Assembly (NCBI RefSeq): GCF_947504145.1
Contig: NZ_CANNGQ010000002.1
Span: 434,001 to 498,000 of the forward strand
Direction of reading: 5' to 3'
From: an uncultured Microbulbifer sp.
Lineage (GTDB): Bacteria > Pseudomonadota > Gammaproteobacteria > Pseudomonadales > Cellvibrionaceae
Length of the DNA: 64,000 nucleotides
Shown: piece by piece, positions 1 through 64,000 of the stretch
How the letters are laid out: every line of letters begins with the position of its first letter
Position numbering within the stretch: position 1 is the first letter of the stretch
Made by a program: the position numbers and the translations under genes
Notes under the pieces: generated by a model
Databases searched by the model: none
Told to the model about the DNA's origin: nothing
What the model saw: only the letters and a program-made list of their open reading frames with translations

Positions 1-12
1 TTCCTGGCGTCG

Positions 13-843
13 TTGCACCTGGAGCCCGCGCCGCTGGAAAAAACCTCTGTGGCCCGGGCTTTTGGCCGCGCCGCACAGAGTTATGATGCGGCTGCTCACC
101 TGCAGCGGGCGGTGTGTCGGGAGCTGATTCAGCGCGCAGGCGAGAACTGGTCACCGAAACGTATCTTGGACCTCGGCAGTGGCACCGGCTACGGCAGCGA
201 GCTGTTGCGCAAACGCTTCCCCGATGCGGAAATCATCGCCCTGGATATCGCCCCACAGATGCTGGCATATGCCCGCGAACACCGGCCGGTGAGTGCTGGC
301 TACGTTGCCGCGGATGCGGAACAGCTACCGCTGGCGGATGGTTGCGTGGACCTGGTGTTTTCCAGTTTCGCACTGCAGTGGTGTTACCAGCTGCCGCAAC
401 TCTTCGCAGAAATACGCCGGGTATTGGCGCCCGCGGGCAATACCCTAATTTCCACCCTGGTACCGGGCACTTTGTCAGAGCTGGAGTCCAGTTGGGCGGC
501 GGTGGATGGCGCTGTGCACGTCAATCGTTTCCTGTCGTGTGAAGCCTGGCAAACCGCCTGTGTGGGGAATCAGCTGGAATGCGCGGTAACCTTAGAGCAG
601 CGGGTACTCCATTTCGACAAGGTCACCACCCTGATGCGCGAGTTGAAAAGTATTGGCGCCCACAATGTGAACCGGGCTGCGGGCAAGGGGTTGCTAAGCC
701 GGGATAAGCTGCGGAGGCTTACTGCGGCCTATGAACAGCAGCGCACCGCCGCGGGCCTGCCCGCTACCTATCAGGTGCTGTATCTCAAACTGGCACACAA
801 TCTGGCACGCAGCGCGGCCATGGATGCGGCGGTATCCGGCTAA
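13..843 (+). CDS. bioC: Malonyl-ACP O-methyltransferase BioC (biotin synthesis)
   Basis: Class I SAM-dependent methyltransferase of 276 residues. In the BioC family it methylates the free carboxyl of malonyl-ACP so that fatty-acid synthesis can build the pimeloyl moiety of biotin. The N-terminal VARAFGRAAQSYDAAAHLQ segment is typical of BioC, and SAM motif I (LDLGSGTGYG) lies near residues 53-62, followed by an acidic LDIAPQ motif near 77-82. The only start seen is a TTG at base 13 without a visible ribosome binding site. The frame is also open to the window edge, so the true start may lie further left. The gene converges on the cyclase gene 9 bases beyond its stop. Family assignment is good; completeness at the N-terminus is uncertain. 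Confidence 0.85.
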   Translation: MHLEPAPLEKTSVARAFGRAAQSYDAAAHLQRAVCRELIQRAGENWSPKRILDLGSGTGYGSELLRKRFPDAEIIALDIAPQMLAYAREHRPVSAGYVAADAEQLPLADGCVDLVFSSFALQWCYQLPQLFAEIRRVLAPAGNTLISTLVPGTLSELESSWAAVDGAVHVNRFLSCEAWQTACVGNQLECAVTLEQRVLHFDKVTTLMRELKSIGAHNVNRAAGKGLLSRDKLRRLTAAYEQQRTAAGLPATYQVLYLKLAHNLARSAAMDAAVSG

Positions 844-852
844 TCGAACCGG

Positions 853-1656
853 TCAGTCCTTCGGAATAAACGCGACGATACGTGTCGGCCCGCCACTGCC
901 CCCGCGAATCTTCATTGGCAGCGCGATCAGGGTAAACCCTTTGTCCGGCAGCGCATTCAGGTTGGCCACATTTTCCAGCGCGGGAATATTGCGTTTGAAT
1001 AATTCCCGATGGGTTTTGAAGAGGCGCGAGCCGCCGTAGTCGATACTCGGCGTATCCAGCCCGACGGCTTTCACCCCACGTTTTTCCGCCAGGAAAATGG
1101 CTGCTTGCGGCGATAGCCCGGGGAAGTTCAGTTTCTCAACCGCCGCCTCACCGCGCTCCGCGGTACCCATATACTTCTCCGCATCCGGCCAGTACTGCGC
1201 GCTGCCGGTGTCGAACAGCACCAGGCTGCCTTTCTCGATGGTGCCGTGCTGCTGTTCCCAGCGCGTAATATCCTCAACAGAAATCAGATAATTGCGATCC
1301 TTTTTGTCCTGCTTGCCAATCTGATCCGCTACACGAATCACAATCCCCGGTCCGATCAGTTGCTGCAGTGGAATCTTGTCTACCGTCGGATGATTGCGCG
1401 CAAAATGCACCGGCGCATCCACATGGGTGCCGCCATGTTCCGCAGTTTCCAGGTTGTAGGCCGAGTAGTAATAGCCTTTGTCGGTTTCCCCGGCGAATAC
1501 GGTGCTCTTGGCGAACTTGTCCGCGGTGGGCCAGTAGAGGGTGTCTTCGGCAAAATCGTGGGAGAGGTCCACCCACTGGCCTTCAGTCAGTGCATCTGCC
1601 AGCAGGCTGATGGGTAGGCAAACGAGTAGAGCGAGGGTGAGGCGTAAAGGGGTCAT
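853..1656 (-). CDS. Secreted cyclase-family metal hydrolase (kynurenine formamidase-like fold)
   Basis: A 267-residue protein of the cyclase/kynurenine formamidase superfamily. Residues 1-20 form a signal peptide, so the enzyme is probably periplasmic. The family metal-binding motif HGGTHVDAPVHF begins near residue 74 (His74, His78, Asp80 as probable ligands), and GLDTPSIDYG near residue 200 fits the second conserved block. Family members hydrolyse cyclic or linear amides such as N-formylkynurenine or isatin. No kynurenine-pathway gene is near, so the substrate is unknown. It converges with bioC, and upstream lies the hairpin that follows the next minus-strand gene. Confidence 0.75.
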   Translation of the reverse strand: MTPLRLTLALLVCLPISLLADALTEGQWVDLSHDFAEDTLYWPTADKFAKSTVFAGETDKGYYYSAYNLETAEHGGTHVDAPVHFARNHPTVDKIPLQQLIGPGIVIRVADQIGKQDKKDRNYLISVEDITRWEQQHGTIEKGSLVLFDTGSAQYWPDAEKYMGTAERGEAAVEKLNFPGLSPQAAIFLAEKRGVKAVGLDTPSIDYGGSRLFKTHRELFKRNIPALENVANLNALPDKGFTLIALPMKIRGGSGGPTRIVAFIPKD

Positions 1657-1771
1657 GGCTGGGCTCCGGGTGTACTTTGGCGCTTCCTGCTCAATCCCTT
1701 ACAGAAGTGCGCCCTGAAAGCCTATACCAATGTACGCATGCTGCCAGCGGGTGGTCGTGGAGATACAGAAA

Positions 1772-1818
1772 GGCCTCCGTAACGCACGCCTGTTGCCAGG
1801 CGTTTGTTCTCGGAGGCC
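1772..1818 (-). terminator. Nested hairpin downstream of the DUF6515-type gene
   Basis: An 8-bp outer stem (GGCCTCCG at 1772-1779 with CGGAGGCC at 1811-1818) encloses a 7-bp inner stem (ACGCCTG at 1786-1792 with CAGGCGT at 1797-1803). On the minus strand it begins 32 bases after the stop of the secreted repeat protein and ends in TTTCTG, so it is probably an imperfect terminator for that gene. Confidence 0.5.
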
Positions 1819-1849
1819 CTAATCGGTGGGGTGCTGATAAGAGGCGGGT

Positions 1850-2506
1850 TTACACCTGGACGACCACGTAAACCTCGCGGCCGTCGCGCTGGGTGGGCAT
1901 AAAGTAGTGGCCGCCATAGCGGTAGTACTGGATGCCGTTGATCACCTCGGCCGCATAACCAGCGGGTAGTTCATTTACCACCTGGCCCGGGGAGTAGGCG
2001 GGCTGGGTACTGCCAACTGCCGGTGCGCTGGCAACGACGGTTGCGGGTGGTGGAACTACTACATAGCGGTTCATTTGCGGGCGCCACTGGTAGTAGGCCG
2101 CACCGTACTGGTAGAAGGTGCCACCGCCAATCTGTACGCGCACGGCGCTACTTGGCAGGGTCAGTACCGCTGCGCCCAGAGGCGCGTCCACGACCACGTA
2201 TCCGGCGCGGGCCGGACGATAGTAATAGCCGCCATGGTAGTAGTAGGGCACGCCGCCCACCGCCATGTTCACGTACCCTGCCGGCAGAATGGGGACGGTA
2301 AAGCCGATACCGATACGCGGGCCGCGGAAGCGCGGGCCCCAGTAGCCGGGTCGGTAAGCCGGGCGGTAACGGGGTCCGTACGCCGGCAGATGTCCGTGGT
2401 GGTGACCGCGGTGGCCAGAATGTGCGTCTGCCGGTGCGGCAAACGCAAACGACAGTAGTGCGACCAGTCCGGTGCCAAATATCAGACATTTGACCGCTTT
2501 TTTCAT
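1850..2506 (-). CDS. Secreted Tyr/Gly-rich repeat protein, DUF6515-like
   Basis: A 218-residue exported protein with a signal peptide (residues 1-28), then a His-rich stretch (HSGHRGHHHGH) and a Pro/Arg/Tyr-rich linker. The rest consists of three related units of about 38 residues at 74-111, 117-153 and 180-218. Each starts with Leu-Pro, has a Gly-x-x-Tyr/Phe-Tyr core and ends in a Tyr-Val-Val strand. The layout resembles the DUF6515 family of uncharacterised proteins. A paralogue sharing the unit sequence lies at 8579-9310, on the other side of the polyamine operon. Function is unknown; a periplasmic or surface structural or metal-binding role is only a guess. Confidence 0.7.
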   Translation of the reverse strand: MKKAVKCLIFGTGLVALLSFAFAAPADAHSGHRGHHHGHLPAYGPRYRPAYRPGYWGPRFRGPRIGIGFTVPILPAGYVNMAVGGVPYYYHGGYYYRPARAGYVVVDAPLGAAVLTLPSSAVRVQIGGGTFYQYGAAYYQWRPQMNRYVVVPPPATVVASAPAVGSTQPAYSPGQVVNELPAGYAAEVINGIQYYRYGGHYFMPTQRDGREVYVVVQV

Positions 2507-2619
2507 GGGTCCCCCCGTATGTGAGTACTTGCTATCTGTCCAAATAATAACCGCATTCGAGGGGGCGCGCTAGCGGCTGGTCACGGCTTAGCGTTAAGAA
2601 ATGTCAGATCATCCCGGGA

Positions 2620-2651
2620 GTTACCCACAGCCTGGTTTCGCTGTGGATAAC
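2620..2651. promoter_or_regulatory. Inverted pair of DnaA-box-like sites / hairpin after speB
   Basis: GTTACCCACAGC (2620-2631) and GCTGTGGATAAC (2640-2651) form an inverted repeat with one mismatch and an 8-base loop. The right arm contains TGTGGATAA, the exact complement of the DnaA box TTATCCACA; the left arm contains TTACCCACA, one base different. It lies 39 bases beyond the speB stop, so it could equally act as a terminator hairpin, although no T-tract follows. Confidence 0.4.
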
Positions 2652-2689
2652 TGGTCGATTGTCCGGTTATGTATTGCTGTGGCGCGGCG

Positions 2690-3559
2690 TTACTGATTGC
2701 GCTGGATGATACCCATCAGCTTGTACAGCAGCTGGGCGGCGCCAAACTCGTAGGCATGGAAGCCTTCGATGGGCGCAAACTCCAGCAGGTCCAAGCCGAT
2801 GATCTGCCGCTGCTTTGCCACAGATTCGAACAGGCTCAGGGTCTGGTACCAGCCCAGGCCGCCCGGTACTGGTGTGCCGGTGGAGGGGAAGACCGATGGG
2901 TCCATGCCGTCAATATCCAGGGTGAAAAACACCTGGCTGGGGAAGTCGTCCGGCAATTGGATGGACTGCACCTGATTCGGAACCAGCTGGTGGGCGTCCA
3001 TAAAGCGCACGTTGTACTCCCGGCGCGCTTGCATTTCCTCTTCGCAGTAGGCGCGGATACCCAGCTGATACAGGGGCACGCCGGCTTCGCATACCAGGCG
3101 CATGACACTGGCATGGCTGTGCTTGTGGCCCTCGTAACGGTCGCGCAGGTCGGCGTGGGCGTCGATCTGCACTACGCCGAAATCGGTGTACCCGGCATCC
3201 AGGTAGCCCTTGATGATGCCCCAGGTCACCGAGTGTTCACCGCCGATGCCCACAGGCATTTTGCCGAGGGTGAGGATTTCGCGGGTGGCGGTCGCGATAT
3301 TCTCCATGACCTGCTCGGCGGGGCCGCTGACGTCTATGGCGTCGTGGGTGTAGATGCCGAGGTCGCAGGGGGTGGAAAAGTTGTCGAAGGTTTCCAACTG
3401 GTGGGATGCTTCGATAATCGCCGCTGGTCCCTTGCCTGTACCGCCGCCGTAGGAGACGGTTTCTTCGTACGGAATTGGCAGGATATGGAACAGGGCGTCT
3501 TCTGGTTTGGGTTGCTCGATTTCGGAGCCCAGAAAAACATTGGGGTCTTCTTGGTGCAT
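2690..3559 (-). CDS. speB: Agmatinase (ureohydrolase)
   Basis: Mn-dependent ureohydrolase, 289 residues, hydrolysing agmatine to putrescine and urea in the cytosol. The ureohydrolase metal motifs are intact: GGEHSVTWG, QIDAHADLRD and TLDIDGMDPSVFP. The start chosen is the ATG encoding MHQEDPN, preceded by AAAGAA; the frame stays open about 96 bases further upstream, but that extension would overlap nspC and shows no conserved sequence. It is the last gene of speA - carboxyspermidine dehydrogenase - nspC - speB, where it supplies putrescine made from SpeA-derived agmatine. Other ureohydrolases (guanidinobutyrase, proclavaminate amidinohydrolase) are possible, but the SpeA context favours agmatinase. 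Confidence 0.88.
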   Translation of the reverse strand: MHQEDPNVFLGSEIEQPKPEDALFHILPIPYEETVSYGGGTGKGPAAIIEASHQLETFDNFSTPCDLGIYTHDAIDVSGPAEQVMENIATATREILTLGKMPVGIGGEHSVTWGIIKGYLDAGYTDFGVVQIDAHADLRDRYEGHKHSHASVMRLVCEAGVPLYQLGIRAYCEEEMQARREYNVRFMDAHQLVPNQVQSIQLPDDFPSQVFFTLDIDGMDPSVFPSTGTPVPGGLGWYQTLSLFESVAKQRQIIGLDLLEFAPIEGFHAYEFGAAQLLYKLMGIIQRNQ

Positions 3560-3651
3560 GGGTTCTTTATAACCGTTTGTGGCGGCGGAGTGCCGGGTGA
3601 AAGGTTTCACCGTCACCGCAATTGCTTCAGAGCACCTGCGGTGGGCTGGAG

Positions 3652-4845
3652 TCACGAGAGACGACTTTTAAAGTCCTCGTACCCGAATTCTTTAACCATG
3701 CGCAATTCATCGGTATCCGAATTCCACAGCGCAATGGAGGGCAGCGGGATGCCGTTGAACGTATTGGTCTTTACCATGGTGTAGTAGGCCATTTCCTCAA
3801 ACACAATCCGCTCGCCAATATGCAGTGGCTCGGCAAAACTGTATTCGCCGATCCTGTCTCCGGCCAGACAGCTCTGACCGCCAAGCTGGTAACTGTGCGG
3901 CAGCTCCTCCGGTAGAGAGGCACCGGTGATTTCCGGGCGGTAAGGCATTTCGATAACGTCGGGCATATGGCAGGTGGCAGAAACATCGAGAATGGCCTGG
4001 TTTTTACCGTTCCAGGTGAGGTCGATCACTTCGCCTACGAGCACACCGCAAAATAGCGCGACTGCTTCGCCTGGTTCCAGATAAACCTGAACATCGTGCT
4101 TGCTGGAAAAGGCTTTGACCGCAGCAATCAATTCTTCCACCTGATAATCACAGCGGGTGATGTGATGGCCGCCGCCGAAATTGATCCACGCCATTTGTGG
4201 AATCAAATCGCCAAACTTGTCCTCGACTGCCTGGATGGTGCGCTCCAGGGGTTTGAAGTCCTGCTCGCACAGCGTGTGGAAGTGCAGTCCACTGATGCCG
4301 TGCAGGTCTTCCCCGTCAAACTGATTGCGCACGATACCCAGGCGCGAACAAGGGGCGCAGGGGTCGTAAATCGGTGTGTGCCCTTCGGAATGTTCGGGGT
4401 TGATGCGCAGGCCAAATTGCAACTCCGGGCGCTGCTTTTGCGCGTCCAGACACATGGCTTTGTAGCGCTTCCACTGGGAAAACGAATTGAAAATCACGTG
4501 GTGGGCGAAGCCCAGAATTTCTTTCAGCTCCGCTTCTTTGTAACCGGCGCTGAACACATGCACTTCTTTGCCGAGGTCCTTGCCACCGTACTCTTCAAAA
4601 CCCAGCTTTGCTTCATTAATGCCGCTGGCGCAGGTGCCGGAAAGATACTCGGCCACAATGTGGCCGACGCTGAACATGGAAAAGGCTTTCAGTGCGGCCA
4701 GTACCTTGGCACCACTGCGCTTCTGCACATCGGCCAATACTTCCAGGTTGTCGCGCAGGGCGATTTCGTCCACCACGAAGCAGGGGGTGGGGACGCGAGT
4801 CGGGTCAAATTCGCCGAAGTAGTCTTTGCGGGGAGTCAGGTCCAT
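3652..4845 (-). CDS. nspC: Carboxynorspermidine/carboxyspermidine decarboxylase
   Basis: PLP enzyme of the alanine racemase-fold decarboxylase class, 397 residues. The PLP lysine is in ALKAF near residue 53, and the C-terminal GGQSCLAGDRIGEY block carries the conserved cysteine and Asp/Gly pattern of the family. It decarboxylates carboxyspermidine to spermidine, or carboxynorspermidine to norspermidine. It follows the dehydrogenase gene with a 131-base gap that contains a palindromic repeat. Because agmatinase sits in the same operon and no diaminopropane-forming enzyme is seen, spermidine is the more likely product. The ATG is preceded by GTGAGAATAA. Confidence 0.9.
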   Translation of the reverse strand: MDLTPRKDYFGEFDPTRVPTPCFVVDEIALRDNLEVLADVQKRSGAKVLAALKAFSMFSVGHIVAEYLSGTCASGINEAKLGFEEYGGKDLGKEVHVFSAGYKEAELKEILGFAHHVIFNSFSQWKRYKAMCLDAQKQRPELQFGLRINPEHSEGHTPIYDPCAPCSRLGIVRNQFDGEDLHGISGLHFHTLCEQDFKPLERTIQAVEDKFGDLIPQMAWINFGGGHHITRCDYQVEELIAAVKAFSSKHDVQVYLEPGEAVALFCGVLVGEVIDLTWNGKNQAILDVSATCHMPDVIEMPYRPEITGASLPEELPHSYQLGGQSCLAGDRIGEYSFAEPLHIGERIVFEEMAYYTMVKTNTFNGIPLPSIALWNSDTDELRMVKEFGYEDFKSRLS

Positions 4846-4863
4846 TTATTCTCACGTTGTATT

Positions 4864-4932
4864 TGCAGGAGCCTGCCCAGCAGGCGAACAGGGCGGATGC
4901 CGAGGTGGTTCGCCAGCAAGCAGGCTCCTGCA
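4864..4932. repeat. Palindromic repeat (GCAGGAGCCTG type), copy 1
   Basis: Outer arms GCAGGAGCCTG (4865-4875) and CAGGCTCCTGC (4921-4931) are perfectly complementary; inner arms GGCGAAC (4883-4889) and GTTCGCC (4908-4914) form a second stem. It fills the gap between the carboxyspermidine dehydrogenase and decarboxylase genes. The same outer-arm sequence recurs at 55772-55797. It resembles the REP-type extragenic palindromes of gammaproteobacteria. Confidence 0.7.
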
Positions 4933-4976
4933 GGGAGGTCAAGGTCATGCCGGCGTGGGCCGGCAGTCCAGTGCAA

Positions 4977-6176
4977 TTAAACGAAAGGCTTATCCAGCCA
5001 GGTTTCCTGCCACGGCAGGCCGTACTTGTTCAGATCGTCCATAAACGGATCCGGATCCAGCTGTTCCATATTCCACACGCCGGGCTTCATCCATTTGCCT
5101 TCCATCATCATCTTCGCGCCGATCATCGCCGGTACGCCGGTGGTGTAGGAGATGGCCTGGGACTGTACTTCTTTAAACGCTTCCTGGTGGTCGCAGATGT
5201 TGAAGACATAGTAAATCTTGTCTTCACCGCCGCCCTTGGGAGTACCCTTTACGATATTCCCGATACAGGTCTTGCCCTTGGTCAGCGGGCCGAGGCTCGC
5301 CGGATCCGGAAGCAGCGCTTTGAGGAACTGGATCGGTACAATCTGTTGCCCCTGGAATTCGATTGGCTCGATGCTGGTCATGCCAACATTCTGTAAAACT
5401 TCCAGGTGCTTGAGGTAACTGGAACCGAAGGTCATCCAGAAGCGTGCGCGCTCGATTTCTGGGAAGTGCTTGGACAGGGATTCCAGTTCTTCGTGGTACA
5501 GCAGGTACAGGTCTTTTTCACCAATACCCTCCGGGAATTCGAACACTCGCTTTTCTTCCATGGGCTTGGTGGTCACCCATTTACCGTCTTCCCAGTAACG
5601 GCCATTCGCGGTAATTTCGCGGATGTTGATTTCCGGGTTGAAGTTGGTGGCAAACGGAAGGCCGTGATCGCCGGCGTTACAATCGAGAATATCCAGGGTT
5701 TTGATGCGGTCGAAGTGGTGCTTCTTGGCATAGGCGGTAAATACGCTGGTTACGCCGGGGTCAAAACCACTGCCCAGCAGTGCCATCAGGCCTGCTTTCT
5801 CGAACTTCTCCTGATACGCCCACTGCCAGCTGTACTCGAACTTGGCTTCTTCTGGCGGCTCGTAGTTGGCGGTGTCCAGGTAGTGCACGCCGGTTTCCAG
5901 GCAGGCATCCATGATATGTAGGTCCTGATATGGCAGGGCCACATTGATGACCATGTCTGGCTTGACCTTTTCGATCAGGGCGACCATTTCGCTGACATTG
6001 TCAGCATCCACTTCCGCGGTATTGATTTTGCGCGGCAGCATATCGGCGATTTTGTCGCATTTGGATTTGGTGCGACTGGCGAGGGTGATATTCTCAAACA
6101 CCTCTTCTACCTGCGCACACTTGTGTGCAACCACCTGACCGACGCCACCGGCGCCTACAATTAATACGTTGGCCAT
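4977..6176 (-). CDS. Carboxyspermidine (carboxynorspermidine) dehydrogenase, saccharopine dehydrogenase family
   Basis: A 399-residue NAD(P)-dependent reductase. The N-terminus MANVLIVGAGGVGQVVAHKC is a Rossmann fold with the GxGGxG nucleotide loop, and the whole protein follows the saccharopine dehydrogenase-like pattern. In this family's polyamine branch it condenses aspartate semialdehyde with putrescine (or diaminopropane) and reduces the imine to carboxyspermidine (or carboxynorspermidine). A strong GGGAGAA site precedes the ATG. It lies between speA and nspC on the same strand, which supports the polyamine role over lysine metabolism. Confidence 0.88.
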   Translation of the reverse strand: MANVLIVGAGGVGQVVAHKCAQVEEVFENITLASRTKSKCDKIADMLPRKINTAEVDADNVSEMVALIEKVKPDMVINVALPYQDLHIMDACLETGVHYLDTANYEPPEEAKFEYSWQWAYQEKFEKAGLMALLGSGFDPGVTSVFTAYAKKHHFDRIKTLDILDCNAGDHGLPFATNFNPEINIREITANGRYWEDGKWVTTKPMEEKRVFEFPEGIGEKDLYLLYHEELESLSKHFPEIERARFWMTFGSSYLKHLEVLQNVGMTSIEPIEFQGQQIVPIQFLKALLPDPASLGPLTKGKTCIGNIVKGTPKGGGEDKIYYVFNICDHQEAFKEVQSQAISYTTGVPAMIGAKMMMEGKWMKPGVWNMEQLDPDPFMDDLNKYGLPWQETWLDKPFV

Positions 6177-6293
6177 ATCGTTCTCCCTTTGGGCTTCGTC
6201 GCCACCGGACCGGCGTTAACAGGACTTCGGCCCGTGAAATTTTGGTGGATACGCTTCGCTTATCCACCCTACAAAATACACTCGAAAATCGAT

Positions 6294-8216
6294 TTACTTT
6301 TCGAAGTAGGTGTAACCACTCATGCTTGCAGTGTAGGTGTGCAAAATATCCTTACGCTGCTGCGCAGTAATCCGCTTTTCTTTTACCGCTCGCTCTGCGA
6401 GCTTGCGGAAGCGTTCAAACAGATCCTGCGGTGAATATTCCACGTAACTCAATACATCCGCGATGCTGTCGCCGTGGATCTCACGGCTGTAATCGACACT
6501 GCCGTCTTCTTCGATACGAACGCTCACCACATTGGTATCACCAAACAGATTGTGTAGATCCCCCAGCGTCTCTTGATACGCACCAACCAGGAAAGTACCG
6601 AGAATATACTCTTCGCCTTCCTTCAGCGGATGCACCGGCAAGGTTTTACGCACATCCTGGCGGTCGATAAAGCGATCGATCTTGCCGTCACAGTCGCAAG
6701 TGATGTCCGCAATAATCGCCGAGCGGGTCGGCGCTTCATCCAGGCGGTGTACCGGTACCAGCGGGAACAGTTGGTCAATCGCCCAGATGTCCGGCAGCGA
6801 TTGAAACACACTCACATTTGCGTAATAAATGTCGGACAACACTTCCGGCAACGCCTGCAGGTCTACCGGTACCTGCTCCACTTCATCCAGCAGTTTGCGA
6901 ATTTTCTGCGCGCACTGCAGGAACAGGTTCTCCGCCAGTGCACGATCCCGCAGGCTGACCTGCCCATGCAGGTAGAGCGCGCGAATCTCGTCGCGGTAGT
7001 AGAGCCCGTCGTTGTAGCTTTCCTGCAGGTTTCTCGGTGTCACACTCTGCAGTGCATGCTGCAGGTTTTTCAACATCGGGTGCGCATCATCGCTGATGCT
7101 GTCCTCTTCCAGCTCGATCGGCTCGAAGCTGGTGGTGTCCAGAATGTTGAACAGCAATACCGACGAATAGGCTACCGTGGCGCGGCCGGACTCGGTAATG
7201 ATTACCGGGTGCTCCACGCCCTCGCTGTCCAGGGTGCCCATGATGGCTTCCACCACATCCACACAGTACTCATCCAGCGAGTAGTTCTTGGAGTGGGTGT
7301 AGTTGGTCTTGGAGCCATCGTAATCCACTGCCAGGCCACCGCCCAGATCCAGGTAACCCATGGCGGCACCTTCTTCCACCAGGTCTGCATAGTAGCGACA
7401 GGCTTCCAGCACGCCGGTGCGGATATCGCGGATATTCGGTACCTGCGAGCCCAGATGGTAGTGCAGTAGTTTCAGGCAGTGCAGCATGTCGGCATCACGC
7501 AGCTTGTCGACCATCGCGATCAGGTCGTTACTGCCCAGGCCAAAGATACTGCGGTCGCCGCTGGTGGCGTTCCAGTAGCCGCCAACCTTGCTGGCCAGCT
7601 TGATGCGCACTCCAATGTTGGGTTCCACTTTCTCGCGCTGGGCGCAATGAATAATGGTGTCCACTTCCGATGGAGTCTCCACTACAAAGAACACCTGTAC
7701 GCCGAGGCGTTGGGCCTGTAAGCCCAGGTTGATGAACTCTTCGTCTTTGTAGCCGTTGCACACGATCAGTGCATCGGTGTTGTCCAGGATCGACAGGGCG
7801 GCGATCAGCTCCGCTTTGCTGCCGGCTTCTAGGCCGTGACCGAACTGGCGGCCAGCGCGGGCGATCTCTTCGATCACCTGGCACTGCTGGTTCACCTTGA
7901 TCGGAAAAACGCCGCGGAACACGTTGTTGTATCCGCTGCTCTCAATAGCGCTGCGGAAGGAGTTGTTGATGCGCGCGATCTGGGCGTCGAGCAGGTTTTC
8001 AAAGCGCACCAGCAGTGGCATGCCGAAGCCGCGCTCGGTGGCACCCTGTGCGATATCCATCAGGGAAACGGCGTGCAGGTCCCCGGCATCGTTCTTAACT
8101 TCAACCGTGATCTCACCAGACTGGTTCAAATTGAAATAGCCGGCACCCCAGTTGCGGATGCCGTAAAGCTCTGCTGAGTCTTCGCAGGTCCAGTTTTCGA
8201 TCTGTTGTTGTTTCAT
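6294..8216 (-). CDS. speA: Biosynthetic arginine decarboxylase
   Basis: PLP-dependent arginine decarboxylase of 640 residues, the usual length for the biosynthetic SpeA type. It converts arginine to agmatine. The PLP lysine lies in GVFPIKVNQQ (Lys107), and the glycine-rich PLP phosphate-binding loop MGYLDLGGGLAVDYDGS is present further on. It is the first gene of the four-gene polyamine operon; the gap to the next gene is 117 bases. The start is the ATG of MKQQQIENW; no strong ribosome binding site is visible. The product feeds SpeB at the other end of the operon. Confidence 0.93.
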   Translation of the reverse strand: MKQQQIENWTCEDSAELYGIRNWGAGYFNLNQSGEITVEVKNDAGDLHAVSLMDIAQGATERGFGMPLLVRFENLLDAQIARINNSFRSAIESSGYNNVFRGVFPIKVNQQCQVIEEIARAGRQFGHGLEAGSKAELIAALSILDNTDALIVCNGYKDEEFINLGLQAQRLGVQVFFVVETPSEVDTIIHCAQREKVEPNIGVRIKLASKVGGYWNATSGDRSIFGLGSNDLIAMVDKLRDADMLHCLKLLHYHLGSQVPNIRDIRTGVLEACRYYADLVEEGAAMGYLDLGGGLAVDYDGSKTNYTHSKNYSLDEYCVDVVEAIMGTLDSEGVEHPVIITESGRATVAYSSVLLFNILDTTSFEPIELEEDSISDDAHPMLKNLQHALQSVTPRNLQESYNDGLYYRDEIRALYLHGQVSLRDRALAENLFLQCAQKIRKLLDEVEQVPVDLQALPEVLSDIYYANVSVFQSLPDIWAIDQLFPLVPVHRLDEAPTRSAIIADITCDCDGKIDRFIDRQDVRKTLPVHPLKEGEEYILGTFLVGAYQETLGDLHNLFGDTNVVSVRIEEDGSVDYSREIHGDSIADVLSYVEYSPQDLFERFRKLAERAVKEKRITAQQRKDILHTYTASMSGYTYFEK

Positions 8217-8578
8217 GGCGTCTATTAAGTTGGGGAATCCTAGGGGGTTCTGAAAGTGTGTACCGGAAAGAGTTCCGGGGTGCGTCAGCGGCGCGAATCT
8301 TGGGGCCAGAGTTTGTGGAAAGCAATAACTATAGAAAAGAAAAATGGCCTTTTTTTAAAGGAAAAAATTAAATTTTTGTTCGGTTTTTGCGCTGTTTGTG
8401 AATGCGGACATCTTTGGCGCGGGGTTTGCCGGGTTGGCGCGCGCTCGAGATATAAAAAAGGCGACTCGAGAGAGTCGCCAGAGGGGCAATAACCGAACTT
8501 TCATTCGGTTGTTGGGGTTGGGAGAAAACCGTTCCTGTGAGCTTCCTTTCCAGTCGAATTGGTGGAATCAATCCCGCA
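8217..8578. other. Gap between speA and the second DUF6515-type gene
   Basis: A 362-base gap with no gene. The speA-proximal half must hold the speA promoter. An unusually A/T-rich block at 8325-8390 (runs of T and A) contrasts with the GC-rich surroundings and could be an upstream promoter element, but I cannot assign -35 and -10 boxes with confidence. The other half holds the terminator at 8453-8479 and a second hairpin, AACCGAA (8491-8497) with TTCGGTT (8504-8510). Confidence 0.5.
8453..8479 (-). terminator. Rho-independent terminator of the second DUF6515-type gene
   Basis: GGCGACT (8460-8466) pairs with AGTCGCC (8473-8479) around a 6-base loop. Read on the minus strand, the stem is followed by a run of six T residues (the A-run at 8454-8459). 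It lies 100 bases downstream of the minus-strand gene at 8579-9310. Confidence 0.75.
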
Positions 8579-9310
8579 TTACAGGAAGCCGGGGTTGTGT
8601 ACTACTAAGTAACCGTTGCGGCGATGGTCCCAGCGATAATAGGTGTCGTACGCGACGAAGTAGTTGAGGCCGTTGAAGCTTACGCTCATCGCTGTGCCCG
8701 GCAGGGTGCGCACGAAGGCGCCAACCGGGGCCTGGGCAACCACATATCCGGCGCCGTTAGGGCGGTAGAACACCCCGTCACTGAAGTAGTAGCCCAGGCC
8801 GCCAAACGTCAGGCTGATATAGCTTTTGGGCAGGCGTTTCCAGCGGTAGCCGTAACCGTAGTGCTTCGGGCGCCAGCGATGTTTGTGTGGGCGATGATGC
8901 GGGCGGTGTGGCTTGTGACTGGGTCTGTGTGCAGGGCGGTGGGGTTTGTGGCCGCCATGCGCTTGTTTCCTGTCGTTGCGGTTTTTGTCGTAGCGGCGGT
9001 CATAGCCTGCGTACTTCAGGTATTTGTGCTTGTCTTTGCCGTGCTGCTTATCCTGTCGGTCGTCTTTTCCTTTGTGGTTTTTGCGGCGGTCCTCACGGGC
9101 ATTTTCGCGGTCCAGGCGGCGGTTGTGGGCATCCCGGCGCTTGTTCTCCATATCCCGTATCTTGGTGTGATGCTGTTTGTTGCGGTCCTGCTGCTGCACG
9201 AACTTGCGGTTGTGGTCGTTGCGGTGGTGGCGGTCGTCCCGGTCCGCCAGTGCCGGGCCGGTGGCCAGCAACAGGCCGGCGGTGGTGATGGCAGTAATCA
9301 GTCTTTTCAT
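8579..9310 (-). CDS. Secreted His/Arg-rich protein with two DUF6515-like units
   Basis: A 243-residue exported protein. Residues 1-22 are a signal peptide ending at ALA. Residues 23-150 are extremely rich in Asp, Arg, Lys, His and Asn with HKPHRP-type repeats, so this part is probably disordered and able to bind metal or polyanions. Residues 160-197 and 203-240 are two copies of the Leu-Pro...Tyr-Tyr...Tyr-Val-Val unit also seen three times in the protein at 1850-2506. The ATG at 9310 is preceded by GGAGAGAAG; the frame is open further upstream, but that part has no signal peptide. Function is unknown. Confidence 0.7.
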   Translation of the reverse strand: MKRLITAITTAGLLLATGPALADRDDRHHRNDHNRKFVQQQDRNKQHHTKIRDMENKRRDAHNRRLDRENAREDRRKNHKGKDDRQDKQHGKDKHKYLKYAGYDRRYDKNRNDRKQAHGGHKPHRPAHRPSHKPHRPHHRPHKHRWRPKHYGYGYRWKRLPKSYISLTFGGLGYYFSDGVFYRPNGAGYVVAQAPVGAFVRTLPGTAMSVSFNGLNYFVAYDTYYRWDHRRNGYLVVHNPGFL

Positions 9311-9550
9311 GGCTTCTCTCCACAGCCGCCGGTGCGGCTTGTCGGTGCCCGTTATCGTGGGCTTTCTGGCTAACTTGGGACCAGTGTGCCCGGAGTACAC
9401 TGAATCCTTCCTGAACCAGCCCCGCAAGTTTGTTAACCCGTAGCCAAAAACCGAACTCGACCAATGTTTTGATCTGGTTCACGTTATTTGTTCCGCCCGG
9501 CGCCGGAAGGTAATATGCCGCCCGTGTATACCTCTGGCGGATCCCCGGCA

Positions 9551-10399
9551 ATGCAAGTTTTTCACCATGTGGCCAGCCTGCGCGAAGCGCTGGGCCAGGC
9601 CCGCCGCGATGGCAAGACCATCGGTTTCGTACCCACCATGGGCAACCTCCACGCCGCCCACATCGAGCTGGTGAATCTGGCCCGGCAGCAGTGCGACCTG
9701 GTGGTGGTCTCCATCTTCGTCAACCGTCTGCAATTTGGCCTGAACGAAGACTGGGATACCTACCCCCGCACCATGCAGGAAGACATGGCCAAACTGCGTG
9801 CGGCAGATTGTGACTACCTGTTCCACCCGGAAGAGGCCGAGATCTACCCCAACGGTATGGACCAGCAGACCCGTGTGGTGTGCCCGGCCATGACGGATGT
9901 GCTGTGCGGTGCGAGCCGCCCGGGCCACTTTGAGGGGGTAACGACGGTTGTCGCCAAGCTGTTCAATATTGTGCAGCCGGACAAGGCGGTATTCGGCATC
10001 AAGGACTTCCAGCAGCTGGCGGTGATCCGCCGCATGGTCGAAGACCTGTGCATTCCGGTTGAGGTGGTTGCGGCACCGGTACATCGGGAAGAAGATGGCC
10101 TGGCAATGAGCTCACGCAATGGTTATCTCACCGAGGAGGAGCGGCCGAAGGTGGCGGTGTTGAACCAGTCGCTGAACTGGGCGCGTACAGAAATCGAAAA
10201 TGGCCGCCGGGATTTCGCCGCACTGGAGGACGAGGCGAAAACACGGATTGAAATAGCGGGATTCAAGGTAGATTACTTTTCCATCTGTAACAGCAAGGAT
10301 CTGCAACCCGCTGCACACGATGATCGCGCGATCACGCTACTGGGCGCTATGTACACCAGCGGTGCACGCCTGATTGATAACGTTTCTTTGAGTATGTAA
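9551..10399 (+). CDS. panC: Pantothenate synthetase with atypical motif residues
   Basis: A 282-residue enzyme that joins pantoate and beta-alanine using ATP in coenzyme A synthesis. The ATG of MQVFHHVAS matches the usual PanC N-terminus; an in-frame ATG 37 bases upstream is less likely. [12 protein letters not shown] (His34, His37) is the HIGH-type motif but carries Ala where the family has Gly. FVNRLQFG has Arg59 where Pro is usual, and FGIKDFQQ has Ile150 in place of the usual Glu. [20 protein letters not shown] and MSSRN are intact. It is followed after 16 bases by panD, which makes beta-alanine. Probably functional, but divergent. Confidence 0.85.
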
Positions 10400-10415
10400 A
10401 GGTAGGGATCTGTTT

Positions 10416-10805
10416 ATGCAAATTGAGATGCTGAAGGGCAAACTGCATATGGCCGCGGTCACCCAGGCGGAGCTCTGGTATGACGGTTCCTGCGCGATTG
10501 ATGAAGATCTGGTTGAGCTGGCTGGGCTGCGCGAGTTTGAGAAGATCGATATTTACAATGTTTCGAATGGGGAACGTTTTCACACCTACGTGATTCTCGC
10601 GGAGCGTGGTTCCGGGATTATTTCTATGAACGGTGCGGCGGCGCGTCGAGTACAGGTGGGAGATCGGGTGATCATCGCCGCCTATGCGCAGATGTCTGAA
10701 TCTGAGGCAGATTCATTTAAGCCCAAGCTGGTTTATCTGGATGAGCGGAACCGGGTCGAGCGGAGCGCGAACACAATTCCTGTTCAGAAGTTAGAGTCGG
10801 TATAA
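10416..10805 (+). CDS. panD: Aspartate 1-decarboxylase proenzyme
   Basis: A 129-residue pyruvoyl-dependent enzyme that decarboxylates aspartate to beta-alanine for pantothenate synthesis. The self-cleavage site Gly-Ser lies in YDGSCAID (Gly24-Ser25). Lys9 in GKLH, the [13 protein letters not shown] block and SMNGAAAR match the family. It sits 16 bases downstream of panC, so substrate supply and use are probably co-transcribed. The start ATG is at 10416. Confidence 0.93.
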
Positions 10806-10954
10806 ATTGCTAAGTTAGCAGGGGAAACCTCGGTCGCCGATTCCTGTAGGTGAGGCCTGGGAGTCGGTTGTACCCATTCCTGGGTTGCTGGAGTGGTCGC
10901 GGATTGCCAGGCCGTGAGATTGTCAGTAGTATCATCGAAAAAAGTAGCGATGAA

Positions 10955-11875
10955 ATGCGGGACAGACACCCTCCACTCAATGCCATGTTGTGCTTTGTCA
11001 GTGCAGCACGGACCCTCAACTTCAGCCGTTCGGCAGAAGATCTGTGTGTCACCCGATCTGCGATAAGCCGGCAAATCCGCGGATTGGAAGAGTTTCTCGG
11101 CCTTCAACTATTCGAACGCTGCAATAAAAATCTGGCGCTTACGTCGGCTGGTAAACAATACTTCGAAGCAATTGCCCCCTTATTTGTAGAGCTAAAAGCG
11201 GCAACCGATCGCTTGGTGACGGGACGGGCAGAACAAAGTTTCCGTCTGAATGTTTCCGCCACATTTAATGCGATGTGGCTAATGAGTCGCCTATCGAGCC
11301 TCGAAGCGCTTTCTCCCGGCTTCTCCATCTCCTTTATCACAAACAACGTCGATGCCAGCTACCCGGCACTGGATCTTGGCGGATCTATGGATGCTGCAAT
11401 TCGCCTTGGCCGAGGAGACTGGCAGGACTGCCTGTTTGACAAGCTATTCGATATTCCCATTCAGATCATGGGCGCGCCAAAGCTGATCGGCCGGACCACG
11501 CCCTTTGAAAATCTGGAGTCGTTGGCCGAATACGACTGGCTGCACTATAAGCATCTGCCAGATTTGTGGCCCCAGTGGCTCGCCGCAGCGGGCGTTCCAG
11601 AACTGAAATCTAAGAAGCGCAATATCATTCTGGATAATGTGGCTGTAGCCTCCCAGGCCGCCGCAGATGGTTTGGGTTTGATCCCGATGTACATGCCTCT
11701 GACAGCGCCGCTTATCGCGGATGGCAGAGTGGCATGCGCACACAGTTTTGCCATGCTGAAGGAAGAATCTTACTACCTGCTCTATCCAAAAAATTATGCA
11801 CAAAATCCGGCGACCGTTTTTTTCCGGAATTGGCTACTTCAAGAAGCCAATGCACCGGAGAGCGTTCATCCTTAA
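10955..11875 (+). CDS. LysR-family transcriptional regulator (GcvA-like), first of two paralogues
   Basis: A 306-residue LysR regulator. The N-terminal winged helix-turn-helix spans about residues 5-65 (FVSAARTLNFSRSAEDLCVTRSAISRQI). The rest is a type 2 periplasmic-binding fold that would sense a small co-inducer. PPLNAM, the AARTL motif and VTRSAISRQI are of the GcvA/AmpR subgroup. The start chosen is the ATG of MRDRHPPLN, which places the helix-turn-helix at the usual distance; upstream residues look non-coding. It is clearly paralogous to the LysR at 20273-21214; the two bracket the catabolic genes and may control them. Confidence 0.85.
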   Translation: MRDRHPPLNAMLCFVSAARTLNFSRSAEDLCVTRSAISRQIRGLEEFLGLQLFERCNKNLALTSAGKQYFEAIAPLFVELKAATDRLVTGRAEQSFRLNVSATFNAMWLMSRLSSLEALSPGFSISFITNNVDASYPALDLGGSMDAAIRLGRGDWQDCLFDKLFDIPIQIMGAPKLIGRTTPFENLESLAEYDWLHYKHLPDLWPQWLAAAGVPELKSKKRNIILDNVAVASQAAADGLGLIPMYMPLTAPLIADGRVACAHSFAMLKEESYYLLYPKNYAQNPATVFFRNWLLQEANAPESVHP

Positions 11876-11948
11876 ACCCGGGCCTGCTACCCCTGGCCTC
11901 AGGCTTCTAATCCCGTATCTTTTCACATTCTAGCGTCGCAAACTGGAT

Positions 11949-13310
11949 TCAGTGGGCCTGGCTGGTCTCATGGCTTGCAAGGCTCGCGCGGTAGTGCGGC
12001 AGGGCTCGCCAGAGCAGCAAGGCGGAAATAGTGAGTGCACACCCGGGTGCCAGCACTAATGAATAACGCAGGAGGTTCGGGTCTTCAAACACGTAGTCCG
12101 TGGCGAGTGCAATGCTCAAGGGCCCCAGCCCCAACCCAATGATGTTGACGACAAACAGATACAGCGCCGATATTTGCCCGCGCATATTCGCCGGCACCAC
12201 TTCCTGAATGGCCGCCGGCCCCAATCCCATCATAAAGTTGGTGAAATAGGTTGATATGGATAGCAGTATCAGTACGCCTGTGAGTGACGGCATCAACGGA
12301 TAAAGCAGTGTTGGTGCCAGCCCCAGTAGCGCCGCATACAGTGCTGTGCGTGGTTTACCATCTTGCCGTCCGCGCTGCCCCAACCAATCTGCAATACGGC
12401 CGCCGCTGACGACACCTGCCGAGCCAAAGATCAAAACGATCAAGCCAAAGGCAAGGCCGGCTTCGGCGAACCCCAGTTGATGGGTGCGAATAAGAAAGCT
12501 CGGCACCCAGGCCACGGAACCGTAGCCGGCCAAGGATGCCAGTGCGGCGCCGAGAATCAGCAGGATAAGGGTGCGGCGGTTGTGCCGCAAGAACTGCCAG
12601 ACATCTGCCAGTGGAATCGCAGTACCACCGGCGTTGGCGCGACGGGGTTCGCGCAGGGTGAGTACGAATGGAACCAGTAGCAGCCCGGGCAGCCCGACAG
12701 CCAGGAATACCAGCTGCCAGGAGCGGATTTCCCCAATGAGCGGAACCACCACGCTGTCTATATTCACCGCCCAGGCAACCACAGCGCCGCCGGCGATCAG
12801 TGCCAATCCGCCGCCGATATAAATACCCATGGAGTAGACACCGATGGCGGCGGCCAGGTTTTTGCGATCAACGCTATCGGCAATGAGGGAGTAAGCCGCT
12901 GGTGACAGTGAGGCCTCACCCACGCCAACGCCCATCCGCGCGACAAACAGTTGCCAGTACTGTCCTGCCAGGCCACAAACCGCTGTGGCTAAACTCCATA
13001 AGGTTAATCCAGTGGCGATAAGCCCGCGCCGGCTAACTGTATCGGCGAGGCGCCCCATCGGTAAACCAAGAATGGTGTAGAACAAGGCGAATGAAAGCCC
13101 CTGTAGCAAGCTCACCTGGGTGTCGGATATCCCCAGGTCGCGTTTCATCGGCTCCACTAACAGGCTAAGTATCTGGCGGTCAATAAATGAAAATGTATAG
13201 GCCACCAGTAGTATGCCGATCATATACCACGCATAGCGACTTGATTTTGCGGCGACTCTACCGGCAGCGATAGACTCGGCAACGGGAATTTTTAAACCTT
13301 CTGTGTGCAT
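11949..13310 (-). CDS. MFS transporter (spinster-like)
   Basis: A 453-residue inner-membrane carrier with about 12 hydrophobic segments. The loop 2-3 signature GLPMGRLADTVSRRGLIATG and the first-helix FSFIDRQILSLLVEPMKRDLGISDTQ are typical of the spinster-like MFS branch common in organisms that degrade aromatics or lipids. It is the last gene of a minus-strand series, starting 15 bases after the alcohol dehydrogenase stop and with a GGAG site before the ATG. The substrate is unknown; uptake of the compound metabolised by the island is inferred. Confidence 0.82.
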   Translation of the reverse strand: MHTEGLKIPVAESIAAGRVAAKSSRYAWYMIGILLVAYTFSFIDRQILSLLVEPMKRDLGISDTQVSLLQGLSFALFYTILGLPMGRLADTVSRRGLIATGLTLWSLATAVCGLAGQYWQLFVARMGVGVGEASLSPAAYSLIADSVDRKNLAAAIGVYSMGIYIGGGLALIAGGAVVAWAVNIDSVVVPLIGEIRSWQLVFLAVGLPGLLLVPFVLTLREPRRANAGGTAIPLADVWQFLRHNRRTLILLILGAALASLAGYGSVAWVPSFLIRTHQLGFAEAGLAFGLIVLIFGSAGVVSGGRIADWLGQRGRQDGKPRTALYAALLGLAPTLLYPLMPSLTGVLILLSISTYFTNFMMGLGPAAIQEVVPANMRGQISALYLFVVNIIGLGLGPLSIALATDYVFEDPNLLRYSLVLAPGCALTISALLLWRALPHYRASLASHETSQAH

Positions 13311-13325
13311 GTTGGGAACTCCGAA

Positions 13326-14486
13326 TTAGTACGCGGCGCGGTAAATCTGCAGTGCATCCTGCTCTGATACCGTACGTGGATTGTTGACCAGCAACCTCTG
13401 CTGCTGCATGGCATCACGGGCCAGACCGCTCAGGCTCTGTTCCGGTACTTGGACTGCGCGCAACTGATTCGGGAGTTCCAGCTTTGCAATCAGCTGTTCA
13501 ATGTAGTGAATCAAATCGAGACTTCTCTGCGTTGGGTCTGGGGCTACACCTGCGTCATTCTTCACTATGATCTCGGCCAGTTCCGAATAAAGCGGCGCCG
13601 CTACCGGTAAATTAAAGCGCATGACATGCGGTAATACGAGCGAATTACTGAGCCCGTGGGGGATATGAAAATGGCCGCCCAGCGGATAGGCGAGTGCGTG
13701 AACGGCGGCAACCGGCGCATTGGCAAATGCCTGCCCGGCGAGGAGCGAACCCAGTAGCATCGCACTGCGGGCGTCGCGGTTTTGTCCGTCGTAAACCACC
13801 GTCTCGATGTTACTGCTGAGTAACCTCAGAGCTTCTTTGGCAAGCATGTCTGAGTAAGGATTTTTTTTGATCGCACTGGTGTAGGCTTCGATCGCATGCA
13901 CCATCGCGTCGATACCTGTGGCCGCGGTAACCTGCGGCGGTAGGCCGAGAGTCAGGTCTGCATCCAATAGCGCAATATCGGGCAACAACTGCGGCGACAC
14001 CACTCCGGCTTTGGTGGTTTCACCGGTGGTGATAATGGCGATGGGCGTGACTTCTGAGCCAGTCCCTGCGGTAGTGGGGATTTGGATCAAGGGCAGCCGG
14101 CTACCCTTGATATTGCCCACGCCGTAAGCATCTTCCAATGCGAGTTGTGTGTGAAATAGTGCAGCGACCAGTTTGGCCACGTCCATCGAACTGCCGCCAC
14201 CGAATCCAATCACACCGTCGATATTGTGGTCCCGCGCAAACTCGATGGCATCTTCGACAATAGATTCTGGCGGGTCTGCAACGACGTCGGTATACAGTAG
14301 ACACTCAACGCCGGCCTTCGTCAGTGAGTCTACCGCTGACTGGTGCAGGCCTGCATCAACAAGGCCGCGGTCCGTTACCAGTAAAACCCGCAGAGTCCCC
14401 AGGTTCACGCTGAGCTCGCCGAGCCTGGCTATTGCGCCGGGTTCACAGACGATGGATTTACACGAGTCAAAATTGAAGTGCGACAT
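13326..14486 (-). CDS. Iron-containing alcohol dehydrogenase (4-hydroxybutyrate dehydrogenase candidate)
   Basis: A group III Fe-dependent alcohol dehydrogenase of 386 residues. The NAD-binding GFGGGSSMDVAK and PTTAGTGSEVT motifs are present. The metal ligands are visible in TGIDAMVHAIEAY and in AVHALAYPLGGHFHIPHG. Family members oxidise short-chain alcohols such as 4-hydroxybutyrate, lactaldehyde or 1,3-propanediol. The neighbouring succinate-semialdehyde-type dehydrogenase makes 4-hydroxybutyrate an attractive substrate, but this is inference. It is co-directional with the TonB receptor upstream and the MFS gene downstream. Confidence 0.85.
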   Translation of the reverse strand: MSHFNFDSCKSIVCEPGAIARLGELSVNLGTLRVLLVTDRGLVDAGLHQSAVDSLTKAGVECLLYTDVVADPPESIVEDAIEFARDHNIDGVIGFGGGSSMDVAKLVAALFHTQLALEDAYGVGNIKGSRLPLIQIPTTAGTGSEVTPIAIITTGETTKAGVVSPQLLPDIALLDADLTLGLPPQVTAATGIDAMVHAIEAYTSAIKKNPYSDMLAKEALRLLSSNIETVVYDGQNRDARSAMLLGSLLAGQAFANAPVAAVHALAYPLGGHFHIPHGLSNSLVLPHVMRFNLPVAAPLYSELAEIIVKNDAGVAPDPTQRSLDLIHYIEQLIAKLELPNQLRAVQVPEQSLSGLARDAMQQQRLLVNNPRTVSEQDALQIYRAAY

Positions 14487-14507
14487 GAAAAGCTACCGGA
14501 TAAAAAG

Positions 14508-14547
14508 CGCAAGCGATCCGAGTTTCAAACATTAAGCATCGCTTGCG
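14508..14547 (-). terminator. Attenuator-type hairpin between TonB receptor and alcohol dehydrogenase genes
   Basis: CGCAAGCGAT (14508-14517) and ATCGCTTGCG (14538-14547) are perfect 10-bp arms with a 20-base loop. On the minus strand the stem is followed directly by CTTTTTAT and then, 21 bases past the stem, by the dehydrogenase start. It could terminate part of the receptor transcript and lower expression of the enzyme and transporter genes. Confidence 0.55.
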
Positions 14548-14570
14548 AAAAGGGAGTCACTGGTAGGTAT

Positions 14571-14603
14571 GTGCAGGCGGAAATAATGCGTTGCCGCCTG
14601 CAC
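14571..14603 (-). other. Stem-loop 3' of the TonB receptor gene
   Basis: GTGCAGGCGG (14571-14580) and CCGCCTGCAC (14594-14603) form a perfect 10-bp stem with a 13-base loop, starting 9 bases past the receptor stop on the minus strand. There is no T-tract, so a role in stabilising the 3' end of the mRNA is as likely as termination. Confidence 0.5.
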
Positions 14604-14612
14604 ACCAGATTT

Positions 14613-17252
14613 TTAGAAGTTGTATTTAGCGCGTGCGTAAAATACACGACCCAGAGGGCTGTGCTGTTTGGGATCGTAGCTAAGATTCGCGCCGTTATAC
14701 GCGCGCGGCGGCGCCTCATCCAGCAGGTTCTGAATGCCGACGCTAAGAGTCGTTTCAGCGTCATCGCTCAGGCCAAACGCAAACCTCTGGCTGTACTGAG
14801 TATCCAGCGTTACAAAGGAATCTACACCCTGTTGTTCGGTGGATGGTACCGCTTGGCGCATGTCATAGCTGGAGGTGTAATTGACGTTCAGGCCAGCTGA
14901 CTGGTTGTCGGACATCCAATTGATTGAGAGGTTTGCCTTGGTTTCTGGCATGGACCGCGCAAAATTGTCGTAGTTGAAGTAGCCGGCCGCTTCCACAGTG
15001 TCGCTCGCTTCATTAGTGAGTTCATAACTCAGGAAGCGCGCAATATTCAGTGTCGTTGACCACTGATCACTGATCTGCCAGATGGACTCAAAGTCAATTC
15101 CCGCCACGTCAACACTGGAGGAGTTGAAGTACTCGACGTTGATTCCGGACAGGTTGCCGAACTGATCGCGCTGAATGTCAGACCCATTCAGGTTGGCCAG
15201 TAGTTTGCCTTGAGCATTTTCTACGGTAATAAGGTTGGTGTAATCAACACGCCAGTAATCAAGCTTGAAATCCAGGTTGTCAGTTGGCTGGAAAATAACA
15301 CCAAGGTTGTAGTTTTCAGACTCTTCGGGTTTCAGCGCTTCAGAACCCGTAGCGGCTACACGAATAAACGCAACACCGCCTTTGGTTGTGCCATCGGCGT
15401 TGAAATCTTGAATGCCGTTGAGGGTGACTGCCGTCGCGTATTGCTGTGATAGCGAAGCCTGGCGAAATGCTGTGCTTGCTGAGGCGCGCAGTGTCCATTG
15501 ATCTGAAATCTGCCAGCGAGCGGCAAGCTTCGGGTCGAAGCTGCTATCGGTATCCAGATTTTCATAGCGCAGCGCGCCGGTAAGCTCGAGATTGTCGGTA
15601 AGCGGTGCTTTGACCTCGGTAAATATGGCCGCCCCACTGCGAGAAACATCCACATGAGACAGGCCACCCAAGAAAATAAGGTCGACAGGGACTGGGTTAC
15701 CATTGGCGTCTTTTTTGAGCTCGTAGACATCATCAGTATCCACAGCGAAGCCTTCGTTACGAACCTGTACCCCGGTCGCAAAGCTCAGCGTTCCAGCAGG
15801 TAGTTCGATGAGATCTCCACTGATAACCGCATCCCATACCAGAAGGTCGGTTTCACGAGTTGCTTTGGTTTCATAGGAAAAATCGTCGATCACACCCGGG
15901 CTATTACTGGTCGGAGAGAATGGGTTGAACCATTCGTCATTGTTCGGGCCGCCGGTTCCGCTGAGACCCGCAAGCAACCGGGACTTGAGCGTGTCTTGTT
16001 GAAACTGTGTGTAACTATTGGCGCTGTAGGTTAGCGCGGTATCCCAAGACAGGCCGCCGGCGGTATCTCCGGTTAACTGCACTGAGGTGCGCAGCGTATC
16101 GTTCTCACGCGCTGCAGTCGGAGGTTCAAAGCCGGCACCCAGCGGGCGGCCGAGCCAAATAACCGGTACACCGAACGGGTTGCCGGGGTGATCTGAACCG
16201 ATAACGGGGAATGTCAAATCTGGATAGCTGGGCGACTGCGGATTGTCGGTGACTTCGCTCGTTGAGTATCCGAGTTCCGCAAATAACTCCACTCCACCGG
16301 TGAACTGTTGGGTCAGATTGCCGTATACCTGCGCGTGGTTCTCTGTATTAACCAGGTTGTAATATTCGCCGTAGTGAAAGCCACAGTTTACACCGCTGGG
16401 CTGCGGAATCAGCACACCTTCCTTATTGTCGGTACACCCAGCATCCGGTACCGACTCGAAGGGCATATAAGTGCCGGCGTATGCGCCGCTGGCCACCGTG
16501 ACTGGTGCTGCGGCATAAGGAAGAAAGGAGTTTCCGAGCGAGCTGATGGCATTGTCGACAAGTTCGGGCCGATCCGCTCCATTGAGTGGCGTGCGGTCAA
16601 GATAATGCGCGGAGATAGTAAAGCGCGTATCGTCATCTCCACCACCCCAGACCATGCCAAAATTTGTATCCTGCTGGCCGCCATCGCTCGTCCTGCGAAC
16701 GCCACCGTTTATTTCAACACCCTCGAAATCGCTGCGCAGAATAAAGTTTACTACACCGGCAACCGCGTCGGACCCGTATGCAGAAGCGGCGCCCTCTTTC
16801 AGTACTTCCACGCGTTCAATGGCATCGACTGGAATCGTGCTGGTATCGACAAATACGCTCCCGTCATTGCTGAGAGCCCCGGATATAGTTTGTCGCCGGC
16901 CATTGATCAGCACCAGGGTGGAACTCAGACCCAAACCACGCAGATTTACGTTCGAAGTACCCTGGGTTGAACCCTGAGTAAAGGAATCAGCCTGATTTTC
17001 TGAACCGGAGATTAAAGGCAGTTTGGCAATCACATCGGCTACCGTCGTGGCTCCGATGGAATCGATAAACTCACGGCCCACTACTTGAACCGGAACCGCC
17101 GCATCGCCAGGTGATGACTTGATATAGGATCCGGTCACCAGAACCTCTTCTAGAACGCCGTTATCCTGTGCCGCGACAACGCTGGATCCGCCCGAGATGA
17201 CTAGGGATATGGCAACGCCCAGTGTTTTTTTATTAGAAAATCTTGTATTCAT
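14613..17252 (-). CDS. TonB-dependent outer-membrane receptor in catabolic island
   Basis: An 879-residue outer-membrane receptor. A signal peptide (residues 1-28) precedes a TonB-box-like EEVLVTGSYIK segment. A plug domain follows (VNLRGLGLSSTLVLINGRR, VEVLKEGAASAYGSDAVAGVVNF) and then a beta-barrel ending in an aromatic C-terminal strand (YARAKYNF). The IxSSPGDAAVPV...NLRGLG plug style is common in marine gammaproteobacterial receptors for organic nutrients. It lies between the esterase gene (gap 74 bases upstream) and the alcohol dehydrogenase gene on the same strand. The ligand is probably the compound the island degrades or an oligomer of it. The start is preceded by AGAGAGA. Confidence 0.88.
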   Translation of the reverse strand: MNTRFSNKKTLGVAISLVISGGSSVVAAQDNGVLEEVLVTGSYIKSSPGDAAVPVQVVGREFIDSIGATTVADVIAKLPLISGSENQADSFTQGSTQGTSNVNLRGLGLSSTLVLINGRRQTISGALSNDGSVFVDTSTIPVDAIERVEVLKEGAASAYGSDAVAGVVNFILRSDFEGVEINGGVRRTSDGGQQDTNFGMVWGGGDDDTRFTISAHYLDRTPLNGADRPELVDNAISSLGNSFLPYAAAPVTVASGAYAGTYMPFESVPDAGCTDNKEGVLIPQPSGVNCGFHYGEYYNLVNTENHAQVYGNLTQQFTGGVELFAELGYSTSEVTDNPQSPSYPDLTFPVIGSDHPGNPFGVPVIWLGRPLGAGFEPPTAARENDTLRTSVQLTGDTAGGLSWDTALTYSANSYTQFQQDTLKSRLLAGLSGTGGPNNDEWFNPFSPTSNSPGVIDDFSYETKATRETDLLVWDAVISGDLIELPAGTLSFATGVQVRNEGFAVDTDDVYELKKDANGNPVPVDLIFLGGLSHVDVSRSGAAIFTEVKAPLTDNLELTGALRYENLDTDSSFDPKLAARWQISDQWTLRASASTAFRQASLSQQYATAVTLNGIQDFNADGTTKGGVAFIRVAATGSEALKPEESENYNLGVIFQPTDNLDFKLDYWRVDYTNLITVENAQGKLLANLNGSDIQRDQFGNLSGINVEYFNSSSVDVAGIDFESIWQISDQWSTTLNIARFLSYELTNEASDTVEAAGYFNYDNFARSMPETKANLSINWMSDNQSAGLNVNYTSSYDMRQAVPSTEQQGVDSFVTLDTQYSQRFAFGLSDDAETTLSVGIQNLLDEAPPRAYNGANLSYDPKQHSPLGRVFYARAKYNF

Positions 17253-17326
17253 CGCTATCTCTCTTTTTATTAAAACGGTTGTAGTTATGGTTACCTCAAC
17301 TGTTACTGCGCAGTCAGACTTATATT

Positions 17327-18409
17327 CTAATTAGAATCAATTTCTTGCTCTCTCTTTCCTGCCGATACGCGCATTGCGCGTAATACCGTTGCGCACTCCG
17401 ACAGCGCCAGCCGGCACTGGCTCAAAGTGCCAAAGTTGATAAATCCGTGAAACATGTCGGTATAGCATGAGTGGCGGACGGCGCTACCAGCGCGTCTCAG
17501 TTTTTCCGCATACGCCGCACCCTCGTCTCGCAGTGGGTCGAATCCCGCGGTCAACACAAACGCCGGGGGGAGATTGCTGTGATCTGCAGCGTGTAATACG
17601 CGAAATCGCCAGTCGTCGTCTTCGCTATGTGAAATGTAATGGTTGTGGAACCACTCCAGCCCCGCTTGCGTAAGCAGAAGGCCATCCGCAAATAGTTTTC
17701 GACTGGGCGTCGCTGCATTGCCTTCCGTGCAAGGATAAATTAATAGTTGCAGGCTCGGGCGTGGGAGTTTTTGATCGCGATTCAGTAGACAGGCTACCGC
17801 CGCAAGGTTCGCCCCAGAGCTATCACCACCGATTGCGAGGCGGCTCGCATCCAGGCCCAGTGTGGAGGCTCGCTCGTGAATCCAGTTAAACGCATTTTGA
17901 GTATCGTAAACTGCACTTGGAAACCGGTGTTCCGGCGCAAGCCGATACTCCACTGAAACGATCGCGCAGCCAGAAAGTGCCGCGAGTTGAGCGAGACAGT
18001 TGTCATAACTATCTATACTGCCGAGAACGAAACCACCGCCGTGAAAGTAGACCAGTGCTGCGAGCGGATACTCATCGTTAACTTCCGGTAAGTAGATCCT
18101 TGCAGGTAATGTGCAGTCGGTCAGATCAACGGAGATATCGCGACGAAGGACGCCACTGGGGTTCTCGTGATCCCATGGGTTTCCGCGCACCAAACGCTGT
18201 TCGCGTACTTGACTGGGGTGGTACTCGACCATGGCAGGTAGGCTGTTGATCGCCCGCAAGATGTCGCGTCCCTCGGAAGCAACTTCAATCGCGGCCAGAG
18301 GGGTGCTGGATATATAAGTCTCACCAGCAGTCTGTTCCGCGAGTGGTTTGAGGTCCAAATTTTGAAGCCAATGAAGGCTTCTATCTTCGGCAACTTCTAA
18401 ATCGAACAT
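17327..18409 (-). CDS. Alpha/beta hydrolase of the hormone-sensitive-lipase family
   Basis: A 360-residue esterase. The oxyanion motif HGGGFVLGS and the nucleophile motif GGDSSGANLA are those of bacterial HSL (family IV) esterases; the acid DPLRDEG and catalytic His in DMFHGFINF complete the triad. The ATG chosen encodes MFDLEVAED and has GGAG 11 bases before it. A GTG 87 bases upstream would add 29 residues but lacks a ribosome binding site. There is no signal peptide, so it is probably cytosolic, hydrolysing imported esters, lactones or oligomers. It is the first gene of the minus-strand series and is divergent from the aldehyde dehydrogenase. Confidence 0.85.
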   Translation of the reverse strand: MFDLEVAEDRSLHWLQNLDLKPLAEQTAGETYISSTPLAAIEVASEGRDILRAINSLPAMVEYHPSQVREQRLVRGNPWDHENPSGVLRRDISVDLTDCTLPARIYLPEVNDEYPLAALVYFHGGGFVLGSIDSYDNCLAQLAALSGCAIVSVEYRLAPEHRFPSAVYDTQNAFNWIHERASTLGLDASRLAIGGDSSGANLAAVACLLNRDQKLPRPSLQLLIYPCTEGNAATPSRKLFADGLLLTQAGLEWFHNHYISHSEDDDWRFRVLHAADHSNLPPAFVLTAGFDPLRDEGAAYAEKLRRAGSAVRHSCYTDMFHGFINFGTLSQCRLALSECATVLRAMRVSAGKREQEIDSN

Positions 18410-18740
18410 GTGGGACACTGCTCCGAATACCGTTTTTGTTATATCAATTGAGGTTGGCGCGTACAGCCATAATGGCGTGGGGTGAGCAACCGACACAAGC
18501 GATTAAAACTTGACAGTTTGTTGCGTGAAACGCGACAACGACCAACAGGAGGCGATTCCATTGCACCCTGTGGTTCCTGGAATTCAACTGATCAAGTGTC
18601 ATGAAATTCCCTGGTGCATTTCCGGCAACAGCTGTTGAAATTTGGTTGCTTGACCGGCAGTCGAGCAATTAACACTATTGACCCTGCCATCGGGGGCCGC
18701 GGTAATCGCGGTTGTGATACGTATATTGACTGGACAAGTA
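18410..18740. promoter_or_regulatory. Divergent control region between esterase and aldehyde dehydrogenase
   Basis: A 331-base gap serving two divergent transcripts. It holds an inverted repeat TTGTTGCGT (18518-18526) / ACGCGACAA (18530-18538), one mismatch with a 3-base spacer, which has the T-N11-A geometry of LysR sites. It also holds a perfect 12-bp palindrome CAACAGCTGTTG (18626-18637). Either may bind one of the two island LysR proteins; no promoter boxes could be assigned. Confidence 0.45.
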
Positions 18741-20198
18741 ATGCTTCACTTAAATGACCAATCGTTACTGAGAACTAGAGCATTTGTGGCTGGAAGCTGG
18801 GTTGAAGAACCTGAACTGGGGGAATTCTCAGTATTCAATCCCGCAGACGATAAGGTACTTGCGTCAGTTGCCAACACCGGCCCGAAAACGGCAAATACCG
18901 CGATTGAAAAGGCCGTGGTGGCAATGGAGGGCTGGAAGCGGCGTACAGCGAAAGATAGAGCGCATATTCTGCGCAAGTGGTTCGACCTGATTCTTACGAA
19001 TGCGGAAGATTTGGCACTCATAATGACGGCCGAGCAGGGTAAGCCACTTGCGGAGTCCCAGGCTGAAATTCGTTATGCCGCGTCCTTTGTTGAGTGGTTT
19101 GCGGAAGAGGGTAAACGTGCCTATGGCGACGTAATACCCGCGCATGCGCCGGATTTGCGCTTGCTAACCCTGAAGCAGCCAGTTGGTGTAGTAGCGGCGA
19201 TTACACCGTGGAACTTCCCGAGTGCGATGATTACACGCAAGGCGGCACCGGCACTGGCCGCCGGGTGTGCGCTGGTGATCAAACCCGCCGCTGAGACGCC
19301 GCTCTCCGCGCTGGCATTGGCGGAATTGGCACATAGGGCTGGATTCCCGGATGGGCTTATCAACGTTGTTGTCGGCACGGATGCAGTGGGAATTGGTGGA
19401 GTGCTCAGTGGCCATCCGCAGGTGCGTAAACTGACGTTTACAGGGTCCACTCGAGTGGGAAAACTGCTCATGGCGCAATGTGCGGCAACCGTCAAAAAAA
19501 CATCGATGGAGCTTGGGGGCAATGCGCCTTTTATCATTTTTGATGACGCGGACCTGCGTGCGGCAGTTGCCGGTGTCATGGCTTCTAAGTTTCGCAATGC
19601 GGGGCAGACCTGTATCAGTGCGAATCGAATTCTGGTGCAGGAGGGTATATATCCCGACTTCGTTAGAGAGTTAACCCGCGCCGTAAAAGCATTGAGGCTA
19701 GGCGATGGGAGGGATCCGGATACCGATATTGGCCCACTAATTGATGGCGCGGCGCTGGACAATGTTGACTCCCTGGTTAGGAATGCCCTGGATGGCGGTG
19801 CCATGGCGATGGCGGGAGGCCAAGCGTCTGTTCTAGGTGGGCAGTTTTATGAGCCTACGGTGCTTGTCGATGTCACCCCCGAAATGCGGGTATTCCGCGA
19901 GGAAATATTTGGTCCGGTTGCGCCTGTTGTGCGGTTTTCTTCCGAAGCCGACGCGATCGCGATGGCAAATGATACGAGCGCAGGATTGGCGAGTTACATC
20001 TATACGCAAAATGTTTCGCGAATTTTCCACATGGCGGATGTTTTGGATTATGGGATGGTCGGTATCAACGAGGGAATGATTTCTACCGAAGTCGCCCCAT
20101 TTGGTGGCATGAAAGAATCTGGTGTCGGTCGGGAAGGCTCCAAGTACGGCATCGACGACTATCTCGAGATTAAGTATCTGTGTATCCGCGGTGGTTGA
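18741..20198 (+). CDS. gabD: NAD(P)-dependent aldehyde dehydrogenase, succinate-semialdehyde type
   Basis: A 485-residue aldehyde dehydrogenase, the usual length for GabD. The catalytic cysteine lies in FRNAGQTCISANR and the general-base glutamate in MELGGNAPF. TPWNFPSAM, KPAAETPLSALA and FTGSTRVGK are the cofactor motifs, and EQGKPLAE and GGMKESGVGREGSKYG are typical of succinate-semialdehyde dehydrogenases. The reaction would be succinate semialdehyde to succinate. Start at the ATG of MLHLNDQSLL; the upstream open frame looks non-coding. Related glutarate-semialdehyde dehydrogenases cannot be excluded. It is followed after 74 bases by the second LysR gene. Confidence 0.82.
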   Translation: MLHLNDQSLLRTRAFVAGSWVEEPELGEFSVFNPADDKVLASVANTGPKTANTAIEKAVVAMEGWKRRTAKDRAHILRKWFDLILTNAEDLALIMTAEQGKPLAESQAEIRYAASFVEWFAEEGKRAYGDVIPAHAPDLRLLTLKQPVGVVAAITPWNFPSAMITRKAAPALAAGCALVIKPAAETPLSALALAELAHRAGFPDGLINVVVGTDAVGIGGVLSGHPQVRKLTFTGSTRVGKLLMAQCAATVKKTSMELGGNAPFIIFDDADLRAAVAGVMASKFRNAGQTCISANRILVQEGIYPDFVRELTRAVKALRLGDGRDPDTDIGPLIDGAALDNVDSLVRNALDGGAMAMAGGQASVLGGQFYEPTVLVDVTPEMRVFREEIFGPVAPVVRFSSEADAIAMANDTSAGLASYIYTQNVSRIFHMADVLDYGMVGINEGMISTEVAPFGGMKESGVGREGSKYGIDDYLEIKYLCIRGG

Positions 20199-20272
20199 GC
20201 ACTGGTGACGTTGCCATGTGCGAGTTTGTGAATATTAACAAGCATTGATAATGCAAGGGTTGAGGCGATAAA

Positions 20273-21214
20273 GTGGCCAGGAATTACCCACCGCTGAACG
20301 CGCTGTTGTTTTTTGTTACTGCTGCGCGCACTTTGAGCTTTACGCGAACAGCGGAAGAACTCTTTGTTACTAGATCTGCAGTGAGCCGGCAAATCAAGGG
20401 GCTGGAAGATTTTCTCAGTGTCGGCCTGTTTCATCGGGCCAAATCTGGATTGGAGCTGACCCCGGCGGGTGTTAGTTATGCCAATGCGCTATCTCTTTGC
20501 TTTGCCGATATAAAATTGGCAACCGATACAATCATGGGGCAGCAAGGAGAGAGAAAATTCAAACTCGGGCTTTCAGCCACCTTTAATTCAACCTGGCTGA
20601 TCGGGCGTTTGAACAGACTCTATGATTTACATCCGGAACTGGCCGTCGCTTTTGTAACCAATGCGCTGGATACTACGGAAGAGTCGGTAGACTTTAGTAG
20701 TGGGATAATGGACGCAGCCGTGCGATTGGGTAATGGAAAATGGGCAGGGTGTCAGAGTGATAAGCTGCTGGATATCCATATTCAACTGGTGTGTGCTCCT
20801 GAACTATTGCGTGCACCAGATGCGGTAATGTCGTTGTTCGAACTGGAAGCTCAACCATGGTTGGGGTACAAGCACCTTCCCGAGTTGTGGTCAAATTGGC
20901 TCGCGGAAGCGGGGTGTGGCAGTTCGGTTCTGGCGCGCAAGCGAGTGATGACCTTTGACAATGTGGCGGTGGCGGTGCAGGCAGCAGTGGACGGACTCGG
21001 GATCATTCCCATGTATCGGCCGCTAGTTGACCCTTTGCTCGATTCAGGAAAATTAGTCGTAGCACACGATTTTAAAATGCTTAGCGAGAAAGCATACTAT
21101 TTTGTATGCCCTTCTAATTATACCGCTCACAAACCGACGGTACTATTTCGAGAGTGGATTATTGCGGAAGCGGAAATGTTTATGCGTCGGCGGTTTTTGC
21201 CTTCTGGCGAGTAG
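20273..21214 (+). CDS. LysR-family transcriptional regulator, second of two paralogues
   Basis: A 313-residue LysR protein with an N-terminal helix-turn-helix (TAARTLSFTRTAEELFVTRSAVSRQI) and an effector-binding domain. It starts at GTG with GAGG 7 bases upstream. Residue by residue it parallels the regulator at 10955-11875 (PPLNA, AARTL, LSATFN, DNVAVAVQAAVDGLGIIPMY), so both derive from one duplication. Lying directly downstream of the aldehyde dehydrogenase on the same strand, it is the likely regulator of the divergent region at 18410-18740. Confidence 0.87.
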   Translation: MARNYPPLNALLFFVTAARTLSFTRTAEELFVTRSAVSRQIKGLEDFLSVGLFHRAKSGLELTPAGVSYANALSLCFADIKLATDTIMGQQGERKFKLGLSATFNSTWLIGRLNRLYDLHPELAVAFVTNALDTTEESVDFSSGIMDAAVRLGNGKWAGCQSDKLLDIHIQLVCAPELLRAPDAVMSLFELEAQPWLGYKHLPELWSNWLAEAGCGSSVLARKRVMTFDNVAVAVQAAVDGLGIIPMYRPLVDPLLDSGKLVVAHDFKMLSEKAYYFVCPSNYTAHKPTVLFREWIIAEAEMFMRRRFLPSGE

Positions 21215-21297
21215 AAGCTAGACAAAACGATAAACGACTTAGCTGGATCTTTCTGTCATTAACCTTGCCTTCAGTGTCATATTGGTGAGGCTGGAGA

Positions 21298-21329
21298 CCT
21301 CCGGAGCCGCACAAGCCCGGCTCCGGAGG
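21298..21329. terminator. Convergent stem-loop between LysR and PHB-depolymerase-like genes
   Basis: CCTCCGGAGCCG (21298-21309) pairs perfectly with CGGCTCCGGAGG (21318-21329), loop 8 bases. It sits between two convergent genes (stops at 21214 and 21370). There is no T-tract on either side, so termination by this hairpin is plausible rather than shown. Confidence 0.5.
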
Positions 21330-21369
21330 GAGTTCGTCGAATCTAATACCTGCAGATCAATACATTCGA

Positions 21370-22686
21370 TTACGGACAGCTGCCCGCTTCAAAGTAGCCT
21401 TCACTGGTTTCTGATACAGTGGTGTAAGAGAAGGGCCCGGCAAACGCCAGTTCCTCACCACTGCCTTTTGCATAGTAATGATAGACCCAATTGAAGTACC
21501 AAACCGTTGCTCGCTGGGGAGTGCTGTTGTAGTGGTAGGTGTTGGTTGTTGTGTATTCTTTACATGTCCAGGCACTGCAGGCCAAATCACTGCCACTACA
21601 GTTCTGATCAATGCCGTCATCACATATCTCAATCGCATCGGGGTTGATGTTGGCATCCTGGTCATTGCAGTCGCTGCCGGAGCTGAACCCATCGCCGTCG
21701 CTATCAACCCCAGAAGAGCCACCAATTCGACGATTGTTGTCAAAAAACCATTGGGTTACGTAGTTGGGGTAGTCAACTTTGGTGTTGACGAAGTAGCCGA
21801 AGTTGCCGCCATTTCCCGTAGACCAATCGTGTCCCATGCCGCTGACTGAAATTCGAGATACCCGAGGTCCAGTGGTGTCTGAAAATATGACTTTGGTGCC
21901 ACCGTTTGCGATGCTGGTCGCCAGCCCTTGTATGGGCGCGCCGTATACGAGGCTCATTATTTCTGCGCCATGTTGATTGAAGCCCGGTGCCACGGTGGAG
22001 TCTGAGCTACCGTGAATAGTTGAATAGATTTGTGTGGCGAGATGTGGAGCGTTACTGCCGGCTAAATTATTGCAATGCGCTGCTTTACTGGTGTCCGAGT
22101 AATTCCAGGGTACGCTGGAATATTGATAGACGCTCGTGCCTAGTCCCGGGCCTGCGGAGCTACCGACACCTGAAAAAATATCCGGAGCGAGGCAGGCGAT
22201 AACATTGGCTTGTCCGCCGCCGGAAGAAAACCCGGTGATGTAAACCTGGTTTGGGTCAATATTCAGTGCGGGCCGGCTAATCAGGTCAATCGCTAGGTTG
22301 ATGATTTCGTTGTTGTGTTTGTTGCTTCGGGTATGACTCTCGCCATAGTAATCCCAGCAGCTCATATTTGATGCACCATTTCCCGGGACATCTGGCAGGG
22401 CGACAACCATTCCGAACTGATCGGCCGTGGGCTTCCAGTCCGCATTATTCTTCATGTCGGTGTTGCTCATGGAGCAGCCGTGAAGATTTATCATCAGTGC
22501 GCGTTTATTGTTTACAAGTGGTTGAGTTGTCGGCAGGTAAATATGTACGGAGTCCATACCCGCAAGGTAGTATTCCGTAGTCCAGCTGCCGGCATGTGAT
22601 TGCATAGAAATCAACAGATTCAATGCCGTGAGCATGTATATGATTCGGAAGAGCTTTCTATTTGATGGTTGTGATTTTTGTTTCAT
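21370..22686 (-). CDS. Secreted PHB-depolymerase-like esterase with MopE-type metal-binding motif
   Basis: A 438-residue secreted hydrolase of the PHB depolymerase/LpqC esterase type. Residues 1-32 are a signal peptide. The catalytic domain (about 45-315) has the oxyanion NLHGCS, the nucleophile in GFSSGG (Ser154), Asp229 in HGSSDSTV and His286 in GMGHDW. Residues 328-366 form a calcium- or metal-binding motif, DSDGDGF...DCNDQD...EICDDGIDQNC, as in MopE-like repeats. A Cys-bounded aromatic C-terminal module follows (375-438). The ATG chosen has GGTGAG upstream. It may depolymerise a polyester outside the cell and so feed the adjacent island; the substrate is not proven. Confidence 0.78.
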   Translation of the reverse strand: MKQKSQPSNRKLFRIIYMLTALNLLISMQSHAGSWTTEYYLAGMDSVHIYLPTTQPLVNNKRALMINLHGCSMSNTDMKNNADWKPTADQFGMVVALPDVPGNGASNMSCWDYYGESHTRSNKHNNEIINLAIDLISRPALNIDPNQVYITGFSSGGGQANVIACLAPDIFSGVGSSAGPGLGTSVYQYSSVPWNYSDTSKAAHCNNLAGSNAPHLATQIYSTIHGSSDSTVAPGFNQHGAEIMSLVYGAPIQGLATSIANGGTKVIFSDTTGPRVSRISVSGMGHDWSTGNGGNFGYFVNTKVDYPNYVTQWFFDNNRRIGGSSGVDSDGDGFSSGSDCNDQDANINPDAIEICDDGIDQNCSGSDLACSAWTCKEYTTTNTYHYNSTPQRATVWYFNWVYHYYAKGSGEELAFAGPFSYTTVSETSEGYFEAGSCP

Positions 22687-23062
22687 TATTCTCACCATGT
22701 TTATAATGTATTGTTATAGTTAGGTCGGTTTTGAAGTGAACTGTACAAATACTCCTGATGCATTTAGGTGTTTGTTTGTGAAATTTGATGCTCAACAATC
22801 ATCCGAATCGGGTCAAGTGATTTAAAGTAACCAGGTGTCAACCTGAGATCACCAGAATTTAAGTGTGCTTTTCGGTTTTACTTTGACGAGTGCGCGACAC
22901 TTGGCTGTGTTTGTTTTTTGTTCTGCACGGAGGTGTGACGTATAAACGCCGGGGGATTTGCCTGGTTTCTGGCGGGCGCTGTCACGTTGAATTTCTCATG
23001 GATGTTCGGGTTCTCACCGCCTACCATAGACTTACCCAATTGGTAGGAGCCCACTCAACCCA
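22687..23062. other. A/T-richer divergent gap upstream of the CoA-transferase fusion
   Basis: A 376-base gap between divergent genes, visibly more A/T-rich near the PHB-depolymerase-like gene than the surrounding coding DNA. It presumably holds both promoters. I could not assign convincing promoter boxes or an RNA structure; a short inverted repeat AGGT-GTCA-ACCT near 22835 is the only symmetry noticed. Confidence 0.35.
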
Positions 23063-24943
23063 ATGCCACCTCTGACAAGTCCGAAAACCGATGAAATCAT
23101 CCCGTGGGATCAGCTGCTAAAAAGCGGCTGCCGAATTTTTCTGGGCTCTCACGCCGCCGTGCCCAACGCATTGATGACTGACCTTGTTGCCAATAGCCGG
23201 GGCCTCCATGACATTGAAGTGACCCACGTATTTACCCTCTCTGACAACTTCTGGGCTGAGCGCAAATACGCCGAACTGTTCACCGTCAACGCCCTGTATA
23301 TCGGCGGTACCGCGGTGCGCAATGCAGTGGCGGAAGGGCGTGCGGATTACACACCGACCTTCCTTTCCGAAGTGCCCAAGCTGTTCGGTGATCATGTACT
23401 GCCATTGGATGCAGCATTGATCATGGTCAGCCCGCCCGATGAGCTGGGGTACTGCTCTTTGGGCGTGAGCGTGGATGTGGTTTCCTCTGCGGTAGAAAAT
23501 GCCCCGGTGGTGATTGCCCAGGTAAACCCGGCGATGCCTCGTACCAGCGGCCATACGTTTATTCATCGCGATCAGATCCACGCCTGGATGACGGTTGAAA
23601 CACCTATCCCAGAGTCGCCACCGCCAGAAATGGATCAGGCGGTGGAGCAGATCGGGCAGTATGTATCGGTGCTGGTGGAGAATGGCTCCACCCTGCAGAT
23701 TGGTATGGGTAAAGTCCACGATGCGGTATTGCGCTATCTGGGGAACCACAAAGACCTGGGCATACATTCGGAAATGATTTCTGACGGTGTGGCACAACTG
23801 ATGAAAAGCGGTGTAATCAATAACCGCAAGAAAACCTTTCATAAGGGCAAGACCATCACCAGTTATTGCATGGGGTCGAAAATGCTATACGACTTTGTCG
23901 ATGGTAATCCCCATGTGGAGCTCTACCCCGCGGAGCATGTCAGCTCGCCGGTTAAAATCGCCCGCAATGAAAAGATGGTGGCGATCAACAGTGCCATCGA
24001 AGTGGATTTGACCGGACAGGTAGTTTCCGACTCCATCGGCAGTTTGCTGTATAGCGGTATCGGCGGGCAGGTGGATTTTATTCGTGGTGCCGCACTGAGC
24101 AAGGGAGGAAAGCCGATCATTGCGCTGCCGTCTACTGCGAAAGACAAGGATGGTAAATTGATCTCCCGTATCGTCGCGTCGCTTACTCCTGGCGGGGGCG
24201 TGGTGACGTCCCGTGCGCATGTGCACTATGTGGTAACCGAATACGGTATCGCTTCACTGCGCGGAAAGAGCGTGCGCGAACGCACCCTGGAAATGATCCG
24301 CATCGCCCACCCGGATTTTCGCCGCGCGCTGTTGGAGAAAGTGCGCGAGTTCTACTGGGTGCCGGAATACCAGGAGCAGGCGCCCACTGCGGTACCTGAA
24401 TTGGGCCCGGTCGACCAAAAACGCTATACGTTTGACGGCATCCGCTATACCTTGCGCCCCCTGCGCCCTTCCGATGAACGGCGGCTTCAGGAATTTTTCT
24501 ACACCCACAACAAAGAAACCCTGATGATGCGTTACAACCACCATGTAACGCAGATGTCCCGGGAGAAATCCTGCAATCTGGTCAGTGTTGACCAGCGCAA
24601 AGATCTCGCACTGTGCTTTACCGACCTGGATGGGGCCAGTGAAGTTATCCAGGGGGTGGGGCGCTATTACTTTTACGAAGCGAGCAATAGCTGCGAAGTC
24701 GCCTTCGTTATTAAAGAGAGCCGACGTGGCCAGGGCATCGCCACCACCCTGCTGAAAGAAATGGAAACCGTCGCCCGCGCGCGGGGTATCGAGAAGATGT
24801 TTGCCTGTGTGCGCCGGGACAATACACCCATGCTCAAAATTTTTGAAAGCAACGGTTTTGTTTCCCGGGTGGGTGACAGTATGGACGAGCTCTATCTGGA
24901 ACTGGATTTGTCCGCCGGTAATACACAAGAACAAAAGGACTGA
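23063..24943 (+). CDS. Acetyl-CoA hydrolase/transferase fused to GNAT acetyltransferase
   Basis: A 626-residue fusion. Residues about 10-440 are an acetyl-CoA hydrolase/4-hydroxybutyrate CoA-transferase-type domain, with LVENGSTLQIGMGKVHDAV, HSEMISDGV, the glycine-rich YSGIGGQVDFIRGA and VTEYGIASLRGKS. Residues about 450-615 are a GNAT domain; RRGQGIATTLL is its acetyl-CoA pyrophosphate loop. Such proteins are known as bifunctional acyl-CoA transferase/GNAT proteins. The first part would move CoA between acyl groups or hydrolyse acetyl-CoA; the second could acetylate a protein lysine. It is followed after 7 bases by the deacetylase gene, with acs just beyond. The ATG has a distant GGAG. Confidence 0.87.
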   Translation: MPPLTSPKTDEIIPWDQLLKSGCRIFLGSHAAVPNALMTDLVANSRGLHDIEVTHVFTLSDNFWAERKYAELFTVNALYIGGTAVRNAVAEGRADYTPTFLSEVPKLFGDHVLPLDAALIMVSPPDELGYCSLGVSVDVVSSAVENAPVVIAQVNPAMPRTSGHTFIHRDQIHAWMTVETPIPESPPPEMDQAVEQIGQYVSVLVENGSTLQIGMGKVHDAVLRYLGNHKDLGIHSEMISDGVAQLMKSGVINNRKKTFHKGKTITSYCMGSKMLYDFVDGNPHVELYPAEHVSSPVKIARNEKMVAINSAIEVDLTGQVVSDSIGSLLYSGIGGQVDFIRGAALSKGGKPIIALPSTAKDKDGKLISRIVASLTPGGGVVTSRAHVHYVVTEYGIASLRGKSVRERTLEMIRIAHPDFRRALLEKVREFYWVPEYQEQAPTAVPELGPVDQKRYTFDGIRYTLRPLRPSDERRLQEFFYTHNKETLMMRYNHHVTQMSREKSCNLVSVDQRKDLALCFTDLDGASEVIQGVGRYYFYEASNSCEVAFVIKESRRGQGIATTLLKEMETVARARGIEKMFACVRRDNTPMLKIFESNGFVSRVGDSMDELYLELDLSAGNTQEQKD

Positions 24944-24950
24944 ACTGCGC

Positions 24951-25877
24951 ATGGCCACCGTCGGATTTTTTTCCAGTCCCGCTTGTAGTAAACACGATAT
25001 GGGCGGTGAACAGCCCGAGTGCCCGGAGCGCCTCGATGCCATCCAGGATCAACTGCTCTCCAGCGGCATGGAGTTCGTCCTGCGCTTCTTCGATGCCCCA
25101 CAGGCGACTCGTGAACAGATCGAGCAGGTGCATACCCCGGAATATGTCGAATCCATTTTCGCCCGCGCCCCCAGTGAGGGTATCGAAGTGCTCGACGAAG
25201 ACACTCGCATGTGCCCCCACACCCTCGCCGCCGCTCTCCACGCCGCCGGCGCCGCCGTGGACGCTGTGGACAAGGTCATTGCCGGCGAACTCAATGCCGC
25301 CTTCTGCGCCGTGCGCCCCCCGGGGCACCACGCCGAGCGCGACAAAGCCATGGGCTTCTGCCTGTTCAATAACATCGCCATCGCCGCCGCCCACGCCCGT
25401 GCGCAGTACGGCCTCGACCGCGTCGCCATCCTCGACTTCGACGTCCACCACGGCAATGGCACCGAAGACTTCGTGGCCGGTCGCGAGGGCTACCTGCTCT
25501 GCTCCAGCTTTCAGTCCCCTTACTACCCGTTCACCGGGACCGGCGAACTGCCGGATAACATCGTCAACTCGCCTCTCGAGGCCGGTGCCGGTGGCGATGC
25601 CCTGCGCGAAGTCGTCGAAAAACAGTGGCTGCCGGCGCTGGAGAAATTCCGGCCGCAGATGCTGTTTATCTCCGCCGGGTTTGATGGGCACGTGGAAGAT
25701 GCCATGGCGCAGTTGCGCTTTAAGGAGGAAGATTATTTGTGGGTCACAGAAAAGCTGCGAGAGTACGCAGACCAGCACTGCGAGGGGCGAGTTGTCTCGG
25801 CTCTGGAAGGCGGCTATGCGCTGTCCGCCCTCGGCCGCAGCGTGGTCGCCCACCTGAAAGGTCTGATCGGCAGCTGA
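24951..25877 (+). CDS. Histone-deacetylase-family (AcuC/HDAC-like) deacetylase
   Basis: A 308-residue zinc-dependent deacetylase of the arginase/deacetylase fold. The catalytic His pair lies in RPPGHHAERDKAMGFCLFNN. The zinc ligands are in DFDVHHGNGTED and SAGFDGH, and LEGGY supplies the C-terminal loop. It starts 7 bases after the CoA-transferase/GNAT stop, so the two are probably co-translated. In Bacillus, AcuC of this family reverses acetylation of acetyl-CoA synthetase by the GNAT AcuA. The same pairing here, next to acs, supports a comparable role. Acetylpolyamine deacetylation is the main alternative. Confidence 0.85.
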   Translation: MATVGFFSSPACSKHDMGGEQPECPERLDAIQDQLLSSGMEFVLRFFDAPQATREQIEQVHTPEYVESIFARAPSEGIEVLDEDTRMCPHTLAAALHAAGAAVDAVDKVIAGELNAAFCAVRPPGHHAERDKAMGFCLFNNIAIAAAHARAQYGLDRVAILDFDVHHGNGTEDFVAGREGYLLCSSFQSPYYPFTGTGELPDNIVNSPLEAGAGGDALREVVEKQWLPALEKFRPQMLFISAGFDGHVEDAMAQLRFKEEDYLWVTEKLREYADQHCEGRVVSALEGGYALSALGRSVVAHLKGLIGS

Positions 25878-26204
25878 ATCCCAGCCGCCACACACCCACA
25901 TAGTGGATGCCTCAACCCCAGAAAAAAGGCACCAGAATCCAACCCAAAACTGGGAATCCGCAAACTCCGCACGCTATGATGAAGTGATAGAAGGGGTGAC
26001 AGCGTTGTCATTCCGTGGTCGCCAATGGTATAACTTATCGGGATAAATGCCCTCACGCCGCCCTCCGGGATCGCTCTCCAGAGCACTTTCCGGTAAGCCC
26101 GGCCCGGGGCGTAATAGCGATGACCGCGTCAAAGTGACTGCCCACTAACCGCAGCACTCAAAGGAAGACGCAGCAGCCCGATAATACTAATAAGGGAGAA
26201 AACG
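25878..26204. promoter_or_regulatory. acs upstream region with candidate sigma-70 promoter
   Basis: A 327-base gap before acs with no gene. TTGTCA (26005-26010) and TATAAC (26029-26034), 18 bases apart, form a reasonable sigma-70 promoter about 170 bases ahead of the acs start, leaving a long leader. A good ribosome binding site, AAGGGAGAA, lies just before the ATG. A separate promoter would let acs be expressed independently of the deacetylase operon. Confidence 0.4.
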
Positions 26205-28142
<1,938 letters not shown>

Positions 28143-28175
28143 TAGCCAAGTGCACGTTCACTGAGCGCTGAAACG

Positions 28176-28204
28176 AAAAACGCCGGGCATTGCCCGGCGT
28201 TTTT
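28176..28204. terminator. Bidirectional terminator between acs and TonB receptor
   Basis: CGCCGGGC (28181-28188) pairs with GCCCGGCG (28192-28199) around a 3-base loop, flanked by five A residues on the left and five T residues on the right. It therefore works for acs on the plus strand and for the convergent TonB receptor gene (stop at 28222) on the minus strand. Confidence 0.9.
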
Positions 28205-28221
28205 GTTCCACCTGCTTTTTA

Positions 28222-30771
28222 TCAGTAGGTGTAGCTGAAGCCCAGTTCGTAAGTGGATCCGTACTCATCGTACTGGGACAGACGGCTCTCATTGCCGAAG
28301 TAGTAGAACTCCGGGCGGTCGTTGAGGTTCATGGCGGCCGCATTGATGGTCAGGTTGTCATTGACTTCGTACTTGGCGGTCAGGTCAACCTGCATGAAGT
28401 CACTGGTGTAGCGATCGGTCAGTGCGCTGTCGCCGAGCTCATCCAGGTACTTGTCGCGGTAGTTGGCCGCCAGGCGGACATCCCAGGCACCCTTGTCGTA
28501 GCCGACCGCCAGGTTGGCGGTATTGCGCGCCTGCTTCACGTAGGGTGTGCTGCGGTCGCCGTAGGCGGAATCCGCGGGAAGGTCGGTCTCACCATCGGCA
28601 AAGGTGTAGTTGATCATCGCCAGCATGCCGTTGTCCCAGGCGTGCTGCAGAGCCAGTTCCGCACCCCAGATGCGGCTGTCGTCGGCATTGATGGTGGTTT
28701 CCATGCGGTCCCACACCTGGCCGCGCAGTTCGGCGTCGCTTGCGCTGACTTCGACGATCGCGTCCTGGATGTCCTTGTAGAACAGGCCGGCGCCGATAAA
28801 GGTGCCTTCGCCTACGTAGTACTCGTAGCTGACGTCCAGGTTCCACGCGGTGGTCGGATCCAGGTAGGGGTTGCCGCCCTCGATCTCGTTGTCTTCCAGA
28901 TCGATTTTCGCTCCGGCGCTGGCCTCACCAAAGCCCGGGCGCACCAGGGAGCGGAATGCGCCGAGGCGCAGAATCTGGTCGTCGGCAAGTTGCAGTTGCA
29001 CGTTCAGCGAGGGCGCGAGGAAGCCGTAGTCGTTGTCGTAAGCAACGTCGCCGGCGTAGGCATCGCCATCGAACTGCTTGCCGCGATAGGTTGCGCGGGT
29101 GTCTTCGTAGCGCAGGCCGTAGACGTAGGTGGCGAAGTCGGTGGTGGTGGTGGCCATCAGGTAGCCGGCGAAAATATTTTCTTCGGCATACCAGTCGGCG
29201 GCGATGGACTCCTCCTCCTCGTCACCGCTCATTTCGTACAGATCGCCGGGCGCCCGGCAGCTAGTGCCGTCGGACAGGGCAAAGCTGCCATTGCCCAGGG
29301 TCGGAATCAGGTCGCGCACGCCGTCATAGGTAGGCGAGGGGCCGTGGTTGTTGCCGAAGTAATCGCCGATCACACGGTTGTCGTGTTCCGCCAGGGTGAC
29401 ATCGTCAATGGGCTCGTAGCCGCAGAAGTCGAATTCGTTGTCCTTATCCCGCTGGCGATACTTGATGCCGTATTGCAGTTCGGTGACGTCGTTCAGTTCC
29501 AGGTTCATATCCACCCGCAGGCCGAAGTCCTGGTCGGTAGACAGGGCCGTTTCACTTTCCAGCGCCTTGAGGAAATAGTTCTGCGGATCGTACAGCTCCG
29601 GCGCGTAGTTCAGCACCGGCTTTTTCGGATCGCTGTTGTCGTAGGTCATCGGCGTGTCGAGCTCGATGCTGCGGTAGATGGCGTTCCACTTGTTGGTGTC
29701 GTCCTGCTCCGCTTGCGAGCCGAAAATTTCTGCCTTCAGGCTGCTGCGCTCGCTCAGCTGGAACTCACCGCCGAACTGGGCAGAGCTGATGCTGCGCACT
29801 TCGACCCGCGGGCGGGATTCGGTATCCATACGCTGGGTGGGGTAGGTGGCGATGTCGCCTTCGATAATGGCGTCATCCTCCAGTGAGCGGGTTTCCCACT
29901 TGGCGCGATCTTCGGTATCGGTGTATTCGTTGTGGAAGAAACGCGCGAAGTAGCTGTTGCCGCTGTCGGCCTGGTAATCGAAATTCAGTACAACACCCTG
30001 GCGCTCGCGCTCCAGGTCGTAGTGGCGCATTTCAAAATCGGAATCGATGGCCTCGTCGGACCAGCCGCCGGTTTCATTGTTGCGCGCGACGATGCGACGG
30101 CTCTGGTCGCTCACCACCATGGCCACACCGAGCTCGCCGTCCTGCATGCGGAAGCGGTTGGTGGCAGTCACCGCCAGTTTGGGGTTGTTCGCGTCTTTGG
30201 TCAGCTCGTTGTAGGACGTCTGGGCTTTTACCTTGCTGTGGAAGCCGTCGTATTTGAAGGCGCTGATGGTTTCCAGATCAATGGCGCCGCCGATGGTGTC
30301 TGCGTCGAGGTTCGGGGTCAGGGTCTTGTACACGGTCATGGAGTCGAGCATGTCCGAGGGAACACCGTCCAGCATCACGCCGCGGCGATTCTCCGGCGAG
30401 GCGGTGCTCACACCGTTGATGGTCATGGCGTTCAGGTCGGTGTTCATACCGCGCACCGAGACGTAGCGGCCTTCACCCTGGTCGTTTTCCACCATGATGC
30501 CGGGAAGGCGGCGCAGGGACTCGGAGACGTTGGTGTCGGCGAAGTTGCCCATGGCGTCAGAATCGACAACGCTGGATACTTTGTCGGATGCGCGCTGTTT
30601 TTCCAGTGCGTTGGCCAGTGCTGCACGGGAGCCGCCGTACACTTCGACCTCCTCCATGCTTTCGCCACTCTCTTGGGCCATGGTGGCGCCGGAGACGGCA
30701 ACCCCAATCACCAGTGCGAGCAGTTTTTGCTCGCCGAAAAATTTCCGATTATTGTGTGTGTTCTGGCGCAT
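28222..30771 (-). CDS. TonB-dependent receptor, Xanthomonas-Caulobacter type
   Basis: An 849-residue outer-membrane receptor: a signal peptide with a cleavage region near GATMAQ, a TonB-box-like MEEVEVYGG segment, a plug domain (NVSESLRRLPGIMVENDQGEGRYVSVRGMNTDLNAMTINGV, LDADTIGGAIDLET) and a barrel ending in YELGFSYTY. The plug style matches the large Xanthomonas/Caulobacter receptor group that often imports glycans or peptides. No carbohydrate enzyme is adjacent, so the ligand is unknown. A strong AAGGAG precedes the ATG, and the gene is divergent from the universal stress protein gene. Confidence 0.88.
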   Translation of the reverse strand: MRQNTHNNRKFFGEQKLLALVIGVAVSGATMAQESGESMEEVEVYGGSRAALANALEKQRASDKVSSVVDSDAMGNFADTNVSESLRRLPGIMVENDQGEGRYVSVRGMNTDLNAMTINGVSTASPENRRGVMLDGVPSDMLDSMTVYKTLTPNLDADTIGGAIDLETISAFKYDGFHSKVKAQTSYNELTKDANNPKLAVTATNRFRMQDGELGVAMVVSDQSRRIVARNNETGGWSDEAIDSDFEMRHYDLERERQGVVLNFDYQADSGNSYFARFFHNEYTDTEDRAKWETRSLEDDAIIEGDIATYPTQRMDTESRPRVEVRSISSAQFGGEFQLSERSSLKAEIFGSQAEQDDTNKWNAIYRSIELDTPMTYDNSDPKKPVLNYAPELYDPQNYFLKALESETALSTDQDFGLRVDMNLELNDVTELQYGIKYRQRDKDNEFDFCGYEPIDDVTLAEHDNRVIGDYFGNNHGPSPTYDGVRDLIPTLGNGSFALSDGTSCRAPGDLYEMSGDEEEESIAADWYAEENIFAGYLMATTTTDFATYVYGLRYEDTRATYRGKQFDGDAYAGDVAYDNDYGFLAPSLNVQLQLADDQILRLGAFRSLVRPGFGEASAGAKIDLEDNEIEGGNPYLDPTTAWNLDVSYEYYVGEGTFIGAGLFYKDIQDAIVEVSASDAELRGQVWDRMETTINADDSRIWGAELALQHAWDNGMLAMINYTFADGETDLPADSAYGDRSTPYVKQARNTANLAVGYDKGAWDVRLAANYRDKYLDELGDSALTDRYTSDFMQVDLTAKYEVNDNLTINAAAMNLNDRPEFYYFGNESRLSQYDEYGSTYELGFSYTY

Positions 30772-31023
30772 GGGGGCTCCTTAGTCTGTTTCCCTGAGCA
30801 GTCGATACTGGTGTACAACGTTGATTTACAGGCCGGGGAGACTAGGGCGTTTTTGTTGCAGTGCGGTGAACGTACTGTGACATTGGCGTGCTGATTGTGA
30901 ATTGAGGCTCGCGTTGGTTGGTGGTGCGGCTGAGTATTGAGGGAAGAAATCGGGTTGCTCTCTGCACTAAACTGGGTTTTGTCGGACGACAGAAATTCAG
31001 GAATCCCTCGAACTGGAGACGTT

Positions 31024-31875
31024 ATGTACAAGATTCTCGTTATTCTCGATAAACCAAAGCACGAGCAGGTCGCTTTGCAGCGGGCGCTGGACCTGGCGAA
31101 AAATGCGGGAGCAATGTTGCATCTGGTGAGCTTTGTGTACGAGCCGGTGGTCTCCATTCCCCTGTTGTCCGGTTCCATTCTCAATATCAGCGACCAGATC
31201 CAGCAGGAGCGCGCCACGTGGTTGCAAACCCTGCAAAGCGAGCAGTCCCTGCCCGAAGGTTCCACCGCTGAAGTCATCTGGCACCACGACATCCCCAACT
31301 GGACGCTGGAATACCTCAGCCAGAACCGCGTCGACCTGGTGGTGAAAACCGCGCAGAAACAATTTGGCCGCGGTGGCTTTGGCTCCATCGACTGGCGTCT
31401 GATCGAACACCTGACCAAACCGCTGTGGCTTGCGGTCGAGACCCACTGGATAAAGCACGACCGTGTTGTTGCCGCGCTGGATCCGGCCGTCGAAAATACC
31501 CTGCACGTGCAGCTCAACCAGCGTGTGCTCGCTTTGGGCGCGGAAATGAGTGAACATCTGGGCGTGGACCTGGAAGCCGTGGCCTGTGTGCCGGCCTCGC
31601 AAGAAGTCGCCGATCTGGACGAATTCCGCGAACACACCGGTGCCCTGCTGGATGCCGTGGATCAAGTCATTGCCGATAGCGGCGTGACCTGCAATAAAAC
31701 CCATTTCGTCACCGGTAAACCCGCCGCAGAAGTTAATCGTGTGGTGGACAGAAACAAGGCGCGAGCCATTCTGGTAGGGCGCGGTGTGCGCAAGGGGCCG
31801 AAGGGCTTCCTGCTGGGGAATACCGCCGAACGTATTCTCGGCCGTGCCAATACTGATGTGGTGGTTGTGCCCTAA
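31024..31875 (+). CDS. Tandem universal stress protein (UspE-like)
   Basis: A 283-residue cytosolic protein with two Usp domains, residues about 1-140 and 150-283. MYKILVILDKPKHEQVALQRALDLAKN opens the first. The second ends in ARAILVGRGVRKGPKGFLLGNTAERILGRANTDVVVVP, the ATP/phosphate-binding GxxG-GSTAE-like motif (here GNTAE). UspE-type proteins are linked to stress endurance. The ATG is preceded by GGAG. It is divergent from the TonB receptor across about 250 bases that hold no other gene. Confidence 0.85.
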   Translation: MYKILVILDKPKHEQVALQRALDLAKNAGAMLHLVSFVYEPVVSIPLLSGSILNISDQIQQERATWLQTLQSEQSLPEGSTAEVIWHHDIPNWTLEYLSQNRVDLVVKTAQKQFGRGGFGSIDWRLIEHLTKPLWLAVETHWIKHDRVVAALDPAVENTLHVQLNQRVLALGAEMSEHLGVDLEAVACVPASQEVADLDEFREHTGALLDAVDQVIADSGVTCNKTHFVTGKPAAEVNRVVDRNKARAILVGRGVRKGPKGFLLGNTAERILGRANTDVVVVP

Positions 31876-31927
31876 GCGTGAAGCGAACATTCAAACCCGC
31901 AGGCAAATAACAATAAGCGAGAACCTC

Positions 31928-32395
31928 ATGACACTGCGTCTCTGGACAACTTTCACATACATTGCACTGCTGGCTTTTTCCGCTCAGGCGGATACCCAGC
32001 AGGAGCAGCCTGGTTACGATGGGCAGTTGGCCGCGGAGCTTGGCGCGGACAACTACGGTATGCACCGCTACGTGATGGCGCTGCTTAAAGCCGGCCCCAA
32101 TCGGGACCTGGACAAGAAAGCCGCCGCAGAATTACAGCGTGCGCATATGGCGAATATCCAGCGCCTTGCGGAAGAGGGCGTTCTGGTGCTGGCCGGGCCG
32201 TTTCTGGACGGCGGTGCGCTGCGCGGAATCTATGTGTTTGATGTGGACACCGTGGAGGAAGCAAAAAAACTCACCGAAACCGACCCCGCAGTAAAAGCCG
32301 GCAGCCTGGTGATGGAACTGCATCCCTGGTACGGTTCCGCCGCCATAAAATCCATCAACGACCTGCACAAACGCATCGCCAAACAGGCGCCGTAA
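31928..32395 (+). CDS. Secreted YciI-like (YCII domain) protein
   Basis: A 155-residue protein with a signal peptide (residues 1-21, ending SAQA) and a YCII/dimeric alpha-beta barrel-like domain from about residue 40 (YVMALLKAGPN, AHMANIQRLAEEGVLVLAGPF, VDTVEEAKKLTETDPAVKAGSLVMELHPWYG). The family is mostly uncharacterised; some members act on small organic molecules. The exported form is less usual. The start ATG follows GAGAA. It lies 52 bases after the universal stress gene on the same strand. Confidence 0.72.
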   Translation: MTLRLWTTFTYIALLAFSAQADTQQEQPGYDGQLAAELGADNYGMHRYVMALLKAGPNRDLDKKAAAELQRAHMANIQRLAEEGVLVLAGPFLDGGALRGIYVFDVDTVEEAKKLTETDPAVKAGSLVMELHPWYGSAAIKSINDLHKRIAKQAP

Positions 32396-32456
32396 CTTCG
32401 CAGTACGCTAAAAAAACATTGCCGGAACTGTATTGCCGGAGGAAAAGGAATTACCT

Positions 32457-32873
32457 GTGAACGAGCAGCAGTACCTCTGTGACCACTACCGTTTTAATGC
32501 CGAACAGCGCCTCAAAGCATTTAATTTCTTCGTGGTGCTTTCCATGTTTGCCGACGGTGGTGTTTTTACCGCGGTAGAGAAGAGTTTTGACCCTCTGATT
32601 CTGGTGCTGTTGGGTGGGTTTGTGGTGATTGTCTCCGGTGTGTTCTGGGTGATGGACCTGCGCAGCCGCGAGCTGCTGAATCTGGCCATACCGGGATTGC
32701 GCGCCATCGAACAGGAGCTTCCGGAAGCGGCGCGGGTATTCAGCCGAGATCTGGATACCCAGCATCGGTTTATCCGCTACACCTTCGCGATTCGCGCGCT
32801 GATCCTGGGGCAGTTCCTGTTTGGTGCCGCGGTGGTTGTGTACGGCACCCTCGCTTTTTTCGGACTGATCTGA
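32457..32873 (+). CDS. Small membrane protein of unknown function
   Basis: A 138-residue protein with hydrophobic segments near residues 22-40, 45-65 and 110-135 and a charged middle (EQELPEAARVFSRDLDTQHRF). The GTG start is chosen because AAAGGA lies 8 bases before it; a TTG 24 bases upstream is possible. I do not recognise the family. It sits between the YciI-like and the glyoxalase-fold genes on the same strand. Confidence 0.6.
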   Translation: MNEQQYLCDHYRFNAEQRLKAFNFFVVLSMFADGGVFTAVEKSFDPLILVLLGGFVVIVSGVFWVMDLRSRELLNLAIPGLRAIEQELPEAARVFSRDLDTQHRFIRYTFAIRALILGQFLFGAAVVVYGTLAFFGLI

Positions 32874-32945
32874 TCTCCAGCGGGCCTTCTATACTGATTT
32901 TCCGGATACGGGAATCAGGACTCACTTTGGAAGGGAGAACGAAAC

Positions 32946-33320
32946 ATGCTGGACCATATCGGTCTGATCGTGCACGACTACCAGCGCAGCAAAGGGTTTT
33001 ATCAACTGGCACTCTCCCCCCTCGGCTATGAGCTGGTCTCGGAAATGGCCGGTTGGGCGGGCTTTGGCTGGGGCGGTAAACCGCAACTGTTGATCAAGGG
33101 CGGCTCCAGTACCACACCCGCCGTGCATATCGCGTTCAGTGCCGAAGACCGCGAAACGGTGCAGGCATTTTACGACAGAGCGCTGGAAGCCGGTGGCAAA
33201 GACAATGGCGCCCCGGGGTTGCGCCCGGAATATCACGAGCACTACTTCGGTGCCTACGTGCTGGATCCGGATGGCAACAATATCGAAGTGGTCTGTCACA
33301 TTCCCGCCGATGCATTTTAG
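32946..33320 (+). CDS. Glyoxalase/VOC-fold protein
   Basis: A 124-residue single-module vicinal-oxygen-chelate protein. MLDHIGLIVHDYQRSKGFY at the N-terminus and YYGAYVLDPDGNNIEVV-like residues at the C-terminus (YFGAYVLDPDGNNIEVVCH) are the paired beta-alpha-beta-beta-beta motifs, with His4 and a C-terminal Glu as probable metal ligands. Related proteins are annotated as lactoylglutathione lyase-like, dioxygenase-like or resistance proteins; the true activity is unknown. A strong GGAAGGGAG precedes the ATG. Confidence 0.8.
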   Translation: MLDHIGLIVHDYQRSKGFYQLALSPLGYELVSEMAGWAGFGWGGKPQLLIKGGSSTTPAVHIAFSAEDRETVQAFYDRALEAGGKDNGAPGLRPEYHEHYFGAYVLDPDGNNIEVVCHIPADAF

Positions 33321-33341
33321 GGCATTAACTTTATCTCGCTG

Positions 33342-33361
33342 CCTGCGTCATTTGACGCAGG
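33342..33361. promoter_or_regulatory. Palindrome CCTGCGTCA/TGACGCAGG before the TonB receptor
   Basis: Perfect 9-bp arms (33342-33350 and 33353-33361) with a 2-base centre. It is 21 bases after the VOC gene stop and 120 bases before the receptor start. With no T-tract it could be either an operator for the receptor operon or a 3' hairpin of the VOC transcript. Confidence 0.4.
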
Positions 33362-33481
33362 ATTGATCCCGCCTGTTCTGGCAGTGTAACCAACCTCGAC
33401 TATCTTGAAGCTTGACCGGGCAATCCTGTCGTGGAGCCATCTGCCCTGTGCGCAATAATTGATAAAGAAAATGAGGTCTCA

Positions 33482-35530
33482 ATGTCTGTTGCCCTGCTTG
33501 TGGTACTGGCTGCCAATGGTGCGATTGAATCTTCCGCGGTGAACCGCGTTGCAGCAAACAGTGAAGCGGTGGAGGAAGTCTCCGTCCTCGGCCGCCAACT
33601 GAACCTGAACGGCGAGGCCATCTCTGCCTCCCAGGGAGAAGTGGGGCCGACGGAAATTGGCGCCTGGCCGTTGATCCGCACCGGTGACCTGATGGAGTTT
33701 GTTCCCGGCATGGTGGCCACCCAGCACTCCGGCAGCGGCAAAGCCAACCAGTATTTTCTGCGTGGTTTCAATCTCGACCACGGCACCGACTTCGCCACCT
33801 TCGTGGACGGTATGCCGGTCAACCTGCGCACCCACGGCCATGGGCAAGGCTATACAGATCTCAATTTCGTCATTCCGGAAACCGTTGAGCGCCTGCGCTA
33901 TCGCAAAGGGCCCTACCACGCGGATGTCGGGGACTTTTCCTCGGCGGGTTCTGCCCGATTCGTAATCGCGGAAACGCTCAATCGCGGCATTGCCGAACTG
34001 GCGTTCGGTGAGCATGGCTATCGCCGCGGCGTGGTGGCGGACTCGGTGCAGACCGGCAGCAGCGACCTGTTATTCGCTGCCGAGTGGCAGACCTACGATG
34101 GCCCCTGGAGCGATATCAGTGAAGACGTCAACAAAGTAAACCTGCTCGGCAAGGTCGCCAGCGACCTGGCCGGTGGCCGTGCGCACCTCACGTTGATGGG
34201 GTATGACAACCAGTGGAATTCCCCGGACCAGATTCCCGCGCGTGCGGTGGCGCAGGGCATCATTGACCCATACGGATCTCTGGACCCGAGCCTCGGCGGC
34301 GACACCCGTCGCTACAGTCTGTCCGGGGGCTGGACCGGCGCCTTCGTCGGCGGCGAACTCTCTGTCAGTGCCCATGCCATCGATTACGACTTCAACCTCT
34401 GGTCCAACTTCACCTACCAGCTGGAGCACCCGGATAGCGGCGATCAGTTCCAGCAGCGGGATGACCGTCGCATCTACGGTTTTGCAGTGGCACAGCAGTG
34501 GCAGCGCGAAGCCGCCAGCTGGCAACTGGGCGTGCAGGGGCGTCGGGATGATATCGATCAGGTGGGGCTGTACCACACTGCCGGGCGCGAGGTGCTGGGC
34601 ACGGTGCGCGAGGATCGGGTGATGGAAGACAGCCTGGCGCTGTTCGCCATAAACCAGTACCAGTGGAGCGACACTCTGCGCTCCTATGTAGGGTTGCGTT
34701 ACGACCACTACGAGTTCGATGTAAACGCGGGACTGGCGCAAAACAGCGGTCAGCGCAGCGACGCTAAATCCTCGCTCAAGGCGAGCCTCGCCTGGCAACC
34801 CTGGCCAGTATCCGAGTTTTACCTTAGCTACGGCCAGGGGCTCCATTCCAACGACGCCCGTGGCACCGTTATTCAGGTGGACCCGGTGTCTGGCGAGCCG
34901 GTTGCAGCGGTCGATCCACTGGTGGAGTCCCGCGGCTACGAGCTGGGATCACGACTATTTGTTACCGATCAGCTGCACGCCACCCTGGCCCTGTGGGAAC
35001 TGGATCTGGATTCCGAGCTGCTGTTTGTGGGAGACGCGGGCAATACCGAGGCCAGCCGTCCCAGCGAGCGCCGTGGCGCAGAGTTGGGGGTCTACTGGTT
35101 TGCCTCCGAGCGCATCAGCGCGGAGCTGGAAGTGTCTTATACCGATGCACAGTTTGCCGACCGCGATGCCGCGGGCAACGAGGTCCCCGGCTCGATTCCG
35201 CTGGTGGCCAGTGCCGCGCTCAATTACCAGGGCGATCGTGGCTGGTTCGCCTCCGTGCACCTGCGTCACTTCGGCGCTTATCCCCTGATTGAGGATCGTA
35301 GTGTGCAGTCTGAGGGTTCCTCTCTGGTGAATGTGCGAATGGGACGGGACTTCGACAACAGCTGGCGCCTGCAACTGGACCTGTTGAATGCCCTGGATTC
35401 CGGTGACCACGATGTGGACTACTTCTACGCCTCGCGTCTGCCGGGTGAGGGGGCCGAGGGCGTGGAGGATATCCACTATCACATTTTCGAGCCGCGCACC
35501 CTGCGTGCGTCGCTCCGCTACAGCTTCTGA
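33482..35530 (+). CDS. TonB-dependent receptor (smaller type)
   Basis: A 682-residue outer-membrane receptor. After a short N-terminal hydrophobic region comes a TonB-box-like EEVSVLGRQL. The plug domain follows (LIRTGDLMEFVPGMVATQHSGSGKANQYFLRGFNLDHGTDFATFVDGMPVNLRTHGHGQGY) and a barrel ending in RASLRYSF. The length and plug resemble receptors for siderophores or small organics. The ATG is preceded by GAGG; a GTG 51 bases upstream is also in frame. The DUF389 gene follows 15 bases after the stop, so the two may be co-transcribed. Confidence 0.85.
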   Translation: MSVALLVVLAANGAIESSAVNRVAANSEAVEEVSVLGRQLNLNGEAISASQGEVGPTEIGAWPLIRTGDLMEFVPGMVATQHSGSGKANQYFLRGFNLDHGTDFATFVDGMPVNLRTHGHGQGYTDLNFVIPETVERLRYRKGPYHADVGDFSSAGSARFVIAETLNRGIAELAFGEHGYRRGVVADSVQTGSSDLLFAAEWQTYDGPWSDISEDVNKVNLLGKVASDLAGGRAHLTLMGYDNQWNSPDQIPARAVAQGIIDPYGSLDPSLGGDTRRYSLSGGWTGAFVGGELSVSAHAIDYDFNLWSNFTYQLEHPDSGDQFQQRDDRRIYGFAVAQQWQREAASWQLGVQGRRDDIDQVGLYHTAGREVLGTVREDRVMEDSLALFAINQYQWSDTLRSYVGLRYDHYEFDVNAGLAQNSGQRSDAKSSLKASLAWQPWPVSEFYLSYGQGLHSNDARGTVIQVDPVSGEPVAAVDPLVESRGYELGSRLFVTDQLHATLALWELDLDSELLFVGDAGNTEASRPSERRGAELGVYWFASERISAELEVSYTDAQFADRDAAGNEVPGSIPLVASAALNYQGDRGWFASVHLRHFGAYPLIEDRSVQSEGSSLVNVRMGRDFDNSWRLQLDLLNALDSGDHDVDYFYASRLPGEGAEGVEDIHYHIFEPRTLRASLRYSF

Positions 35531-35545
35531 GTTGCCGGGCGCCCC

Positions 35546-36532
35546 ATGAAACTGTTGTCGATCCTCGCCGATGCCCGGGATGCCGAGCGCATAGCCGGTA
35601 TTGCCGAAACCTGTGCAGCCGAGGAATTCCGTCTGGATGCGCATGTACCCAGTGGGCACCAGAGCATGCGTATGCTGGTGAGCGACGACAAGGTGCAGTC
35701 GGTGCTGGACCTGCTGGCGCCCCTGGTAGAGCGCGTGGCCGGTGCGCGTGTGCTGGTGATTCCGGTGGAGGTGTCGCTTCCCCAGCAGAGTGAAGAAGAG
35801 CGGAAGAAAGAAGACACCGCATTGGCGGCGCGCGAGGCGCTTTATGCCAGTGCGGAAAAAAGCGCACGCCTGGACCGGGATTACCTGATCCTGGTCGTAC
35901 TCTCCACCATTGTGGCCGCGATCGGCCTGCTGGAAGACAACGTAGCGGTGATCATCGGCGCCATGGTGATCGCACCACTACTGGGGCCGAACATGGCATT
36001 TGGCCTGGGAACGGCCCTCGGGGACACCGGGCTGATGCGCAGCGCCCTGGCGTCTCTGTCGGTGGGCGTTCTGGTTGCGGCGGGGATTTCCGTGGTGATC
36101 GGGCTGGTATGGCCCTGGAATGAATACAGTGTGGAAGTGCTGGCGCGCACCAATGTGGGTTGGGACTCGGTGGCGCTGGCGTTGGCTTCCGGTGCCGCGG
36201 CGGCTCTTTCGATGACCACGGGATTGTCCAGTGTGCTGGTAGGCGTGATGGTGGCGGTGGCACTGCTGCCACCGGCGGCTACCTTCGGCATGATGATCGG
36301 CGCGGGCAGGTGGCAGCTGGCGGCGGGTGCGGGTCTGTTACTGGCGGTCAATATCGTGTGCGTGAACCTCGCCTGCAAGCTGGTATTTCTGGCCAAGGGC
36401 ATAGAGCCGCGCACCTGGTGGCAGAAAAAATCCGCGCACCGCTCTATGATCATCTACATCAGTGTGTGGGTGGTGACCCTGCTGCTGCTCTCCCTGGCCA
36501 TTCATCTGCGCAACCAGTTCAATCTTCAGTGA
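35546..36532 (+). CDS. DUF389 (TIGR00341-like) membrane protein
   Basis: A 328-residue protein with a soluble N-terminal part (residues 1-108) and about six transmembrane segments from residue 112 on. IGLLEDNVAVIIGAMVIAPLLGPNMAFGLGTALGD is the conserved core of the DUF389 family, and MTTGLSSVLVGVMVAVALLPPAATFGMMIGAG is a second conserved block. The family's function is not established. Its close position behind a TonB receptor suggests, but does not show, a shared transport role. It converges with padR, overlapping it by 7 bases at the stops. Confidence 0.82.
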   Translation: MKLLSILADARDAERIAGIAETCAAEEFRLDAHVPSGHQSMRMLVSDDKVQSVLDLLAPLVERVAGARVLVIPVEVSLPQQSEEERKKEDTALAAREALYASAEKSARLDRDYLILVVLSTIVAAIGLLEDNVAVIIGAMVIAPLLGPNMAFGLGTALGDTGLMRSALASLSVGVLVAAGISVVIGLVWPWNEYSVEVLARTNVGWDSVALALASGAAAALSMTTGLSSVLVGVMVAVALLPPAATFGMMIGAGRWQLAAGAGLLLAVNIVCVNLACKLVFLAKGIEPRTWWQKKSAHRSMIIYISVWVVTLLLLSLAIHLRNQFNLQ

Positions 36533-37068
36533 TTGGACGCATCCAGTTTTTCCAGTAATTCTTCTGCCCAACGTATCCAGGTTTTCTCGGTCTCGATGCC
36601 CAGCAGCAACGGCTGGTGGGCGAGCCACAGGCGCTGTTGCTGCTCTTGCGGGCGGCGGTAAAACCGCTGGTTTTGGGCTTCGTAGGTAGCGAGCATCGCC
36701 CGGTGCTCGTGTAAGTGCCGCTCCAGCTCCGCGCGCAACTGCGCGCTGCTCAGATGGTGGCCGGCAAACAACTGGATCAGGAAGGGCTCGCGGATTTTCT
36801 GTGCCGCGGCAGGCCTGGCTGCCCATTCCGCCAGCGCCATGCGCCCGGCCCCGGTAAGCGAATAGATTTTCTTGTCTGGCCTCCCTTCCTGGGGCTGCTC
36901 TGTGCAGTCCAGTAATCCCTCTCCGTGCAACTTGTGCAGCTCGCGGTACATCTGTTGGTGGCTTGCGCTCCAGAAGTAACTGACGCTGCGCTCAAAGCGG
37001 CGTTTCAGGTCGTAACCGCTGCCGGGCTCGATATCCAGCAGGGTCAGTACGGCAAATCTCAGTGACAT
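36526..37068 (-). CDS. PadR-family transcriptional regulator
   Basis: A 180-residue regulator. Residues 1-85 form the PadR winged helix (LTLLDIEPGSGYDLKRRFERSVSYFWSASHQQMYRELHKLHGEGLL...YSLTGAG). Residues 95-175 are the helical C-terminal dimerisation domain of the PadR-s1/Vir-act-alpha type. PadR proteins usually repress a neighbouring gene and respond to phenolics or drugs. It is divergent from the alaE-like gene across a 452-base region containing a TATGCAA palindrome that may be its operator. Confidence 0.82.
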   Translation of the reverse strand: MSLRFAVLTLLDIEPGSGYDLKRRFERSVSYFWSASHQQMYRELHKLHGEGLLDCTEQPQEGRPDKKIYSLTGAGRMALAEWAARPAAAQKIREPFLIQLFAGHHLSSAQLRAELERHLHEHRAMLATYEAQNQRFYRRPQEQQQRLWLAHQPLLLGIETEKTWIRWAEELLEKLDASNH

Positions 37069-37520
37069 ATCAGTGACATCGTTGGCGTGCTTGGTGTTGG
37101 TGTACTTGGTGTTGGGGTGCGTGGGGTGGCAGTGTTTGGGCCGTGTGGCCCGGATACCGGTACTTCATTACGCTTTGTCGCTATGCAAGTAGTTGCATAA
37201 TCCTCTGTCGAATAGGGCAGTGTAATCGCTGGTGGCCACCCGGGCACGGACTGAATCCTCGAAGCCGGGGTAGTGAGGGTGTGCAACCGTCCGTCCCGGT
37301 GGACAAATCTCTACCTGAATAAATGGTCATAGTTGTTGCATTTCGGAAAACCGGAATATTTAGGATGCACATGTAGGGAATGGTGGAAAGTTAACTTGCG
37401 GGGCCTAGTAATTAGATTTTCTGTAGATATAATCGCCGGCGCCACCAAAAGTGGCTGAATAATGTCCAATCGCAATTCCGGCGGGTTACCCCCTGCCGTA
37501 TATCGGATCCGTTTGTCGCC
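37069..37520. other. padR - alaE divergent region
   Basis: A 452-base gap without a gene. Next to padR are imperfect tandem copies of CTTGGTGTTGG (about 37090-37118). A TATGCAA/TTGCATA palindrome lies at 37182-37199. A TATAAT hexamer at 37428-37433, about 90 bases before alaE, could be its -10 box; no well-spaced -35 is seen. A small GCCAC-CAAAA-GTGGC hairpin follows at about 37441-37455. Confidence 0.4.
37182..37199. promoter_or_regulatory. Candidate PadR operator
   Basis: TATGCAA (37182-37188) and TTGCATA (37193-37199) are perfect 7-bp arms separated by GTAG, 114 bases upstream of the padR start and between two divergent genes. PadR proteins bind dyads with AT-rich half sites; assignment to this PadR is by position only. 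Confidence 0.4.
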
Positions 37521-38093
37521 ATGTCACCGCAATCCCTGTCTCAGGCCACTGAAGCCATCCCCGTCTCCCCACCGGTCATGGTGCTGGAAGACGAGCAGCC
37601 GGTAGAGACCAGCCAGTCCACCAATACTGAACACAATGCGCGACAGAATCGCCGGACTCGCCGGGACGAATGGTTGCTGGATGTGTTCGCCATGAACAGT
37701 TTTTCCTGGGCGATTGCCATCCCTATCGAGCTGGTACTGGCGGGCATGAGTTGGCGGGAACATCTGCAGGTACGCCTGCTGGCGGTAGTGTTCAACACGG
37801 TGATTGCGCGCCCGTTCAGTCTCTATCGCAACTGGGTAGTGGCACGTTTTGGTCGCGGCAGTGGCCTGCACAACTACGCGGTGGACACCTTCGTCTTTCT
37901 CAGTTTCCAGCTGCCTCTGTACACCCTCAACATGATACTTGGCGGTGCCTCCGTGGCGGAAATCGCCACGGCATGTATCACCTTCGTATTGATTGCCGGC
38001 GCACTGGGGCGTCCCTATGGAATGTATCTCGACTGCCTGCGACGGCTGTGGCTGAATAGGCGGCCGGGAGCGAATAGCGTCTCTGCCGGCTGA
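37521..38093 (+). CDS. alaE: AlaE-like L-alanine exporter
   Basis: A 190-residue inner-membrane protein. After a polar N-terminus (1-45) there are four hydrophobic segments: AMNSFSWAIAIPIELVLAG, LLAVVFNTVIARPFSLYRN, TFVFLSFQLPLYTLNMILGG and ITFVLIAGALGRPYGMYLDC. The pattern and residues parallel E. coli AlaE (DTFAM, EVFLSGMS, ARP-YGMYRD, SFQSPVY, YGxxLDxCRRL), which exports L-alanine. The N-terminal extension of about 40 residues is longer than in AlaE. It is divergent from padR and followed by the racemase-family gene. Confidence 0.8.
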   Translation: MSPQSLSQATEAIPVSPPVMVLEDEQPVETSQSTNTEHNARQNRRTRRDEWLLDVFAMNSFSWAIAIPIELVLAGMSWREHLQVRLLAVVFNTVIARPFSLYRNWVVARFGRGSGLHNYAVDTFVFLSFQLPLYTLNMILGGASVAEIATACITFVLIAGALGRPYGMYLDCLRRLWLNRRPGANSVSAG

Positions 38094-38146
38094 CACTTTT
38101 TCATCAGATATCTCCCGTAAACAGTACGGGGCGGAGTATTCCGGGT

Positions 38147-38854
38147 ATGCAGAATAAACATATAGAAAACAATGGCATACAGAGTGATATGGCGACCATC
38201 GGGGTGATTGCCGGTACCGCCACCGATACTCGCTTCGGGCTCGAATTTCTGGCCGCCCGGCAGGTGCCGGGAATGGGCCTCGCGATTTCCTCGTCGCCAC
38301 AGGCCCAGACTCAGCTGCAGGCGCTCGGCCGCAGCGATCTGACCCGCCAGTTGATCGATGCTATTGCACGGCTGGACGCTGCGGGTGCTGGCGCGGCAAT
38401 GATCTACTGTAACTCCCTGTCCGGTGCCGTGGATATGGCCGCGGTGCGCTCCGCCGCGGCGATCCCGGTGATTTCGCCGCTGGATGTCTATGCCGAGCTG
38501 ACTCAGCGCTACCGCAATTTCGGATTGCTGGCGGCCAATTGCCAGAGTTGTGCCAATATCGAGCGCGAAATTCTCTCCGGCAATCCCTCTGCCAAGGTGA
38601 TTGGTATCGGCAACCTGCAGATCGTGGAAGATATCGAGGACGGTATGCCCGCCGGGGTGATTGTGCGGCAGCACGCGCTGGACGACCTGGCCGCAGCCCT
38701 GGTGAAGAGCGGCGTGCAAATTCTTATCCTCGGTTGTACGCATTTCGACTACTTTTATGAAGAACTGCTGTCGTTCTGTGATGGAATCCGCCTGTTTCTG
38801 CCTTCTGAGCGAATGCTGGCGATTCTGCAGGAGCGGACGGTTCAGGCAGCTTAA
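38147..38854 (+). CDS. Aspartate/glutamate racemase-family protein
   Basis: A 235-residue member of the Asp/Glu/hydantoin racemase superfamily. The two catalytic cysteines are visible in MIYCNSLSGA (about residue 88) and LGCTHFDYF (about residue 197). It would interconvert or bind an acidic amino acid, but the exact substrate is unknown. The start has GGAG 12 bases upstream; a second in-frame ATG at 38189 (MATIGVIAG) matches the usual family N-terminus better, so the first 14 residues are doubtful. It lies 53 bases after the alaE-like gene. Confidence 0.78.
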   Translation: MQNKHIENNGIQSDMATIGVIAGTATDTRFGLEFLAARQVPGMGLAISSSPQAQTQLQALGRSDLTRQLIDAIARLDAAGAGAAMIYCNSLSGAVDMAAVRSAAAIPVISPLDVYAELTQRYRNFGLLAANCQSCANIEREILSGNPSAKVIGIGNLQIVEDIEDGMPAGVIVRQHALDDLAAALVKSGVQILILGCTHFDYFYEELLSFCDGIRLFLPSERMLAILQERTVQAA

Positions 38855-39114
38855 TAATTGAGCGAATTAGTTGGTACGGGTGTTTATTTGCGCCTTATGC
38901 CACATTTTCACACTGTATTTTCTGCCAAATGGCGTAAAATGATCTTGTTCGTGCCCTGAGTTTGGGGTATCAAACGCGCGAGCAAGCGCACACTAATAAA
39001 TCGGAATGGCTTCCCGGCGTTACCTGCCGGGGCCTGCAGTCAGCAAGGCAAGCCGTCCGACCGGGTCGCAGGAATGACCCGGCACATAATTGGTTTTCAA
39101 GGATGAATACAGCC
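38855..39114. other. GC-rich structured leader before the phosphorelay gene
   Basis: A 260-base gap. The first 90 bases are A/T-rich and probably hold the promoter. The rest can fold into CCCGGC/GCCGGG (39013-39018 with 39026-39031) and CCGGGTC/GACCCGG (39061-39067 with 39076-39082). AAGGA at 39099-39103 is the ribosome binding site of the next gene. I could not match it to a known riboswitch class. Confidence 0.4.
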
Positions 39115-40509
39115 ATGCCCTTCCACGGCTCCGTCAGTCGTTCCCTGTCCAGTATCCCTGCCATCGGTGTATCCGCATACCAGCGGACATTGCCTGTGCT
39201 TCTCGTGCCACTGGCCGGTTTCTCTAGCCCCGTATCCGCATTTCCTGGAGAGACGCTGCTCCTGGATACCGAGGTGCCTTTCATCTGGGTGCTTGTCCTG
39301 GCGCTTTCAACGGCGGTTTTCGCGTTTGCCTGGATCGTTGCCCGGTCCAAGATCCGCACGGCGCTGGATGCGGGCGCGGCTCAGGCCACGGATTTGCAGG
39401 CGGAAAACGCCAAACTGTTTCGGCAAGTACAGTCCCGGGTGCACGAATTGATGACCCGCGACAAGCTGCTCGAGGAAGCAAAGCTCGAAGCGGAACAGAT
39501 GCGCGAAGAGCACTGCGACTTCCTCTCCATCACCGGCCACCGCATGCGCAAGCCCCTGGAAACCCTGGTGAGCACCATGAACCTGCTCTCCCGCGGTACC
39601 GATGGTGAAGTGCGCCAGCTGGCCGAGGCAGCGCTGGGGCAGTGCCGGCAATTGCGCAGTAATATCGAGGACATACAGCGCACCGGGCAAATGTCCGGAC
39701 AGGTGGTTCCCGCGGCGGCGACCCGGGACAGCGCCCAGCGCGAGCTGGAAGTCCTGCTGATTGAAAACGATACCCACCCTTCGCTGCGCACGCGTCTTGA
39801 GGCCCACGGCCACCGTGTGCGCCGGGAGACCAATGGTGTGGATGGCGCGGACGCCGCTCTGCGCGGCAAGTTTGACCTGGTACTGATCGACGTCCGGCTG
39901 CCACTGATCGACGGTGTGGAAACGGCGCGTAAAATCCGCGGCGACTTTGGCAACAAAGACCTGCTGATCTTCGGCATGCTGCCGGATCTGCGTAAAGGCG
40001 ACAAAGAGCGCTACATGGAGCGCGGCCTGAGCGGCATCCTTCCGCTGCCCGCCAGTGACCCGCAATTGCTGCAGCTACTGAGTTGGGTGGAACAGAAAAC
40101 CCGTGAGACTGCCCCCGCGGCCAAGCCCGCGCGCGCGGCGAAAATGCTGAACCCGACCACGCTCGAGCGCCAGCGCGACACCCTGGGGCACCTGGCCTTT
40201 GCCGAGTTGCTGGGTGAGCGTCTCGCCAATATGCCGAAGAAGATCACCTCCTTTACCAGCTCGCTCACCGGCCGCCACTGGCTGGATGCCCAGCACCAGG
40301 CCCAGGCCATTGCCGCAGAGGCGGAGAGCGTAGGCCTGGAAGTGGTGGCAAGTCGCCTCAAGGCGCTGTCGGCGCGTCTTTCAATCGACAGCGAGCGGGA
40401 CTATTGCCGCCATCAGCGCACCGAGATTCTGGGTTTGATGCGCACGTCGATCCAGCAACTGAAGTCCTGGCGGGAGAAAAACGTACATACCGAGTGGGCT
40501 CTGAGATAA
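39115..40509 (+). CDS. Degenerate hybrid sensor: HisKA-like helix, receiver domain and Hpt-like domain
   Basis: A 464-residue membrane-anchored protein. One or two hydrophobic segments (24-45, 55-78) precede a coiled coil (90-132). A HisKA-like dimerisation helix follows with His142 in FLSITGHRMRKPLETLV, but there is no ATP-binding domain. Residues 211-328 are a receiver domain with the acidic pair in LIENDT and the phosphoacceptor Asp259 in LIDVRLP. Residues 345-455 look like an Hpt four-helix bundle, but the histidine position of the AHxLKG motif aligns with Gln397. The start ATG has AAGGA 11 bases upstream. Probably a signalling scaffold or phosphate sink rather than a kinase. Confidence 0.7.
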   Translation: MPFHGSVSRSLSSIPAIGVSAYQRTLPVLLVPLAGFSSPVSAFPGETLLLDTEVPFIWVLVLALSTAVFAFAWIVARSKIRTALDAGAAQATDLQAENAKLFRQVQSRVHELMTRDKLLEEAKLEAEQMREEHCDFLSITGHRMRKPLETLVSTMNLLSRGTDGEVRQLAEAALGQCRQLRSNIEDIQRTGQMSGQVVPAAATRDSAQRELEVLLIENDTHPSLRTRLEAHGHRVRRETNGVDGADAALRGKFDLVLIDVRLPLIDGVETARKIRGDFGNKDLLIFGMLPDLRKGDKERYMERGLSGILPLPASDPQLLQLLSWVEQKTRETAPAAKPARAAKMLNPTTLERQRDTLGHLAFAELLGERLANMPKKITSFTSSLTGRHWLDAQHQAQAIAAEAESVGLEVVASRLKALSARLSIDSERDYCRHQRTEILGLMRTSIQQLKSWREKNVHTEWALR

Positions 40510-40622
40510 ACACCGTGCTTGCCGCGACAGTGTGTAGCAGAACAGCGTTATCTTCTGCGGGATTTGCCCTTACACTTACGGCTGCATTTTTTAACGGTAT
40601 TTCCTGAAGGAGCCCAGAGCCT

Positions 40623-40976
40623 ATGTCCGAGCAGTACCCAGCCCCACAGCAGGCCGAGCGCGAGCGCTCGGGCCGCGATATCGCCACGTTGGTGTATCTG
40701 ATTCAGGCCATCAGTCTGTTTACGGCGGTACCTTTTTTCGTCGGTGTGCTGATCAACTATGTAAAGCGCGGCGACGTGCGCGGGACCCTCGCCGAGTCCC
40801 ACTTCCGCTGGCAGATCCGCACCTTCTGGTACAGCCTGCTGTGGTTTGTGGTGGGTTGGGCCACGGTATGGATTCTGGTGGGCTTTGTGGTGTGGGGAAT
40901 CAGCTGGGTGTGGATGGTCTACCGCGTGATTCGCGGCTGGTTGACCCTGTCGGACAACCGCCCCGCCTATGCCTGA
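40623..40976 (+). CDS. DUF4870-like small membrane protein
   Basis: A 117-residue protein with a polar N-terminus and three hydrophobic segments (about 22-50, 68-82, 84-105). The pattern LVYLIQAISLFTAVPFFVGVLINYVKRGDVRGTLAESHFRWQIRTFW, with the invariant ESHFxWQ-type motif, is that of a widespread uncharacterised membrane family (DUF4870-like). GAAGGAG lies before the ATG. A terminator follows about 60 bases after the stop. Confidence 0.7.
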   Translation: MSEQYPAPQQAERERSGRDIATLVYLIQAISLFTAVPFFVGVLINYVKRGDVRGTLAESHFRWQIRTFWYSLLWFVVGWATVWILVGFVVWGISWVWMVYRVIRGWLTLSDNRPAYA

Positions 40977-41036
40977 GCGCGAAGCGCAGGGTTTAAGGAA
41001 TTGATGTAATACCAGTAAACGGTGAGAGAAACCGTT

Positions 41037-41064
41037 GAGCGGCCCAGGTGGCCGCTCTTTTTTT
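41037..41064 (+). terminator. Rho-independent terminator
   Basis: GAGCGGCC (41037-41044) pairs with GGCCGCTC (41050-41057), loop of 5, followed by seven T residues. It ends the plus-strand transcript of the DUF4870-like gene and sits between it and the convergent YdgA-like gene. Confidence 0.88.
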
Positions 41065-41100
41065 GCCAGTGAAAATGGGCTCGGGTTTTAGGCTCGCGCT

Positions 41101-42360
41101 CTAGAAGCCGCCCATCAATGCCAGGACAAACAGGTCGGCGGGCAGTTGCTGTCCGTTGACCTCGAGCTTGCCGCGCTCCAGTTGCAGGTGCATCGACAGC
41201 TGGCCATTGTTTTCTTTGAGGAATCCGTACTGCTTGAGGGCGCTGGCCTGCATGATCAGCGGAGATTGCATCAGCGCTTGCTCGGCAGCGGAGATATTCG
41301 CGGTGCCGTTCAGGCTGTCCAGCCAGAACAGCTTGTCGTTGCCCACTTGCCGGTTTCTCGGCATCCCCTTCCAATCCACATCCATCTGCAGCTGCATGGG
41401 GCCATTGGCGCTTTCGATGTCCAGTTGCTGCTGCATCTTCAGCGGTCGGTCGAACACCTGCGGCCAGCTGCGCTGGGCGGATGGAGTCAGCAGGGCGGTG
41501 TACAGATAGTGGTGCAGGTCGTCGTAACCGATCGCCGGCAGGTTGATCTGCTGGGTGAGGGCGCGGGCCGGGGTGGAAGACTGGATTTGCGGCAGCTTGA
41601 TGGCGGTCTGCACATTCAGGGTGCGGGCGGCGACCAGTTTGCCAGTGTAATCGAATTCCACGTCGCGCAGTTCCAGGGGGCCCGAGTCGTTGTTGGTGCG
41701 CACCAGGGGCAGCTTGGCGTGCAGGGACCCTGCACCGCCGGGAGAAAGCTCGAAGTTGCCCTTGGCCGACTGCAGGTAGAGGGATTCCCGGTGGCCATCC
41801 ATGCGTACGAACTCGCCGAGTTCGAAGTGACTGGCCTGCTGTTGCCCCTGGTAGTCTGTCACCATCTGGATACGGGCACCGGCAAACTGGATCTGCTGGT
41901 CCGCGACATTGCGGTCGATGGGCAGCAGGTGCAGGGTGTTGGTGACACGGTTGTTAGCGCCGACCAGGGTTTCCACCACGATGGGGCTGTCTGCGAGTGT
42001 ATCGCCGATAGGCCCGTAGTAGGCCTCCAGCTGGTAGCGCAGAGTCGGCTCCAGCTGTTTGCCGGTCAGCCGGGTCTCCGCATACAGGGCGCCGATACGC
42101 GGGCCGCTGCGGGTGAACAGAACCGGGCCGTGCTGGATCTCGGTAAGGGTTTCGGAGACGCCGTCTTTGCCCTTCATTAAGGTCAGAGCTTCGGCGCCAA
42201 ACCAGCCGCCCCGATAGCCGGTCAGCTCGATATTCGGCTGCTGGGCGAGCTGCTGCTTCAACACCGCTTCCACTTTCGGGCCGATCAGGCCGGGAGCAAT
42301 CAGGGCCGCCAGCAGGAGAAGAGCGGAGAAGGCAATCAGGATAAAACGTAAAGCTTTCAT
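41101..42360 (-). CDS. YdgA-like DUF945 family protein
   Basis: A 419-residue protein anchored by one N-terminal transmembrane segment (residues 4-27), the rest probably periplasmic. The sequence after the anchor (IGPKVEAVLKQQLAQQPNIELTGYRGGWFGAEALTLMK) and the repeated beta-strand pattern fit the DUF945/YdgA family, whose function is not established. The start is the ATG of MKALRF; 34 further in-frame residues upstream look non-coding. It lies 77 bases downstream of liuE on the same strand and may be read from the liu transcript, although nothing links it to leucine. Confidence 0.75.
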   Translation of the reverse strand: MKALRFILIAFSALLLLAALIAPGLIGPKVEAVLKQQLAQQPNIELTGYRGGWFGAEALTLMKGKDGVSETLTEIQHGPVLFTRSGPRIGALYAETRLTGKQLEPTLRYQLEAYYGPIGDTLADSPIVVETLVGANNRVTNTLHLLPIDRNVADQQIQFAGARIQMVTDYQGQQQASHFELGEFVRMDGHRESLYLQSAKGNFELSPGGAGSLHAKLPLVRTNNDSGPLELRDVEFDYTGKLVAARTLNVQTAIKLPQIQSSTPARALTQQINLPAIGYDDLHHYLYTALLTPSAQRSWPQVFDRPLKMQQQLDIESANGPMQLQMDVDWKGMPRNRQVGNDKLFWLDSLNGTANISAAEQALMQSPLIMQASALKQYGFLKENNGQLSMHLQLERGKLEVNGQQLPADLFVLALMGGF

Positions 42361-42437
42361 GTGGTCAAATATCAGGCGTTTGTATCGAAGCGCCCGATGG
42401 TAGCAGATCGCGATGAATCCCGTGACCGCAATTCGCC

Positions 42438-43358
42438 TCAATCCCCCTTGATTACCCCACATTCCCCGGCAATGGCGCGGGCCACTTTGGAGCCGCTTTC
42501 CCGGCCCAGGGCGCGGGAAATAAAGTTGCCGGCCTTGGCCAGGCGGCCCAGGTCGATGCCTGTGTGGATTCCGAGCCCGTCCAGCATATACAGCACATCT
42601 TCACTGGCCACATTGCCGGAGGCGCCGCGGGCGTAGGGGCAGCCCCCGAGGCCGGCCACTGCCGAATCCACCACCGCGACACCGGTCTGCAGGGCGGCAT
42701 AGATATTTGCCAGTGCCTGACCGTAGGTATCGTGAAAGTGCACCGCCAGTTTTTCCAGCGGCACCTGCTGTGCCACGGCTTCAATCATGTGCCGGGCCCG
42801 GTCCGGGGTTCCGACGCCGATGGTGTCGCCCAGGCTGATCTCGTAGCAGCCCATGTCCAGCAGGGCCCGGCTTACTTCTGCGACCTTTTGCGGATGGATG
42901 TCTCCCTCGTAGGGGCACCCGAGTACGCAGGACACGTAGCCGCGCACGGGAATACCGTCGGCGCGCGCCTGCTCGGCCAGCGGGCGGAAGCGTTCCAGGC
43001 TCTCCTCGATGGAGCAGTTGATGTTCTTGCGGGTAAAACTCTCGGACGCTGCACCGAATACCGCCACTTCGTCAGCGTTGGCATCCCGCGCGCGCTCGTA
43101 GCCCACCATGTTGGGGGTGAGGGCGCTGTAGATGACGCCGGGTTTGCGCGCAATGCCTGCGAGCACCTCTTCACTGGCGGCCATCTGCGGCACCCACTTG
43201 GGACTGACGAAGCTGCCGGCTTCGATCGCCTGCAGGCCGCTGTCGCTCAGCAGGTCGATCAGTTGCACGCGCGTCTGCACCGAGATGGGTTCTTTTTCAT
43301 TCTGCAGGCCGTCGCGTGGGCCCACTTCGACGATTTTTACGCGATCCGGAAGCGTCAT
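42438..43358 (-). CDS. liuE: Hydroxymethylglutaryl-CoA lyase
   Basis: A 306-residue TIM-barrel lyase that splits HMG-CoA into acetoacetate and acetyl-CoA, the last step of leucine/isovalerate breakdown. [35 protein letters not shown] and the catalytic-cysteine loop [14 protein letters not shown] are all present. The ATG of [17 protein letters not shown] matches LiuE N-termini and has GAGG 10 bases upstream; an ATG 15 bases earlier is possible. It follows liuD by 17 bases, the tightest junction in the operon. Confidence 0.94.
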
Positions 43359-43375
43359 CTGTTGTGGCCTCATTT

Positions 43376-45379
43376 TTAAGCGTCTGCAGTTTCAGCGTTG
43401 AAGTCGATCAACAGGCTGCCGCCGTCCACCAGTTCGCCCGCGGCGCAGAAGAACTGATTGACGGTACCGTCCGCCGGCGCGCGCAGGGTGTGCTCCATCT
43501 TCATTGCTTCCATCACCAGCAGCGGCTGGTCTTTGCTGACTCTGGCGCCGGGCTCCGCCAGCAGGGTGACGATGGTGCCGTTCATCGGCGCTTCGAGGCC
43601 GTGTGCGGCGTCGGTATTTTCACCGGTGTCCGGCGGCAGGATTTTGAAGTCCACCTGTTCGCCGCTGACAAACACCGTGCCTTCGCCGTCGTGGGCGACG
43701 CTGGAGTAATTCACCCGGCGTCCGTCCAGTACCGCCACATTCTGGCCGTGGTGCGAGGAGATGGTCCCGCTCTGTGCGTCCACGGCAGAATCGCAACGCC
43801 ACAGCAGGGCCTCGTCGTTGCCGGAAAAGTGGATTTCGATTTCGCGCCCGTGCACTTCCACTTTTTGGCTGCGCCACACGGTCAGTCCGTTGCGCCAGTT
43901 GCTGCCGCTGTGCCAGGGTGAGAACGGATCGGCTTTGGGCGCGCTGCGGTGTTGCGCGCGGGTTTCACTGTGATGCAGGAAGGCGGCGATGGCTGCACAC
44001 TGCTGCGCACGCAGTTGTTGTTCCTGTTGCAGGATTTCCTGCTCGTGGTCTTCGATAAAGTGTGTGGTGACACGACCGTTTACAAACGCGGTGTGGTTGA
44101 TCACCCGGCGCAGGAATTCAATATTGTGGCGCAGACCGGCGATCTGATACTGCTGCAGGGCGCGGTCGAGTTTGGCCAGGGCCTCGCGGCGGTTGCGGCC
44201 GTGCACGATCAGTTTTGAGATCATCGGGTCGTAGTGCACGCTGATTTCATCGCCGGTCTGCACGCCGGTATCCACGCGCACTGCCTGGTCCTGACGCGGG
44301 GGCTGGTGACGCAACAGCTTGCCGGTTGCGGGCAGGAAGTCGTTATCCGGATCTTCAGCGTAGATGCGCACTTCAAAGGCGTGGCCGACGATGTGCAGGT
44401 CGTCCTGTTCCAGCGGCAGGGCTTCGCCCGCGCCCACTGCCAGCTGCCAGGCCACCAGGTCCTGGCCGGTGATCATCTCGGTGACGGGGTGCTCTACCTG
44501 CAGGCGGGTATTCATTTCCATAAAGTAGAAAGCACCGCTGCCGTCCAGCAGGAATTCCACGGTGCCGGCGCCCACATAGCCGATGGCGTGGGCGGCGCGC
44601 AGGGCGGCTTCGCCCATCTTTTTGCGGGTTTCTTCCGGCAGGCCAGGGGCCGGCGCTTCTTCGACCACTTTCTGGTGGCGGCGCTGTACGGAACAGTCGC
44701 GCTCGAACAGGTAAACGCCGTTGCCCTGTTTGTCGCAGAACACCTGGATTTCCACGTGGCGCGGGTTCACTACGTAGCGCTCGATCAGCATGATGTCGTC
44801 GCTGAAGGCGTTCTGCGATTCTCGCTTGGCGGCATCGAGGGCTGCGTGAAAATCGTCGGCCTTGTCTACCCGACGCATACCTTTACCGCCACCACCGGCG
44901 GCGGCTTTGAGCAGCACGGGGTAGCCAATCCGGTTGGCGTGGCCTTCGAGAATCCCTGGGTCTTGATTGGTGCCGTGGTACCCGGGTACCAGCGGCACAT
45001 TGGCTTCTTCCATGATCCGCTTGGCGGCAGATTTGGAGCCCATGGCTTCGATGGCGCCGGCGGGAGGGCCGACAAAGATGATGCCGGCTTCGTCGCAGGC
45101 GCGGCAGAAGCGGGCGTTTTCTGAGAGGAAGCCGTACCCGGGGTGGATGGCGTCTGCGCCGGTGCGTTTGGCGGCGGCGAGGACTTTGTCGACGTCCAGG
45201 TAGGATTCTCTGGCCGGTGCGGGGCCGAGGTGCACGGCTTCATCGGCCTGCTGGACGTGCAGGGCGTTGGCATCTGCGTCGGAATACACCGCAACGGTGG
45301 CGACGCCGAGGCGGCGCGCGGTGCGGATAATACGACAGGCGATTTCGCCGCGGTTGGCGATCAGCAGTTTGCGAATCAT
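43376..45379 (-). CDS. liuD: Methylcrotonyl-CoA carboxylase, biotin-containing alpha subunit
   Basis: A 667-residue subunit with, in order, a biotin carboxylase N-domain ([25 protein letters not shown]), an ATP-grasp domain ([32 protein letters not shown]), a linker and a C-terminal biotinyl domain with the biotinylation lysine in VMEAMKMEH. It carboxylates biotin and, with LiuB, 3-methylcrotonyl-CoA. The full length and the adjacent beta subunit gene distinguish it from acetyl- or propionyl-CoA carboxylase subunits. The gap to liuC is 290 bases and holds two repeat elements. Confidence 0.94.
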
Positions 45380-45443
45380 AGCTGGCTCTGTTTGGTCTTT
45401 CCCGGGTTCTTGGGGGCTCTGTTCTTCGACGGTGGCGGCCGGT

Positions 45444-45540
45444 CGTCGGGGGCAGGTTTTCAGGACCGCTGTGAACCCATCCCTGGGCGCTTCGGCGCAA
45501 ACATCCTGTTTGCGACGATCCTGAAAACCTGCCCCCGACG
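45444..45540. repeat. Compound palindrome, copy A (liuC-liuD gap)
   Basis: Outer arms of 22 nt (45444-45465 and 45519-45540) are perfect reverse complements; the inner end reads GGTTTTCAGGA. Inside is a 7-bp hairpin, CGCAAAC/GTTTGCG (45496-45502, 45508-45514). The conserved core GAACCCATCCCTGGGCGC reads on this strand, so the core orientation is opposite to copies B and C. Confidence 0.9.
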
Positions 45541-45577
45541 CCCGCCCTTCAATTTAAACTTCAGTGCTTCGTAAGCT

Positions 45578-45659
45578 CTGGATTCCGGGGCGAGCCCGGA
45601 ATGACGAATCCAAAAAATAGTTTGGGGTAATGTCATCCCGGACTTGACCCGGGATCCAG
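45578..45659. repeat. Inverted pair of CCGGAATGAC-type repeats
   Basis: Two copies of a short palindromic repeat face each other: one at 45578-45606, ending CCCGGAATGACG, and one at 45632-45659, starting GTCATCCCGGAC. Each is itself dyadic and together they can form a long hairpin around about 25 bases. They resemble short CCGGA-rich extragenic palindromes seen in many proteobacteria. They occupy the liuC-proximal part of the same gap as copy A. Confidence 0.7.
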
Positions 45660-45669
45660 CCAGCGGGGC

Positions 45670-46467
45670 TCAATCCTCGCTCGAATTCATCCAGCTCGGC
45701 GCACGCTTCTCCAGAAACGCACTCAATCCTTCCTGCCCTTCCGGAGATACGCGAACGGCAGCAATTAGAGCACTGGTCTGCCCCTGCAGCTCGTCGTTGA
45801 CGACGCGGTTGGACATAGACATGGCCAGCTGTTTGGCCATGGTCACCGCATTGGGGCCATTGTCGGTAATGCTGTTCACCAGCTTCTGTACCGTCAGGTC
45901 CAGCTCTGCTTCCTGCACTACTTCGGAAACCAGCCCGATTTCTTTTGCGCGTTCCGCGGAGAAGCGCTCGGCGGTGACAAAGTAACGGCGCGCCTGGCGG
46001 GTGCCGATGGCGTTGATGACATACGGGCTGATGGTGGCGGGCAGCAGGCCGATTTTGACTTCGCTCAGGCAGAAGCTGGCGCGCTCGGCGGCGACGGCGA
46101 TGTCGCAGCAGCTGACCAGACCCACCGCGCCGCCAAACGCAGCACCCTGTACGCGGGCGATGGTGGGGGCGGGGAAGTTGTCCAGTTTGTGCAGCATGGC
46201 GGCGAGGGTGGCGGCGTCGGTGCGGTTTTGTTCTTCACTGTAATCCGCCATGCGCTTCATCCAGTTGAGGTCGGCGCCGGCGGAGAAGTTTTTGCCGTTG
46301 GAGGCGAGAATCAGTGCGCGAACACCGCCGCTGCGAGCGAGGTTATCGAAGGTTTCGCCCAGCTGGCGAATCAGGTCGTCGTCGAAGGCGTTGTGGATTT
46401 CCGGACGGTTTAGGGTAACCGTGGCAACGCCTTCGTTGTCGATTTCGCACAGCATTTTTTCGGTCAT
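45670..46467 (-). CDS. liuC: Methylglutaconyl-CoA hydratase (enoyl-CoA hydratase family)
   Basis: A 265-residue crotonase-fold enzyme that hydrates 3-methylglutaconyl-CoA to HMG-CoA. The oxyanion-hole motifs are ILASNGKNFSAGADLNWM and VQGAAFGGAVGLVSCCDIAVA; the LNWM and FGGAVGL forms are typical of LiuC/AtuE-like hydratases. The ATG follows AAGGAATCACC. It lies between liuB and liuD in the leucine operon, which fixes the substrate better than sequence alone. Confidence 0.92.
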   Translation of the reverse strand: MTEKMLCEIDNEGVATVTLNRPEIHNAFDDDLIRQLGETFDNLARSGGVRALILASNGKNFSAGADLNWMKRMADYSEEQNRTDAATLAAMLHKLDNFPAPTIARVQGAAFGGAVGLVSCCDIAVAAERASFCLSEVKIGLLPATISPYVINAIGTRQARRYFVTAERFSAERAKEIGLVSEVVQEAELDLTVQKLVNSITDNGPNAVTMAKQLAMSMSNRVVNDELQGQTSALIAAVRVSPEGQEGLSAFLEKRAPSWMNSSED

Positions 46468-46515
46468 GGTGATTCCTTGAAATTGGCTATAGCTACGGAG
46501 TCGGTAAGGTTCTGA

Positions 46516-46611
46516 TGCCGGTATTGGTTTGCTGGACCTTCAAAAACATGGATGTTTTTGCAGAGCCCCCAGGGATGGGTTTACGGCGTGTCCAGCAAAC
46601 CAATACCGGCA
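46516..46611. repeat. Compound palindrome, copy B (liuB-liuC gap)
   Basis: Outer arms of 21 nt (46516-46536 and 46591-46611) are perfect reverse complements and contain TGCCGGTATTGGTTTGC. An inner 7-bp hairpin CAAAAAC/GTTTTTG (46541-46547, 46554-46560) is followed by the core CCCCCAGGGATGGGTTTAC. Same arm class as copy C. Confidence 0.9.
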
Positions 46612-46646
46612 GCAGGACCCGCACCATACTATCCCCGTGCTCAGAA

Positions 46647-48254
46647 CTACATTCGAAAGACCCCGAACTTGGTCTCTTCAGGTTCCTTGTGAGTGGCCGC
46701 AGCCAGACACAGTCCCAACACGGTGCGGGTGTCTTTCGGGTCGATCACCCCGTCATCCCACAGTCGCGCGGAGGCGTAATATGGATGCCCCTGGTGTTCG
46801 TAGTCATCGATGATCGGCTGCTTGAACTTGGCGATCTCTTCCTCGCTCCAGTCCTCACCTTTCGCCGCCATTTGATCTTTCTTGACCTGCGCCAGTACAC
46901 CGGCGGCCTGTTCGCCACCCATCACCGAGATGCGTGCATTTGGCCACATAAACAGGAAGTTGGGATCGTAAGCGCGGCCACACATGCCGTAATTACCCGC
47001 ACCGAAAGAACCACCGATCAGGATGGTGATTTTGGGCACTTTGGCAGTGGCAACCGCGGTCACCATCTTGGCGCCGTGCTTCGCAATACCGCCAGCCTCG
47101 TACTGCTTGCCCACCATAAAACCGGTGATGTTCTGCAGGAATACCAGCGGAATATTGCGCTGGGCACACAGCTCAATAAAGTGCGCGCCTTTTTGGGCGC
47201 TCTCGGCAAACAGGATGCCGTTGTTGGCAACAATGCCCACCGGGTAACCGTGAATCCGTGCAAAACCGGTCACCAGCGTAGTGCCGTACATCGCCTTAAA
47301 TTCATCAAATTCAGAACCGTCCACAACCCGAGCGATAATCTCGCGCACATCAAACGGTTGGCGGGAATCCTTCGGCACAATGCCGTAGATCTCCTCCGGC
47401 GGATAAATCGGCTCGATCGGCTTTTGCACATCAAGCCCGGGATTCTTCACCCGGTTCAATCGCGATACGGAATTGCGCGCAATCTGCAGCGCGTGGGTAT
47501 CGTTATTGGCAAAATGGTCGGAAACCCCGGAAGTCTTACAGTGCACCTCCGCACCACCTAGCTCCTCCGCCGAAACCTCTTCCCCGGTTGCGGCCTTCAC
47601 CAGCGGCGGTCCCGCCAGGAAAATCGTGGCCTGCTCCTTCACCATAATGGACTCATCCGCCATCGCCGGCACATAAGCACCACCCGCGGTACAGCTGCCC
47701 ATCACCACAGCAATCTGTGGAATATTCTGCGCAGACAGATTCGCCTGGTTGAAGAAGATACGCCCGAAGTGCTCGCGATCCGGGAATACATCGTCCTGGC
47801 GCGGCAGGTTGGCACCGCCGGAATCCACCAGATAAATGCAGGGGAGATTGTTCTGTTCGGCAACGGCCTGCGCGCGCAGGTGCTTCTTCACCGTGAGCGG
47901 ATAATAGGTGCCGCCTTTTACGGTTGCATCGTTGGCAACAATCACACAGGGCTGGCCCGCAACGGTACCAATGCCGGTAAGAATGCCTGCAGCCGGCACG
48001 TCTTCACCGTAAACGTCATAGGCGGCCAGCTGGGAAAACTCCAGAAACGGGCTGCCCGGATCCAGCAGCGTGTCGATACGATCGCGAGGTAGTAGTTTTC
48101 CTCGGGAGACATGCTTCTCCCGCGCCCGCTCGCTGCCGCCTTTGGCGATGGTTTCCAGCTTCTCCCGCAGGTCATCGACGATGCTCTGCATCTGTTCACG
48201 GTTTTCCGCAAACGCCGGGTCTCGGGAATTAATCTTGCTCTGAATCTGATTCAT
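46647..48254 (-). CDS. liuB: Methylcrotonyl-CoA carboxylase beta (carboxyltransferase) subunit
   Basis: A 535-residue carboxyltransferase that moves CO2 from biotin on LiuD to 3-methylcrotonyl-CoA. Two crotonase-like halves are visible. ARERINRLLD-like residues ([34 protein letters not shown]) begin the first. [22 protein letters not shown] and [25 protein letters not shown] mark the acyl-CoA and biotin sites, and the protein ends [27 protein letters not shown], a typical MCC-beta C-terminus. It lies between liuA and liuC. Confidence 0.95.
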
Positions 48255-48304
48255 AAAATCTTACGAAGTTGATTCGTGCTCAGTGCCAAAAGCGAAGGCG
48301 CTGA

Positions 48305-48400
48305 TGCCGGTATTGGTTTGCAGGACCTTCTGCGACAGGGATGTCGCGGAAGAGCCCCCATGGATGGGTTCACGGCGTGTCCTGCAAACCAATACCGGCA
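48305..48400. repeat. Compound palindrome, copy C (liuA-liuB gap)
   Basis: Outer arms of 21 nt (48305-48325 and 48380-48400) are perfect reverse complements with the same TGCCGGTATTGGTTTGC as copy B. The inner hairpin CTTCTGCGAC/GTCGCGGAAG (48328-48337, 48344-48353) has one G-T pair. The core is CCCCCATGGATGGGTTCAC. Confidence 0.9.
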
Positions 48401-48452
48401 GCAGGGCCGCCACGGAGCTTGCAACGAAGCTCACGCGAACCTAATTAAGAAC

Positions 48453-49622
48453 TTAGCGAGTCTCGTTAAACAACTCGCGCCCGATCAACATGCGACGGAT
48501 CTCGGAAGTGCCCGCGCCAATCTCATACAGCTTGGCGTCGCGCAGCAGACGGCCGGTAGCGTACTCATTGATATAACCGTTACCGCCCAGCGTCTGAATA
48601 GCCTGCAGGGCCATCTGCGTCGCACGCTCCGCAGTAAACAGGATTACCGCCGCAGAATCCTTGCGCGAATCCTCACCGCGGTCACAGGCCCGCGCCACCG
48701 CATACAAATACGCACGGCTCGCATTCAGATCCGCATACATATCCGCAACCTTGCCCTGCATCAGCTGGAACTCACCAATCGCCTTGCCGAACTGCTTGCG
48801 CTCGTGCAGGTAGGGCACCACGATATCCAGGCACGCCTGCATAATCCCCACCGGGCCACCGGACAGAATCGTCCGCTCGTAATCCAGACCGCTCATCAGC
48901 ACCCGAACGCCACCGTTCAGCTGCCCCAGAATATTTTCTTCCGGCACCTCACAGTCCTCAAACACCAGCTCACAAGTGTTGGAACCGCGCATCCCCAGCT
49001 TGTCCAGCTTCTGCGCCTGCGAGAAGCCCTTGAAACCGCGCTCAACAATAAACGCCGTAATACCACCAGAGCTGATGCCCGGCTCCGTGCGCGCATAGAT
49101 CACATACGTGTGTGCATCGGGACCATTGGTGATCCACATCTTGTTGCCGTTCAGGATAAAACGGTCGCCTTTCTTTTCCGCCTTCAACTGCAGGCTCACC
49201 ACATCGGAGCCGGAGTTCGGCTCACTCATCGCCAGCGCACCAATGTGCTCACCGGAACACAGCTTAGGCAGATACTTCGCCTTCTGCTCCGCAGTGCCGT
49301 TCTTGCGAATCTGGTTCAAACACAGGTTCGAGTGGGCACCGTAAGACAGACCGACCGATGCGGACGCGCGGGAAATCTCCTCCATCGCCACCGCATGGGC
49401 CAGATAGCCCATATTCGAGCCGCCGTATTCCTCTTCCACGGTCATGCCCAACAGGCCCAGCTCGCCGAACTTCTTCCACATGTCGGCGGGGAAAAGATTG
49501 TCTTCATCGATCTGCGCCGCGCGCGGGGCCAGTTCTGCCTGACAGAACTTGTAGACCATATCCCGCAGCATTTCGATGTCTTCACCGAGGCCGAAGTTGA
49601 GGGTTGGGTAAGGCGTGTTCAT
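48453..49622 (-). CDS. liuA: Isovaleryl-CoA dehydrogenase
   Basis: A 389-residue FAD-dependent acyl-CoA dehydrogenase that oxidises isovaleryl-CoA to 3-methylcrotonyl-Co[20 protein letters not shown], the FAD/substrate motif [24 protein letters not shown] and the catalytic-glutamate context [25 protein letters not shown] are typical of isovaleryl-CoA dehydrogenases, as is the C-terminal [23 protein letters not shown] precedes the ATG. It is the first enzyme gene after liuR. Confidence 0.94.
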
Positions 49623-49675
49623 GGGCTGCTCCGCAATGAATCAGTCAGAGTGTGTTTGAAATAAGGTTTTCAGGG

Positions 49676-50068
49676 TTATTTGCTTTGTTCTTTCAGCGCC
49701 GCCCGGGTGCGGGCGCTGGCATCGTCCAGCTGTGCGAGCATCTTTTCGATGTCCCGCTGCTGCTCGCGCAACTGCTGGCGCTTGCTGTCGATGCGGTCGA
49801 GGAGACGGTTGAGCTGCTCCACATTGCCGTGGGCCGGGTCGTACATATCGATGATTTCCCGGCTCTCATCCAGCGAGAAGCCCAGACGCTTGCCACGCAG
49901 GATCAGCTTCAGGCGCACCCGGTCTTCCGGTGTGTACACACGCGTCTGCCCGCGCCGCTGAGGGGTCAGAAGCCCCTTGTCTTCATAGAAGCGGATCGTG
50001 CGGGTGGTGATCCCGAACTCCTGGGCCAGCTCGGAGATGCTGTAGCTGTGGGCGGTGGTAGTGCTCAT
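49676..50068 (-). CDS. liuR: MerR-family regulator of leucine/isovalerate degradation
   Basis: A 130-residue MerR-type regulator. The N-terminal helix-turn-helix and wing are YSISELAQEFGITTRTIRFYEDKGLLTPQRRGQTRVYTPEDRVRLKLI, followed by a dimerisation coiled coil (about residues 80-125). It lacks the cysteines of metal-sensing MerR proteins. It is the first gene of the liu operon, 53 bases before liuA, and a perfect palindrome of the LiuR type lies 53 bases upstream of its start, which points to autoregulation of the whole operon. Confidence 0.92.
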   Translation of the reverse strand: MSTTTAHSYSISELAQEFGITTRTIRFYEDKGLLTPQRRGQTRVYTPEDRVRLKLILRGKRLGFSLDESREIIDMYDPAHGNVEQLNRLLDRIDSKRQQLREQQRDIEKMLAQLDDASARTRAALKEQSK

Positions 50069-50120
50069 TCGGCCAGGGTGCTCATGGATAGTCCTCAGAT
50101 CTGCCGGAAGTCTAGTTGAC

Positions 50121-50138
50121 GTTTACGTTAACGTAAAC
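50121..50138. promoter_or_regulatory. LiuR operator
   Basis: GTTTACGTTAACGTAAAC is a perfect 18-bp palindrome upstream of liuR. It contains the TTTACG/CGTAAA half sites described for LiuR in proteobacteria. Only one copy is visible in the window. Confidence 0.85.
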
Positions 50139-50202
50139 CTCGATCTTCGCCAATGCATGACTGTTGTTGGATGGTTGGTCAAGGCTGGGTGGGCGTGGAA
50201 AG

Positions 50203-50231
50203 CGGAAAATGGCGCCCATGAAAGGGCGCCA
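50203..50231 (-). terminator. Terminator of the S9 peptidase gene
   Basis: TGGCGCCC (50210-50217) pairs with GGGCGCCA (50224-50231), loop of 6. On the minus strand the stem is followed by TTTTCC. It starts 8 bases beyond the stop at 50239. Confidence 0.7.
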
Positions 50232-50238
50232 GAAATGA

Positions 50239-52323
50239 TCAGTCTTCTTCTGTCGTGTTGGTAGCAAGGAGCGATTTTTTCGCGACAGCTTCTTTCAGAC
50301 CAGGTACAAATTCGGCGCCTTGCACCACTTGGATGCTGGAGTCCGAGAGGTCATCACCAATAGGCTGGAAGCGCCCGCCTAAACAATCCGCGAGGAAAGA
50401 CTCGGCCGCAGCAAAGAACGAAAGGTTGTTTTCTGGCTTCTGGAAGCCGTGGCCTTCGTCCGGATACAGGATATACGTCACCGGTAATTGCTTGGCCTGC
50501 ATGGCACTCACAATCTGGTCCGACTCGGCTTGTTTAACCCGTGGATCGTTGGCGCCCTGCCCAATCAATAGCGGCTTCTTGATATTGTCGACGAAGTTGA
50601 GCGGAGAGCGTTCCTCCAGAAGTTTTCTGCCCACTTCAGTTTCCGGATTGCCGACTGCACTGTGCAGTACTTTCTTGAAGCCTTCCCAATAGGGCGGCAC
50701 GGACTCAAGCAGGGTATTCAGATTGGATGGGCCGACGATATCCACACCGCAAGCAAAGGTTTCGGGTGTGAAGGTGAGGCCGACCAGCGTTGCGTAGCCA
50801 CCGTAGCTGCCGCCCATAATGGCCACGGTCTCTTTGGTAGTGACTTTCTTGTCGATAGCCCAATCCACCGCGTCCAGCAGGTCATGGTGCATGGCGGCGG
50901 CCCACTCACCGTTTCCCGCATTGACAAAATTTTTGCCGAAGCCGGTGGAAGCGCGAAAGTTGACCTGCAGCACCGCATATCCACGATTGGCGAGCCAGCT
51001 GGCGGCGGCGTCGTCGGCAAAGTTGTCGCGGCTCCAGGGGCCTCCGTGCACCAGCAATACCATGGGAACTGGCGAATCGACTTTGCCACCTTTGTCCGCT
51101 TCAACCGGCAGTGTCAGATAAGACACCAGATCTAGGCCATCCCGTGATTGGATGGTCTGTGGATAAGTGCGAGGAAGCGCAAACGCATTGAGCTCCGGTT
51201 TTCCCGCGAACAGCGGGGTTAGGGTTTGCGTGCTGCGGTCGAAAACTTCGTAGACATCAGATTCGGTATCACGGGAAGAAACGGTCAGCCACTGCATGCC
51301 ATCGAGTGTGGTACCGAGTATGGTGATATCGCCATTGGCCTGTTTGTTCAGTGCGGCCACATCGTCCTTGACCTTTTCATCCAGCCCTATCCATTCGTGC
51401 TTGTGGAAATTGACTGCGTAGGCCATCGGCGTGTGGTTGGTGGGATTCATTACCACGCTGGAAATATCCGCCCTGTTCGACTCGGCCAGCACGGTAAGCT
51501 TGCCGGAGGCCAGTGTCAGGTGTGTCAGTGCAGCCTTGTCCCGGCCACGGCTGTCCTGCAAATAGATGCCGCTGTTGTCTTTGTCGAAGCCGAGAATATA
51601 AGTGGTGAGCGCATCCTCCCGCGGAATATCGAACAGCTCTACCCAGTCCTGCTCAATTTTTTGTGACACGGTAAATCCACCGTTGGCGGATGGGGTCAGT
51701 CCGAGTCTTACCTGCAGGTCGTGGTCGACAATCAGTTCGGCAAAACCGGCATTTTCCACCAGCAATGTACGCTCCGCGGTCTGCAGATCAATCAGGTAGG
51801 GGTCATGCCAGCGTGGATCCCGGTCATTGATACCGACGACAACTTGCCCGGGGTGGTCCTCGCTTTGCGCGATCATCGTGGCGGAGATATCTTCGTATGG
51901 GGTCAGGTCGGTAATTTCGTCGGTGTGTAGATCAACACTGAACAGGTGCCAGTTTTCATCGCCGTTGTTGTCGCGAATAAACAGCAGGTTTTCGCTGTCT
52001 AGCGACCAGAAATGTTGCCGGATACCTCGACCGGTATCTTCGGTGACGGCCCTGGCGGCGTCGAAATTACCCGCAGGTGCCACCCAGACGTTCATCACGC
52101 CGTCCAACGGAGCGAGGAAGCTCATCATTTCGCCGTCCGGGCTCAGGCGCCCCTGCCAGCGAGTGGGATTGCCGAATAATAAATCCCGGTCAATCAGCGG
52201 AGTGGTTTGTGCTGTTTCAGAGACGATATCGGTTTCTGTGGAAGCATCTTCTTGTTTTGGGGCGCATGCCGCGATCAAACCTACGATGGCGAATACACCA
52301 ATAACTCTCCTGTATCTGTTCAT
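50239..52323 (-). CDS. S9-family (prolyl oligopeptidase-type) peptidase, lipoprotein
   Basis: A 694-residue serine peptidase. The N-terminal VIGVFAIVGLIAAC is a lipobox, so the mature protein is probably lipid-anchored in the envelope. Residues about 60-400 are the beta-propeller. The C-terminal hydrolase domain contains MVLLVHGGPWSRDN, the nucleophile in MGGSYGGYATLVG, an Asp in GANDPRV and the catalytic His in DEGHGFQKPENNL. It would cleave short peptides, perhaps after proline. The ATG chosen follows GAAGGAATCTGGCA; the 41 in-frame residues upstream lack a signal peptide. It is divergent from the sigma factor gene. Confidence 0.87.
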   Translation of the reverse strand: MNRYRRVIGVFAIVGLIAACAPKQEDASTETDIVSETAQTTPLIDRDLLFGNPTRWQGRLSPDGEMMSFLAPLDGVMNVWVAPAGNFDAARAVTEDTGRGIRQHFWSLDSENLLFIRDNNGDENWHLFSVDLHTDEITDLTPYEDISATMIAQSEDHPGQVVVGINDRDPRWHDPYLIDLQTAERTLLVENAGFAELIVDHDLQVRLGLTPSANGGFTVSQKIEQDWVELFDIPREDALTTYILGFDKDNSGIYLQDSRGRDKAALTHLTLASGKLTVLAESNRADISSVVMNPTNHTPMAYAVNFHKHEWIGLDEKVKDDVAALNKQANGDITILGTTLDGMQWLTVSSRDTESDVYEVFDRSTQTLTPLFAGKPELNAFALPRTYPQTIQSRDGLDLVSYLTLPVEADKGGKVDSPVPMVLLVHGGPWSRDNFADDAAASWLANRGYAVLQVNFRASTGFGKNFVNAGNGEWAAAMHHDLLDAVDWAIDKKVTTKETVAIMGGSYGGYATLVGLTFTPETFACGVDIVGPSNLNTLLESVPPYWEGFKKVLHSAVGNPETEVGRKLLEERSPLNFVDNIKKPLLIGQGANDPRVKQAESDQIVSAMQAKQLPVTYILYPDEGHGFQKPENNLSFFAAAESFLADCLGGRFQPIGDDLSDSSIQVVQGAEFVPGLKEAVAKKSLLATNTTEED

Positions 52324-52543
52324 TGCCAGATTCCTTCGGTGTGAGGGGTTATAGGGGTACATCAATGCAATATCCTGCTCAGAATTACACAGGATGAGAC
52401 GAGATGATACGGGACCTACTCGAGGTCTTGAGCTCGCCGGCTGCACAATTGGAAAATTTATGTAAGGTTTTGGCGCCTCTGGGTACAGTAGTTGGCTATA
52501 CCCGCATCAGGCGGCCTCAACCGATGGACAGAAGAAGCATAAA

Positions 52544-53041
52544 TTGGACGCGCGCGAACAACTATTTCAGCAGCTGATCGAGGACTGCGGTGGCGGTATT
52601 GCCCGCCTGGCGGGCAGCTATGTGCGCAACCGGGCCGAGCGGGAAGACCTGGTGCAGGAGATCTGGCTGGCCATCTGGCGCGCCCTGCCTGGCTTCCGCG
52701 GGGATTCAAGCCTGCGCACCTTCGCCTACCGTATTGCCCACAATCGCAGCGTTACCCAGTTGGCCCGTCGCCGTGATAGTGAAGACAGCGAGGTGCTGGA
52801 TACGGTCGCCGACGAGCGGCCGGGCCCGGAGGCGCAACTGGTGCAGAGCCGTGACGCCGAGCGGCTGATGCGTGCGGTGTCCCGGTTGCCCCTGGGGATG
52901 CGGCAGGTGCTGACCCTGCGCTTCGAAGGTCTGAGTTACAGCGAAATATCCGAGGTGCTGGGGATCAGCGAGTCCAATGTGGCGGTGCGCCTCAATCGCG
53001 CGCGCGAACGCCTGAATACAAAACTGAATGAAACGGTGTGA
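52544..53041 (+). CDS. ECF-type RNA polymerase sigma factor
   Basis: A 165-residue sigma-70 family factor of the extracytoplasmic-function class. Region 2 is visible at residues 22-70 (AGSYVRNRAEREDLVQEIWLAIWRALPGFRG...FAYRIAHNRSV), and region 4 at 110-160 (LPLGMRQVLTLRFEGLSYSEISEVLGISESNVAVRLNRARERL). It starts at TTG with GAAGAAG upstream; no in-frame ATG is available. The stop overlaps the next gene by 4 bases, so that membrane protein is a natural anti-sigma candidate. Target promoters are unknown. Confidence 0.85.
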   Translation: MDAREQLFQQLIEDCGGGIARLAGSYVRNRAEREDLVQEIWLAIWRALPGFRGDSSLRTFAYRIAHNRSVTQLARRRDSEDSEVLDTVADERPGPEAQLVQSRDAERLMRAVSRLPLGMRQVLTLRFEGLSYSEISEVLGISESNVAVRLNRARERLNTKLNETV

Positions 53042-53682
53042 ATCAGCACATGAGTAAAAGAGAAAGCGGCCAGCCCGCCGCTGATCAAAACGCAGATGAT
53101 GGCCTGCAGGAATTCGCGAACCTGTGGCAACAGGCTCCGGTAACCCCGCCGGTAGCCGAGGCCATTCGCGCACAGGTAGGCCGGCAGGAGCGTCGCATGC
53201 GCTGGTATGCGTGGTTTGAGTGGCTCGCGTCGCTGGTGGTCGGTGTGGGCGGTATCTATCTGATGCTCAATAGTGAGGCTGGCGATGCGCTCTGGCGCGC
53301 GCTGCTGGTGATCGTGCTTTTGGCCTGTGCCATGGCCTTTTCTGTTTCAAACCGCCGTGGCGTGTGGGAGCCACTGGAGGAGTCGGTGCGCGGTTATCTG
53401 GATCTGGCGCGACTGCGACTGGTGCGCAAGCGCCGCATGTTGCGTTTTGCCTGGCTATTTTTTATTGCGGAGCTGGGGATTTTTGCAGTGTGGCAGTGGC
53501 TGTCGGGCTATGGCTGGCTGGAGCCCATTTTCGCAGGTGACGGTCGCTTTGCTGCTACCTGGATATTGGTGTTTGCACTGGCGATGGGTGGCTGGAGTAT
53601 CTGGTACTGGCATCGGATTAAAAGTGGTGAGCAGCAGATTGCAAAATGGCAGCGGGAAAATATCGAGGCGACTGAAAAATAA
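53038..53682 (+). CDS. Membrane protein co-translated with the sigma factor (anti-sigma candidate)
   Basis: A 214-residue protein with a soluble N-terminus (1-55, FANLWQQAPVTPP) and four hydrophobic segments (about 60-78, 84-102, 134-155, 168-188). The GTG start overlaps the sigma stop (GTGA), and an ATG 12 bases later is also possible. The family is not recognised. The position and the topology of cytosolic N-terminus plus membrane helices are what an anti-sigma factor would have, but no zinc-binding HxxxCxxC motif is seen. Confidence 0.7.
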   Translation: MNQHMSKRESGQPAADQNADDGLQEFANLWQQAPVTPPVAEAIRAQVGRQERRMRWYAWFEWLASLVVGVGGIYLMLNSEAGDALWRALLVIVLLACAMAFSVSNRRGVWEPLEESVRGYLDLARLRLVRKRRMLRFAWLFFIAELGIFAVWQWLSGYGWLEPIFAGDGRFAATWILVFALAMGGWSIWYWHRIKSGEQQIAKWQRENIEATEK

Positions 53683-53770
53683 AGTGTAAGAAAACGGATG
53701 GCGCTGATACTACACAAGGTGTCGATCGATTCGCTATTAATTCACGCAAATAATCTGAGAGAGTTTCATC

Positions 53771-54058
53771 ATGTTGTCGAACCTTGAACAAAAATTTTCC
53801 GGCTTCCTTGATCTGCTTGCACAAATGGGCCCGCTGCAGACTATGGCCTTCGTCATTTTCTTTTTTGCGATCTGGTTTTTACCGAGCCTTCTCGCAATCT
53901 TTTTCAACCGTGGGCATCTTGGGAAGATTTTCCTCGCCAATATTCCTGCAGGATTGTCGTGGATCGCCTGGGTGGCACTGTTGGTATGGGCTACAACCGG
54001 CAAGATGAGCGGAAAGCTGGCGAAAAATACGGGTCTGACGGTTCGCCGGTGGCGATGA
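53771..54058 (+). CDS. Superinfection-immunity-like small membrane protein
   Basis: A 95-residue protein with two hydrophobic segments (about 22-45 and 50-72). FFFAIWFLPSLLAIFFNRGHLGKIFLANIPAGLSWIAWVALLVWA follows the pattern of the phage T4 Imm-like superinfection immunity family (a helix with PxxxA, then xxIFxxNxxxGxxxIxWxxALxWA). Chromosomal members are common and of unknown role. It follows the sigma/membrane-protein pair by 88 bases. Confidence 0.65.
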   Translation: MLSNLEQKFSGFLDLLAQMGPLQTMAFVIFFFAIWFLPSLLAIFFNRGHLGKIFLANIPAGLSWIAWVALLVWATTGKMSGKLAKNTGLTVRRWR

Positions 54059-54119
54059 AGGCGGAGAGCTAATCCCGACACATAGGCCCGGTCGCAGTGT
54101 TCGAATAGCGCATTGCAGA

Positions 54120-54157
54120 GCCTTCGCTTGTACCCGTGAAGGGGAGCAAGCGAAGGC
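54120..54157. terminator. Stem-loop between convergent genes before hutH
   Basis: GCCTTCGCTTG (54120-54130) and CAAGCGAAGGC (54147-54157) are perfect 11-bp arms with a 16-base loop, between the stops of the Imm-like gene (54058) and hutH (54185). No T-tract is visible on either strand. Confidence 0.5.
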
Positions 54158-54184
54158 GCTTAGTGCCTGGGTTCGGTGCAAGTG

Positions 54185-55735
54185 TTACTGGTTGCTCGGC
54201 AGCATCTCACTTGCCAGGTATTCGCGGTAATACGCACTCGCCAGCAGCTGCTTGGCGTCCTCGATATCCGGCGCGAAGTAGCGGTCCTTATCATAGAAGG
54301 GCACACGCTCGCGCAGAGCGGCCTTGGCGCTTTCCAGTTTCCCGGTAGTCTTCAGCGGCGCGCGGAAGTCGAGGCCCTGACAGGCGGCCAGCAGTTCGAC
54401 GGCGAGGATGCCGCAGGTATTGTCGGCCATATCCCGCAGGCGGCGACCGGCGAAGGTGGCCATGGAGACGTGGTCTTCCTGGTTGGCAGAAGTGGGCAGG
54501 GAGTCGACGCAGGCCGGGTGGGCAAAGGTCTTGTTCTCGCTGGCGAGCGCCGCGGAGGTCACCTGGGCGATCATAAAGCCGGAGTTTACTCCGCCGTTGT
54601 CTACCAGGAAGGGCGGCAGGCCGGACAGGTTGGAGTCGATCAGCAGCGCCATGCGGCGCTCGGACAGGGAGCCGATTTCGGCGATTGCCAGGGCCAGGTT
54701 GTCCGCCACCATCGCCACCGGTTCCGCGTGGAAGTTACCACCGGAAATGATGTCGGAGTTTTCCGGATTTTCCTCATCGGTAAAGACCAGCGGGTTATCC
54801 GACACCCCATTGGCTTCCGCCAGTAACACTTCAGATGCAAAACGGATCTGCTGCAGACACGCACCCATCACCTGGGGCTGACAGCGCAGTGAATACGGAT
54901 CCTGCACTTTCTCGCAGTCTTCATGGGATTCGCCAATCTCACTTTTTTCACCCAACAGATCGCGGTAGCTCGCGGCCACATCGCGCTGGGCGATTTGGCC
55001 GCGGGCGGCGTGGATACGATCGTCGAAAGGGCGGCGGGAGCCCTTGGCGGCTTCCAGGGTCAGCGCTCCGGTCACCACCGCGCCGGCGAACAGGTCTTCC
55101 GCGCTGAACATTCCCTGCAGGGCAAAGGCGGTGGATGCCTGGGTGCCGTTCAGCAGTGCCAGACCTTCCTTCGGTGCCAGCACCAGCGGGCGCATTTCCG
55201 CAAAGCGCAGGCCCTCGGCAGCCGCTTTGCGCTCGCCATTGATAAAGCACTCGCCTTCGCCCAGTAGCACCACGCTCATATGGGCCAGTGGCGCCAGGTC
55301 ACCGGAGGCGCCTACGGAACCTTTTTCCGGAATGGCCGGATACACGCCGGCGTTGACCAGTTTGATCAGCGCCTGAATCACTTCCAGGCGAATGCCGGAA
55401 AAGCCGCGGGCCAGGGAGTTGATCTTCAGCACCATCAGCAGGCGCACGGTGTCTTCACTCATAAAGTTGCCGGTGCCGGCGGCGTGAGAGAGGACGATGG
55501 CGCGCTGCAGGGTTTCCAGGTCTTTCTTTTCGATGCGGGTATTCGCCAGCAGACCGAAGCCGGTGTTGATGCCGTACACGGTGCGGCCCTGTTCCAGCAC
55601 GTCGGCCACGGTTTTGGCGGAGGCTTCGATGGCGGCGTGGGCGGATTTATCCAGGGTCAGCTTGACCGGCTCGCGGGATACGCGGCGTAGTTGCTCCAGG
55701 CTCAGTTGGCCGGGGGTGATTTGCAGTTGGTACAT
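54185..55735 (-). CDS. hutH: Histidine ammonia-lyase
   Basis: A 516-residue lyase that removes ammonia from histidine to give urocanate. The Ala143-Ser144-Gly145 triad in [14 protein letters not shown] forms the MIO electrophile by autocatalysis. YGINTGFG, the [15 protein letters not shown] motif and the [14 protein letters not shown] block are all intact. The length is usual for HutH. It is the last gene of the leftward hutC-hutU-hutH series; an 88-base gap with a palindromic repeat separates it from hutU. Confidence 0.96.
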
Positions 55736-55771
55736 AAGTTTTTTACCGAAATCCGAATTTGGGTCTTGCCT

Positions 55772-55797
55772 GTAGGAGCCTGGAAGCAGGCTCCTGC
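55772..55797. repeat. Palindromic repeat (GCAGGAGCCTG type), copy 2
   Basis: GTAGGAGCCTG (55772-55782) and CAGGCTCCTGC (55787-55797) form a hairpin with one G-T-type mismatch and a 4-base loop in the hutH-hutU gap. The arms match those of the element at 4864-4932, here without the inner stem. Confidence 0.7.
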
Positions 55798-55823
55798 GGG
55801 GTGAAAATGCTCAGGCTGTGGCG

Positions 55824-57497
55824 TTAATCCTTGAGCATCGGCAGGTCCAGGCCCTGCTCTTTCGCGCACTCTTTGGCGATGTCATAGCCTGCATCCGCGT
55901 GGCGCATCACACCGGTGGCCGGGTCGTTCCACAGTACGCGCGCGACACGTTTTTTCGCCGCCTCGGTACCGTCACACACGATCACCACACCACTGTGCTG
56001 GGAGAAGCCCATGCCCACGCCGCCGCCGTGGTGCAGGCTCACCCAGGTGGCACCACTTGCGGTATTCAGCAGCGCATTCAGCAGCGGCCAGTCGGAGACG
56101 GCGTCACTGCCGTCCTGCATGGATTCGGTTTCGCGGTTGGGGCTGGCGACGGAGCCGGAGTCGAGGTGGTCGCGGCCAATCACAACCGGTGCTTCCAGTT
56201 CGCCGTTGGCGACCATTTCGTTAAACGCCAGCGCGAGGCGCGCGCGGTCTTTCAGGCCGACCCAGCAGATACGCGCGGGCAGGCCCTGGAACTGGATGCG
56301 CTCGCGGGCCATGTCCAGCCAGTTGTGCAACTGGGGATTATCCGGGATCAGTTCTTTTACCTTGGCATCGGTTTTGTAGATGTCTTCCGGGTTGCCACTG
56401 AGTGCCGCCCAGCGGAAGGGGCCTATGCCCTCGCAGAACAGCGGGCGGATATACGCGGGTACGAAGCCGGGGAAGTCGAAGGCGTTTTCCACACCTACTT
56501 CAAATGCCATCTGGCGGATGTTGTTGCCGTAGTCGAGGGTGGCGGCGCCGCGCTCCTGCAGGGTGAGCATGGCCTGCACCTGCACACCCATGGATTTTTT
56601 CGCTTCTTTGACTACCAGCGCTTCGTCGCGCTTACGCATTTCGGCCGCCTGGTCCATGGTCCAGCCTTGCGGCAGGTAGCCGTTTAGCGGGTCGTGGGCG
56701 GAGGTCTGGTCGGTGACGCAGTCGGGGAGAATGTTGCGCTCGACAATTTCCGGGAATACATCGGCGGCGTTGCCGAGCAGGCCTACGGAAATGGCTTCAC
56801 CTTTTTCCATGGCGTCGTTGATCATCGCCAGAGCTTCGTCGAGGCTGGTGGCTTTTTTGTCGACGTAGCCGGTGCGAAGGCGGAAGTCGATGCGGGTTTC
56901 ATCGCACTCGACGGCGATCATGCAGAAGCCGGCCATGGTGGCAGCCAGCGGCTGAGCGCCGCCCATGCCGCCGAGGCCGCCGGTGAGTACCCATTTGCCT
57001 TTGGCTTCACCGTCGAAGTGTTTGCGGGCCACTGCGGCAAAGGTTTCGTAGGTGCCCTGGACGATGCCCTGGGAGCCGATGTAGATCCAGGAGCCGGCGG
57101 TCATCTGGCCGTACATGGCCAGGCCTTTTTTATCCAGCTCGTTGAAGTGTTCCCAGTTGGCCCAGTGGGGGACGAGGTTGGAGTTGGCGATCAATACGCG
57201 GGGGGCGTCGGCGTGGGTTCTGAACACGCCGACGGGTTTGCCGGATTGGACCAGTAGTGTTTCGTCGTCCTCTAAACGCTTGAGCACTTCAACGATTTTG
57301 TCGTAGCACTCCCAGTCCCGCGCAGCGCGGCCGATGCCACCGTAAACAACGAGATCTTCCGGGCGTTCGGCCACGTCCGGGTGCAGGTTGTTCATCAGCA
57401 TGCGCAGGGGGGCTTCGGTGAGCCAGCTTTTGGCATTCAGCTTGGTGCCGGTAGGTGCGGCGATTTTGCGGCTGGGGTCGTGGCGTTTATCGGTCAT
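55824..57497 (-). CDS. hutU: Urocanate hydratase
   Basis: A 557-residue NAD-dependent enzyme that converts urocanate to imidazolonepropionate. The family is highly conserved and recognisable throughout: [28 protein letters not shown], the glycine-rich [27 protein letters not shown] loop and [30 protein letters not shown]. The C-terminal [23 protein letters not shown] carries the active-site region. The ATG of [11 protein letters not shown] with GAGG upstream is chosen over a start 21 bases earlier. The gene follows hutC with a gap holding palindrome copy D. Confidence 0.96.
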
Positions 57498-57610
57498 GGT
57501 TGCCTCGTTTATTTCCAAATTCTGTGGGTAATTTTGAATCGGATTTTTGGTTGGGCTTTTAGCCCGGTGGTATTGGGTGCTCCGGATTTAAGTCCGGTGG
57601 CGGCGGGGTA

Positions 57611-57704
57611 CCGGGTAAGAGTTTTCAGGACCGCTGTGAACCCATCCATGGGCGCTGCGGCGGCGACGTCCCTGTCGCCGACGCTCCTGAAAACTCTTAC
57701 CCGG
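57611..57704. repeat. Compound palindrome, copy D (hutC-hutU gap)
   Basis: Outer arms of 20 nt (57611-57630 and 57685-57704) are perfect reverse complements and extend to 26 nt with one mismatch (57605-57710). The inner hairpin is GGCGAC/GTCGCC (57662-57667, 57674-57679) and the core GAACCCATCCATGGGCGC. Same arm class and orientation as copy A. Confidence 0.9.
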
Positions 57705-57748
57705 CACCCCACCTTAAATTCGAGTTTCTGTGCTTCGTTTCTGACTAG

Positions 57749-58486
57749 TTAAAACCTTAGTTGTGCGCCCAGTCGGTATCGGTTTCCCGGATGTACCAAC
57801 CGCGCAAAACTCACCGTGCCCGCACTACTTTTAGTCCGTCGCCAGATCTGCAGGCAGGCGGTGCCCGGCTGGATCTCCAGCGCGCTTCCGACGGTGTCGT
57901 CTGCGCCAATGGCCTCAACCGTGGTATCCACCTCCGTCAGCGGCGCCACGCGGGTCAGGTATTCATTGGGTGTAGCCGTGCTGAAGTCCTGTTGCAGGTA
58001 TTCCGGCACCAGTGTGGGGTTGGTATAGCGTTCTTCGAACTGGATCGGCAGGCCGTTGTCCAGGTGCACGATGATGGAGTGGAAGACAGCGCTGCCTTCG
58101 GTCAGGCCGAGGGCGACGGCGACTTCGGTGCTGGCGGTGGTTTGTTCGAGCTTGAGGATGCGGTTGCTATAACTGTGACCGCGGGCGGCGACTTCGTCGG
58201 CGATATTGCGGACTTCCAGCAGGGAGCCTGCGGGCACCGGTTCGGCGACGAAGGTGCCGAGGCCCTGGGAGCGGATCAGCACGCCCTCGTCGGTGAGCTC
58301 GCTGAGGGCGCGGCGCGCGGTCATGCGGCTGACGTTGAAGTCCTGGGCGAGCTGATTTTCCGAGGGCACGCGGAAGTGGGCGGGCCATTCACCGGATTCG
58401 ATCTGGGCGCGGATATGCGCCTTGATGGCGGCGTAGCGGGGCTGGCTGCCGTTCTCTGCGCCGGTTGTGGAAAACTGACTGCTCAT
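57749..58486 (-). CDS. hutC: Histidine utilisation repressor, GntR family
   Basis: A 245-residue repressor. Residues about 18-85 are the GntR winged helix (YAAIKAHIRAQIESGEWPAHFRVPSENQLAQDFNVSRMTARRALSELTDEGVLIRSQGLGTFVAE). Residues 95-240 are a UTRA effector domain that in HutC binds urocanate. The ATG of MSSQFSTTG is preferred; the in-frame extension upstream would run over the operator. The gene is divergent from hutI and is transcribed with hutU and hutH, so it represses its own operon and probably hutIG. Confidence 0.93.
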   Translation of the reverse strand: MSSQFSTTGAENGSQPRYAAIKAHIRAQIESGEWPAHFRVPSENQLAQDFNVSRMTARRALSELTDEGVLIRSQGLGTFVAEPVPAGSLLEVRNIADEVAARGHSYSNRILKLEQTTASTEVAVALGLTEGSAVFHSIIVHLDNGLPIQFEERYTNPTLVPEYLQQDFSTATPNEYLTRVAPLTEVDTTVEAIGADDTVGSALEIQPGTACLQIWRRTKSSAGTVSFARLVHPGNRYRLGAQLRF

Positions 58487-58537
58487 ACTTGTGTGGTCTT
58501 TGCTTGCTCGGGTAGAGTGTGTTCCGAGTTGTACATT

Positions 58538-58551
58538 CTTGTATATACAAG
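58538..58551. promoter_or_regulatory. HutC operator
   Basis: CTTGTATATACAAG is a perfect 14-bp palindrome between the divergent hutC (start 58486) and hutI (start 58728) genes. It contains the TGTATATACA core known for HutC sites in pseudomonads. Confidence 0.85.
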
Positions 58552-58727
58552 TTTGTTGATGGGGCAACTATGGATTTGATCGGGGTTGCTGTCAATACGT
58601 GGGGCGGTTGGTTGCGTTCGCGCAGGTACCCGGCCGCCACGGAACTAGAAAGACCCCAAGTGAGAATCCGCGCCAAACTCCTCCAACAGGGCTATCGTTA
58701 CAAATAACGCCAATTCAGTGAGTGACT

Positions 58728-59957
58728 ATGACTGAACGCTGTGATCTGCTGATTACCAATGTCCACGCGGCCACCATGGACCCGTCCCTGCCCGGCGCTT
58801 ATGGCGCGGTGGAGGATGCCGCGGTGGCGGTGACGGGTAACAAAATTGTCTGGATCGGTCCGCGCCGGGAGCTGCCGGAATGCACTGCCGATCTGGTGAT
58901 CGACGGCGAGGGCCAGTGGCTGACGCCGGGGTTGATCGACTGCCACACCCACCTGGTCTACGGTGGCCATCGCGCCGGCGAGTTTGCCCGGCGCCTCGGT
59001 GGCGAGAGTTACGAAGAAGTCGCCCGCGCGGGCGGCGGTATTCTCTCCACCGTGCGTGCCACCCGCGCCGCCAGCGCCGACGATCTCTACCACAAGGCCG
59101 AGCCGCGCCTCAAAGCATTGCTGCGCGAAGGCGTTACCACCATTGAAATCAAATCCGGCTATGGTCTGGATCTGGACACCGAGCTTAAACAGCTGCGCGT
59201 CGCCCGCCGCCTCGCCCAGCACTACCCGGTGACCATTCTCACTACCTGCCTGGCCGCCCACGCTTTGCCGCCGGAATACGACGGTCGTGCCGACGAATAT
59301 ATCGACCTGGTGTGCAACGAAATCCTGCCCGCCGTGGCCAAAGAGCAGCTCGCCGATGCGGTGGACATGTTTTGCGAAACCATCGCCTTCTCCGTCGAGC
59401 AGTGCGAAAGAGTCATCAAGGCCGCGCAACAGCTCGACCTGCCGGTAAAAGTCCACGCCGAACAGCTCGCCGCCACCGGGGCCACCCGCATGGCCGCCCG
59501 CGCTGGTGCGCTGTCGGTGGAACATATTGAATACATTACCGATGAAGATGTCGCGGCCATGGCCGACAGCGGCACGGTTGCGGTATTGCTCCCCGGCGCC
59601 TTCTATACCCTGAAAGAAACCCGTATACCGCCGGTGGACAAGCTGCGTGCCGCCGGCGTGCCTATGGCGATTTCTACCGACCTGAACCCCGGCAGCTGCC
59701 CCATCGCATCATTGCGACTGATGATGAACATGGGCTGCAACCTGTTCGGCCTGACTCCGGCGGAAGCCCTCGCTGGCGTCACCCGTTCCGCGGCCCGCGC
59801 CCTCGGCGTGTGCTGCTCTCGTGGCGTGCTGCACGCCGGGCTGCGTGCGGATATGGCCCTGTGGCCGATGGAAACACCGGATCAGCTTGCCTATGAAGTG
59901 GGCGCGCTGAAGCCTTCAGAAATTTTTGTTGGGGGGCGCCATGTTACAGCTGGCTGA
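58728..59957 (+). CDS. hutI: Imidazolonepropionase
   Basis: A 409-residue metal-dependent amidohydrolase that opens imidazolonepropionate to formiminoglutamate. [22 protein letters not shown] is the metal site of the family; [25 protein letters not shown] and [22 protein letters not shown] are further conserved blocks. The ATG of MTERCDLLI is chosen; a GTG two codons earlier is possible. It is first in the rightward hutI-hutG pair. Confidence 0.95.
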
Positions 59958-60894
59958 TATGCGTCTGTGGAGCGGGCGGGTGGATGGCGAAGACGGCAAG
60001 GCCGGCAAGCGCTGGCATCAGGATATCGTCCCGCTGCACCTCGACAGTCCGCCCGGGCTTGCCATTCTCGGTTTTGCGTCCGATGAAGGGGTGCGCCGCA
60101 ACAAGGGGCGCGTTGGCGCTGCCAAAGGGCCTCGCATTCTGCGTCTGGCGCTGGCAAACCTGCCTAAAACCTTTAGTGCACCGCTGTATGACGCGGGCAA
60201 TGTGCGTGTGGAAAAAGACGACCTGGAATCCGGCCAGGCGATGCTCGGCGCGCGGGTTACTGATCTGATGGGTGCCGGTCACTTTCCACTGGTACTCGGC
60301 GGTGGCCATGAAATTGCGTACGGCAGTTATCAGGGGATCGCTCGCTGGATGCGTGAGCAGCAGCGCGACAAGACGCTCGGCATCATCAACTTTGATGCCC
60401 ACCTCGACTTGCGCCTCCCTACGCCGAAAGGTTCTTCCGGCACCCCGTTTTTCCAGATTGCCGAGCAGTGCGACGTCAACGGCCGGCCATTCAATTACCT
60501 GTGTGTCGGCGCCGCTGCCACCGCCAATACTCCGGCGCTGTATCACCGCGCAGAAGAATTGGGTGCGCAGGTCATTTCCGATCGGGAGATAGTGCCCTGG
60601 CGGATCGACCTGGTGCAGAAGCAGATCGCGGACTTTATCGACCGTGTGGACTTTGTCTATCTCACCATCGACCTGGATGTGTTTCCCGCCGCCATCATGC
60701 CGGCTGTGAGTGCTCCGGCCGGGCGCGGGGTGGCGTTTGAACTGTTCGAGCCGCTGCTGGATACGGTGCTGGAGTCGAAGAAGGTGTGCCTGGCGGATAT
60801 CGCCGAGTTCAATCCGTATTTCGATATCGAAGATCATGCCGCGCGCACTGCGGCACGGGTTATCTTCCAGATTGCCAATGGTATCAAGGGGTAG
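59941..60894 (+). CDS. hutG: Formimidoylglutamase
   Basis: A 317-residue ureohydrolase-fold Mn enzyme that hydrolyses N-formimidoylglutamate to glutamate and formamide. Metal motifs: [24 protein letters not shown] and [23 protein letters not shown]. The ATG lies 17 bases inside the end of hutI with GGGGGG upstream, indicating translational coupling. The DLRLPT and SAPAG variants separate it from the agmatinase at 2690-3559. With HutG, histidine carbon reaches glutamate in four steps within the window. Confidence 0.93.
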
Positions 60895-61212
60895 GTTTTA
60901 GCCGCCGTCGCGGCAATCGGGACATGGCGGGAGAGTCGTAATGCCGCAACAGTGAAGCGTGATGGGTGTCGCAATTTTGTTGCGATATTGCTTTCTGTTT
61001 TGGGTAATAAATCTGATTTTTGGAAAAAAGCGGTATCAAACTGTCGCAATAAATAGTGACGTGTGAGTCATTGTGGTAGCGTCCCTAATTGGAACTCGTC
61101 GAAACGCTGGTTGGCTGTTAATTGGTACGGGGGTACCAATTAGCGGTTGGATTTAACCGCTGAATTCCCGGCGAGTCTGCCTCTATCAAACTAACAATCG
61201 TTGGGGATCATC
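60895..61212. promoter_or_regulatory. Leader of the hut-adjacent TonB receptor, with tandem hairpins
   Basis: A 318-base gap. TCGCAA/TTGCGA (60969-60974, 60980-60985) is a small dyad. Two adjoining hairpins lie before the receptor: TAATTGGTAC/GTACCAATTA (61119-61128, 61133-61142; loop GGGG) and GCGGTT/AACCGC (61143-61148, 61155-61160). They are about 50-90 bases from the start and have no T-tract, which suggests an operator or a structured 5' leader. Confidence 0.45.
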
Positions 61213-63660
61213 ATGACTAAGCGCCAGTTTAGCGGACGGCGGCCAATTGCCTTGGCCATTGCCGTTGCCGCAGGTTCGGTAGTGCCATCCTTGGCCAATG
61301 CCGTCATCATCGAAGAAATCATCGTTACTGCGCAGAAGCGCGAACAGAACGCGCTGGAAGTGCCGGTAACGGTGGATACGTTCTCTACCGCCGATATGGA
61401 TAACACCAATGCGCTGAAGCTCAGTGACATGGATGATTTCATTCCCGGTTTTAACGTCAGCTCCAGTATCACCCAGTCCACCATCGGCATTCGCGGTGTG
61501 AGCAGCTCCAACATCAGTGCCGGTGGCGACCCCTCCGTTGCGGTGTTCTACGATGATGCCTACGTACCGGGCGCGGCGACGTCTATGTCTTTCGCCGATA
61601 TGCAGCGCGTGGAGATCCTGAAAGGCCCGCAGGGCACCCTGTTTGGCCGCAACGCAGCCGCGGGTACCGTGAATCTGGTGCCGAACCCGCCGCAGGCGGA
61701 TTTCGATGCGTTCGTGTATACCCGCCTGGGTAACTACGGCCTGACTCAGGTCGAGGGTATGGTCAATGCCCCGCTCTCTGACAACTTCTTCGTGCGCGGT
61801 AATCTGATGAGCTATCAGCGCGATGGCTTTGTGGAAAATGTCACTCCCGGCGGCGAAGATGCGGGTGCGGAAGATGTGGTTACCGGTCGCCTGTCCGCCC
61901 TGTGGCAGATCACTGACAACACCGCAGCCCAACTTTCCTACGACTGGGATGAAGTGGACAACGCTGCGCGTCAGTCCATCGGCGTGAGCGAGTACGCCTA
62001 CAGCGCGAATCCGTTCGACCACAAGGTGGAAAACGATGTGTTAGACGGTGGCGAATCCCGCTCCATGTCTTCCATCAATGCCAAACTGACCCACACCTTC
62101 AGCGATGCTTGGCGCATGAAGTGGGTATCCAACTACCGCGAGTGGGAAACCCACAACCGCGAGGAAGAAGACGGCACCGCGGATATCACCCGCTACCTGG
62201 ATACCAACAACACCTTCGATTCCGACATCGGCTACCACGAAGTGCAGTTCAACTTTACCGGCGACCGCCTGAGCGCGGTGATGGGTGCCAACTACTCCCG
62301 TGAAGACATCTACCAGCGCACGGATGTGACCGCTTCTGCCGAGTCTGTTTCCCGTCTGGTGACGTCTCAGATCGTGAACGACCCGATGTTGCGCGGAATG
62401 ATCGAAGGCTCGGCAGGTGAGATGGGACTGGCGATGCTGGACAGCGTCGACCACCTGTGGGAAGCCGACGACTGGGCGACCTTCACGACGCTGGTAGCAC
62501 CGGCGGTGGGTGCGCAGGGTCCCTTCCCTCAGGACGGTCTCTACTATGACCTGGTGGGCCAGGGCCTGGGTATTGGCGGCATGCTGTTTGGCCCCGAATA
62601 CGCCGGTCAATGGTGGACCGAGTCGGTGGAAAACACCGGTGACTTCACCAACTACGGTATCTACGCTGACTTCGATTACACCGTGACTGACCGCCTGAGC
62701 GTGCTCGCCGGTCTGCGTTACAGTAGCGACGAAAAGACCTTCACCTGGCTGACGCCGGGCACCAGCTTCGAGCGCGACGGTGTGGAAGAAGTGATCTTTG
62801 CCGCCGGTGACAGCTATAACGTGGGTGAGGGTGTGCGCCGCGCGTCCGATGAGTGGAGCGCGACTACCGGCCGTATTGTCGGTCAGTACGACCTCACCAA
62901 CGACATCATGACCTACCTATCCTACTCCACCGGCTACAAGTCTGGCGGCTTTGACTCCCTCAATCTGCTTACCGCCGACAATCCGATCGAGCCGGAAGAA
63001 GTGGACAACATCGAACTCGGTATCAAGGGTGACCTGCTGGAAAACCTGCGGGTTCAGCTGAGCTATTTCGACATGACCGTCGACAACCGCCAGCGCGGTG
63101 TCGAGAGCCTGCGTGAAGGTTCTGACGTCGCTCTGCCCACGGTGATCAATGGTGACCAGCAGATCGACGGCGTGGAAATTACCCTTGATTGGGCGATGAC
63201 CGAGTCCACCCGCCTGGGCCTCGTGACCACCCTGCGTGATGTGGAATCCCAGTGGCAGCCGTACTTCGATGCCGAGGGTGTGGAGCAGGTTGACGGCGAC
63301 AAGTCTTCTACTGACACCGCCTACACCGTCACCTTTGACTGGGCGCCGGAAATTTCCGTAGGCGATCTGAACCTGCACCTGAACTACATCTTTGCCGAGA
63401 ACAGCGACGGAAGTCAGCCGGGCTTTGTGGCTAGCTTCGCCGACATCCCGGGTGTGGGTGCAGACGACGAGCGCCTGAACGGACGTATGGCGTGGATCAG
63501 TGACAGTGGCCAGTACGAACTGGCGTTGTGGGGACGCAACCTGCTGGACAACGAGCGCACCTCTGTTCCCAGCGGTCGTTCCATGGCCTACTTCGGCACC
63601 CCCTACACTTCCGTATCCGAACCGCGCACCTACGGTGCCGAGGTCCGCTACAACTTCTAA
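61213..63660 (+). CDS. TonB-dependent receptor downstream of hut genes
   Basis: An 815-residue outer-membrane receptor. A signal peptide (residues 1-30) precedes the TonB box VIIEEIIVTAQKREQNALEVPVTV. The plug follows (DMDDFIPGFNVSSSITQSTIGIRGVSSSN, VEILKGPQGTLFGRNAAAGTVNLV), then a barrel ending in YGAEVRYNF. The TAQKREQ box and plug style are common in receptors of marine and sphingomonad-like bacteria. The ATG is preceded by TTGGGGATC; a TTG 12 bases upstream is also in frame. It follows hutG on the same strand after 318 bases; import of histidine-rich peptides or urocanate is a guess from position only. Confidence 0.87.
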   Translation: MTKRQFSGRRPIALAIAVAAGSVVPSLANAVIIEEIIVTAQKREQNALEVPVTVDTFSTADMDNTNALKLSDMDDFIPGFNVSSSITQSTIGIRGVSSSNISAGGDPSVAVFYDDAYVPGAATSMSFADMQRVEILKGPQGTLFGRNAAAGTVNLVPNPPQADFDAFVYTRLGNYGLTQVEGMVNAPLSDNFFVRGNLMSYQRDGFVENVTPGGEDAGAEDVVTGRLSALWQITDNTAAQLSYDWDEVDNAARQSIGVSEYAYSANPFDHKVENDVLDGGESRSMSSINAKLTHTFSDAWRMKWVSNYREWETHNREEEDGTADITRYLDTNNTFDSDIGYHEVQFNFTGDRLSAVMGANYSREDIYQRTDVTASAESVSRLVTSQIVNDPMLRGMIEGSAGEMGLAMLDSVDHLWEADDWATFTTLVAPAVGAQGPFPQDGLYYDLVGQGLGIGGMLFGPEYAGQWWTESVENTGDFTNYGIYADFDYTVTDRLSVLAGLRYSSDEKTFTWLTPGTSFERDGVEEVIFAAGDSYNVGEGVRRASDEWSATTGRIVGQYDLTNDIMTYLSYSTGYKSGGFDSLNLLTADNPIEPEEVDNIELGIKGDLLENLRVQLSYFDMTVDNRQRGVESLREGSDVALPTVINGDQQIDGVEITLDWAMTESTRLGLVTTLRDVESQWQPYFDAEGVEQVDGDKSSTDTAYTVTFDWAPEISVGDLNLHLNYIFAENSDGSQPGFVASFADIPGVGADDERLNGRMAWISDSGQYELALWGRNLLDNERTSVPSGRSMAYFGTPYTSVSEPRTYGAEVRYNF

Positions 63661-63716
63661 GGGCTTCGGCCCCAATGGTTGCGGGCTCAGCCCGCGACCT
63701 GGAAGTGACAGAAGTG

Positions 63717-63752
63717 AAAAAACGCCGTCCGTTTCGCGGGCGGCGTTTTTTT
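63717..63752 (+). terminator. Rho-independent terminator of the TonB receptor gene
   Basis: ACGCCG and CGGCGT arms (with inner CCG/CGG and one mismatch) form a stem around TTTCG, followed by seven T residues and preceded by a run of A. It lies about 60 bases after the receptor stop and can also serve the minus-strand gene that ends at 63757. Confidence 0.85.
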
Positions 63753-63756
63753 GTAT

Positions 63757-64000
63757 TCAGCGCTCAGGCACCGAAGGCTCGGTTTTTACCGGGTCCGGTG
63801 GCGTCTGTCGCGGCGGCCGCCGCGCTGCCAGATAGCGCTTGATATAGGGTTTATGGGTGTAGATTACGTCGTCTGGCAGGTTGTGCAGTTCGAAGAATCG
63901 GTAGCCGTAAATTTCCCCGTCGCGGATTGCCACCTGCTTGTCCTTGAGGCGCCCGCGGATGGCGATATTGATGATTCCGGAGCGCGGCACCTTGTTGACC
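63757..64000 (-). CDS. C-terminal part of an unidentified gene, cut by the window edge
   Basis: An open frame on the minus strand runs from the right edge (in frame VNKVPRSGIINIAIRG...) to a stop at 63757, giving about 80 residues of a C-terminus. It is basic and Tyr-rich with a Pro-rich tail (RRPPRQTPPDPVKTEP). The frame is open to the edge, so the start lies outside. No family is recognised. The bidirectional terminator just beyond the stop supports a real gene. Confidence 0.5.
   Translation of the reverse strand, partial: VNKVPRSGIINIAIRGRLKDKQVAIRDGEIYGYRFFELHNLPDDVIYTHKPYIKRYLAARRPPRQTPPDPVKTEPSVPER

What the first reader, a model, noticed from the sequence alone, without database searches (positions are those of the whole stretch)
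45444..57704. A family of compound palindromes with conserved core and copy-specific, self-complementary arms
Four elements of about 95 nt (45444-45540, 46516-46611, 48305-48400, 57611-57704) share one design: a 20-22-nt outer arm, a small inner hairpin of variable sequence, an asymmetric core GCCCCCATGGATGGGTT (or close variants), then the exact complement of the outer arm. The core is conserved across copies. The arms fall into two classes (TGCCGGTATTGGTTTGC in B and C; GGTTTTCAGGA-ended in A and D), yet each pair is perfectly complementary. Such arm co-variation means either selection on the folded RNA/DNA or a copying mechanism that makes one arm from the other. They are larger and more elaborate than ordinary REP or ERIC elements.
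Basis: partly seen in the sequence, partly recalled or inferred. Interest (0 to 1): 0.78.

Follow-up and report, generated by a model that had tools for sequence, protein, structure and literature searches.

The report
Dispersed Y-shaped hairpin repeats
Many gammaproteobacteria carry up to tens of copies of a roughly 100-base folded repeat whose one strand forms a Y with two loops that look like docking sites for the global regulator CsrA, so a mobile repeat may be scattering regulator-binding sites around genomes.

Summary
The four elements are 4 of 60 copies in this genome; the family occurs patchily in Gammaproteobacteria (73 of 369 sampled genomes). Each copy has a long self-complementary outer stem enclosing two small hairpins. 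Sequence varies but pairing is kept (91.9% of cells paired against 57.9% shuffled).

Two new facts. (1) On one strand, the "GGA strand", both hairpin loops read CANGGAYG, nearly invariant while their stems vary; this fits the published RsmE/CsrA optimum. (2) In strict arms the mismatches on that strand are 82 G·U to 10 A·C, with a similar bias for copies sense or antisense to genes. That argues for selection on one folded strand (RNA or single-stranded DNA) and against strand-symmetric copying or cruciforms.

One relative moves as a 165-bp MITE with terminal inverted repeats and 9-bp target duplications (17 of 22 perfect). REP-type transposases are not regularly linked.

Best reading: a MITE/REP-like repeat carrying a dual CsrA/RsmA-binding hairpin. 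The repeat and its fold are well supported; CsrA binding is inferred. Antisense copies remain unexplained.

The parts
45444..45540 (-). Element A (class 2); GGA strand is -, sense to the operon. Arms 45444-45465 and 45519-45540; hairpin 2 loop (CAGGATG on -) 45502-45508; hairpin 1 loop (CAGGGATG on -) 45478-45485
   Evidence: sequence, arms, fold, model match C2:479455-479529
46516..46611 (+). Element B (class 1); GGA strand is +, antisense to the operon. Arms 46516-46537 and 46590-46611; hairpin 2 loop CATGGATG 46547-46554; hairpin 1 loop CAGGGATG 46570-46577
   Evidence: sequence, arms, fold, model match C2:480526-480601
48305..48400 (+). Element C (class 1); GGA strand is +, antisense to the operon. 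Arms 48305-48326 and 48379-48400; hairpin 2 loop CAGGGATG 48336-48343; hairpin 1 loop CATGGATG 48359-48366
   Evidence: sequence, arms, fold, best model match of the genome C2:482315-482390
57611..57704 (-). Element D (class 2); GGA strand is -, sense to the flanking genes. Arms 57611-57630 and 57685-57704; hairpin 1 loop (CATGGATG on -) 57643-57650; hairpin 2 loop (CAGGGACG on -) 57667-57674
   Evidence: sequence, arms, fold, model match C2:491620-491695
43376..49622 (-). Setting of A-C: four co-directional genes, acyl-CoA dehydrogenase (48453-49622), carboxyltransferase (46647-48254), enoyl-CoA hydratase (45670-46467), biotin carboxylase/biotinyl subunit (43376-45379); the elements lie in the three gaps
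   Evidence: Pfam
55824..58567 (-). Setting of D: the gap between a GntR/UTRA regulator gene (57749-58567) and urocanase (55824-57518)
   Evidence: Pfam

Best explanation
A dispersed MITE/REP-like repeat of Gammaproteobacteria. Its GGA strand, when single-stranded (most simply as RNA), folds into a Y: a long outer stem encloses two short hairpins whose loops both present CANGGAYG, the preferred binding site of CsrA/RsmA proteins. Shown here: the family, the fold, the covariation, the loop conservation, the strand asymmetry, and movement by a target-duplicating mechanism in one lineage. Inferred: a transcript that crosses the element from its GGA side offers two loops, about 23 nt apart, to the two RNA-binding faces of one CsrA dimer, and so either titrates CsrA or puts a CsrA site on the host transcript; the long stem presents the loops and may be cut by a double-strand RNase. 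Copies diverge and swap inner hairpins, while selection on the folded strand keeps the stems paired.
For: Family and copies. Fold and covariation: (23 of 25 pairs change on both sides; sliding the partner by 1-3 columns drops pairing to 28-45%). Both loops C-A-N-G-G-A-Y-G at 91-100% per fixed position; hairpin 2 was not constrained by the search pattern, and GGA is at its apex in 141 of 154 copies automatically, with 10 of the other 13 holding GGA by eye. RsmE optimum A/UCANGGANGU/A read in a passage of PMC5864733. Two A-N-GGA motifs 22-24 nt apart in 53 of the 54 own copies that could be measured. One-strand asymmetry: 82 G·U to 10 A·C in 154 copies, 45 to 9 without positions 19 and beyond, 78 to 12 in own copies. 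csrA is found in 68 of 73 element-positive and 245 of 296 element-negative genomes (Fisher p 0.03; 59 of 60 against 221 of 254 among near-complete genomes, p 0.009). Mobility: G300 copies 96-100% identical among eight sites with 9-bp duplications, 17 of 22 perfect.
Against: No binding or expression datum. 18 of 60 own copies are antisense to both flanking genes and 1 is divergent, yet antisense copies keep the same fold and bias; no promoter was found that would transcribe B or C. On the model-fitted alignment the arm bias is weaker (57 to 26), hairpin 2 stems show none (7 to 5) and hairpin 1 shows the reverse (3 G·U to 17 A·C, probably largely at the loop-closing A-U/A·C position); class 1 copies sense to both neighbours show 2 to 2. 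Single-stranded DNA also tolerates G·T, and folds more stably on the GGA strand. Five element-positive genomes, all drafts and one 98% complete, show no csrA even in a relaxed search. In the own genus no target duplication was found.
Confidence: 0.45

Rival explanations
1. A purely selfish repeat. The folded GGA strand is needed as single-stranded DNA or RNA for mobilisation, and the GGA loops are contacts for a transposase or other mobility protein, not for CsrA.
For: Patchy spread, recent copies with target duplications in G300, frequent inverted pairs (22 in one order, 4 in the other, in 100 diverse loci) like REP dimers, and a bias that ignores gene direction. Single-stranded DNA folds of the GGA strand are at least as stable as the other strand's.
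Against: No partner was found: one Y1_Tnp match in the own genome with an apparently degenerate active site, and an element in only 1 of 31 Y1_Tnp loci examined. The G300 vehicle has terminal inverted repeats and 9-bp duplications, as expected of a DDE-type enzyme acting on ends outside the Y. It does not explain why the loops match the CsrA optimum.
Confidence: 0.3
2. A transcribed REP/NEMIS-like RNA hairpin that stabilises or processes host mRNA (double-strand RNase site, 3'-end protection), with the GGA loops incidental.
For: Long near-perfect stems, intergenic position with only 1 of 60 own copies between divergent genes; Neisseria elements cleaved by RNase III are a precedent (title in the reference list of PMC3733652; otherwise recalled).
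Against: It predicts no preference for one strand irrespective of gene direction; the bias is present in antisense copies. No terminator is formed by the Y stem (5 terminator-like sites against 3.9 expected; one overlaps the outer edge of C's arm but uses a 7-pair hairpin). It does not explain invariant GGA in both loops.
Confidence: 0.15
3. A mutational mechanism (quasipalindrome correction, template switching or gene conversion between arms) keeps the arms identical without selection.
For: Near-perfect arms; recombination does act on the element: a chimera with unmatched arms at site C of L161, collapsed copies at site A of L150 and L157, shared inner hairpins with different arms.
Against: Such mechanisms treat the strands alike and predict equal G·T and A·C; 82 to 10 was seen, unchanged by gene direction. 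They do not act on loops.
Confidence: 0.08

Closest known systems
CsrA/RsmA-binding hairpins and sponge RNAs (CsrB/C, RsmX/Y/Z; RsmU of Xanthomonas)
   Same: Paired GGA motifs in hairpin loops, CANGGANG consensus (PMC5864733, passage); RsmU comes from a 3' UTR (PMC7694677, passages).
   Different: Those are single genes; this is a dispersed repeat with 60 copies. No Rfam match at gathering cut-offs in the window. The comEA loci of four Xanthomonas genomes, where RsmU lies, hold no CATCCNTGG core. Binding untested here.
REP elements (GTAG and CGTC superfamilies; REPINs) and RAYTs
   Same: Short intergenic palindromes, inverted pairs, few copies between divergent genes, patchy spread (PMC3733652, passages).
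   Different: Much longer outer stem, Y fold, two GGA loops. Own hairpin 2 is often preceded by CGTC or CTTC, but the A-T pairs at the stem base and the CCA tail described for CGTC REPs are lacking. No RAYT link.
CGTC-1 heterodimers inside a 41-bp palindrome of Halothiobacillus neapolitanus (Di Nocera 2013)
   Same: Two hairpins inside a palindrome whose consensus has 'attcacg' just before the 3' arm, as the conserved TTCACG here.
   Different: Reported for one species as REP dimers in a target palindrome; sequence of the dimers not seen (figure not held) and genome not searched. Possible prior sighting, not tested.
MITEs such as NEMIS/Correia, and ERIC
   Same: 100-170 bp palindromic intergenic repeats; in G300 a genuine MITE.
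   Different: Recalled ERIC and Correia sequences have no match in the window with up to 3 mismatches. Here the stem varies and the loops are fixed, unlike a fixed-end MITE.

Membership tests
CsrA/RsmA-binding RNA | A-N-GGA in hairpin loops, optimum CANGGANG | tested here: met
   both loops, 139 matches; 141 of 154 automatic plus 10 by eye for hairpin 2
CsrA/RsmA-binding RNA | a CsrA homologue in the genome | tested here: inconclusive
   present in the own genome and 68 of 73 carriers; not found in five drafts
CsrA/RsmA-binding RNA | transcription of the strand with GGA | not testable with these tools
   no expression data; 18 of 60 own copies are antisense to both neighbours
CsrA/RsmA-binding RNA | physical binding | not testable with these tools
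   needs gel shift or CLIP
MITE | terminal inverted repeats and target duplications | tested here: met
   in G300 only: CAGCAATTCCCA ends, 9-bp duplications perfect in 17 of 22
MITE | the same in the window's own genome | tested here: not met
   5 of 60 copies have any direct repeat of 8 bp or more in the flanks, at no consistent place
REP with RAYT | Y1 (RAYT-type) transposase linked to the repeat | tested here: not met
   own genome one Y1_Tnp match, HUH apparently lost (motif recalled); G012 and G013 carry the element without a Y1_Tnp match; element in 1 of 31 Y1_Tnp loci
REP with GTAG/CGTC tag | GTAG or CGTC unpaired tag, short 5-13 bp stem | tested here: inconclusive
   CGTC or CTTC often precedes hairpin 2 in own copies, but the whole element is a long-stemmed Y
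ERIC | ERIC consensus (recalled) | tested here: not met
   0 matches in the window with up to 3 mismatches
Correia/NEMIS | Correia terminal repeat (recalled) | tested here: not met
   0 matches in the window with up to 3 mismatches
Intrinsic terminator | stem followed by a T tract | tested here: not met
   the Y stems of A-C are not among the 5 terminator-like sites (3.9 expected); one site overlaps the edge of C's arm; D not scanned
Rfam family | match over the curated score | tested here: not met
   0 in the window; five loci at E 1 gave 10 sub-threshold hits, miRNA or other sRNA hairpins

The most novel reading that the evidence does not exclude
A class of selfish or semi-selfish repeats spreads CsrA/RsmA docking sites through genomes: a distributed sponge and raw material for rewiring a global post-transcriptional regulon. 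A second, nested repeat unit with two GGA-loop hairpins suggests that other repeats share or converged on the same design.
Probability: 0.33. Interest if true: 0.87.

Novelty: new variant of a known kind. Interest (0 to 1): 0.64.

Why it matters
If right, a mobile repeat carries binding sites for a global RNA-binding regulator: 60 copies would give this genome about 120 potential sites. That would tie repeat turnover to Csr/Rsm regulation, much as transposons scatter transcription-factor sites in eukaryotes, and it can be tested by gel shift and CLIP in carriers. Even without CsrA, the strand-specific mismatch count offers a simple way to tell, for any bacterial palindromic repeat, whether a folded strand rather than DNA symmetry keeps it paired.

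Tried and rejected
RAYT partner: not supported. The genus comparison is weakened because the exact pattern misses variant cores: G039 is negative but positive with the model. RsmU: four Xanthomonas comEA loci have no CATCCNTGG core. Rfam: nothing over cut-off; sub-threshold hits look like chance hairpins. Replication-strand rule: positions of three single-contig genomes (one list cut off) were looked at by eye, assuming an origin near position 0: mixed orientation. Own-genome target duplications: none consistent. Plasmids and phages: one element as blastn query, no match at E 0.01; so short a conserved core gives low sensitivity. Promoters and terminators around A-C: at chance level. Outside the class: 33 of 398 genomes of a phylum sample match and all 33 are in the window's class, but how many of the 398 lie outside it was not shown. 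Print: no description found in ten searches for core sequences, CsrA with repeat or palindrome terms, and repeat terms with host names; the library holds only open-licence PMC papers, and figures and supplements were not seen.
Full report
OBSERVATION. The four elements lie where stated. Arms pair perfectly over 22, 22, 22 and 20 bp and folding is far beyond shuffles on both strands. A, B and C sit in three consecutive gaps of four co-directional genes; D lies between a GntR-type regulator gene and urocanase.

FAMILY. The exact core occurs 34 times in this genome, 58 times with up to 2 mismatches, against 5 for the reversed pattern. A covariance model from 60 copies finds 60 places at E<1e-4. 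In the genus the exact core is in 31 of 48 genomes, 0-63 copies each, a lower bound since G039 has variant copies. In the class 73 of 369 genomes match. In a phylum sample 33 of 398 match, all in the same class.

ARMS. Of 180 distinct full-length core matches in L001-L177, 140 have an arm score of 10 or more and 123 of 15 or more; with flanks swapped between copies the figures are 28 and 4 of 1994. On 139 model matches from 100 diverse loci, 91.9% of cells form standard pairs against 57.9% shuffled, and 23 of 25 pairs change on both sides. That alignment was fitted to the structure, which leans it in favour.

WHICH STRAND. In 154 copies with strict arms of at least 10 bp, the GGA strand has 82 G·U to 10 A·C mismatches and 51 purine-purine to 7 pyrimidine-pyrimidine. 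Without positions 19 and beyond, where conserved mismatches recur, it is 45 to 9 (summed). In own copies, arms taken as a fixed 30 positions, it is 78 to 12. By setting: 20 to 4 for copies sense to both neighbours, 22 to 3 antisense, 14 to 1 between convergent genes; but class 1 sense copies show 2 to 2. In the operon of A-C across the genus it is 7 to 0 for copies antisense to the operon and 15 to 1 for sense copies, with 9 of the 15 at the first two junction positions (42 of 50 copies used). Strand-symmetric mechanisms do not predict this, and neither does mutation bias tied to transcription. Against it: on the model-fitted alignment, which includes poorly registered arms, the arm bias is 57 to 26, hairpin 2 shows 7 to 5, and hairpin 1 shows 3 G·U to 17 A·C, probably largely the loop-closing pair. 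Single-stranded DNA also tolerates G·T and folds at least as well on the GGA strand, so RNA is likely but not proved.

LOOPS. On the GGA strand both hairpins end in CANGGAYG while their stems vary. Hairpin 2 was not constrained by the search pattern: GGA is at its apex in 141 of 154 copies by automatic folding, 10 of the other 13 hold GGA by eye, and L038, L082 and L094 do not. The A-N-GGA motifs are 22-24 nt apart in 53 of 54 measured own copies. The RsmE optimum is A/UCANGGANGU/A (PMC5864733, passage). csrA is in the own genome, in 68 of 73 element-positive and in 245 of 296 element-negative genomes (p 0.03; 59 of 60 against 221 of 254 among near-complete genomes, p 0.009), which genome size or descent could explain. 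A relaxed search found no csrA over the cut-off in the five exceptions, all drafts of 210-350 contigs.

MOBILITY AND TURNOVER. In G300 eight copies at unrelated sites are 96-100% identical over about 165 bp, a ninth about 90%. They end in CAGCAATTCCCA inverted repeats (289 matches in that genome with up to 2 mismatches); of 22 copies with both ends, 17 have a perfect 9-bp target duplication and 21 hold the core. Arms travel with the unit there. In the own genus boundaries are blurred and no consistent duplication was found. At orthologous gaps of the operon in 30 genus loci, arms and inner hairpins differ between species yet mostly still pair; gap B is empty in several and holds an inverted copy in L158, L161 and L163; L150 and L157 carry collapsed copies; L161 carries a chimera with unmatched arms. 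Inner hairpin types recur among copies with different arms, which suggests conversion of the core. Y1 transposases do not track the family: the own genome has one match, apparently without the HUH residues, G012 and G013 carry the element with no match, and 1 of 31 Y1_Tnp loci holds an element. Inverted pairs within about 450 bp are frequent in L032-L131, 22 in one order and 4 in the other.

CONTEXT. A simple codon-usage gene finder puts the 60 own copies as 26 tandem-sense, 18 tandem-antisense, 7 convergent, 1 divergent, 7 inside a called ORF and 1 at a locus edge, a REP-like placement. Promoter- and terminator-like sites around A-C are at chance level; one terminator-like site overlaps the edge of C's arm.

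READING. The strongest statement is that this is a Gammaproteobacteria-wide dispersed repeat, unnamed in what I searched, under selection for a Y-shaped fold of one strand. The best functional reading is a dual CsrA/RsmA-binding hairpin on a MITE/REP-like repeat. How antisense copies would be transcribed is unexplained. Prior art: no Rfam family, no core sequence in open full text (one search's single hit is an unrelated rat circRNA paper, listing only). Di Nocera 2013 (PMC3733652, passages) reports H. neapolitanus REP dimers inside a palindrome with an 'attcacg' edge, which may be a relative. RsmU (PMC7694677, passages) is a different RNA. PMC9788540 (passages) and PMC12306157 (search inside, one reference hit) do not describe it.

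Noticed in passing
L306, L313, L316, L321, L334 (G300); L255, L257 (own genome); L168 (genus): A nested unit of about 49 bp sits inside the element, sometimes twice; it has two hairpins with GGA loops (like CAAGGATG and GCAGGAGC) on the strand opposite to the host element's GGA strand. Its GCAGATTTTGCAGGAGC part is in 14 of 340 loci.
   Followed up: partly
L341:1788-3152 (G594): A tandem array of six 227-bp units, each with one element in the same direction: twelve potential GGA loops in a row.
   Followed up: partly
45577-45661: Beside element A lie two CGTC-type REP-like hairpins in inverted order (CTGGATTCCGGGG...ATGACG and TGTCATCCCGGACTTGACCCGGGATCCAG).
   Followed up: partly
L153, L260, L261, also L149, L161: Variant cores carry an extra GGGGGGCGCCTAGCTC-like stretch in place of TTCACGGCG.
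   Followed up: no
L150, L157 (site A), L157 (site B), L161 (site C): Collapsed or chimeric copies show short-repeat deletions and exchange between copies; L161 site C has unmatched arms.
   Followed up: partly
L031:1462-2229: The only Y1_Tnp match of the own genome seems to lack the HUH residues (NMIQ where NHVH is usual, motif recalled), so it looks like a domesticated RAYT relative.
   Followed up: no
L225-L230 (G118): Next to the elements lie further small hairpins with CATGGATG or CAGGGATG tips (GGTGCATGGATGCACC) inside longer composite repeats.
   Followed up: no
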